This document shows, piece by piece, positions 1-35,994 of a stretch of 35,994 nt of DNA. Source of the stretch: Planctomycetaceae bacterium (GTDB lineage: Bacteria > Planctomycetota > Planctomycetia > Planctomycetales > Planctomycetaceae); assembly GCA_014762625.1 (NCBI GenBank), contig JABURQ010000065.1, positions 1 through 35,994 on the forward strand, in the 5' to 3' direction. The notes under the pieces are model-generated. The model did not search any database, was not told the DNA's origin, and saw only the letters and a list, made by a program, of their open reading frames with translations. How positions within the stretch are numbered: position 1 is the stretch's first letter; each line of letters opens with the position of its first letter. Position numbers and translations under genes: made by a program.

Positions 1-2824
1 GGCCCGGTTTGATCAGCACCCAGTTATGCGGCACGACGTCCGGATTCACGAGGACGAACTTGATCGGCTCGCCCGCTTTGACAGTGATCGTCTTCCGTTC
101 GTAGCTGAGGTTGGTGGCGGTTTTCAGGCGAATTTCCCGAGCTCCCTCAATCGGTTTCTGCCAGCGGTTGGGAATGCGATTTTTAATGAGTGCGAGGTCC
201 GAGAGAATCGGATGAGGCAGGCGCGTCTTTTCTCTAAAAACGTATTCCGGATACTGGTCGAACGGCTCGTCCAATTGATGCACGGTGAGAAACATGTCGA
301 TCGGCGATCCATCGTTCATCTTCAGATTGAGGTGCAATTGACTGGCCGGTTGCAAGTCGGGAAGTTCCAGAAACAGGGCGCGACCATCGGGGACGACTTT
401 CGCCGTCTCAATCCACAAGGGATCGTGTCCCGGTGTGTTCGGGTGGCTGAGAGAGAGTTCCGGCGATCCGTAGCCTGGCGAGTAGCGGTAGTTCCAGGCT
501 TGCGCGAAGTGGTTGCGAGGATTCTGCGCGATCGTCGTCTCCAGTGGTTCTGAAAAATGAATCAGAATGCCGTTCTCATGCACATGAAACCCCGTCGGCA
601 TTTGGACGTTCTTCCCGGTGTAACGCACGCGCTGGAAACAGCCGTCGTCGGGAGTGAACGAGACCCACCCGTCCATGCCGCTCACGTAGAGATGACCGTC
701 CTGTGGACGGAAACGTCCGCGATGAGCGCCCGAACGAAATTCGCCCGGCAACGGCACAACGGCTCCCTGCTGCTGTCCGTCAACTTCGTCGCGTAAGACC
801 AGAAACTGCCGTCCCATCCCAAATGAAAAGTGCAGAAGCTGTCCCTGTAATGGTCCCCACTTTTGGCTATCAACATAAACTTGCCCGCCGCTGGAATTAT
901 CGAGTCCCCGTGGCAGGTAAACGAGCGGGAGTTTGGGAGGCTGGCCGTTTTTGGGGCCGCGATAGCCAAAGTGCGGGATCGGCTTCTGATCGGGTTTGAC
1001 GGCACAAATCATCGACGCGGGGGTCCATTCTCCTTCGGAGCAGGGGACCGTGACTGTGCCATCCGGATAGAGTCCGAGTCCGTCCGGATTGCGGAAGCCG
1101 GTGGCGATGACGTCCGCCCGTTCGCCGTCCGGAGAGATCCGGACGAGTCCCTGATTCCCGGACGCCAGGTAGAAGTTGCCTTCCCGGTCTCGCTGAAGAC
1201 CGCAAATGTAATCGTGACCGGCAGGAGATGTCACAAACGCCTTGCTGAAACATTCGTAGAAATCAGCCTCGCCGTCGTGGTTGAGATCGTGCAGACGCAT
1301 CAACTGATCGCGACATTGGACATAGATTTCGTCCTCATGAACGACGAGCCCCAGGGCATGATGCAGTCCCGATGCGAATCGAGTCCAGGTGGCTTTTCCC
1401 GGTTGATCGACGGGACCGTCGAGCCCCGTCACTTTCCAGACATCCCCTTGCATCGTGCAGACGAGAGCCGAGCCGTCGGAGAGAAAATCGTGTCCGCCGC
1501 AAAAGATCTGCGCCTTCCACGGATTGTCGGTCGGCAGCTCAATGGTATCGATGGCGAACGGATTTCCTTTGCCGGGGACGATGTTGGTGATCAGTTCCTG
1601 CGGCCATTGTCGTTCGCCACCCGCGATCAAATGTCGCAGAGGATGTTCGTCGCGCGGGGCGACAATTCGGACGAATTGTCCCTCTTCCACCCAGGGGGAA
1701 TCGAGGTACTCCGTCTCTCCAATCCGGTAAGCAAAGACGACACGGTCGCCATGTCGATAATAGCCGTGATATTTGATCGGCCCATTCGGTGGAGAGCCGA
1801 CACGTTTGGAGATCATCTCCCCATCCATCAACAGGCCGTTAATGAAGCCGTGACGGACGGCGGAAAACTTCACGAAACCGTTCTTCCAGACGGCATCATA
1901 GGTGAGCGTGTCGGGATTGAAACAAACGGAGAGTTCCCGATTCTCGCCGATGCGCAGGCAGATTCCCCGCGTGACGGCGACTCCCGCACCGCGAAAGATA
2001 CCGCATTGCAGGTTTCCGAGATCAGTTTCATTCCACCGGTCGTCGGCCCAGTCCTGCTCTTTTTGAGTTCCCCAGTGGCCAAACTCGCCGCCGTCGAGTC
2101 CGGGGTGCGCGGCAAGCAAGGGAGGCATCGCGAGAGGATTGTCTTGCATCTGCTGTTTGAAGTGTGCGGCCTGTTTGGTGAAGAAGTCGTAGACGCGATA
2201 TTGATTGACGGGATGCGTGTGCGCAGGCCATTCCTCGGGATGAATCGGTTCGCGCGTCCAGTCGAATGTTGCCGGGGCGTGGCTGTGCTGATGAGCGAGA
2301 GCCGTGTTCCAGGCGGGTTGGACGGGATCGATCTCGGTGCCGAGAGCGGTGAGGAACCGCAGGACATCGAGTTGCTGTTGTCGGGTCATGGCGGCGGTGA
2401 GTCCGTCGGGCATTAAGGTCCCGGCTTTCACTTCGTCTTCAATCTCATCCCGAGAAATCGTTAGAGTCTCGTCCTTGGTGGGATCGAGCAGGGTCACTTG
2501 TTGGGCATTAGAAGAGACTCGATAGCCGCGATGAACTTTTCCCTCGGAGGTCACCACCTGCCACGCTTCAAACTCCGGTTTCACCTCGCGCTTCGGCCAG
2601 AACACCGATTCGACAAGTTGCGACAGCTTGCGTTCCCGGCCGATTTTCGAAAGATCGGGGCCGACGATGCCGCCGTTTCCGCCTACCTTGTGACACGAGA
2701 TACAGGCAAATTTGGGACTCGTGAAGACAGCGGCTCCCCGTTCCAGGATGCCGGCTCGAAGAGTGTCTTCGACGGTCTGCGCAACGAACTCCTCCGAGAA
2801 GTCAGGATTCAGGGGAGTTTTTTT
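1..2824 (-). CDS. PVC-type heme-binding (CISCH) beta-propeller protein with C-terminal cupredoxin domain, partial
   Basis: Open minus-strand frame of 941 codons with no stop, cut by the left edge. A cytochrome c motif CISCH lies at about codon 41-45, with a later MPDGL segment that probably supplies the axial Met. A region around LLAAHPGLDGGEFGHW resembles the DUF6797-type domain. It is followed by a long sorbosone-dehydrogenase-like beta-propeller (motifs such as GLVRISPDG and FRNPDGLGLYPDG). The last visible part, with GEPIKFVLVNPDVVPHNW, looks like a blue-copper (auracyanin/plastocyanin-like) domain. Such proteins are exported, probably periplasmic, and thought to pass electrons from an oxidised substrate. 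The frame has no ATG, GTG or TTG before the heme motif and begins directly after a TAA inside an A9 run. It therefore seems to be the second half of the upstream isomerase gene, joined by a frameshift. The upstream signal peptide would then export both parts. Exact substrate unknown. Confidence 0.8.
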
Positions 2825-3660
2825 TTACCGTCCGAGACTTCGAGCTGAGGACGCAACTTCTCCACGCCGTCGAGATTCTCCTGCAAGACTTCTTTCGAGT
2901 CGCGATTTCCCTGGTGGTCGAGAATTCCGATCGGGCCGTCATAGCCCGCATCCCGTACGACTTTCAGCATCGCGAGTTCGTGTTGACCTTGGCCGAGTTG
3001 CAGAATCTTCGGTTGGGCGTTGTCGTTCATGCCGTTGATGTTGAGGCAGTGCAGGTAAGGCTGCATGAGTTTGAAATTCTCAGCCCAGCGGTCGATCTGT
3101 TCGTGGCCGTGATGGAAGTTGTAAACGATGCCGACGTGGTCGTATCCCGCTTGACGCAGTCCTTCACAGACGGCGACCATATTCGCCGGCTGACCCTGCC
3201 AGCCACCGTGATTGTAAAGACTCATGGAGCAATCCATTTTTTTCGTGCGTTCCGCGAGCGGTTTGAGTGCCTCCACCGCCTGGGCAACTTTTTCTTCCTG
3301 CGAAGGACCCTTCACGCCGGGAATCATGATCCAGATTTGCGGATGAAGGTCGTGTTTTTCAAACAGTTTGAACGCCTCTTCGTGAACGGACCAAAAGGCG
3401 AAGAAGTCGATCCCATGTTTTTTGTAGGCCAGAATCTCGGCTTCAAAAGTCGGGACGTGCTCGGCGCGCCAGTCGTACGCACACTTTTTCAGGCCGAGTT
3501 CTTTGAGCATCGCCGCACGTTCTTCCGGTCCCCGCTTCGAGGCATCGAACGGAACAATGCACCAGGCGACAAGATTGTCCTGGTCGAGCAGGTCGTCTTC
3601 CGCCTGAACGGAACAGATCGGTATCTGGAGCAGGAGCAGAGCAGCAATCAGGCAACGCAT
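2809..3660 (-). CDS. secreted sugar phosphate isomerase/epimerase-like TIM-barrel protein
   Basis: 283 aa from the ATG at 3660. That start gives a clean signal peptide (MRCLIAALLLLQIPICSVQA, cut before EDD); a TTG four codons upstream is less likely. The body has the xylose-isomerase-like TIM-barrel look: repeated beta/alpha units, HGIDFFAFWSVHEEAFKLFE, PQIWIMIPG, HVGIVYNFHHGHEQIDRW, HCLNINGMND and, near the end, GPIGILDHQGN. Conserved His, Glu and Asp residues could bind a metal as in the family. The protein ends GKKKLP-stop exactly at a run of nine A. A -1 shift there continues in frame into the cytochrome/propeller protein, so the product may be the N-terminal domain of a much larger exported fusion. 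Function on a sugar or sugar acid is inferred from the family only. Confidence 0.8.
   Translation of the reverse strand: MRCLIAALLLLQIPICSVQAEDDLLDQDNLVAWCIVPFDASKRGPEERAAMLKELGLKKCAYDWRAEHVPTFEAEILAYKKHGIDFFAFWSVHEEAFKLFEKHDLHPQIWIMIPGVKGPSQEEKVAQAVEALKPLAERTKKMDCSMSLYNHGGWQGQPANMVAVCEGLRQAGYDHVGIVYNFHHGHEQIDRWAENFKLMQPYLHCLNINGMNDNAQPKILQLGQGQHELAMLKVVRDAGYDGPIGILDHQGNRDSKEVLQENLDGVEKLRPQLEVSDGKKKLP
2818..2826 (-). other. A9 homopolymer at the junction of two reading frames (possible slippage site)
   Basis: On the minus strand the isomerase frame reads GGT AAA AAA AAA CTC CCC TGA. One extra A, or a -1 ribosomal shift, gives GGT AAA AAA AAA ACT CCC CTG, which enters the 941-codon heme-protein frame without a break. 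Runs of nine A are known slippage sites for RNA polymerase and ribosomes, and also known sequencing-error sites. I cannot tell these apart from the sequence. Confidence 0.6.
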
Positions 3661-3733
3661 GGATGGAATCAATTCTGAACAGAGTGTGTGAAGGAATGTA
3701 AGTTTCTAAGATAATCGGTTGCCTCTGAGAAAC

Positions 3734-5113
3734 TCAATCATCATTTGGAGTTGATTCGTTTAATTTGCGGGTCGCCTGATACAAGCTCCAACCCAGCAGC
3801 AACGTGATGACGAAAATGATCGATCCGAGAACGATCGGGTTGTTGATGATCTTTTTGAAACGACCCGGTTCTGCACCGGCGTCTTCTGAAAGTTGAATCT
3901 CGGGACCGAGTTCTGCGATGAATGGGTTCACCCCCTGAGACTGCATCAAGTCGATGGCCGCGGTGTCGTAGTTGGGAGGCGTTTCCGCGTGCGAGCCGTA
4001 ATGAAGTTCATAAGACTGATCGCCGTGAGCGAGAAACAGAAGCTGGTGCCGGTGACCAGCGGCAGCGAGTCCCCGCACATTCAGAGGAGACGAGTCGCGG
4101 TTCTCAATCACCAAACGGAGCTTGCGTTGCCGGGTTTCGGGGAATTTGAGTGTGAAATCAGCCTGTTCGTAGTCTCCGAACGAGAATTGAGAGACTTGCC
4201 CTTCAGCCAGCGTTTCCCAAGTCGTCCTGCCTGTTTTTTGGTTGGGTCTCTCGATCCGGACGCGACGGGAAAAATTGCGGCTGTCGGTTTTGAGGGTGAT
4301 TTGTGTCAGTGGCTGACGCCGGGTTTCGAATTCAATCAGTGTGAGTCCCGTTTCGTCGTCGTTTTCCTGTTGTTTGATCGTCAGGTTCCAGTCGGTCACC
4401 AAACGTTGGTCGGGGACGTAACGTTCGACCGTGGAGACGAGTTGCAGACGGTCGATACGAAACGGGCGCCGTTCGATGATGATCCGTTCCTGACGACCTG
4501 TTTCGTCGTCTCCGTGTAATTGTCGGGTCAATTGCTTCAGGCGGGATTCCTGTTTCGATGTCGGATTGTCAATGACGACCCGAAAGCGACGGAATTCCGT
4601 TTCCGGAAACGAAACTTCCGTCCGTCGGATATCCATATAGCGGGTGTAGTCGAAGATCGCATCGTCGGCGAGCAGGCGTTCGTTGGCTTTGCCGACTCCA
4701 TAGACTCGAATGCGTTGCTCGAAATTCTGGAGAGGAGTCACGATCTTCAGTTGCGTCGGCGCGGGATCGTCTTCTTTCAGAGTGAACCCAATCTCAAGCT
4801 GTTCGTCGCTGGGTGAAAGGGAAACCTCCTGAGGTGACCAGCGCTGTTCTTGAGTTTGCCGGCGAGTGTCGCTCTCCTCGATGAGTTTGTAAGAGACGTC
4901 GTCTCCCTCGGCGTTCAGAATACGCAGGTCGGCGAAGTTGTTCTGCGATTTTCGGTAAACTTCTGCGTCGAGAGAGACCGCCGTCAAAACGTCCCGCTCT
5001 TCGCGCTCCAGATCAAACTGAATCTCCTTCTTCCAACTGGGCGGCAAGGCGGCGGAGACCGATTGCACGAGAATGAAAACCATCAGAAATGTGCTGGAAA
5101 TGATTTTGATCAT
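3734..5113 (-). CDS. DUF3999 family protein
   Basis: 459 aa. Signal peptide at residues 1-21 (ending SVSA), a large beta-rich extracytoplasmic domain, one membrane helix near residues 427-447 ([17 protein letters not shown]) and a short charged tail. The start [31 protein letters not shown] and the repeated '[16 protein letters not shown]' style segments fit DUF3999. The start ATG overlaps the stop of the upstream DUF2339 gene (ATGA at 5110-5113) and has GAGGA three bases before it, so the two are translationally coupled. DUF3999 and DUF2339 genes are often adjacent in bacteria, which suggests one envelope complex, but no biochemical role is known. Confidence 0.85.
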
Positions 5114-7779
5114 GAGTCCTCTTCATCCTCCTCCGGTGTGGAGTCGCTCTCTTCAGTAGATTTTTCTTCGTCGTCCGGGGTCTCTTCCGGCTCATCTTTG
5201 GTGTCGTCTTCCAGTTTGAAAGTGTCCTGGAATTTGAGATAAGCGAACGATCCTCCCAGCACCATAATCCCCAACACGATAAACGCCACGATACGGTAAA
5301 TCTGGCCGAGTGTCGCGAGATCGACGAAGAAGACCTTCCAGGCGACGATGACGAACAACGTCAGTCCCAGATAACGCGTGATTTTCAGGTTCTTGCGAAT
5401 ACCGACCAGAATCATCGTCAAGGCGTAAGCCGTCCAGAGAATCGTGATCCCACCCGCTCGTAAACCGGGAATGAAGTGATTGAGGAAGGTGTTCAATTCC
5501 AGACTCGTGAACGTGAAAATGGACAGGATTCCCGCGATCCCCAGCGTTTTTCCTAACTTGATTTCCTCATCGCTCCGTCCGAGTCGAGAATACGCAAAGA
5601 ACAGGAACGCGATCACGACTCCGTAATCAACCAGTCGCAAGCCGGCGTCGAAGAACGAATAAGGTCCCTCATACAGAAATTGATGCAATTCCCAGGAAGG
5701 CATGTCCCACACGAGCAGTTTGAACAGCACCGCCGTCATACCGAGACCGAACAACGCCAGTGAGACATCGCTCGACGTCCGCCGGTAATCCCACAAGATG
5801 GCTCCACACGCCACAATCCACAACAGCGTGAGCGAAGGGAGTCGGAACGGAGCAAACAGATATCCGACCGAGGCGTTCAGTTCCAGATGTAGATAGACCA
5901 GCAAAATGCCGAGGAGCGCGGCGAAAAAGGTTCGCATCATGCGCTGTTGAGGGAGCATTTCGGGAATATCGTTCTCGGCAGAGACCGCCAGCTGACTCTT
6001 TTCCGGTTGCGACTTGAGGAGATACCAAGCTCCGCCGAGCGTGGCGATTGGAACACCGAAAGAGGCCAGACGTTCCAACAGCCCCCAGGCATAAACAGTC
6101 AACGTCATTTCTCGATCGATCGTTCCGATTCTGTAATGGGACGGCATGTCGATGAAGATCAAACGGATCATGACAATGCCGTACAGCACGTAAGACGCTT
6201 GTTCGAGAAAGCGGCTGTCGATTTTTCCTGCGATCCACAACAGAACCAAAGCCTGCAACGACCAACTGACGGTCAGCCATTCCGAAGACAATAACAGCGG
6301 GAAAGTGATCGCCAGGAACAACGATGCCAGCCCGAGGAAACTGATCATCAACTCCCGGTCGAGAACTTTTTTCGACAGACAGTACCAGACATGCACGGTG
6401 TAAAACGCCGACAGTCCCAAGGTGACCGCCGACACCCATTCTTGCTCGAAGCTTTGCGTGATCAGGTCGTAACTGAGGCCGTAGAAAATGGCCGCATTTA
6501 GAAACAGCATGATGACATCGAGCAGATTCGACTTTTGTTGCGTCCGAAGATTGTACAGAAACACCATCGTCGAATAGATGACGAAGAACCCGATCAGGAA
6601 CGGCATCACTTCCCAGAAGTGGACTTCCGGGTCGTATTGTTGCAGGGCGTAGATCACTAACGAGTAATTGCAAACCAGGGAGAGATAATGCAGTAGCGGC
6701 CATTGTTTGTAACTGCACATCCACAACACGCCGATTCCGAGAATCGTAAAGTATCCGAAGAGACCCAGATAAGTGGCCGATTCAGTCGCAATCATCAGCG
6801 GGGTGCCGTAGCCACCGAGGACTCCCAGAACCGCCACCAGCTTCGCGTCAAATTTGATTGAGATCCCCCCCGCCAGAACCGTGATCAGCCCCATCCAGGC
6901 AAAAGCGGTGTTGGGAGAAACGAGTTCGTAGAAGTTCGTGGAGGCGAACGCGGCGAAATAGAGGGTGGCAATCCCTGTCCCCATCAAGCCGTAACCGAGT
7001 AACTGATACTTGCCGTGCGCCAGTCGCACCCCTCCCGTCAACACACCCAGGCCGGCGATCGTCGCCAGAGCGACGCGTGCGACGGGACTGATCAGGTCGT
7101 TCTCGATCGAATAATTCAGAAAGAAGCCGACCCCCACCACCAGTAACAACACTCCGAGACGGAGCAGCCACTGACTGGCGATGGCGAATTCCATCGAAAC
7201 GTTCGTCGGTCGGTGTTCCTCACCCACAATAATCCAGTTCCAGATTTTCTCCAGCACTTCGGACGCCGCTTTCTCGAAGCGGGTCGGGGCGTGCGTGTGT
7301 GCGGGAATGCGGGGAATGCTTCGCGCCGGTTGGACGGAACTGGGGCGTTGGTCCGCTGACGTACTTCCGGCGGTGACCGGTTCTTCGGTGTCGCTCTGTT
7401 CCTCTTCGAAGGTCGGTTCCAGTGGCTGATCCTGTTTCTCGTCGCTCTTTTTCCGCTCGAGAGAGTCGATCAGGTCGGCCAGCGATTCCGGCTTTTTCTG
7501 GTCTGCTTCGGGAGCTGTTTTTTCTCCGGGCAGCTCTGCAGGAGTCGGTTGGGATTCATCGTCAGGCTCTGCAGAAGCCGTGGAAAGCGGCGGTTGCCCG
7601 GTCCGGATGAGTGATTGGGCCTTCTCGATGTCCTCGTGCAGAAACTTCAGCTTTTTCTGCGTCAGTTGATCCTTGTCCTTCCACTCCTCTTTGAGGTCCG
7701 AGACCGCTTTCTGCAGTTGAAGAATCAGAATCAGGATGAAAACGGCGAGGAGGAAAGTGATGAAAAGCAGGAATTCCAT
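5110..7779 (-). CDS. DUF2339 family polytopic membrane protein
   Basis: 889 aa. One N-terminal membrane helix (residues 2-22), a short coiled coil ([24 protein letters not shown]), a long Pro/Glu/Ser-rich linker to about residue 170, and then many consecutive membrane helices, about two dozen by eye. The segment with [26 protein letters not shown] is the typical start of the DUF2339 membrane domain. The last 40 residues are almost entirely Asp/Glu/Ser/Thr/Pro ([20 protein letters not shown]), probably a disordered cytoplasmic tail. It is first in a two-gene operon with DUF3999. The function of the family is unknown; an envelope or transport role is inference. Confidence 0.85.
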
Positions 7780-7892
7780 AGCGTTTTCGCCTGATCTGGA
7801 TGTGGAACAAAGTCTCTTCCATCAGGCGATATCGGAGAAAGTTTGTCACGCGGAAAGTTGGAGAATTTTGAGCAACCTAATATTTCAGCAAC

Positions 7893-7926
7893 AAAAAAAG
7901 CCTCGTGGAGCGGAACTCCACGAGGC
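7893..7926 (-). terminator. Rho-independent terminator of groES-groEL
   Basis: Perfect 11-bp inverted repeat GCCTCGTGGAG / CTCCACGAGGC with a 5-nt loop at 7900-7926. On the minus strand it is followed by seven T (7899-7893). It lies about 30 bp after the groEL stop and isolates groEL from the DUF2339 gene downstream. Confidence 0.88.
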
Positions 7927-7955
7927 TTGAGCTTTTCTGATTGTCACGAGTCGGC

Positions 7956-9569
7956 CTAGTACAGGTCTTCGTCGTGGCCGCCTTTCTTCCCTTTCTCGGG
8001 CTTGTCGGCGATCAACGCATCGCTGGTCAGCAGCAGCGTTGACACCGAAGCCGAGTTCTGCAACGCCGAACGGGTCACTTTCGTCGGATCGATAATTCCG
8101 GCTTTGACCATGTCTTCGTACTTTCCGGTTGCGGCGTTGTAGCCCATGTTACCTTCGAGTTCGGAGACTTTCTCGCAGACCACGCTGCCGTCGTCGCCGG
8201 CGTTATTGGAAATCTGCGTCAGCGGAGCTTTACAGGCACGAACGATGATGTCGTAACCGACTTTCTGCTCGTGAGAGAGTCCTTTGGAACTGACTTCCTT
8301 GGAGGCACGCAGCAAAGCGACGCCGCCACCCGGAAGAATTCCTTCTTCGACCGCCGCGCGAGTCGCGTATAGGGCGTCTTCGACGCGGGCTTTCTTCTCT
8401 TTCATTTCCGATTCGGTGGCCGCTCCGACATTCACCTGGGCCACACCGCCGGACAGTTTCGCGATTCGCTCTTCGAGCTTCTCGCGATCATAGTCGCTGG
8501 TGGAGTTTTCCAACTCGCGTCGAATCTGATCGATGCGGGCTTTGATGTCGGCGGTCTTACCGCCACCTTCGATAATGGTGGTATTGTCTTTGTCGATGAC
8601 CACTTTCTTGGCGACACCGAGGTCGGACAGTTGCAGGTTCTCGAGTTGAATCCCGAGGTCTTCGAAGATCGCCGTTCCGCCGACCATCGTCGCGATGTCC
8701 TGCAACATCGCTTTGCGGCGGTCGCCGTAGCCGGGAGCTTTCACAGCAGCGATTTTGAAGGTTCCGCGGAGCTTGTTGATCACGAGCGTCGCGAGGGCTT
8801 CCCCTTCGACGTCTTCGGCGATGATCAACAGCGGCTTGCCGTCGTTGACCACTTTTTCGAGGATCGGCACCAGGTCCTTAACGTTGGTGACTTTCTTCTC
8901 GTGAATCAGCACGTAAGCGTCTTCGAGAACGCATTCCATCGACTGTGGATCGGTCACGAAGTACGGCGACAGATAGCCTTTGTCGAACTGCATCCCTTCG
9001 ACGACTTCGAAGTCGGTGTGCAGGCTCTTGCCTTCTTCGACGGTAATCACGCCGTCTTTACCCACTTTTTCCATCGCGTCGGCGAGGATTTCGCCGATTT
9101 CGCTATCGCCGTTGGCAGCGACAGTTCCGACTTGCGAGATGGACTTCTTGTTACGGCATTCGATGGCCATATCGTGAAGTTTCTCGGTGATGTCGGCAAC
9201 CGCTTTGTCCATGCCGCGTTTCATTTCGATCGGGCTGACACCGGCGACAACGGCTTTGAGGCCTTCGTTGTAGATGGCTTCGGCCATGATGGTCGCGGTG
9301 GTGGTTCCGTCTCCGGCGATGTCGGAGGTTTTGCTGGCAACCTCTTTGACCATGCGAGCGCCCATGTCCTCGAACTTGTCGGACAGTTCCACTTCGCGGG
9401 CCACGGTCACGCCGTCTTTGGTGACGGTCGGTGAGCCAAAACTTTTTTCCAGAATGACGTTGCGACCGCGGGGGCCGAGAGTCACTTTGACGGCTTTGGC
9501 AAGCTTACTCACTCCACGCCGCATCGCTTCCTGGGCTTCTTGGTCGAAGGCAATCATCTTCGCACCCAT
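7956..9569 (-). CDS. groL: chaperonin GroEL (Hsp60)
   Basis: 537 aa, full length for the family. ATP-driven folding chamber that works with GroES in the cytoplasm. Clear signatures: [19 protein letters not shown] near residues 29-46, the nucleotide-binding GDGTTT at 86-91, [12 protein letters not shown] in the second half, and the family ending [21 protein letters not shown]. The C-terminus is [12 protein letters not shown] and lacks the Gly-Gly-Met repeats of E. coli GroEL. It is second in an operon, 97 bp after groES, and is followed by a strong terminator. I see no CIRCE operator, so heat control must use another signal. Confidence 0.98.
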
Positions 9570-9666
9570 GATGTCGTTCTCCTGTTCGCTTTCGCGATTT
9601 CTTAAATGATGTGTTGTTATCTGAATTTCACAGCGTCACGAAATAAAAGTGACGATGTGGAAAGAA

Positions 9667-9978
9667 TTACGAGCAAATGGCGAGAATGTCACTTTCCCGC
9701 AGCAGCAGGTATTCGTGGTCACCGACCTTCATCTCGTCGCCGGCGTACGAAGAGAAGATCACTTCGTCACCTGCTTTAACGGTCAGGGGGATGCGTTCCC
9801 CTTTGTTGTTGACGGGGCCTTCACCCACGGAAATGACGGTTCCACGTTGCGGTTTGTCCTGGGAACTGTCCGGAAGAACGATGCCTCCGGCAGTAGTGGC
9901 TTCCGCTTCCGCGCGTTGCAAAACGACGCGATCGCCGAGAGGGACCAGTTGAGGACCTTTGGACTTCTTCTTAGCCAT
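9667..9978 (-). CDS. groS: co-chaperonin GroES (Hsp10)
   Basis: 103 aa from the ATG at 9978, preceded by AGGAG nine bases away. A longer in-frame extension exists but has no matching ribosome site and no family similarity. The protein shows [16 protein letters not shown], the mobile-loop segment [21 protein letters not shown], and the end [12 protein letters not shown], all typical of GroES. It forms the lid of the GroEL chamber. It is the first gene of groES-groEL. The N-terminal [10 protein letters not shown] is a slightly longer basic lead than in E. coli. Confidence 0.96.
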
Positions 9979-10331
9979 TCGGATGTACTCCTGAGTCGCT
10001 GGTTCTATGAATGATGATGTGACGCCTGAGCGTCGGGATGATAGTTCTGCCAAACTGGACGTTGCCCGGCCTCCCCGCGCAACGAGTGGTATTCTCTCTC
10101 TATGCGAACTGCGTACCAAACTTTTTGAGAATCGTAAGTGCATGATTTGTAGCTACTTATGAATATCACTAATTCCGGTCAACTGCCAGGATCTCACCTC
10201 CTGCCGATGTCTCCGAGGCCTAGCTGCTGCCAATGTGGCAGAAGATCGCAAGCGACAGAAAATGTTTGCTGGCAATTTGAGACTCCGATAGGATGGGTTT
10301 TGCATTGTTTTCCCGGCATTCAGAAAGCTCC
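9979..10331. other. groES upstream region, no gene seen
   Basis: 353 bp between groES (minus) and the small membrane protein (plus), so the two promoters must be here and diverge. I looked for a CIRCE element (TTAGCACTC-N9-GAGTGCTAA) on both strands and found none. A small inverted repeat (CTGCC-AATGT-GGCAG) lies near 10225-10240. No convincing -35/-10 pair could be assigned. Confidence 0.5.
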
Positions 10332-10520
10332 ATGGACAAACTGGCCTGGATCATCATCATTCTCTCAATACTCCCTGGGCTCTTTGTATCGGGAATCTTC
10401 GGATTGGGGTCGTGGGCGTCAGACGACAGGACTCCTCGCTGGATCCATTTACTCTACATTTTGCTTCTGATATTTCTCCCTTTAACACTTTTCGCTGCCG
10501 CGATTTATATCCAATCGTGA
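10332..10520 (+). CDS. small two-helix membrane protein
   Basis: 62 aa from the ATG at 10332 (MDKLAWIIIILSILPGLFV). Two hydrophobic helices, at about residues 4-23 and 39-58, are joined by a short polar loop (GSWASDDRTPRW). A start at 10293 would add an unlikely polar lead. It ends 12 bp before the alpha/beta hydrolase start, so the two are probably co-transcribed. I do not recognise a family. Confidence 0.55.
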   Translation: MDKLAWIIIILSILPGLFVSGIFGLGSWASDDRTPRWIHLLYILLLIFLPLTLFAAAIYIQS

Positions 10521-10532
10521 TAATCTGGTAAC

Positions 10533-11459
10533 ATGAGTCACTCTTCGCAGAAAGCAGCACCCCCAAAGAAACCCATTTCGCTCTGGAAACGACTGCTCCG
10601 ATCCGTGGTATTGGGTTATGTCTTGCTGATTGTCATTCTGTTGGTCTTCCAGCGCGATCTCATCTATCACCCCACGCGTGCGGATCGACTTTCGGCGAAA
10701 GACGCCGCTTCTCTCGTTGATGTCCATGACTTCGAGTTTACGGGAGAGGATGGTGAGACACTCCATGGTTGGCATTTTTCACGGGCGCTCTCGGAATCGC
10801 ACCCCGAAGATTTGTCGGACTCTCCTCGGGTCGTCCTCTATTTTCCGGGCAACGCCGGCAATCGATCCTATCGGGTGACTCCTTGCGAGATGCTGGCAAA
10901 TTATGGCTGTGATGTGTTGATTGCCGACTACCGCGGCTATGGAGAAAACTCGGGATCTCCAAACGAGGAGAAATTCGTCAATGATGCGATGTCGCTCTGG
11001 AAGCATGTGACGGAGGAGATGCACGTACCTCACGACCGAATTGTTCTCTTCGGGGAGTCACTCGGAGGAGGTGTGGCAACTCAGCTTGCAGCCGCTCAAT
11101 CCCGAAAAGGAGCTCCGCCTGAAGGCCTCGTGATCCAATCGAGTTTCAATTCCTTGGCCGATGTGGCTCAGCGCAAGTTTTTCTTTCTGCCGGCGAAATG
11201 GCTGGTTTGGGACCGATTCGATTCCGCAGCCAACATCGGAGATATTAAGTGTCGGTATCTTCACTTGCACGGCGATCAGGATGAAGTGGTTCCTTATGCC
11301 TGCGGTCGAGAGTTATACGCGAGTGCCCCGGACTCTATCGAGAAACAATTTGTGACGATTGAGGACGGCGGACACAACGATCTCTATTCCGATTCCAGGC
11401 ATTTCATTGCCCTTTCTCGAGCCATCAAAATCTGGCTGGAAGCAGAGGGAGCGGAATAA
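10533..11459 (+). CDS. membrane-anchored alpha/beta hydrolase (Bem46/ABHD13-like)
   Basis: 308 aa. A cytoplasmic basic N-terminus is followed by one membrane helix (about residues 22-39), then an alpha/beta hydrolase fold. The likely catalytic triad is complete: Ser176 in the elbow GESLGGG, Asp250 in HLHGDQDEVVP and His281 in DGGHNDLY. The oxyanion region YFPGNAGNR and ADYRGYGENSG are typical of the Bem46/ABHD13/ABHD17 group of serine hydrolases (esterase or thioesterase). Substrate unknown. Its last codons are duplicated about 250 bp downstream within a repeat region. Confidence 0.85.
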   Translation: MSHSSQKAAPPKKPISLWKRLLRSVVLGYVLLIVILLVFQRDLIYHPTRADRLSAKDAASLVDVHDFEFTGEDGETLHGWHFSRALSESHPEDLSDSPRVVLYFPGNAGNRSYRVTPCEMLANYGCDVLIADYRGYGENSGSPNEEKFVNDAMSLWKHVTEEMHVPHDRIVLFGESLGGGVATQLAAAQSRKGAPPEGLVIQSSFNSLADVAQRKFFFLPAKWLVWDRFDSAANIGDIKCRYLHLHGDQDEVVPYACGRELYASAPDSIEKQFVTIEDGGHNDLYSDSRHFIALSRAIKIWLEAEGAE

Positions 11460-11518
11460 TCTGTTCTCGCGCAGAGGCGCTGAGCCGCAGAGAGACCGAG
11501 GGAGATTCAGAAGGACTT
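11442..11518 (+). repeat. direct repeat copy A
   Basis: Covers the last codons of the hydrolase gene and the sequence after it. A close, slightly shorter copy is at 11701-11767. Shared blocks include GGAGCGGAATAATCTG, GCTGAGCCGCAGAG and GGGAGATTC. The main difference is a short deletion after CTCGCG in copy B. Confidence 0.75.
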
Positions 11519-11658
11519 GAAAGCAGTTTGGACTAACTATGAAGGATTCATCGAGAATTTGTAACGTTGTGATTCAGCTCAAAAGTCCATTCGCCGCAAA
11601 AGCGAGTTTTTCAACGGGCAGCTACTCAGTGACAGTTGTTTTTAGATCAAACTGATGA

Positions 11659-11687
11659 TCTCAGCGCCTCCGCGTCTCCGCGCGAGC
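11659..11687 (-). repeat. inverted copy of the GCGGAGACGCGGAGGCGCTGAG-type core
   Basis: On the minus strand this reads GCTCGCGCGGAGACGCGGAG followed by GCGCTGAG. That matches the core of copy A (CTCGCGCAGAGGCGCTGAG) apart from a 5-6 bp insertion. Copy A and this segment therefore form an imperfect inverted pair bounding about 170 bp. Confidence 0.6.
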
Positions 11688-11700
11688 TATAAAAAAATTT

Positions 11701-11767
11701 GCAGGGAGCGGAATAATCTGTGCTCGCGCTGAGCCGCAGAGCAACTGCGGGAGATTCGGAAGATCTT
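11701..11767 (+). repeat. direct repeat copy B
   Basis: Near-identical to copy A over about 65 bp, including a duplicate of the hydrolase stop region (GCGGAATAATCTG). It sits just before the 3' end of the HExxH membrane protein gene. Confidence 0.75.
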
Positions 11768-11786
11768 TACGAAATCAGCTCAGGCC

Positions 11787-12182
11787 TCAAGGGGCGATTT
11801 GATAAGCCTCAACTTCAAACGGATTTTCGCGGTAAGCGTCCCTTCCTCGCAACAGCAACCAGAGACTGCATCCCAGGTACGCGGGGAGAAACAACGGCCC
11901 CCAGCGTTCGACCTGTCGGACATGCACCCGCTCGTGATCGCGGGTGCGGTCGTGAGATTCCTTGTCCTGAGCGATGACGACATGCCCCAGCGTCATCGCG
12001 GAAGCACCGCCGGGCAGCGGGACCAATCGAACCAGCATCCAGCGGATCAAGCCGCCGTGCAGTTCCAGAACTCCTGCGACCCATTGGCCGCGTCCGCCCG
12101 AGCAGATCGTGGGAATCACCAGCAACAAACCGACGCTGGTGGTCGGGAAAGCCCAGAGATATTTCAAGACGACCTTCGTCAT
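11787..12182 (-). CDS. small membrane protein with HExxH and NPxExEA motifs
   Basis: 131 aa from the ATG at 12182. A longer frame starting at 12242 would run through the terminator of the upstream gene and is unlikely. An N-terminal hydrophobic stretch (residues 12-26) and a second one (about 95-111) flank a core with HERVH at 83-87 followed by RQ, then NPFEVEAY at 120-127. The HExxH plus distal Glu arrangement resembles a minimal gluzincin zinc-protease core, with H83, E84, H87 and E123 or E125 as candidate ligands or base. The middle (GHVVIAQDKESHDRTRDHE) is also conserved-looking. Whether it is an active protease is unknown; it could be a catalytically dead relative. Confidence 0.7.
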   Translation of the reverse strand: MTKVVLKYLWAFPTTSVGLLLVIPTICSGGRGQWVAGVLELHGGLIRWMLVRLVPLPGGASAMTLGHVVIAQDKESHDRTRDHERVHVRQVERWGPLFLPAYLGCSLWLLLRGRDAYRENPFEVEAYQIAP

Positions 12183-12201
12183 GATCGGTTCCAGAGGGCG
12201 T

Positions 12202-12233
12202 AAAAAAAGCCGCGCCCATAATCTGAGCGCGGC
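12202..12233 (-). terminator. terminator after the A-type Fe-S carrier gene
   Basis: Inverted repeat GCCGCGC / GCGCGGC at 12209-12233 with an 11-nt loop. It is followed on the minus strand by seven T (12208-12202). It lies 20 bp after the carrier stop and 20 bp before the start chosen for the next minus gene. Confidence 0.8.
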
Positions 12234-12253
12234 GTGATTCATACTGAACTTTG

Positions 12254-12586
12254 TTACGCGGAGAAACTACTTCCGCAGCCGCAGCTTTTGACGGCGTTCG
12301 GGTTGTCGAACGTGAAGCCGCGTTTTTCCAGCCCTTCGTAGAAGTCGATGGTCGTTCCATCGAGGAAGAGGTCGCTCTTCTTATCGACGATGACTTTGAT
12401 ACCATGCTGCTCGGTGACGAGGTCGTTGACGTCGTCCACTTTTTCATCAAACCCGAGGGCATATTGAAAACCGCTGCAACCTCCGCCCGTCACACCGATT
12501 CGCAGGCACATGTTTTCGCCCATGTTTTGTTCGGTGATGACGCGTTTGATTTCTCCGACGGCTTTTTCGCTCACATTTACGGACAT
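12254..12586 (-). CDS. A-type iron-sulfur cluster carrier (IscA/ErpA/HesB family)
   Basis: 110 aa from the ATG at 12586, which has AGGAG nine bases upstream; a longer in-frame start lacks this. The three ligating cysteines of the family are present: Cys37 in GGGCSGFQY, and Cys102 and Cys104 in SCGCGSSF at the C-terminus. Typical strands ([19 protein letters not shown]) lie between. The protein receives and passes on Fe-S clusters in the cytoplasm. It is a single-gene unit with its own terminator, with no isc or suf genes nearby, so I leave the exact paralog open. Confidence 0.93.
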
Positions 12587-12982
12587 CTTCAAACTCTCCT
12601 GTTGTCGCAAAATATTGGGCAAGCCCCGTAGTCGGGGCCAAAATCAGCGGGTCGAATTTTTCCGAAGAAAATCGACCAGATTTTAATCATAATAGATTAT
12701 AGCACTTGAATCGAAGTCTCACAGGCCACAAATCCGCGATCTTTTGGCAACTCTGAACGGTTTCTAAACGCTCTTGCTTCCTGCAATTACGTCATTTCCA
12801 GGTGCAAGGGGGCCGAAGAGTCTGCCCCCAAATTGTCTTGGAATCCATTTCACGTCGTTTGGACGATCCTTCTCTTGGGCTGCTTTTGGAATCACATCTG
12901 GCAGAATTCCCCGTTTTTTTGTACACAGGTCTCCTTCAATAAGAGGGGTCCCCTTCTCTTTATCAATTAAATAGGATTTTCC
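12587..12982. other. 396-bp gap with a small hairpin and a possible gene relic
   Basis: Upstream region of the Fe-S carrier (minus) and of the methyltransferase-like gene (plus). It holds a 6-bp hairpin GCCCCG-TAGT-CGGGGC at 12623-12638, an AT-rich stretch at 12660-12720 that could contain promoters, and a start-less open minus frame described separately. Confidence 0.5.
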
Positions 12983-13015
12983 GTGAAAGACAAGACGATT
13001 AAGGAGCGCTGGCTG
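12764..13015 (-). pseudogene. start-less protein-like relic
   Basis: An 83-codon minus-strand frame between two stops with no ATG; the only GTG lies inside. The translation has a natural amino-acid mix (GKSYLIDKEKGTPLIEGDL, then KWIPRQFGGRLFGPLAPGND). It overlaps the start of the next plus gene. It may be the tail of a gene whose front was lost. I do not recognise the family, and chance is a real alternative. Confidence 0.25.
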
Positions 13016-13564
13016 TCAAAAGATGCCTACAAGGAACGATGGAGCGACCGTAGCGACGCTTTATTATCGATGTTCTCGGAACGGGAGGAGATGGACCGTC
13101 GCTGGACTTTCTCGGAGTACGGCTGTGGGCCTTATGTTCCGTTTACGAAAGTCGTGGCTGCCAACTATGACTTCGCTGTGACGACCTACGACCTCTGCGA
13201 ATGGGAACACGGCAACGCGGTTCTGGATTTGAATACGAAATCATTCATTGTGGAGAAAACCGACGTTTGCGTGTTAAGCGGTGTTTGCGAATACCTGAAT
13301 GATCTGCCGGCAGTCCTGGACCGACTCTCGCAGTTTCACGAACACTTTCTGATTTCTTACGTCTGCGTTCCTCTGCGGTTTCTGTCCAGGGACAAACTTT
13401 ATTTACCGGAGATTCAGACTCGGGTCGTCAAGCACGGCTGGCGCAATCATTACGACTTGCGGTCGATGGTCTCTTTGCTTTCTTCATTGGGGGTGATCTC
13501 GGATCTCGCCCCCTGGAACCATCAGACACTCTTCTATGTCCGACGTTACCAACAGGATCTCTGA
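12983..13564 (+). CDS. SAM-dependent methyltransferase-like protein
   Basis: 193 aa from a GTG start with AGGA seven bases upstream. The pattern fits a class I methyltransferase: FSEYGCGP (motif I-like, near residues 43-50), TYDLCEW (acidic end of strand 2) and TDVCVLSGVCEYLNDLPAVLDRL (motif IV/post region, as in UbiE-like enzymes). The usual GxGxG is reduced to YGCGP, so SAM binding is probable but not proven. Cys and aromatic residues are frequent. There is no operon partner; DUF493 follows 185 bp later. Substrate unknown. Confidence 0.55.
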   Translation: MKDKTIKERWLSKDAYKERWSDRSDALLSMFSEREEMDRRWTFSEYGCGPYVPFTKVVAANYDFAVTTYDLCEWEHGNAVLDLNTKSFIVEKTDVCVLSGVCEYLNDLPAVLDRLSQFHEHFLISYVCVPLRFLSRDKLYLPEIQTRVVKHGWRNHYDLRSMVSLLSSLGVISDLAPWNHQTLFYVRRYQQDL

Positions 13565-13749
13565 ATCCCTCTGAAGAATTTCTGAGTCGAGACGTTTTTG
13601 CAACTGTCATTGCCGAAGAACGTTAGGGCGAACGGGAACGCCGTTCTTTCGCGAAACATGCTTCTGACCCAAAACAGGTCTCTCCGCGTGACGCTGAAAT
13701 GTCTAAAATGGAAAAGTCAGCCAGGACTGTTACAGGAAGAAGGCCCGCT

Positions 13750-14034
13750 ATGGATCATCATCAAGCCCAGGAGTTGCTCGAATCGACACACGACTTCCCC
13801 GGAATCTATATGTTCAAGGTTGTGGGGTGGCAGCGCAATGATTTTGTCGAGCGGGTACTGAATTCCGCCCGCGCTGTGATCGGTCGCGCTATCGAAGTAC
13901 AGCATTCCACCCGTGAAACATCCAGCGGTCGACATATCGCGGTGACGATGGAACCATTCGTCGATAACAGCGACCAGGTGCTGGAGATCTACGAGCATCT
14001 CAAAGAAGTGGATGACGTCATTATGCTGTGGTGA
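13750..14034 (+). CDS. DUF493 (YbeD-like) family protein
   Basis: 94 aa from the ATG at 13750, which has AGGAAGAAGG upstream; an earlier start would exceed the usual ~90 aa. Family features are FPGIYMFKVVG near the start, HSTRETSSGRHIAVTMEPFV in the middle and LEIYEHLKEVDDVIMLW at the end. These form an ACT-like ferredoxin fold (beta-alpha-beta-beta-alpha-beta). The family is thought to be regulatory, but no ligand is known. It stands alone. Confidence 0.88.
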   Translation: MDHHQAQELLESTHDFPGIYMFKVVGWQRNDFVERVLNSARAVIGRAIEVQHSTRETSSGRHIAVTMEPFVDNSDQVLEIYEHLKEVDDVIMLW

Positions 14035-14194
14035 GTCAACGCGCCCGTGGGATCAGTGTTCTGCGCTGAATCGATAAAATCCCTGTTGGAATTCAGTATC
14101 AAACTCGTCACACTGAAAGCTTGAAGTGACTATTCGCACGAGTGTGCCGCAGCTTCAAATAAATACCAAAATCTCTTCGACTGGCAGGTGACTT

Positions 14195-15514
14195 ATGGTT
14201 CGCAACTGGTGTCTCAATGTCTTGACAATTTTTGCTGTGCTGATGGCGGTGTCGGTCTTACCCGCGCAGGAAAAAGACGAAGCGCAGAAAAAAGAGAAAC
14301 CGGCCGCGGAATCCAACGAAAAAGACGCCAAGTCTGAGGAGAAAGAAGACAAAACCGAAGAGAAGAAAAAAGATGAGAAGAAGGAATTGAAACTCTCGGG
14401 CGTGTTTGTCTCCGAAGATGTCACCGAAATTATTCTACGTCCGGAAGCCTGGTCCTCTTTGAAAGTCAAAGAAGCGGCGGCTCACGGTACGAAAGTCGGC
14501 CCCGAAGACGTCATCCTGCAATTGGAGACTGAAGACATCGATCGGAAAATCGAGGATCTTCGTCGTTCCCAATACGCGGCCGGTTTGTCACTGAAACTGG
14601 CTCAGGAAGAGATGGAGTTCGCCGAGAAAACGTTCCCGATGGATCGCAAGATCGCGGAACGTACTCTCGAACATGCGAAAGAGGACCTGGAATATTATTT
14701 GACGGTCACATTGCCGAACTCGAAAGAGTCCGCTGAACGTTCCCTGCAAAATACCAAATACCGTCTGGAATACACGCAGGAAGAACTCGATCAGCTTCAA
14801 AAGATGTACAAGGAAGACGACATCACCGAAGAAACGGAAGAGATTATTTTGTTGCGTGCGAAGCGTGATGTCGAAGAAATGAAGCAGTTTGTGGAACGGG
14901 CGGAAGAACGAACGAAGCGGACTTTGAACGTCGATATCCCCCGCCAAAAAGTCCAAACTGAGGAGAACACAGAAAAAACCATTCTGCAGGCCGAGAAGGA
15001 CCTGGTGTCACAGGAAATCAATCTGCGCCGAAAACAACACGATCTCGATCAGCAACAAATCGCTTTCGATCGCACTCAGGAACAGTTGGAAGAATTAGTC
15101 AAGGATCGGAATCTGTTGACCGTGACCGCTCCCATAGGAGGACTTGTTTATTACGGGCAGGCAACCCGCGGCAAATGGTCGCAGGTCGCCACACTCGACA
15201 AAGCCCTCCGTCCGGGAGGCAGTGTGAATCCCAATCAGGTGATTATGTCGATTGTGAATCCGGGGCCAATGTCGCTGTTGGTTGATGTGCCGGAAGACAA
15301 GCTCAAGGATCTCTCAGTCGGTCAAGAGGGGCATGTCGTCCCCAAAGCCTTCCCCGATCTGAAAATCCCCGCGAAGGTTGAGAGTATCTCGCTGGTTCCG
15401 ATTAGCCCCGGAACCTTCGACGGGCAGGTGAAATTAATGTTCGATCAACGTCCCGAGCGTCTGGTTCCCGGCATGGCGGCTGAATTTGTGATCGAACTTA
15501 AGGACAAGGAATAA
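14195..15514 (+). CDS. HlyD-like periplasmic adaptor with long coiled coil
   Basis: 439 aa. Signal peptide at residues 1-24 (ending LPAQ), then a Lys/Glu low-complexity stretch (about 26-66). Next comes a barrel strand region (LSGVFVSEDVTEI, with VILQLETEDIDRKI), a very long alpha-helical hairpin (about residues 105-310, rich in Glu, Lys, Gln and Arg) and the returning lipoyl/barrel half (LLTVTAPIGGLVYYGQ, then PGPMSLLVDVPEDKLKDLSVGQ). This is the membrane-fusion-protein architecture of ABC or RND exporters, but no transporter is adjacent. AGGTG precedes the start by five bases. It is first in a likely operon: the next gene begins 5 bp after its stop. Confidence 0.82.
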   Translation: MVRNWCLNVLTIFAVLMAVSVLPAQEKDEAQKKEKPAAESNEKDAKSEEKEDKTEEKKKDEKKELKLSGVFVSEDVTEIILRPEAWSSLKVKEAAAHGTKVGPEDVILQLETEDIDRKIEDLRRSQYAAGLSLKLAQEEMEFAEKTFPMDRKIAERTLEHAKEDLEYYLTVTLPNSKESAERSLQNTKYRLEYTQEELDQLQKMYKEDDITEETEEIILLRAKRDVEEMKQFVERAEERTKRTLNVDIPRQKVQTEENTEKTILQAEKDLVSQEINLRRKQHDLDQQQIAFDRTQEQLEELVKDRNLLTVTAPIGGLVYYGQATRGKWSQVATLDKALRPGGSVNPNQVIMSIVNPGPMSLLVDVPEDKLKDLSVGQEGHVVPKAFPDLKIPAKVESISLVPISPGTFDGQVKLMFDQRPERLVPGMAAEFVIELKDKE

Positions 15515-15519
15515 TCGCC

Positions 15520-16752
15520 ATGGTGCGTTATTTAATAGGCCCATTTCTCGGCTGCGCTGTGCTGATGGTCGTCTGCGCGAGCCTGCAGGCACAGGAACAA
15601 CCGGCCTCCGAAAAAACTGTCCAGCGTGGGACAGATTGGATTGACGACGTCCCCCAGGCGGAACCCATCGATCCGATCCCGCGCGCCGAGATGCAGTCGT
15701 CGATCGACAAAGGGGTTGCCTTTCTCCTCGACTTCCAGAATGAAGACGGTTCGTGGGGATCGGCAACCCGGACCAAAGGACTCAATATCTACGCTCCAAT
15801 TCCAGGGGCTCATCATGGGTTTCGAGCGGCGGTGACTTCGTTATGTGTTTCCGCGTTGATCGAGACGGGAGGCGACGATCCGAAAGTGCAGGACGCGATC
15901 GATAAGGGGGAAGCCTGGTTGTTCGCCAATCTGCTGCGGGTGCGTCGTGCGACGGGAGATGCGATGTACAACGTCTGGGCGCACTGTTACGCCTTGGAGG
16001 CGCTCGCCAAACTGCACGACCGCGCCGGCGATGACAAAGAGAAGCTGGCGACGATTGGCAAAATGGTCGACGACCAATTTCTCAAACTGGAGAAGTACGA
16101 ATCGGTGGACGGCGGCTGGGGCTATTACGACTTCCGCTATCAGACAAGGAAGCCGTCCAGCAGTTCTATCAGTTTCGTGAACGCGGCGGTGTTGGTCTCC
16201 TTCGACGAGATCAAACAGGCAGGGTATAACCCTCCGGAAAAACTGGTCAACCGGGCCATCAAAGCGACCGAGCGTCAGCAACTCGCCGGTTACAGTTACC
16301 TCTATGGTGAATACCTGAAATACCAACCCGCACGCGGCATCAATCGTCCGGGAGGATCGTTGGGACGATCGCAGGCCTGTAATCTGGCGCTCCGATTATG
16401 GGGAGACGATGATATTACCGGTGAGGTCGTTACTGCCTGGCAAAATCGTTTGTACGCGCGAAACGGCTGGCTCGATATCGGACGCAAACGTCCCATCCCT
16501 CACGAAGCCTGGTTCTCGGTGGCCGGGTATTTCTATTACTTTGGTCATTACTACGCGGCCAAAAGTTTCTACCTCGTCCCCGACAAACAGGATCGCACGC
16601 TCTTTCAAACGCACATGGCGAAACTGATGCTCGACCGGCAGGAAAAAGACGGCAGTTGGTGGGATTACCCCTTCTACAACTACCACCAGCCGTACGGGAC
16701 GGCTTTTGCGCTGATGACTCTGCAGCGATGCTTACCGGCGGGATCGGAATGA
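15520..16752 (+). CDS. secreted prenyltransferase/squalene-cyclase repeat protein
   Basis: 410 aa. Signal peptide at residues 1-24 (SLQAQ). An alpha/alpha-toroid body has QW-type repeats: QNEDGSWG at 73-80 and QEKDGSWWDYPF near the C-terminus, with VDGGWGYYDF between them. The acid motif DxDD of true squalene-hopene cyclases is not visible, and with a signal peptide this is probably not a terpene cyclase. Exported toroids of this type are very common in planctomycetes and of unknown role. AAGGA precedes the ATG, and the gene sits 5 bp behind the HlyD-like adaptor and 4 bp before the AlkD-like gene, so all three look co-transcribed. Confidence 0.82.
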   Translation: MVRYLIGPFLGCAVLMVVCASLQAQEQPASEKTVQRGTDWIDDVPQAEPIDPIPRAEMQSSIDKGVAFLLDFQNEDGSWGSATRTKGLNIYAPIPGAHHGFRAAVTSLCVSALIETGGDDPKVQDAIDKGEAWLFANLLRVRRATGDAMYNVWAHCYALEALAKLHDRAGDDKEKLATIGKMVDDQFLKLEKYESVDGGWGYYDFRYQTRKPSSSSISFVNAAVLVSFDEIKQAGYNPPEKLVNRAIKATERQQLAGYSYLYGEYLKYQPARGINRPGGSLGRSQACNLALRLWGDDDITGEVVTAWQNRLYARNGWLDIGRKRPIPHEAWFSVAGYFYYFGHYYAAKSFYLVPDKQDRTLFQTHMAKLMLDRQEKDGSWWDYPFYNYHQPYGTAFALMTLQRCLPAGSE

Positions 16753-16756
16753 GTCT

Positions 16757-17470
16757 ATGAACGCGTCGGCTTCCGCCATTCTCAAACAACTCAAGTCGCT
16801 CGGCAACGATCGTTACTGCAGCACGATGAAAAAACATGGCGTCGTGGAGACCCTGTACGGCGTCAAAATTGAGGACATGAAAAAGATCCTCAAGACGACC
16901 GGTCAGGATCACGAGCTGGCGCTGGAGTTATTCGATTCCGGCGTTTACGACGCCATGTACCTGGCCGGATTGATGGCCGACAGCCGAAAGATGACGAAAA
17001 CGGTTCTACGGAAGTGGCTCAAGCAGGCGAAAAGCCCCACCCTCTTCGAGTACACGGTTCCCTGGTTGGCTGCCGAGAGCCAACACGGTCACGCGTTAGC
17101 GGTCGAGTGGATCGACAGGAAAAACGAACAGCAGGCGGCCGCCGGCTGGGCGACTTACTGTTCGCTACTGTCGATTACTCCCGACGAAGAACTCGACCTG
17201 CCGGAAGTTAAACAACTCCTCAAACGTGTTGAGAAATCAATTCACGAAGTTCCCGATCGCGTGCGATACTGGATGAACAATTTCGTGATTTCGGTCGGCT
17301 GTTACGTGGCACCGTTAACCAAGAACGCGATAAATACCGCTGAGAAAATCGGCAAGGTCGAAGTCGATATGGGAGAGACCGCCTGCAAAGTCCCCGACGC
17401 CGTCTCCTACATTCAGAAGGTTGAGCAGCGGGGAACGATTGGCAAAAAACGAAAAGCGGCCCGCTGTTAG
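16757..17470 (+). CDS. DNA alkylation repair family protein (AlkD-like HEAT repeats)
   Basis: 237 aa. Helical HEAT-like repeats with the family segments ETLYGVKIEDMKKI near residues 31-44 and VPWLAAESQHGHALAVEWI in the middle. The C-terminal signature CKVPDAVSYIQKVEQRG is followed by a basic tail (TIGKKRKAARC). AlkD-like proteins remove bulky or cationic alkylated bases from DNA. Whether this member is a glycosylase or only a DNA-binding relative is uncertain. It starts 4 bp after the cyclase-repeat gene, with GGA nearby, and ends 13 bp from the convergent DUF1501 gene. Confidence 0.8.
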   Translation: MNASASAILKQLKSLGNDRYCSTMKKHGVVETLYGVKIEDMKKILKTTGQDHELALELFDSGVYDAMYLAGLMADSRKMTKTVLRKWLKQAKSPTLFEYTVPWLAAESQHGHALAVEWIDRKNEQQAAAGWATYCSLLSITPDEELDLPEVKQLLKRVEKSIHEVPDRVRYWMNNFVISVGCYVAPLTKNAINTAEKIGKVEVDMGETACKVPDAVSYIQKVEQRGTIGKKRKAARC

Positions 17471-17483
17471 AGCGCGTTTCGCG

Positions 17484-18890
17484 TTACGCGAACAGTTCGT
17501 GAACCGGTTTGCCGATCACGAGATGATGCGGGCGGTTCTCCGCGTCGTAAAGAATCGTCCCCGGATCGATGCCCAGCAGATGATAAATCGTAGCAGCGAT
17601 ATCTTCCTGGCCGCGAGGCTGGTCGGCGGGATAGGCGGCGGAATTGTCGGAAGCTCCGAAGACGGTCCCCGGATTCATACCGCCTCCCGCGAACGCCAGT
17701 GAATAAACCCAGGGCCAATGATCGCGACCGGCGTTGCCGTTGATTTTGGGAGTCCGTCCGAATTCGGCGTTGACGACAACGAGCGTGTCGTCGAGCATTC
17801 CTCGTTCTTCCAGGTCATCGACCAACGCCGTCAATGCCATGTCCAATGTCGGCGCGAGCGACCCCTTCATCTTCTTGAAGTTCTGACTGTGCGTATCCCA
17901 CGAACCGCTCGGAGTATGGCAGTAACTGACATTCACCAGCGGCACACCCGCTTCGGCCAACCGACGTGCCAGTAAACACCGCTGTCCAAATTCGGTTTCG
18001 CCGTATCGCTGACGAAGGTTCTCCGGTTCGGATTTGAGATCGAACGCCTGACGCGTCGCGTCCGAGGTCAACAGACGAAACGCGCGGTCGTAATAAGTAT
18101 TAAGTGAACGAGCGGATTGCGAAGTCTCCATAATCTGACGTTGCTGGTCGAACTGCCGCAAGAGATCCTGACGAGAGGAAAGTCGCACCGTCGTCATTTC
18201 GTCGACCGGCTGGACCGCTTTGACTTCGACATCTTTATCACGCAGTTTTTGATCGACGACGAAACTCGAATGGCGCGTCCCGAGAAATCCCGGCGTCTGG
18301 CCGTGCAGTGTCGTTCCGTTACTGCGTCGCATCAGCGGTCCCACCCGCACCCAGGTCGGTAACGGTTTGGTCGTGGGACGCAGGTGATCGAGAACGGCCC
18401 CGAAGGGGGGAAAGTCGTTCGGCGTCGGCGGAAAATCGGTCCGCGGTGTGTTGGGAGGATGTTTGTGACCGGTCTGTGCGGGAAGGCACGCCGTCACATG
18501 ATTCGAGTTGTCGTGGGTCACCGAGCGGATGACCGTCAGCTTATGAGCGATCTTCGCCGTGAGCGGCAACACTTCCGAGTATTGCACGCCGGGAAGCGAC
18601 GTCTCGATCGCCCCGAATTCTCCTTTGACGGCGCTCGGCCCGTTCGGTTTCGGATCGAAGGTTTCCTGCTGCGGATGACCGCCGTGCAGAAACAGCATGA
18701 TGACTCGCTTCGCGCGTCCGAAAGTCGGGGAGTTCGATTTCGCGAACGATTGCTGCTGAATCAATTGAGGCAGAGAAAGCCCCAGTCCACAGATCCCTCC
18801 CAGACGAAGCGCTTCACGTCGCGAAAACTGAATGCTCTGGCGAAAATCGTAACAACCGATTTGTCGGGAGGAATGGGACATGCGATTCAT
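17484..18890 (-). CDS. DUF1501 family protein with twin-arginine leader
   Basis: 468 aa. A Tat-type leader (FSRREALRLGGICGLGLSLP) is followed by an alkaline-phosphatase/sulfatase-like fold. Family segments: VIMLFLHGGHPQQETFDPKP, SVTHDNSNHVTACLPAQTGH, WDTHSQNF, VVNAEFGRTPKINGNAGRDHW and ATIYHLLGIDP. These His and Asp residues resemble the metal site of sulfatase-like hydrolases. DUF1501 genes in planctomycetes usually sit beside a DUF1549/DUF1553 cytochrome gene; none is present here. The start could also be the ATG three codons later (18881). The gene is divergent from the Tat-exported unknown at 19064. Confidence 0.9.
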   Translation of the reverse strand: MNRMSHSSRQIGCYDFRQSIQFSRREALRLGGICGLGLSLPQLIQQQSFAKSNSPTFGRAKRVIMLFLHGGHPQQETFDPKPNGPSAVKGEFGAIETSLPGVQYSEVLPLTAKIAHKLTVIRSVTHDNSNHVTACLPAQTGHKHPPNTPRTDFPPTPNDFPPFGAVLDHLRPTTKPLPTWVRVGPLMRRSNGTTLHGQTPGFLGTRHSSFVVDQKLRDKDVEVKAVQPVDEMTTVRLSSRQDLLRQFDQQRQIMETSQSARSLNTYYDRAFRLLTSDATRQAFDLKSEPENLRQRYGETEFGQRCLLARRLAEAGVPLVNVSYCHTPSGSWDTHSQNFKKMKGSLAPTLDMALTALVDDLEERGMLDDTLVVVNAEFGRTPKINGNAGRDHWPWVYSLAFAGGGMNPGTVFGASDNSAAYPADQPRGQEDIAATIYHLLGIDPGTILYDAENRPHHLVIGKPVHELFA

Positions 18891-18977
18891 CTTACATCAG
18901 AGCCTGCTGATGCCAAAGAGGAATTCGGAAGTCTTTACAACTCCGTGAGTGAAATCGTTCCCTGGCAGAAAAACAGT

Positions 18978-19008
18978 TTGGAAGTCTCGGGTGATGATCT
19001 GTTACAAT
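18978..19008 (+). promoter_or_regulatory. possible sigma-70-like promoter for the 19064 gene
   Basis: TTGGAA at 18978-18983 and TACAAT at 19003-19008, with a 19-bp spacer, 55 bp before the ATG. The -10 box is good and the spacer is long, so this is tentative. Confidence 0.3.
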
Positions 19009-19063
19009 GTTTCCAGTCGCAGACAGAAACTGAAGTACCACCTGTTTTTCCAGGAGATGTCCT

Positions 19064-20584
19064 ATGCGGACCGGTCTCAATCGTCGCGCTTTTCTCGGAT
19101 CCAGTGTTGCTGCCGGATCGGCTTTCGCTCTCGGGGACTTGGCTTTCTTTCAATCGTTGCCCCCCGTTTCCGCCGCTGAATTGCAGCGGTCGGATGTGGT
19201 GATGCTGCGTCCGGAAATCGAACCGATCGTGCGACTTATCGAAACGACTCCCCGTTCGGAATTGCTGGAAGTGATTGGACGACGCATCCAGAAGGGACTC
19301 AGTTACACCGAACTTCTGGCGGCCCTCCAACTCGCCGGTGTGCGAAACGTCGAGCCGCGACCGTCGGTTGGATTCAAATTTCATACCGTCCTCGTTGTAA
19401 ACTCGACGCATTTGGCTTCTCTGGCATCGCCTCCCGAACATCGTTGGCTCCCGATCTTCTGGGCGCTCGACTATTTCAAGGCAGCCGCCGAGCGCGACGT
19501 CCGCGAGCGCGGCGACTGGACGATGGCTCCCGTCGAGGAATCGAAAGTCCCCAAACCGCATCAGGCTCTGGAGCAGTTCCGCGAAGCAATGCACGACTGG
19601 GATGAATCGAAAGCCGATACCGCCATCGCCTCGCTCGCTCGATCCGCCGGCGCTCACGAAGTTTACGAGGAGATGTTCCGCTTTGGAGCGCGCGACTTCC
19701 GGTCCATCGGCCACAAAGCGATCTTCGTCGCCAACAGCTACCGCACGATTCAGTGCATCGGTTGGAAACACGCCGAACCGATTTTAAGATCTCTCGCTTA
19801 CGCCTTGCTGATGCACGAGGACGGTAATCCCCGAGATCGGAACGATCCCGCCGACCGACCCTGGCGACGGAATCAGGAACTCGCCAGATCGATCCGCGAC
19901 GATTGGCGGGATGGCAACATCGACAGCAAAGCGACCGAATCCTTTCTGCAAACTTTACGGACCGGATCGAGCGACGATGCTTGTGATGACGTGGTCCAGT
20001 TATTGAACTCCGGTGTTTCTCCGCAATCCATCTGGGACGCGATGTACGTTGTGGCGGGAGAAATGATCCTGCAGCAACCGGGCATCATCGCCATTCACGC
20101 CAACACCACCACCAACGCCCTCGGCTACGCCTATCGCACCAGTGCGAATGATGAAACGCGGCGTCTGATGATGTTGCAGAATGCGGCGTTCCTCCCGATG
20201 TTCCGGGAGAATATGAAATCCCGCGGCAACGTTCGCCAATTGACCGTGCAGTCGTTGATGGGAAATGACAAACCGGAGTCGTCGGACCTCGATCACTTGT
20301 TCGATGAACTCGGTTCCAATCCTGTTTCGGCCGCCGGGAAAACGTACTCCTATCTGGCGAGCGGCGGTTCGCCCCGAGATTTCCTCGACGCGGCACGCGT
20401 CCTCATTTATCGCAAGAGCCGGGACGCGCACGATTACAAATTCAGTTCGGCGGTCCTGGAGGATTTCTATCACGTCTCGCCCGACTGGCGAAACGCCTAC
20501 CTCGCCGCCAACGTTCTCAACCTGAAAAACACTCGCCAGCAGGACACGCCGTTGCTGGAACGTTCAAAGTCGGCACTGGGGTGA
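19064..20584 (+). CDS. Tat-exported protein of unknown function
   Basis: 506 aa with AGGAG seven bases before the ATG. Leader: LNRRAFLGSSVAAGSAFALG. The mature part is mostly helical, with scattered conserved-looking His: FKFHTVLVVNSTHLAS (about residues 105-120), GHKAIFVANSYRTIQCIGWKHAEPILRSLAY in the middle and GIIAIHANTTTNALGYAYR later. The His-rich helical pattern is faintly like questin-oxidase-type proteins, but I cannot assign a family. It is divergent from a DUF1501 gene and upstream of a small membrane protein. The GHxAIF segment recurs in the other Tat-exported unknown near the right end. Confidence 0.75.
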   Translation: MRTGLNRRAFLGSSVAAGSAFALGDLAFFQSLPPVSAAELQRSDVVMLRPEIEPIVRLIETTPRSELLEVIGRRIQKGLSYTELLAALQLAGVRNVEPRPSVGFKFHTVLVVNSTHLASLASPPEHRWLPIFWALDYFKAAAERDVRERGDWTMAPVEESKVPKPHQALEQFREAMHDWDESKADTAIASLARSAGAHEVYEEMFRFGARDFRSIGHKAIFVANSYRTIQCIGWKHAEPILRSLAYALLMHEDGNPRDRNDPADRPWRRNQELARSIRDDWRDGNIDSKATESFLQTLRTGSSDDACDDVVQLLNSGVSPQSIWDAMYVVAGEMILQQPGIIAIHANTTTNALGYAYRTSANDETRRLMMLQNAAFLPMFRENMKSRGNVRQLTVQSLMGNDKPESSDLDHLFDELGSNPVSAAGKTYSYLASGGSPRDFLDAARVLIYRKSRDAHDYKFSSAVLEDFYHVSPDWRNAYLAANVLNLKNTRQQDTPLLERSKSALG

Positions 20585-20611
20585 GAACAGACGTTAAGGA
20601 TGTGAGTAGAA

Positions 20612-20941
20612 ATGAAGTATTTCGTCGCATGCCTCTTTGCAGCCGCTGTCATTGCAGCACTGTTTTACTACGCCCAAAGTTGTCGACAACAGTTTCTGGT
20701 TGAATTCCGCGCTTCGCTGAGGCAGGAGTGGGAATCTGGAAATCTGCCAGAATCCATCTCTGAAGAGGAAATTGAGACGGCCTCTCCAGAAGGATGGAAT
20801 CTATCACTCGAATCCAAGACCATGAACAGGCTTGGCCGAGCCGACATCATCGAACGCCTCTGGTTCCTCTGGATACCTGTGGTAGTCCTGCTCTGTTTGT
20901 TTTTAGCGAAACTCTGGCCGAATCAATCTGGCGTCGCTTGA
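20612..20941 (+). CDS. small bitopic/two-helix membrane protein
   Basis: 109 aa. N-terminal hydrophobic helix (residues 4-21), an acidic loop (SGNLPESISEEEIETASPEGW) and a second helix (WFLWIPVVVLLCLFLAKLW). AAGGA lies eleven bases upstream. It starts 27 bp after the Tat-exported unknown and may be co-transcribed. No family recognised. A 165-aa frame in another phase overlaps it but looks like a shadow. Confidence 0.5.
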   Translation: MKYFVACLFAAAVIAALFYYAQSCRQQFLVEFRASLRQEWESGNLPESISEEEIETASPEGWNLSLESKTMNRLGRADIIERLWFLWIPVVVLLCLFLAKLWPNQSGVA

Positions 20942-21087
20942 AGATAGAAATCCAAGGAAACCTCTTCTTGAACCTTAATCGAACAGCGAGTCAGATTGCT
21001 GACCGCATCAATGCAGCATTTGACTGCATGGCTTGCGTTCGCGGCTCAATCCGACCTGACTTCGAGCCGTCGTCGTGTCGCGGGGAT

Positions 21088-21696
21088 TTAATCCTGGATC
21101 TCAGCCGTCAGGATCAACAGGCTGTGAACGCGCTTCCCGTCGCGTGTCTCGGTGCTGTGGAATACGACTTGTGGAACGCCTTCTTCAACGATCACCGTCG
21201 ACTCACTGGTCAACGTCAGAGTTTTTGGAGGGAGAGTCGTCACCTCTTGATCGTTGTTGGGAGGAGCGGCGATTTTTTCCAGCCGCGATGACGTAAAGTT
21301 CAATTCCACCGCAATTTGTCCGGTTTTGTGAATACGTCCCTGAACCGTCAGCATCGAGCCGGTATGCTGGTTTTGGTAGACATTCGAGCGAGTCGGCTGC
21401 CCGCCGCGGGTCGGGAAAGATCGAGATTGCCCAGTGATCACGGATTCCTGTTGTCCGATCTGAACTTGCGCGACCGATTGTTCCACCGAGGTGAGTGAAA
21501 AAGATTGGTAATACTGTGTCGCTTCATGCTGTGGGAGAGTTTTGAGGAGCTGTGCCGCAATTTCCTCCTTGGAAAGTTCAGGCCCGGCAGGAGCAAGCTC
21601 CGCAGTCGTTTCGAGCATCACGACTCGATAAGAGAGAAGCTGGATGTCTGCGGCAGTCTCTGGTGTTCCAGGTTGTGACTCCTGAGCGAAAACCAC
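21088..21696 (-). CDS. secreted protein of unknown function, 5' end interrupted
   Basis: 202 aa if translation starts at the GTG at 21696. That leaves only the end of a signal peptide (VVFAQE). The natural start is the ATG at 21741, with AAAGGAG seven bases upstream, but codon 7 is TGA (see next entry). The mature part is beta-rich. Its C-terminus (TSESTVIVEEGVPQVVFHST, then KRVHSLLILTAEIQD) recalls the secretin-domain pattern of bacterial type II secretion proteins, but the length and lack of other domains make this only a resemblance. Whether a functional product is made is uncertain. Confidence 0.6.
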   Translation of the reverse strand: MVFAQESQPGTPETAADIQLLSYRVVMLETTAELAPAGPELSKEEIAAQLLKTLPQHEATQYYQSFSLTSVEQSVAQVQIGQQESVITGQSRSFPTRGGQPTRSNVYQNQHTGSMLTVQGRIHKTGQIAVELNFTSSRLEKIAAPPNNDQEVTTLPPKTLTLTSESTVIVEEGVPQVVFHSTETRDGKRVHSLLILTAEIQD

Positions 21697-21741
21697 ACCG
21701 GAGAGGGAACAGCAAATCAGTCAGATCATGAGACGTAACAT
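21697..21741 (-). other. signal-peptide 5' end of the preceding gene with in-frame TGA
   Basis: From the ATG at 21741 the frame reads MLRLMI, then TGA (21723-21721), then LICCSLSG leading into VVFAQE. Both sides together make an ordinary signal peptide of about 20 residues. The strong ribosome site before the ATG argues that this is the true start and that one codon has mutated, been misread, or is recoded. Confidence 0.7.
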
Positions 21742-21885
21742 GGAACTTCTCCTTTGAGCGCAATGTGTTGGACCGCGCAGATTGCACGGTGACTGTTCCC
21801 GCCTCTTGGCAGCGTAAACCCCGATTCACTCGGAAAGTTTCGGAAGGATTTCTCATTTTCGGAAGAAGAATAACTCGCCTGCTAT

Positions 21886-23253
21886 CTACACACTCTCACC
21901 CGTAAAGAGCGGCGTGATGGCAGAGCCTGCATTCAGATGGACGGGGCGATTGAGACGGTCGCGGACCACCGAATACGGATCGATTCCCAGAGACTCGTAG
22001 ATCGTCGCACCGACATCATCGGGAGCGTACGCTTTGGTGACCGGATAGGCCCCCTCGGCGTCGGAAGTCCCGATCACCTGGCCTCCCTGGATCCCGGCAC
22101 CCGCGAACAGGCCGAAGAAGCACGGCCCCCAGTGGTCGCGTCCTGCTTTGTCGTTGATCTTAGGAGTTCGTCCAAACTCGCCGCCCATATAGACGAGAGT
22201 TTCGTCGAGCAACCCCTCGTTCTCGAGATCATCCAGCAATGCGGCGAGTCCCTGATCCAACGGCGGCAACAAGCGATCCTTGAGCGTGTTGAAGAGATTG
22301 CCGTGGTTGTCCCACGTTTGCGCGCCGCCGACATTCACCTGCACGACGGGGATTCCCGTTTTGATGAGCCGTTTGGCGAGTAGCAGCGACTGCCCCGTCA
22401 TATGACGCCCGTAGCGATCGCGGACCTCATCGGACTCACGTTGCATCTGGAACGCCTGGGCGAGTTTGCTCGAAGTGAGGAGTGAGAAGGCGAGTTGCTG
22501 ATCGTTGCCGAGCCCTTTCGTCTCCGCCATCCGGTCCAATGTCGCCCGCTGTTGATTGAGTTCCCCGAGCAACGCCTGCCGATTCTTGAGTCGGCTGACG
22601 GAAATTCCCTCGGAGAGCGTCAGGCTGTCCACGCGAAAATCCTTGCTGTTGGGATCTCCCTTGATCTGCCAGGGATCATACTTCGGTCCCAGGAAACCGG
22701 CGTGCTGACCGGGCCAGAGCAAAGGGCCCTGCATCAGATAGGTGGGAAGATTCACGCCGGTCGGCAGGCCGTCGTGACGCGGCTTGAGGAACGCCAGTCC
22801 CGCCGAGTAAGCGGGCCAGTCGTCGCGCGACGCGATTTTGTCGAAGAAGCCTCCCGGCTGTTTGGTGCCGGTGAGAATATGATGCGTCGACATCAGGTGA
22901 TTATTGTCGTTATGCGACAGTGTCCGCAGGATCGCGAACTTATCGGTCCGCTGGGCGAGATTCGGTAAGTGCTCGCAAATCTGATAGCCGGGGGTCGCGG
23001 TATCGATCGGTTCGAATTCGCCCCGAATTTCTTTCGGTGCTTCCGGCTTCATGTCGAACGTGTCGTGATGACTGCACGCTCCGGTCTGATGAATGATGAT
23101 GACCGATTTGGCTTTCGCCGGAATGGGAGCCGCCGCGCCGGCCTGTTGCCCCAGGACCGAAGTCAACCCGAGACCGAGCGCCGAGGAACCGCCGATCTGA
23201 AGCATTTCGCGTCGATTGAACTGGCGGTGATATTCGCAGGGCTGGCTGGTCAT
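21886..23253 (-). CDS. DUF1501 family protein with twin-arginine leader (second copy)
   Basis: 455 aa. Leader FNRREMLQIGGSSALGLGLTS, with a likely cut after GAAA. Family segments: VIIIHQTGACSHHDTFDMKP, LRTLSHNDNNHLMSTHHILTG, VNVGGAQTWDNHGN, LVYMGGEFGRTPKINDKAGRDHW and ATIYESLGIDP. It differs clearly from the 468-aa copy 3 kb away, so it is an old paralog rather than a recent duplicate. No DUF1549/DUF1553 partner is adjacent. The metal-site His and Asp residues seem intact. Substrate unknown. Confidence 0.9.
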   Translation of the reverse strand: MTSQPCEYHRQFNRREMLQIGGSSALGLGLTSVLGQQAGAAAPIPAKAKSVIIIHQTGACSHHDTFDMKPEAPKEIRGEFEPIDTATPGYQICEHLPNLAQRTDKFAILRTLSHNDNNHLMSTHHILTGTKQPGGFFDKIASRDDWPAYSAGLAFLKPRHDGLPTGVNLPTYLMQGPLLWPGQHAGFLGPKYDPWQIKGDPNSKDFRVDSLTLSEGISVSRLKNRQALLGELNQQRATLDRMAETKGLGNDQQLAFSLLTSSKLAQAFQMQRESDEVRDRYGRHMTGQSLLLAKRLIKTGIPVVQVNVGGAQTWDNHGNLFNTLKDRLLPPLDQGLAALLDDLENEGLLDETLVYMGGEFGRTPKINDKAGRDHWGPCFFGLFAGAGIQGGQVIGTSDAEGAYPVTKAYAPDDVGATIYESLGIDPYSVVRDRLNRPVHLNAGSAITPLFTGESV

Positions 23254-23425
23254 GGGGGCCTCTGGGTGATTAGGGGCGAGTCATATCAGTATATCGGCAT
23301 ATTTGTTCCTCCACAAATTGAAAACTTGAATCATTCCTCGGCGATCTCCGGGAAGCGTTCGGTTTACGGTAGGGCTATCACAGCATCTGTATTACAATGA
23401 ACGGGACTCTGATCAGAGTTTTCTT

Positions 23426-24379
23426 ATGAACGACACGCCACCAAGCCAGAAACAGGTCATACCAGACAAACCTGTTAGACATCGCAACGGGTGGTTCCTG
23501 TTTGCAGTCGTCGTGTTATTCTTTGCTGTCGCGTTTAGTGTTTTGTATCCCTATTATCGGCAAATTCGCGTCATCGCACGACTGGAGGCATTGGGTGTCC
23601 ACTTTCAATTTGAACCTGTCGGTCCGGAGTGGTTACGCAACCTGTTGGGCGAAGAACGAATGCGCGCTTTCGATGATATTACATCGATCCATGCGAATGG
23701 CGCTCCCGTTACAGATGATGACTTTTCCAGACTCTCAAATCTACAGAAGCTCTGGGGATTAGATCTGGAAAGCACTCAAATCTCAGATGCTGGTTTGGTT
23801 CGGCTCAAAGAGTTCGCTAGTTTAGGTGTTCTTTATCTCGACAATACTGAAATCACTGATGAGGGACTGGCTCATCTCAATAACTCGTCCGAAATGGGTA
23901 TTCTTTCCCTCGGAAATACCAAAATCACAGACGCAGGACTGATTCACCTCAAGGATCTCAACAATTTGGTCTCTCTTGATCTCAGCAACACTATGATCAA
24001 AGAGAACGGTCTCGTTCATATAAAAAAACTGACCAACCTATCTGATCTATATCTCAATCATACACAGATTGCGGATGATGGTTTGGTTCATATCGAAAGC
24101 TTGACCGAATTGTATAGGCTTGACCTCGGGAGCACTCAAGTCACAGATACCGGTTTGGTGTCTATCAAAGAACTGAATCATTTAATTCTTTTAGATCTCA
24201 GCAACACGTCAGTTACGGACGCCGGACTCGTTCATCTGAAAACGTTCAGAAATCGGATCGAACTTTCTCTCCAAAACACCAATGTGACCGCATCGGGAGT
24301 TGAGAGGTTGCAAGAGGCACTCCCCGATTGCAAGATCGAGTTTGAGAAGTCTCCAAGCTCTCATTCCATAAGACAGTGA
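23426..24379 (+). CDS. membrane-anchored leucine-rich-repeat protein
   Basis: 317 aa. A short cytoplasmic N-terminus, one membrane helix (about residues 22-44), and a spacer are followed from about residue 95 by roughly eight 24-residue repeats of the type LxxLxLxxTxITDAGLxxLK. Examples are LVSLDLSNTMIKENGLVHI and LDLGSTQVTDTGLVSI. This is the cysteine-containing-like (Thr-Asp) LRR class common in planctomycete exported proteins, and probably binds proteins or glycans. Its DNA is more AT-rich than the neighbouring genes and repeats share codons, so the array may expand or contract. Single gene. Confidence 0.85.
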   Translation: MNDTPPSQKQVIPDKPVRHRNGWFLFAVVVLFFAVAFSVLYPYYRQIRVIARLEALGVHFQFEPVGPEWLRNLLGEERMRAFDDITSIHANGAPVTDDDFSRLSNLQKLWGLDLESTQISDAGLVRLKEFASLGVLYLDNTEITDEGLAHLNNSSEMGILSLGNTKITDAGLIHLKDLNNLVSLDLSNTMIKENGLVHIKKLTNLSDLYLNHTQIADDGLVHIESLTELYRLDLGSTQVTDTGLVSIKELNHLILLDLSNTSVTDAGLVHLKTFRNRIELSLQNTNVTASGVERLQEALPDCKIEFEKSPSSHSIRQ

Positions 24380-24521
24380 TCGAAGTCGGTGAATTCGCGA
24401 ATCCCGATGACTCAGCAGTGAAATCCTACTGAATAACCACCACTATTGTCGTGATTTTTCAATTCTGCTATCACTCACGGCGTTCAACGCCGTCATCTTC
24501 CAGAGTGAAACAGACCGTCTG

Positions 24522-25484
24522 ATGAGCATCTCTTCTCTCGATCCCAAACAAGTTGCAGTTGTTCCTCCCGAGTGTACCACCGCGGCGTTAGATTCTTCGG
24601 TTCCGATTCGCGCCCTGCGTCGCCAGACCACCGGGGCGTTCACTCTCTTTCACCTGCTGATCCCGGTGGCGTTTTTGCCGTGGTTCTTTTCGTGGGCGGG
24701 AGTGGCATCGGTCGTCTGGGGGAATTATCTGTTCGGGTCGGTCGGTATTTGTCTCTGTTATCACCGCATCCTGACTCACGGCAGTGTGAAACTTCCCAAA
24801 TGGCTCGAATACACGTTTGCGATTTTTGGTATCTGTAGCCTGCAGGATTCCCCCGCTCACTGGGTTGCCATCCACAGGCTCCATCACAAACATTCCGATC
24901 ACGACGACGATCCCCACTCTCCACGAAAGAGTCTGTTCTGGTCGCACGTGGGCTGGTTGTTAACCAAACGGACCGACCATGGTTACCACCGTAGCGAAGT
25001 GATCCAGCGCTATGCGCCCGATTTGATGTCTCAACGCTTCTATCAGTTCGTCGAAAAAGGAAACGTCTGGGTGTGGATCTTCGTCACGCATGCCGCTCTC
25101 TTCTTTCTTGCTGGTTTTCTGATGGGGTGGTCTCAAACCGGAAATCTGGTCGCTGCGACGAAGACAGGCACCGGAGCATTTTTGTGGGGAGTCGTGATGC
25201 GAGTGGTCGTCACATGGCACTTCACCTGGTCGGTGAACTCGCTCGCTCACGTTTGGGGCTATCGTAATTACGAGACACGCGACGACAGCCGAAACAACTG
25301 GCTGGTCGCTCTGGTCACCTGGGGAGAAGGTTGGCATAACAACCATCACGCCGACCAGCGAAGTGCCGCTCACGGCCACCGCTGGTGGGAGATCGACCTC
25401 ACGTACACGACGATTCGGATTTTGAAAGCGTTCGGACTGGCTCGCGACATCGTCGAACCGCGTTCGGCCAAACCCGGCTCCTGA
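24522..25484 (+). CDS. fatty acid desaturase (delta-9 / acyl-CoA type)
   Basis: 320 aa. All three His boxes of membrane di-iron desaturases are present: HRILTH at 81-86, HRLHH at 118-122 (followed by KHSDHDDDPHSP), and HNNHH at 272-276. Four or so membrane helices lie between (for example FHLLIPVAFLPWFFSW). The enzyme inserts a double bond in an acyl chain using O2 and an electron donor, tuning membrane fluidity. The motif order and spacing fit stearoyl-type delta-9 desaturases. It is convergent with the bicarbonate permease 29 bp away. Confidence 0.92.
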   Translation: MSISSLDPKQVAVVPPECTTAALDSSVPIRALRRQTTGAFTLFHLLIPVAFLPWFFSWAGVASVVWGNYLFGSVGICLCYHRILTHGSVKLPKWLEYTFAIFGICSLQDSPAHWVAIHRLHHKHSDHDDDPHSPRKSLFWSHVGWLLTKRTDHGYHRSEVIQRYAPDLMSQRFYQFVEKGNVWVWIFVTHAALFFLAGFLMGWSQTGNLVAATKTGTGAFLWGVVMRVVVTWHFTWSVNSLAHVWGYRNYETRDDSRNNWLVALVTWGEGWHNNHHADQRSAAHGHRWWEIDLTYTTIRILKAFGLARDIVEPRSAKPGS

Positions 25485-25499
25485 GTTTCGTCAGGAACC
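25476..25499. terminator. possible bidirectional terminator hairpin
   Basis: TCCTGA-GTTTCG-TCAGGA with outer GG/CC pairs, in the short gap between the convergent desaturase and permease genes; it overlaps the desaturase stop. There is no long T run on either side, so termination strength is uncertain. Confidence 0.35.
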
Positions 25500-25513
25500 A
25501 GGGTTATCGAATC

Positions 25514-26494
25514 TTACGGCCAGAGAAAGTTGATCATCGACAGGTAGATCGGGATACCGACCACCACGTTAAACGGAAATGTGATCCCCAGCGACATCGG
25601 CACATAGATACCCGGATTTGCCTGCGGCAAGGCCAGTTTTGCCGCCGCCGGAACCGCGATATAACTGGCACTTCCGAACAGGACCGCCAGCAACAAGGCG
25701 TCTCCCTTGCCGACGTCGAGCACGAAACCGGTGCCGATTCCGAGTCCCGCATGCACGAGAGCCGCGAGGATCGCAAACCCGCACAGGAAGAAACTCGATT
25801 CGGGCAGCTTGCTGAGATGTTTGGCGGCGTTCACTCCCATATCCAGCAGAAACAGGGCGAGGACCCCTTTGAACGGATCGCCCAGCACCGGCTTCACACT
25901 CTCCCAGCCCTTATCGCCGGTCGCCAGACCGATCACCAGCGATCCCGCCAGCAACACGACAGGCCCGCTGCCGAGTGCTTCTTTCAACAGGCTTTTCCAG
26001 TCCATCGAAGCTTTCACCGTGGAGTCTTCGTTTGGATGGGCGTAATACCTCGCCAACAGAACACCCACTATGATCGCGGGGGATTCCATCAACGCCATCG
26101 CGGCGACCATGTACCCGCTGTATTCGATCTCCAGACTTTGCAACACACTCACGGCGGTCACGAAGGTGACCGCGCTGATCGAGCCGTAAGTGGCGGCGAT
26201 TGCGGCAGAGTTATAAACATCCAGTTTGAGACGCAGGAGAAAGAACGACCAGATCGGCACCAGCGCCGCTGCAATCACCGTCATTAACATGACTGTGCCG
26301 ACTTCACTGGTGAGTCCGCTGTGAGAGAGTTCCATGCCGCCGTGAAAGCCGATCGCCATCAACAGATACACGGACAGAAACTTCGAGATCTGATCGGGTA
26401 ATTCCAATCCGGATTTGATCCAGGTCGCAATCATCCCCAGAAAGAAAAACAGAACGGGTGGACTGAGTAAACTGTCGAAAACCGAGGTTTCCAT
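25514..26494 (-). CDS. sbtA: sodium-dependent bicarbonate permease (SbtA family)
   Basis: 326 aa, about ten membrane helices. The start SPPVLFFFLGMIATWIKSGLELPDQISKFLSVYLLMAIGFHGG and the paired half MALMESPAIIVGVLLARYY are characteristic of SbtA/DUF897. The second half repeats with GSASYIAVPAAAKLALPQANP. In cyanobacteria SbtA is a high-affinity Na+/HCO3- symporter controlled by the PII-like SbtB; I see no sbtB here. AAGGA lies five bases before the ATG. It is last of a minus-strand series with icd (68 bp gap) and the anhydrase-like gene, which supports a role in inorganic carbon handling. Confidence 0.87.
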   Translation of the reverse strand: METSVFDSLLSPPVLFFFLGMIATWIKSGLELPDQISKFLSVYLLMAIGFHGGMELSHSGLTSEVGTVMLMTVIAAALVPIWSFFLLRLKLDVYNSAAIAATYGSISAVTFVTAVSVLQSLEIEYSGYMVAAMALMESPAIIVGVLLARYYAHPNEDSTVKASMDWKSLLKEALGSGPVVLLAGSLVIGLATGDKGWESVKPVLGDPFKGVLALFLLDMGVNAAKHLSKLPESSFFLCGFAILAALVHAGLGIGTGFVLDVGKGDALLLAVLFGSASYIAVPAAAKLALPQANPGIYVPMSLGITFPFNVVVGIPIYLSMINFLWP

Positions 26495-26562
26495 GAGGTT
26501 CCTTTACAAACGAGAGTGAGTGGGTTGCACTCGTGAAAAATAAACGTCTTGTAAGCGACCGC

Positions 26563-28059
26563 TCACTCGCCCTGTCCGAGCGAGTAAGCCGGTTTGCCGT
26601 CAAATAGACAGAGGTGCTCCGTCTTGATGAAGTCGATCCCCGCGGCGGAGAGCCGGGTCAGTAAGTCGATAATCTGCTGATGGCTGACCGGTTGGTCGTT
26701 GGAGGATTTGAATCGGCACCGCCAGTGGTCGGTACAGAAGGTTTCCGGGAACCCGTTCGGCCAGACTTTCACGCCGCGATTGGTGATCATCTTGATACAG
26801 AGGTCGGCGTTGCTGACCGCTTCCAGCGCCGCTCCCAGATCGTCCGGGGTGACGTCGTGCCAGTGGATGAAGACATCCACGCCCACCATCGACTTCGTTG
26901 CGGGAACGGTCGGTTTGATCGAGACATTCAGTTCCGCCGGTCCGTCGGTGTTGAACTTTGCGGGCTTCAACTGTTGCGGTGTTTGTCCCAGCCGCTCGAT
27001 GACAGCCGCCGCAAAATCCTGGGTGCCGACTTGTTGCGCGGTCAATTTTTCCGAAGAGATATCCTCGGTATGAACGCCGTCTTCGATGGTTCTCAGCCAG
27101 GCGTTCTGGATCTTCTCCGCAATCTCGGCTTGCCCGATATGAACCAGCATCATCACCGCCGCGTTCAGCAAGCCGGAGGGATTGGCAATATTCTTACCGG
27201 CGATCGGAGGGGCCGATCCGTGAATCGCCTCGAACATAGCGATCCCCTCTCCGATATTCGCCGAGCCTCCCATGCCGACCGAACCGGTCAACTGAATCGC
27301 GATGTCGGAGAGGATGTCGCCGTACAGATTCGGCGTCACGATCACGTCGAACTCTTCCGGGGCGGTGGAGAGCTTGGCGGCACCGATGTCGATGATCCAG
27401 TGTTCGCTTTCGATCTCGGGATACTCGGAGGCCACTTCCTCGAAGACTTTATGAAACAGACCGTCAGTCAGTTTCATGATGTTGTCTTTGGTGAAGCAGC
27501 TGACTTTCTTGCGATTGTTGGCGACTGCGTACTCGAACGCGTAGCGGCAGATTCGTTCGCTACCCGGTCGCGTAATCAATTTGAGACACTGGGCGACTTC
27601 GTCCGTCTGCTGGTGTTCGATACCGCCGTAGGTGTCTTCTTCGTTCTCCCGAACGATGACGACATCCATCTCGGGATGCAGGTTCTCCACAAACGGGTCG
27701 TGGGCCACACAGGGGCGAACGTTGGCGAACAGCCCCAGTGTTTTGCGGACGGTCACGTTGAGACTTTTATAGCCTCCTCCCTGCGGCGTGGTGATCGGAG
27801 CTTTGAGGAAGACCTTATTTTTCCGGAGCGAATCCCAGGCCTCGGGAGCGATCCCCGATGTGTGTCCCTGTTCGTAAACCTGAGCACCGATTTCAATTTC
27901 GTGAATGTCGAGAGCGGCTCCGGCGGCGTTCAGGATTTGCAGAGTTGCGTCCATGATTTCCGGACCGATGCCGTCACCACGGGCGACGGTGATCGGCGTC
28001 GCAGCAGGATTGGGAATCTTGTCCGACTGATTTTCGATAAATGGAGTCGTGGTTGACAT
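26563..28059 (-). CDS. icd: NADP-type isocitrate dehydrogenase (long, Thermus-like form)
   Basis: 498 aa. Converts isocitrate to 2-oxoglutarate and CO2 in the TCA cycle. Motifs: VARGDGIGPEIMDAT near residue 26, NVTVRKTLGLFANVRP, IVRENEEDTYGG and NLYGDILSDIAIQLTGSVGMGGSANIG. After the core (about residue 340) there is an extra C-terminal domain (KPTVPATKSMVGVDVFIHW to the end), as in the ~496-aa enzymes of Thermus and Rickettsia types. AAGGGAA lies just upstream of the ATG. It sits between the carbonic-anhydrase-like gene and the bicarbonate permease, an unusual place for icd. Cofactor preference is inferred, not seen. Confidence 0.93.
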   Translation of the reverse strand: MSTTTPFIENQSDKIPNPAATPITVARGDGIGPEIMDATLQILNAAGAALDIHEIEIGAQVYEQGHTSGIAPEAWDSLRKNKVFLKAPITTPQGGGYKSLNVTVRKTLGLFANVRPCVAHDPFVENLHPEMDVVIVRENEEDTYGGIEHQQTDEVAQCLKLITRPGSERICRYAFEYAVANNRKKVSCFTKDNIMKLTDGLFHKVFEEVASEYPEIESEHWIIDIGAAKLSTAPEEFDVIVTPNLYGDILSDIAIQLTGSVGMGGSANIGEGIAMFEAIHGSAPPIAGKNIANPSGLLNAAVMMLVHIGQAEIAEKIQNAWLRTIEDGVHTEDISSEKLTAQQVGTQDFAAAVIERLGQTPQQLKPAKFNTDGPAELNVSIKPTVPATKSMVGVDVFIHWHDVTPDDLGAALEAVSNADLCIKMITNRGVKVWPNGFPETFCTDHWRCRFKSSNDQPVSHQQIIDLLTRLSAAGIDFIKTEHLCLFDGKPAYSLGQGE

Positions 28060-28116
28060 CTTTGTCGTTCCCTTTTGTTTTGAGTGTCGATGAACGCTTG
28101 AGAGGACGGCGAGGTT

Positions 28117-28722
28117 TCAGAGGCGATCGTCGCTGGGAATTAACGGTGAGAACTCTCCGGAGTTGGGGTCGAAGGACATGAAGGTTCCCGCTTGGGCCAG
28201 GAAAAAGAGCGCGTGAATCTTCAAATTCCCTCGTTGGATTGCACGTTGCACAACGGGGAGTTCAAGTATCTGATGAACCTGGTCCGCAAAATGATTTTTG
28301 GCATTTTGAAGACGCTTCTGATTGCCCATCAGCCGCCCCAGCATCCAGAGGCGGTCGGCGATCTCGTCCTTGTTTTTTTCGAGGTCCGAGTACTCTGAAA
28401 ACCGATCATCAGACAGCAAAGGATTTTTCGAAAACCCAAACGTATGCCCGCAGATGTATAAACTACGAATTCCACCCTCTCGTAAGGCCCAACCGATTGC
28501 CGCTGCGAGTTCGGACTCATCGAAATGCCACTCGGCCTGGGATTCATGAATCGCCAGAGTGCGATGGTATTTCGAAATCGGGGCGAGTCGCTTGGCTAAA
28601 ACGTCGTCCTGATGAGCCAAAATCAGGCAGTCGGCGGAGTCGAGTTCGCGAGCGATGAGTGATTCCCGCAATTTCTGAATGTAAGCGTTTTTGGATGCCT
28701 GTTCTTTCACATTTGAAATCAT
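28117..28722 (-). CDS. beta-carbonic-anhydrase-like protein lacking canonical zinc ligands
   Basis: 201 aa from the ATG at 28722, with GGGAG six bases upstream; a longer frame would run through a terminator hairpin. The beta-carbonic-anhydrase plan is visible: ADCLILAHQDDVLAKR where CxDSR should be, GIRSLYICGHTFGFSK where GHTxCG should be, a long helix AKNHFADQVHQIL, and the C-terminal strand LKIHALFFLAQAGTFMSFD matching 'lhGw.yd..tG'. His93 is kept, but the first Cys is replaced in AHQDD and the second is Gly96. Normal zinc binding therefore looks lost. It may bind bicarbonate or act as a regulator. First of a likely operon with icd (57 bp gap). Confidence 0.7.
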   Translation of the reverse strand: MISNVKEQASKNAYIQKLRESLIARELDSADCLILAHQDDVLAKRLAPISKYHRTLAIHESQAEWHFDESELAAAIGWALREGGIRSLYICGHTFGFSKNPLLSDDRFSEYSDLEKNKDEIADRLWMLGRLMGNQKRLQNAKNHFADQVHQILELPVVQRAIQRGNLKIHALFFLAQAGTFMSFDPNSGEFSPLIPSDDRL

Positions 28723-28752
28723 GTCGGTCTCCCGTCGGTTGAAAAAGTCCAT

Positions 28753-28797
28753 AAAAAAAGCCGATGGAGGACATGAGGTGACATGTCCTTCATCGGC
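28753..28797 (-). terminator. very strong hairpin plus U-run directly before the anhydrase-like gene (terminator or attenuator)
   Basis: Stem GCCGATG-G-AGGACATG / CATGTCCT-T-CATCGGC (16 pairs with one G-U) around a 6-nt loop at 28760-28797, followed on the minus strand by seven T (28759-28753). Only 30 nt separate the U-run from the next start codon, too little for a separate promoter and leader. The downstream genes are therefore probably reached by read-through or by regulated antitermination. Confidence 0.82.
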
Positions 28798-28853
28798 CTG
28801 TCCGGTCCGGCGTGACATCCGGTCCGACATCGGTCGTTGGAAATGAATTGTCT

Positions 28854-28882
28854 GTGAGTCTCGTTGGATTCGCGTGACTCAC
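28854..28882 (-). other. inverted repeat in the leader between the mini-protein and the terminator
   Basis: GTGAGTC and GACTCAC separated by about 15 nt. It lies between the 39-aa gene stop and the strong hairpin, so it could be part of an alternative leader fold. No function shown. Confidence 0.4.
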
Positions 28883-28932
28883 ACCGTCAAGCAGTCTCTG
28901 GCCAGGTAAACGCGAATCTTCAATTATTTTGT

Positions 28933-29052
28933 CTATGCCAGATAAATGTCGGTCGGGTCGCCGCCGTAATCGATCGGCTCGCTGACCGGGTTTTCATCCA
29001 GCCGCTCTTTGAATTTGTTCCAGAGGTTCAATAACCCGTTGAGGATCGGCAT
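28933..29052 (-). CDS. 39-aa mini-protein
   Basis: ATG at 29052 with GGGAG ten bases upstream. The peptide begins MPILNGLLNLWNKFKERL and ends with the acidic DYGGDPTDIYLA. The first half can form an amphipathic helix (Leu, Trp, Phe on one face; Lys, Arg on another). It is flanked by strong terminators on both sides, so it forms its own unit or is a leader peptide of the operon behind it. A longer frame from 29178 crosses the upstream terminator and is unlikely. No family recognised. Confidence 0.5.
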   Translation of the reverse strand: MPILNGLLNLWNKFKERLDENPVSEPIDYGGDPTDIYLA

Positions 29053-29364
29053 GGGCTCTGTTCTCCCTCTGCGCGTAAATTTCTCGCAGTTCAATTCAAA
29101 GATTTCGATTGGTTCCGAGCAAAAAAAAAGACCGGGAGACTGCGGGTGCAATCTTCCGGCCTTTTCACGCGAACGCATCGTTCCGCGTAACGAAAGCTCG
29201 TTTCTTCTTTCAGCGAACTAACCGGACTGCCGGTTTGCGACTTTCAGATCAGTTCTCTGAATCCATCGGCAAAACTATAGGAATGGTTTTAACAATTTCC
29301 AAGTCTAAACCGATAGAAAATCTCGATAGACGGTATTGCTCTGATCGAATGATGGGTGGGACTC
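29053..29364. other. 312-bp gap between mini-protein and DUF2294 gene
   Basis: Contains the terminator of the DUF2294 gene (29121-29161) and, on its mini-protein side, room for a minus-strand promoter between 29120 and 29065. No other protein frame looks real. Confidence 0.5.
29121..29161 (-). terminator. terminator downstream of the DUF2294 gene
   Basis: Imperfect stem CCGGGAGA / TCTTCCGG (with one G-U) around a GC-rich loop that can pair further (TGC/GCA), followed on the minus strand by nine T (29129-29121). It lies about 200 bp after the DUF2294 stop. Confidence 0.7.
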
Positions 29365-29736
29365 TCATGACGACGCCGCGAAACGGGGTTCTTCCTGCAG
29401 TGTGAAGACGATGATTCGCTCGCCGGTTTTCGAACTGATATCGGTATGCAGGCTGACCACTTCGATGCCGGTGATGTCCTTGATCACTTTATCCAGTAGA
29501 GGCCGCGCTTTTTCGATCAGTTCCTGACGCACTTCCTTAATGAGATGCCGACCGCGGTCACTGGTTTCGGTTTCGGAGAGTTTCAGTTCCGCCGGCGTGA
29601 GGACGTTCTTCAATCGGACCAGCACCATGTCTTCGATGATGAAGACCTTGGCCTGTAAAGGACCGCGTCCCATGTACTCTTTTTCAAAGCGAATAATCGC
29701 CTGACTGATTTCCCGCTCGGTATCACTTTTAATCAT
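29365..29736 (-). CDS. DUF2294 / MpsC-like protein
   Basis: 123 aa. The pattern REISQAIIRFEKEYMGRGPLQAKVFIIEDMVLVRLKNVLTPAELKLSE, then ISSKTGERIIVFTL, is typical of DUF2294 (PF10057). This family is named after MpsC of the Staphylococcus Mps system, whose MpsAB pair takes up bicarbonate. The role of MpsC itself is not known. Here no mpsA or mpsB (NdhF-like, DUF2309) is visible, but an SbtA permease and an anhydrase-like gene follow on the same strand. Soluble, probably cytoplasmic. Confidence 0.82.
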   Translation of the reverse strand: MIKSDTEREISQAIIRFEKEYMGRGPLQAKVFIIEDMVLVRLKNVLTPAELKLSETETSDRGRHLIKEVRQELIEKARPLLDKVIKDITGIEVVSLHTDISSKTGERIIVFTLQEEPRFAASS

Positions 29737-29834
29737 CGGAGAGATTGAGTTTCTGATAAAGTTCGTTCGTCGGATATCATCGTCCTGACAGAAAATTTCC
29801 CCAATGAGCGCGGTGAAATCTCTGCCGCGATCGC

Positions 29835-32453
29835 TTACTGGAACATCTCGTTCTCCGAGTCGCCTCCGCTGATCAGATACGCCACCAGGTCGAGAATCTC
29901 CTCTTCCGTCATGCGGTCGAACAGACCGACCGGCATCGGTGAGACCTTCGAGACAGTCAACTCATCGACTTTCTTGCGATCGATGTTGACCCGTTTATTC
30001 GGATCGGTGAGGTCGGTATTGAGCGTCATGCTGTCGCCGTTCAGATTCACCACAACCCCCGTATGGACGAGCCCCTCCTCCGTGACCACGATCACCGCGG
30101 AAAACTGGTCGTTGATCACCTTACTCGGGTTGACCACTTGATCGAGCAGGTCACGGGCTGAATAGCGACGTCCCGCGGATGTCAGATCGGGACCGGTCAT
30201 CCCTCCCTGGTTGTCGAAGCGGTGACAGGCGTAACAGCCCGCCGCGGCAAACATCTTCTGTCCGTTGGCAAAATCGCGATTTTTCAAACCCGTTTGGGTT
30301 GCTGTCGCCAGTTCCTCCAGCGACCATTTGTGCGGCGTTCGTCCCTCGAAGATTTTCCCGAGGTTCTCCAACGCCGATTTCCTCTCCGGCTTCCTGGCGA
30401 GCACTTCCGCCAAGTTCTTCTTGTCCGCATCGCTGAGCGACGCGACGGCATCATTGCGAATAAATTCGATGAACTTGGCGAAGCTCGCTCCGCCGCGATA
30501 GTTGGCCGCCTTCAGGAACCATTCGAAGTAAGCCGTCTGTAATTCGGGAGTCCAACCCGCTTTCAGAAAACGAATCGAACGGGCGTACTGCATCTGTTCT
30601 TCCTGAGTGGGGGCCGCTTCGATCAAGGCGATTGCCTTTTCTGCAACCGTCGGCGATTGCAGGTATGCCAGCGTCTCACACAGCAGCCAGTTCTCGTCCG
30701 GCGATTCCGAAGGAAACAGCGGATCGAACTTGGCGATCAGTTGGTCTCGTGTCGCATCTGAAGGGGCTCCGAAGCGATTCAGAATAATCTGCAACGCCCG
30801 GTGCAGTGTGAGTCGCTCAGTCAAATCGAGTGGGGAGAGATCGATCGAAACCACCGCGTCGAGCAGTTTGCCGCGCAGTTCGATATCGACCGGCGGTGTC
30901 TCTTTCGTGCGATGTTGTGGACAGACTCCCCCCACGCGTGCCAGCGCCAACAACGCCGTCACCTGTTTCGAGGGATCGGATTCGTTCAAGGCCTTCCCAG
31001 CCCAGGTCTCCAGCGGTTGATGCTCGACCGCGGTTCGAGCCGCGAAGCGGATGAATCGATCTTCGTGATTCAGATGGGGCCACGCGACGTCGATTGCGCG
31101 GGGATCGTGATGACCGTGAAAGGCTTCCAGTTGATGACGCAGTTCGCGAGCGGGATTCTTCTGCGGACTCTGTTCCACCGGTGCGGTCGATTCGTCACCC
31201 ACATAAGTCACTCGATACAGTCCCGATTGCACGCGACGTCCGCCGATCGTGAAATACATCGCGCCGTCGCCGGGATGAATGATGGCATCGGTAATCGGCA
31301 ACGGAGCCCCCGTGACAAATTCCTCTTTGGTGGCGGTGTACCCCGATCCCTCCGGTTTCAGATGGACGGCGTACAACTTCCCCCAGCTCCAGTCGAGTGC
31401 GTACAACGCATTCTGATACTTGGCCGGGAACTTGGCTCCATACCCGAAGGTGACGCCGGTCGGCGAACCGGGGCCGATGTCGAGAATGCCGGGGAGATTG
31501 TCTTCGTAGAAGATGGGGCGTTTACCGGCGCCGTTTCGCCAGCCGAATTCTGCACCGCTCGTCACCAGACAAATCCGCGTCGGACGATACCAAGGCGTGT
31601 TGAAGTCGTATTCCATGTCGGCGTCGTACGTGAACAGTTCGCCGTCGCGATTGACGGCGGCGTCGAAGATGTTTCGAAATCCGGAGGCGACCGCCTCAAA
31701 CTTCTTGCCGTCGGGCGAGATGCGGTAAATGATGCCGCCGGGAGCCAGCACGCCCCGGTTGTGTCCGCGACCGTCGGGCATACTCGGCAGGAGATGATCT
31801 TCCCCCCAGACCGGCACGACGGGAGAGGTCGGTTCGATATCGGTCAACATCGTGTTGTTGCCGGTGATCAGGTAGAGCGATTCGCCGTCCGGCGTAGGCA
31901 CCAGGGCATGAGTGCCGTGATCGCTCCGGGATTGCATCGCTCGCAGCAATTCCACCTTGTCGAGTTGATCGTCGCCGTTGCTGTCGGTGATGCGATACAC
32001 GCCCGAGGAAATCTTCTGTTCGTAATCATTCACGCCGACGTACAACGCGTCTTTCCACCACACTATCCCGTTGACCGCCCGAATGTCGGCGGGGACCGTT
32101 TCGATCTCTTCCTGCTGGAGTGTCTCACCTGGATCCGGGGGAGTAATACGGTACAGTCCGCCGAACTGATCGCTGACCAGCAGCCGTCCTTTGTCGTCAG
32201 TACAAAGATTAACCCACGATCCCTGATCCTCACCGGGAACCGAGTACAACAACTCGACCTTGAACCCCTTCGCCGCGCTGATGCGATCGACGGGGGTGGC
32301 TTTGTTGGCGCCGATGGCCGGTCCGACGGTTTGCGAGCGGCGTTTTCGGGGAGCCGGTTTCTTTTTGTTTTGCGAGAGCAGGTCGCCTTGAAAGACAAAC
32401 AGGGCGAACATCAGAGCCAGGCCAAGACAGGTCAAACGTGCGGTCAGTTTCAT
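29835..32453 (-). CDS. PVC-type heme-binding (CYACH) beta-propeller dehydrogenase-like protein
   Basis: 872 aa from the ATG at 32453, which has GAG seven bases upstream and a clean signal peptide (MKLTARLTCLGLALMFALFV); an earlier start would add a polar lead. A basic stretch (KKKPAPRKRRS) is followed by a glucose/sorbosone-dehydrogenase-like propeller (LLVSDQFGGLYRITPP, ASGFRNIFDAAVNRDGELF, GSPTGVTFGYGAKFP), a helical HEAT-like middle, and a C-terminal cytochrome c with CYACH near residue 739 and a probable axial Met in SPMPVGL near 839. Exported; thought to feed electrons from a sugar or alcohol to a redox chain. Domain order is the reverse of the left-edge protein, which has heme first. 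Confidence 0.88.
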   Translation of the reverse strand: MKLTARLTCLGLALMFALFVFQGDLLSQNKKKPAPRKRRSQTVGPAIGANKATPVDRISAAKGFKVELLYSVPGEDQGSWVNLCTDDKGRLLVSDQFGGLYRITPPDPGETLQQEEIETVPADIRAVNGIVWWKDALYVGVNDYEQKISSGVYRITDSNGDDQLDKVELLRAMQSRSDHGTHALVPTPDGESLYLITGNNTMLTDIEPTSPVVPVWGEDHLLPSMPDGRGHNRGVLAPGGIIYRISPDGKKFEAVASGFRNIFDAAVNRDGELFTYDADMEYDFNTPWYRPTRICLVTSGAEFGWRNGAGKRPIFYEDNLPGILDIGPGSPTGVTFGYGAKFPAKYQNALYALDWSWGKLYAVHLKPEGSGYTATKEEFVTGAPLPITDAIIHPGDGAMYFTIGGRRVQSGLYRVTYVGDESTAPVEQSPQKNPARELRHQLEAFHGHHDPRAIDVAWPHLNHEDRFIRFAARTAVEHQPLETWAGKALNESDPSKQVTALLALARVGGVCPQHRTKETPPVDIELRGKLLDAVVSIDLSPLDLTERLTLHRALQIILNRFGAPSDATRDQLIAKFDPLFPSESPDENWLLCETLAYLQSPTVAEKAIALIEAAPTQEEQMQYARSIRFLKAGWTPELQTAYFEWFLKAANYRGGASFAKFIEFIRNDAVASLSDADKKNLAEVLARKPERKSALENLGKIFEGRTPHKWSLEELATATQTGLKNRDFANGQKMFAAAGCYACHRFDNQGGMTGPDLTSAGRRYSARDLLDQVVNPSKVINDQFSAVIVVTEEGLVHTGVVVNLNGDSMTLNTDLTDPNKRVNIDRKKVDELTVSKVSPMPVGLFDRMTEEEILDLVAYLISGGDSENEMFQ

Positions 32454-32669
32454 GATCAAACTCGAACGGGAAAATTCGGGAAAAATGTGTGTCTCAAAAT
32501 TGTGGTTCATCGTGCCTCGAAAGGCAACCGGGAACCTCTGTTTGCTGCTTTCAAACGAAAATTTCACCGCGGGTAACTCGATCAACCGATATCAACGTGA
32601 CATTTTCCGCCCCGAGTGGTCCAATGAGGATATCGACTCCTGAAGTCATCGGGAATAACGTTCATGTAG

Positions 32670-32689
32670 GCCGACAGTCCTCTGTCGGC
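32670..32689. repeat. perfect hairpin GCCGACAG-TCCT-CTGTCGGC
   Basis: 8-bp stem with a 4-nt loop and no T run. It is too far from any gene end to be a terminator, and has the look of a small dispersed palindromic (REP-like) unit. Confidence 0.5.
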
Positions 32690-32760
32690 ATGAGCGATGT
32701 TGAATGTTTCTCACGGGGGCTTTCGCTCAAGTGAAGCGCCCAGCCAACCAATTACGACGA

Positions 32761-32793
32761 ATTCCTAACTCCTAAATCCTGATTCCTAAACCC
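32761..32793 (+). repeat. short TCCTAA-type repeats
   Basis: Units ATTCCTAA, CTCCTAAA, TCCTG and ATTCCTAAA follow each other and end at the YjbQ start codon. The first ribosome-site-like base cluster is therefore within the repeat, and the YjbQ ATG has no good Shine-Dalgarno. Confidence 0.5.
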
Positions 32794-33228
32794 ATGAAAT
32801 CACACACCGAAGAACTCTGGATGGAAGTTCCCGAACGTCGGGCCATCGTTTCCATTCACCGTGAGGTCGAAAAATGTGTCGCCGAGAGTGGTGTTCAGGA
32901 CGGCCTCTGTCTGGTGAACGCCATGCACATCACCGCGTCGGTCTTCATCAACGACAACGAATCGGGACTCCACGCCGACTACGAACGCTGGCTGGAAGAA
33001 CTGGTCCCGTTCGATGCGGGAACCGACCCGGCGACCGGCGGCTATCTGCATAACCGTACGGGAGAAGATAACGCCGACGCGCATCACAAACGACAGATCA
33101 TGGGCCGTGAAGTCGTGGTAGCGATCACCGACGGCAAACTGCACCTCGGCCCGTGGGAACACATTTTCTATTACGAGTTCGACGGTCGGCGAAGGAAGCG
33201 GATACTGGTGAAAGTGATCGGTGGATAG
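32794..33228 (+). CDS. yjbQ: YjbQ family protein (UPF0047)
   Basis: 144 aa, normal length. Family core: [20 protein letters not shown] near residues 38-57, [20 protein letters not shown] in the middle and [20 protein letters not shown] near the end. Members form trimers with a His/Glu/Asp pocket; a weak thiamine-phosphate synthase activity has been reported for E. coli YjbQ, but the natural role is unsettled. It is followed after 2 bp by an unknown gene, so the two are probably co-transcribed. Confidence 0.93.
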
Positions 33229-33230
33229 AA

Positions 33231-33920
33231 ATGTCCAGTATCATTGAGCTGCACGGGATCGAACTCAAGCCTGTCGTTGAATTAGAACCCTCTTCTTTCT
33301 CCACGGAGAATCGCACTTCTCCCCAAGGATCATTCAGAGATATGCCCGATGCGTGGGATCACTACTGGAGAGCATCTATGGCTGACTCTGGGATCACAGA
33401 AATCAACCCAATCTTTCCCGGTTCTTGGCACATTGCAACGGCTGAGTTTTCGACGTTCAACCTCGAAAAATATCTTGGTGTCATTGTCGATGATTGGGGT
33501 GGCTTATCGAGCTTGGATAATCGAGACTCAAGGCCGGTGTTGAACGGTGGCCTTGCTCTATGCTCAAAGGACAGCGGCGTGATTGTCGAACCGACTTGTT
33601 GTAGCGATCTCGGTGACATTGCAAACTGGAAAGCAGCAGTGGCTTTTGAGGGCGAACATTGGGAGACGCTGTGGATCGGGCATCCGTGGTTGTCAATGAA
33701 GTTTCGGCAACCATGGTTACTGCTCAGCGACCTTCATGAATCCAACGATCCTGTTGAGCGATGGGCAGTGAAGCCGGATGAACTCGGTCATGCGGTCTCT
33801 GCTGCCGAAGCTGAACTCTCCCGCTTGTCAAAGGTGATTGCCTCAGTTCTGGTGAATTGCGGTTACAAAGGTGATGCGGTCAGCATGTCATTGAAGCTCG
33901 TTGGGCTTGACGACGAATGA
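33231..33920 (+). CDS. protein of unknown function
   Basis: 229 aa from the ATG at 33231, with GGTGGA nearby; a longer frame would overlap YjbQ by 76 bp. No signal peptide or membrane helix. Distinct segments include WHIATAEFSTFNLEKYLGVIVDD, LALCSKDSGVIVEPTCCSDLGD, ETLWIGHPWLSMKF and QPWLLLSDLHES. The mix of Trp, acidic residues and short strands is reminiscent of immunity or SMI1-like cytosolic proteins, but I cannot assign a family. Base composition is a little less GC-rich than YjbQ. Its last 30 bp overlap a minus-strand relic. Confidence 0.65.
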   Translation: MSSIIELHGIELKPVVELEPSSFSTENRTSPQGSFRDMPDAWDHYWRASMADSGITEINPIFPGSWHIATAEFSTFNLEKYLGVIVDDWGGLSSLDNRDSRPVLNGGLALCSKDSGVIVEPTCCSDLGDIANWKAAVAFEGEHWETLWIGHPWLSMKFRQPWLLLSDLHESNDPVERWAVKPDELGHAVSAAEAELSRLSKVIASVLVNCGYKGDAVSMSLKLVGLDDE

Positions 33921-34033
33921 TCGCAGCAACTTCACGATCTGCTGAGGATGCCGCCAGACTTTGCCGGTGCGAGTTCTGAACCCAAGGTCGTTCAGGGCTT
34001 CGTAGACTGGCCCATTCTGAATGCGTACAATTC
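33888..34033 (-). pseudogene. possible fragment of a recombinase-like gene
   Basis: Start-less minus frame of 48 codons (stops on both sides). The translation GPVYEALNDLGFRTRTGKV followed by WRHPQQIVKLLRS looks like the 'ALN..G.RTR.GK.W....V..LL' segment seen at the start of recombinase DNA-binding domains in serine recombinases. It is too short to be a gene; it may be a decayed remnant. Confidence 0.3.
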
Positions 34034-34068
34034 ATCACGGGCAGTCATTCATTCGACGAGGACAACAG

Positions 34069-35031
34069 ATGTCTGGAAACATCGAGCGGCGTACTTTCAC
34101 GATCTCCAGCGCGGCATTTCTCGGGGGACTGCTCCTGCCGACGGGAGACCGGGCCGACGCGGAGGTGAAAGAACTGACCGAAAAGAGGTTGGTTCAGTTA
34201 GGGATTAATGCGCTGGCCCGTTCTGCCGAGATGAATTATTTCGCGGACGGGCACCGCGGAGCTTCCATGATTTCCGCGCATCTGATGTGCGAGAACAATC
34301 ATTTCGATGACGAGGCGACGAGCCGCATCGTCGAACTGTTCGATCTGAACTGGGCTTCCTCAAAATTATGCCGGCCGTTTCCCGAAGGCGATCCGGTCCC
34401 GGATGCCTGCAAACAGGTGGGGGAGGCCCTGGCAGACGGCAGTGGTGTTCTGAGGCAGGTCGGACACGATGCGATTTTTGCCATGCACGCGATCAAGGCA
34501 TTTCGCTTGCTCCCCGAAACGGCGACGAAGGAACGCGTGGCGGGCGTTTGTGCGATGATTCGCGCGTTCAAACCCTGGCGCGACGTGAAACCCGCTCCCG
34601 AGATCGATCCGCCGCCGTTCGACGATGCACAAGCCGCCTCCAAATTCATTCTCCAGGAAGCGAGTGACGCCATCGACCGGTTTAAGGGCTTCGGGCAGGG
34701 ATTTGCCGGGCATATGCTCACCTTCGGCCAGTCGCTGGTTGAGATGGCCGCGATGGGAGATGTCGAGTGGGCGGAGAGTTGTCGCGTGGCCTTCCGCAAG
34801 TATGTCACCGTCACCCGCATGGGGCCGCAGCCGGACGACCGAAAAATCAAAGATCATCCCTTCAGCAAGCTCCGACCGGATGACGCCGAATACTGGGAAA
34901 AACGAGGAGACAAGACGCTCGGATTGGGGCACGTCTTCAAGTATCCCTACGCGTACTACGACCTCCTCTCGCGGGCACAGGACCCCGAACTCGAACGGGA
35001 GTTCGACGCCAAAGCCTGGAACCTGTTCTGA
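34069..35031 (+). CDS. Tat-exported protein of unknown function
   Basis: 320 aa from the ATG at 34069, with GAGG seven bases upstream; a frame from 34021 lacks this. Leader: IERRTFTISSAAFLGGLLLP. The mature part is helical, with ARSAEMNYFADGHRGASMISAHLM, the His/Asn motif CENNHFDDEATSR, and VGHDAIFAMHAIKAFRLLPE. The GHxAIF segment is shared with the 506-aa Tat-exported protein at 19064, so they may be distant relatives. Several His residues could bind a metal, but no ligand can be named. Stands alone. Confidence 0.75.
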   Translation: MSGNIERRTFTISSAAFLGGLLLPTGDRADAEVKELTEKRLVQLGINALARSAEMNYFADGHRGASMISAHLMCENNHFDDEATSRIVELFDLNWASSKLCRPFPEGDPVPDACKQVGEALADGSGVLRQVGHDAIFAMHAIKAFRLLPETATKERVAGVCAMIRAFKPWRDVKPAPEIDPPPFDDAQAASKFILQEASDAIDRFKGFGQGFAGHMLTFGQSLVEMAAMGDVEWAESCRVAFRKYVTVTRMGPQPDDRKIKDHPFSKLRPDDAEYWEKRGDKTLGLGHVFKYPYAYYDLLSRAQDPELEREFDAKAWNLF

Positions 35032-35157
35032 TCGGCTTCGATTGACCGGGCAAGCTCGCCGGCTCATCGCCAAAAAAAGTTGTGTAAGAATCTGCCGCTG
35101 GCGGCGTACCTTGTGATGCGATTTCCCAATCATCGTCACGAGTGAAGCAGAGTCACC

Positions 35158-35994
35158 ATGAGCATAAACAATGCCGCTAACAAACAGAGTCTCGATCCGC
35201 AGCAGCAAAACGATCAACCTCTGCCGGGTGGCGACCAAGCAACGCAGCTAGCAAATCGCGATGTTAAAGCAGGTTCCGGCGAGGGTGAACCAAAAGCCGT
35301 TGTCAAAATGCGAAAAGAGTGTGCCTTGGATAGGAAGGAACGTTTCGAGAGACGTCTCAAAGGCTGGAAGCCACGAACTACTGAATCAAAAGAGGATAAG
35401 GAGCACCGAGTAGACAATCTTAAAACGCAACTTGTCAGTGATGTCGTGAACTGGATCACTTATGACAAGAGAGCTGAAGCCGAGAAGGGGGGAACGCTCA
35501 AGGAATGGAAACGAACCGTCAGTAATGGGCTGAATTTGCTCGGAAAACATGTTCTTAAAGACGATCGTTTCGACGATGGTTTCATTGAAAATGTGGTGAC
35601 GGAACTCAAGAACTATGAACGCGCTCGCGCTGGCAAAAAGGGCATCACCGAAGACGAGCTATTAGAGAGTGTGAAGCAACAGGTTCGTAGCTGTCTCAAT
35701 GAAATAGGACGTACAGGAGGGAAAAAAAGAAAGCGCATTTTGGTTGATAGGATCCTTATTATTTTAATAATGGAAACATATAACAGGGAATATCAACAGA
35801 AAGCGGTGGCAAAACTCCAGCAGATCGAGAACGAAAAAAAAGCGACCGCTGCCCAACATCGCAGCAATCTCAATAAACAGGCCAAAGAGATAGACGCAAG
35901 TGAAGCAAACGATTTCGATCAGATTCTGAACAATTTTCCGGTTCTTCGAGTTCTAGCGTACGTAGGTTTCCAAAAAAGCGGACATGTTGGTTTG
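35158..35994 (+). CDS. Lys/Glu-rich protein of unknown function, partial at right edge
   Basis: At least 279 codons from the ATG at 35158, open to the window end. A Gln/Asn-rich lead (QQQNDQPLPGGDQATQLANR) is followed by charged helical segments: LDRKERFERRLKGWKP, LKTQLVSDVVNWITY, then EWKRTVSNGLNLLGKHV. A coiled-coil-like part (EYQQKAVAKLQQIENEKKATA) follows. No signal peptide; one short hydrophobic patch (RILIILIM). The DNA is clearly richer in A than the neighbours and codon use differs, which suggests acquisition. Family not recognised. Confidence 0.6.
   Translation, partial: MSINNAANKQSLDPQQQNDQPLPGGDQATQLANRDVKAGSGEGEPKAVVKMRKECALDRKERFERRLKGWKPRTTESKEDKEHRVDNLKTQLVSDVVNWITYDKRAEAEKGGTLKEWKRTVSNGLNLLGKHVLKDDRFDDGFIENVVTELKNYERARAGKKGITEDELLESVKQQVRSCLNEIGRTGGKKRKRILVDRILIILIMETYNREYQQKAVAKLQQIENEKKATAAQHRSNLNKQAKEIDASEANDFDQILNNFPVLRVLAYVGFQKSGHVGL

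What the first reader, a model, noticed from the sequence alone, without database searches (positions are those of the whole stretch)
25514..29736. Candidate inorganic-carbon module: MpsC-like, mini-protein, anhydrase-like, Icd and SbtA
Seen: five same-strand genes whose families can each be tied to bicarbonate or CO2. Known: SbtA is a Na+/HCO3- symporter; DUF2294 is named for MpsC of the bicarbonate-linked Mps system; beta-carbonic anhydrases interconvert CO2 and HCO3-; isocitrate dehydrogenase releases CO2. Inferred: the group balances or senses dissolved inorganic carbon in a heterotroph, perhaps for anaplerosis, with the degenerate anhydrase replacing the usual SbtB regulator. I know of no description of this combination.
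Basis: partly seen in the sequence, partly recalled or inferred. Interest (0 to 1): 0.8.

Follow-up and report, generated by a model that had tools for sequence, protein, structure and literature searches.

The report
RNA-led inorganic-carbon uptake gene module
A planctomycete gene group that looks built for taking up dissolved carbon dioxide or bicarbonate pairs a transporter with a worn-out carbonic anhydrase and sits behind an undescribed RNA switch-like element, which relatives place near quite different carbon transporters.

Summary
The five genes are real and the neighbourhood is conserved: MpsC - anhydrase-like - (Icd) - SbtA recurs in the sister species, in another genus of the family (no Icd) and in a Pirellulaceae MAG. 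The anhydrase-like protein has the beta-anhydrase fold, but 7 of 7 homologues lack at least one zinc ligand. A PII/SbtB gene lies in 71 of 80 related SbtA loci; the five anhydrase-linked SbtAs lack it and form one clade, so partner replacement is supported. A model built from five MpsC-side copies found ten further good copies in 170 family genomes: nine lie near inorganic-carbon transporters of three unrelated kinds (DabBA 4, SulP 4, bestrophin 1), eight beside MpsC. Weaker matches examined: 0 of 8. Fetched RNA-less MpsC loci: 0 of 8. The "mini-protein" belongs to a small family whose C-terminal tail (DPxDIYLA) also ends a SulP-linked anhydrase. Best reading: a transcription-attenuated inorganic-carbon uptake module with a non-catalytic anhydrase as transporter partner. 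The signal, MpsC's role and transport itself are untested.

The parts
29365..29736 (-). MpsC / DUF2294 gene (123 aa); the only PF10057 match found in this genome
   Evidence: Pfam; own-genome row
29274..29302 (-). promoter-like site TTGGAA-17-TATAGT that would start leader RNA 1
   Evidence: in 9 of 9 aligned copies the best (once tied) site has a 17-base spacer 60-82 bases before the element, but my score favoured 17 by half a point and single scores are near the shuffled maximum
29120..29200 (-). leader RNA 1: hairpin P1 plus intrinsic-terminator hairpin and T run
   Evidence: covariation; 91.9 bits with model R1, of which it is a build sequence; no Rfam match at gathering score (only chance-level ones)
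28933..29052 (-). 39-aa small protein ending GGDPTDIYLA
   Evidence: coding pattern; similar frames in G001, L088 and G030, tail also on the G093 anhydrase
28750..28836 (-). leader RNA 2: same two-hairpin layout, ending about 28 bases before the anhydrase-like start codon
   Evidence: searches (z -4.3; 33.5 bits, weak), fold; G001 has it at the same place (34.6 bits)
28117..28722 (-). beta-carbonic-anhydrase-like protein (201 aa), zinc site lost (C->H, C->G)
   Evidence: PF00484 2.5e-6; AF2 model pLDDT 74.6; the 50 PDB rows shown are beta-CAs, best Z 12.1; residue table
26563..28059 (-). isocitrate dehydrogenase with the C-terminal domain of bacterial type (TIGR02924/NF006673)
25514..26494 (-). 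SbtA-family Na+/bicarbonate symporter, short subfamily, no SbtB beside it
   Evidence: PF05982 1.5e-114; no PII hit in L027; tree

Best explanation
This is an inorganic-carbon (Ci) uptake module of planctomycetes under RNA-based control. A promoter after mpsC starts a short leader. The leader folds into a conserved hairpin (P1) followed at once by an intrinsic terminator, so the downstream genes are expressed only when polymerase reads through; a second, weaker copy of the element repeats this just before the anhydrase-like gene. The read-through product is a small protein, then an anhydrase-like protein, Icd and SbtA. SbtA would bring in bicarbonate with Na+. The anhydrase-like protein keeps the fold but not the zinc site, and has taken the place of the PII protein SbtB as the transporter's soluble partner, probably reading or gating bicarbonate. 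Icd would use or balance the CO2. Shown: genes, homology, conservation, partner swap by gene content, covarying RNA, its position near unrelated Ci transporters. Inferred: attenuation as mechanism, Ci as signal, the regulatory role of the anhydrase-like protein, transport itself.
For: RNA: P1 has 96.3% of cells paired, 7 of 9 pairs with two-sided changes, covariation score reached by 0 of 500 shuffles, and it collapses when slid. Model R1, built from five MpsC-side copies, none beside DabBA or SulP, found ten other sense-strand copies of at least 39.8 bits in 170 family genomes (cut-off set after seeing the list, next score 38.9). Nine of ten lie, same strand, within about 2 kb of DabB-DabA (4), SulP (4) or a bestrophin (1), and eight of ten beside MpsC. 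Eight lower-scoring places examined: 0 of 8, one of them at a contig end. Eight fetched RNA-less MpsC loci: 0 of 8. Leader 2 ends about 28 bases before the anhydrase-like start, which leaves no room for a promoter; the element ends 43 bases before DabB in G000:C40 and 15 before the Usp gene in G133 and G141. Partner swap: PII gene in 71 of 80 loci and in 22 of 23 other loci of the phylum sample; the five anhydrase-linked SbtAs are one clade, SH-aLRT 100, without a PII hit. In 25 of the 80 loci a beta-anhydrase gene is near, and 27 of 27 such proteins keep CxDxR and HxxC, whereas 7 of 7 anhydrase-like homologues lack a zinc ligand. Homologues of the latter also follow DabA in G106 and G183. This SbtA type and this Icd type occur in the same 5 of 37 family genomes.
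Against: No expression or transport data. Only five anhydrase-linked SbtA loci were found, two of them in one genus. The leader is not on every Ci operon: 11 other DabA loci (one cut at its start) and six SbtA loci (four with PII, one without, and L087 with the anhydrase-like gene) gave no match at E 0.1. G018, which has the module, scores only 26.1 bits, no better than a doubtful match in an RNA-less locus (L070, 25.3 bits). Two build copies (G002, G030) precede no Ci transporter, and one good match (G025) has neither MpsC nor a transporter. No antiterminator pairing was found (z between -2.1 and 0.8), so how termination is relieved is unknown. Leader 2 scores weakly (33.5 bits) and its family alignment was poor. 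Six of the 80 SbtA loci have neither PII nor an anhydrase-like gene, so PII loss alone is not unique. Two of four HCO3- contacts of Slr1512 are replaced in this SbtA, and a Labrenzia SbtA-like protein was inactive in E. coli (PMC4275256, passages).
Confidence: 0.6

Rival explanations
1. The hairpin pair is not cis-acting: it is a small RNA with its own promoter and terminator that happens to be encoded between MpsC and Ci operons, acting in trans or as a plain MpsC terminator.
For: Promoter-like site and terminator bracket a transcript of roughly 150 bases; no antiterminator pairing; in G002 and G030 no Ci gene follows.
Against: Start codons 15-43 bases after the element in several loci leave little or no room for another promoter; tandem copies sit directly before the operon.
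Confidence: 0.25
2. The anhydrase-like protein is a working enzyme with a rebuilt metal site (His-x-Asp ... Gly-His), still interconverting CO2 and HCO3- beside the transporter.
For: 5 of 7 homologues replace the first Cys by His and all 7 keep the Asp; beta-CA fold predicted; anhydrases with an intact motif accompany other SbtA genes (25 of 80 loci, 27 of 27 proteins), and a Cys/His/Cys anhydrase follows DabA in G017.
Against: The three metal ligands are changed differently among lineages (H/H/G, H/H/A, C/Q/F, F/H/C, H/T/A, H/H/S) and the catalytic Arg is missing in 6 of 7, which looks like relaxed catalysis, not a new fixed site.
Confidence: 0.2
3. Ordinary neighbours: a transferred SbtA-like transporter of uncertain substrate beside housekeeping genes, with a decayed anhydrase as a relic.
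For: The sister species G002 lacks the CA-like-Icd-SbtA cassette at the same site, so the cassette comes or goes; flanking genes differ between G000/G001, G018, L087 and L088.
Against: The same order recurs in a Pirellulaceae MAG; the degenerate protein stays an open reading frame in the 7 homologues seen and also occurs after DabA; the RNA and MpsC tie three further transporter families to the set.
Confidence: 0.15

Closest known systems
SbtA-SbtB (SbtA-PII) bicarbonate uptake system of cyanobacteria
   Same: SbtA family transporter with a small soluble partner encoded beside it; most other SbtA genes examined in the phylum, and this genome's second SbtA (L002), keep the PII/SbtB gene
   Different: no PII gene found; a zinc-less beta-anhydrase homologue upstream of SbtA instead; Icd in the unit; leader RNA and MpsC in front
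SbtA-SbtB-beta-anhydrase and SulP-anhydrase gene sets
   Same: beta-CA family gene near a Ci transporter (25 of 80 SbtA loci; SulP-CA fusion in G055)
   Different: those anhydrases keep the zinc motif where checked (27 of 27; G034 and G132); here it is lost
MpsABC / DabAB (S. aureus mps operon)
   Same: MpsC family gene beside Ci transport genes; in G106, G115 and G183 MpsC precedes the leader RNA and DabB-DabA
   Different: in the window the transporter is SbtA; MpsC is separated by the leader RNA; S. aureus mpsC had no phenotype (PMC6689103, passages)
Riboswitches and protein-controlled transcription attenuators (recalled)
   Same: structured leader with terminator directly before the controlled gene, same leader before different transporters
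   Different: no Rfam family matches at gathering score; no antiterminator seen; ligand or protein unknown

Membership tests
SbtA (Na+-dependent bicarbonate transporter, PF05982) | full-length family match above cut-off | tested here: met
   382.9 bits against cut-off 27, residues 12-321
SbtA (Na+-dependent bicarbonate transporter, PF05982) | docked HCO3- contacts of Slr1512 (S114, Y140, S324, S327; PMC8352866) | tested here: inconclusive
   S114->S107 and S324->S277 kept; Y140->M133 and S327->A280 changed (alignment, numbering counted by hand)
SbtA (Na+-dependent bicarbonate transporter, PF05982) | Na+-dependent bicarbonate uptake | not testable with these tools
   needs an uptake assay
SbtA-SbtB two-component uptake system | PII/SbtB gene beside SbtA | tested here: not met
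   no hit beside SbtA in the window and G001 (L027, L028) or in L086, L087, L088; 71 of 80 related loci have one
beta-carbonic anhydrase (enzyme) | beta-CA fold | tested here: met
   PF00484 2.5e-6; Foldseek best 2.8e-7 to CcaA, VIA Z 12.1, rmsd 3.7 over 144 residues; model pLDDT only 74.6
beta-carbonic anhydrase (enzyme) | Cys-His-Cys zinc ligands with Asp-Arg dyad | tested here: not met
   window His/His/Gly, Asp kept, Arg->Val; 7 of 7 homologues lack at least one ligand. Of 22 comparison anhydrases, 21 keep all three ligands (L005 and L025 among them lack the Arg) and G093 lacks the last Cys; 27 of 27 SbtA-side anhydrases keep the motif
MpsABC bicarbonate/membrane-potential system | MpsA and MpsB (DabB, DabA) beside MpsC | tested here: not met
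   absent beside MpsC in the window; DabB-DabA lie on another contig of this genome behind the same leader RNA; met in G106, G115, G183
MpsABC bicarbonate/membrane-potential system | PF10057 match | tested here: met
   126.5 bits, cut-off 23
known Rfam regulatory RNA family | match at a curated gathering score | tested here: not met
   0 matches in the window, L026, L057, L065 and nine further loci; sub-threshold matches on leader 1 at E about 3, best overall E 0.37 on the other strand over leader 2
cis-acting transcription attenuator | conserved structured leader ending in an intrinsic terminator just before the coding region | tested here: met
cis-acting transcription attenuator | signal-dependent read-through | not testable with these tools
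   needs reporter or term-seq data
cis-acting transcription attenuator | alternative antiterminator pairing | tested here: inconclusive
   leader 5' part against terminator arm: z -2.1 to 0.8 in nine copies

The most novel reading that the evidence does not exclude
MpsC (DUF2294), for which I know of no assigned molecular function, is the trans-acting sensor of a dedicated RNA regulon: it (or Ci itself) reads hairpin P1 and decides termination in front of unrelated Ci transporter types (SbtA, DabBA, SulP, perhaps bestrophin). The zinc-less anhydrase replaces SbtB as transporter partner, and the DPxDIYLA-tailed small protein is a second output. In this genome a single MpsC would serve both the SbtA cassette and the distant dabBA operon.
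Probability: 0.25. Interest if true: 0.92.

Novelty: new variant of a known kind. Interest (0 to 1): 0.78.

Why it matters
How non-photosynthetic bacteria sense and control inorganic-carbon supply is poorly known. Here one covarying leader RNA marks Ci transporters of unrelated families, gives a handle on the unexplained MpsC family, and shows a PII regulator apparently replaced by a dead carbonic anhydrase. Each step can be tested with short constructs in laboratory E. coli.

Tried and rejected
Rfam: nothing at gathering score, only chance-level matches below it. MpsC fold: AF2 model pLDDT 84.4, but no Foldseek match at 0.001 and best VIA Z 7.1, so no fold family claimed. Antiterminator pairing: not supported. 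MpsC as part of a classical MpsAB set: G001 and G002 have MpsC but no DabA match. The idea that all DabA or SbtA operons carry the leader: rejected. A MAFFT alignment of the second-type leaders was poor and its consensus fold is not used. Ordinary ICD of the PRK08299 type: not found above cut-off in this genome, so the window Icd may be its main one; monomeric ICD was not searched for.

Literature: judging from listings, none of these searches showed a paper that joins the parts: SbtA + SbtB, DUF2294, SbtA + carbonic anhydrase + Planctomycet, MpsC + bicarbonate, carbonic anhydrase + pseudoenzyme + bicarbonate transporter, CPII, riboswitch + bicarbonate transport + carbonic anhydrase, Planctomycet + riboswitch + RNA motif + sulfate permease, Planctomycet + DabA + inorganic carbon, attenuation + inorganic carbon + terminator + bicarbonate. 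Only listings and abstract starts were seen, except PMC8352866 (main text read whole), PMC4275256 (passages) and PMC6689103 (passages).

Full report
WHAT IS THERE. On the minus strand lie, in order of transcription, mpsC (29736-29365), a 39-codon frame (29052-28933), an anhydrase-like gene (28722-28117), icd (28059-26563) and sbtA (26494-25514). Family matches: PF10057, PF00484, TIGR02924/NF006673 and PF05982. Two hairpin-plus-T-run elements cut the region: leader 1 between mpsC and the small gene, leader 2 ending about 28 bases before the anhydrase-like start codon. CA-like-icd-sbtA have gaps of 57 and 68 bases and only a 5-pair terminator candidate between icd and sbtA, so they are probably one unit. 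mpsC is another.

CONSERVATION. In 59 genomes, own included, G001 of the same genus keeps mpsC, CA-like, icd and sbtA in this order; its mpsC match contains one TAA. G018, another genus, keeps mpsC, CA-like and sbtA, with icd elsewhere. G002, same genus, has mpsC at the same site but lacks the CA-like-icd-sbtA cassette. Of 170 family genomes searched, six have a close SbtA (E 1e-85); three of these (G000, G001, G018) have the anhydrase-like gene and G014, G023, G109 do not (neighbours). Even samples of 392 phylum and 397 class genomes, own included, gave no further member. The module is real but rare.

PARTNER SWAP. A PII/SbtB-type gene lies in 71 of the 80 SbtA loci and in 22 of 23 other loci of the phylum sample. 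The nearest solved relatives of one such PII protein are 5d4n and SbtB entries (I recall 5d4n as CPII). The five SbtAs with the anhydrase-like gene have no PII hit and form one clade (SH-aLRT 100, quick tree of 59 rows) nested among PII-linked ones. The genome's second SbtA (L002) keeps an SbtB-like gene. Nine of 80 loci lack PII: three are the anhydrase-linked ones, six have neither. In 25 of 80 loci an anhydrase gene lies in the stretch held, and 27 of 27 such proteins keep the CxDxR and HxxC motifs, so the degenerate site is peculiar to this clade.

THE ANHYDRASE-LIKE PROTEIN. The AF2 model (four sequences, pLDDT 74.6, pTM 0.70) matches beta-anhydrases in all 50 rows shown (VIA best Z 12.1, rmsd 3.7 over 144 residues). 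In the alignment the three metal ligands (Cys, His, Cys) read: window H/H/G, G001 H/H/A, G018 C/Q/F, L087 F/H/C, L088 H/H/G, G106 H/T/A, G183 H/H/S. All seven keep the Asp; six of seven lack the Arg. G093's SulP-linked anhydrase has lost the last Cys. The other 21 comparison anhydrases keep Cys/His/Cys. G106 and G183 are homologues lying directly after DabA; with L088 and G001 they group with the window protein (95; G018 joins at 82, L087 falls outside without support; long branches warned of). So the protein goes with more than one transporter type.

THE LEADER RNA. Five copies found beside mpsC (G000, G001, G002, L088, G030) gave 9 of 24 pairs with two-sided changes. Nine copies gave 16 of 24. 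Hairpin P1 alone: 96.3% paired cells against 80.6% shuffled, covariation 0.769 against 0.407, 0 of 500 shuffles as high, and slid controls at most 0.185. Model R1 was run on 170 family genomes (strict filters; 52 with a match at E 0.01, 79 places). Sense-strand places of 39.8 bits or more: 14, the line being drawn after seeing the list. Four were build sequences. The ten others: G106, G115, G183 (mpsC-RNA-dabB-dabA), G000 contig 40 (RNA-dabB-dabA), G141, G133, G132 (mpsC-RNA-Usp-SulP), G093 (mpsC-RNA-RNA-anhydrase-SulP), G114 (RNA-175 aa frame-mpsC-Usp-bestrophin, about 2 kb away) and G025 (nothing of the kind). Of the weaker places I examined eight: 0 of 8 had MpsC or such a transporter, one being at a contig end. 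Forty-six other weak places, by my count without antisense duplicates, were not examined. Two build copies, G002 and G030, precede no Ci transporter. Eight fetched loci with MpsC and no good element: 0 of 8 near one; ten further MpsC matches were not fetched. Eleven other DabA loci, and SbtA loci L058, L059, L061, L251, L254 and L087, gave no R1 match at E 0.1. Weak elements: G055 (32.9 bits; a SulP-anhydrase fusion follows), G018 (26.1) and G051 (20.9), the last two no better than a match in the RNA-less locus L070 (25.3). In nine of nine aligned copies the best promoter-like site (tied in G001) has a 17-base spacer and lies 60-82 bases upstream, with a score that favoured that spacer by half a point. 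Second copies precede the operon in the window, G001, G183 and G093, and weakly in G106 (23.5 bits); one is visible by eye in G115. RNA-linked MpsCs cluster in the MpsC tree (3 changes against 10.1 shuffled; G051 and G055, which I had labelled RNA-less there, fall among the RNA-linked).

THE SMALL PROTEIN. Frames directly after leader 1 end in GGDPTDIYLA (G000, G001), DGDPSEIYLA (L088) and CGSLADIHLA (G030). The G093 anhydrase ends in YDPCDIYLA. No such frame was seen after leader 1 in G002, G106, G115, G183 or after the G018 element. A stop-anchored motif search over all loci held (141,229 stops, overlapping loci counted more than once) found these five and no other; the pattern was widened after seeing members. 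The tail may be a docking or turnover signal (inference).

ICD AND SBTA. In the 37 family genomes of the relatives set, this SbtA type (E below 1e-90) and this Icd type (E below 1e-200) occur in the same five: G000, G001, G014, G018, G023. Two share a genus, so these are four genera. Outside the family the Icd type also occurs without this SbtA (for example G054, G042). Icd lies directly before SbtA also in a Sulfurovum MAG, there with PII (L114). A functional tie is likely; its direction is unknown.

JUDGEMENT. What decides termination, what the dead anhydrase does and whether this SbtA moves bicarbonate remain open. I prefer an attenuated Ci-uptake module (0.6). MpsC as the trans-acting factor is the boldest reading not excluded (0.25): each of the 13 family genomes with a good RNA copy, except G025, has MpsC beside a copy of the RNA, and G000 has a single MpsC match for two RNA-led transporter loci.

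Noticed in passing
L002 (G000 contig 177): Second SbtA of this genome, long type, with an SbtB-like gene after it and a divergent response-regulator gene in front.
   Followed up: partly
L057 1774-2739: In G018 a LysR-type regulator (type and NhaR-likeness recalled, no family search run) follows SbtA on the same strand.
   Followed up: no
L026 about 9822-10190: The mpsC match of G001 holds one TAA near its start (pseudogene or sequence error).
   Followed up: no
L069, L070, L071, L072, L075, L076: Divergent pairs of two different DUF2294 paralogues, without a good leader RNA match and without Ci transporters in the stretches held.
   Followed up: partly
L067 8059-9705: In G051 mpsC and a weak leader are followed by an Icd-like frame that covers only the C-terminal half.
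   Followed up: no
window 23426-25484: An LRR protein and a fatty-acid desaturase lie between sbtA and the DUF1501 gene in the window; the G001 locus has no gene there.
   Followed up: no
L250 (G017): dabB-dabA followed by an anhydrase that keeps Cys/His/Cys but not the Arg; it may show a step between enzyme and pseudoenzyme.
   Followed up: partly
L232 (G114): The leader RNA precedes a 175-aa frame, mpsC, a Usp-like protein and a bestrophin-family channel.
   Followed up: partly
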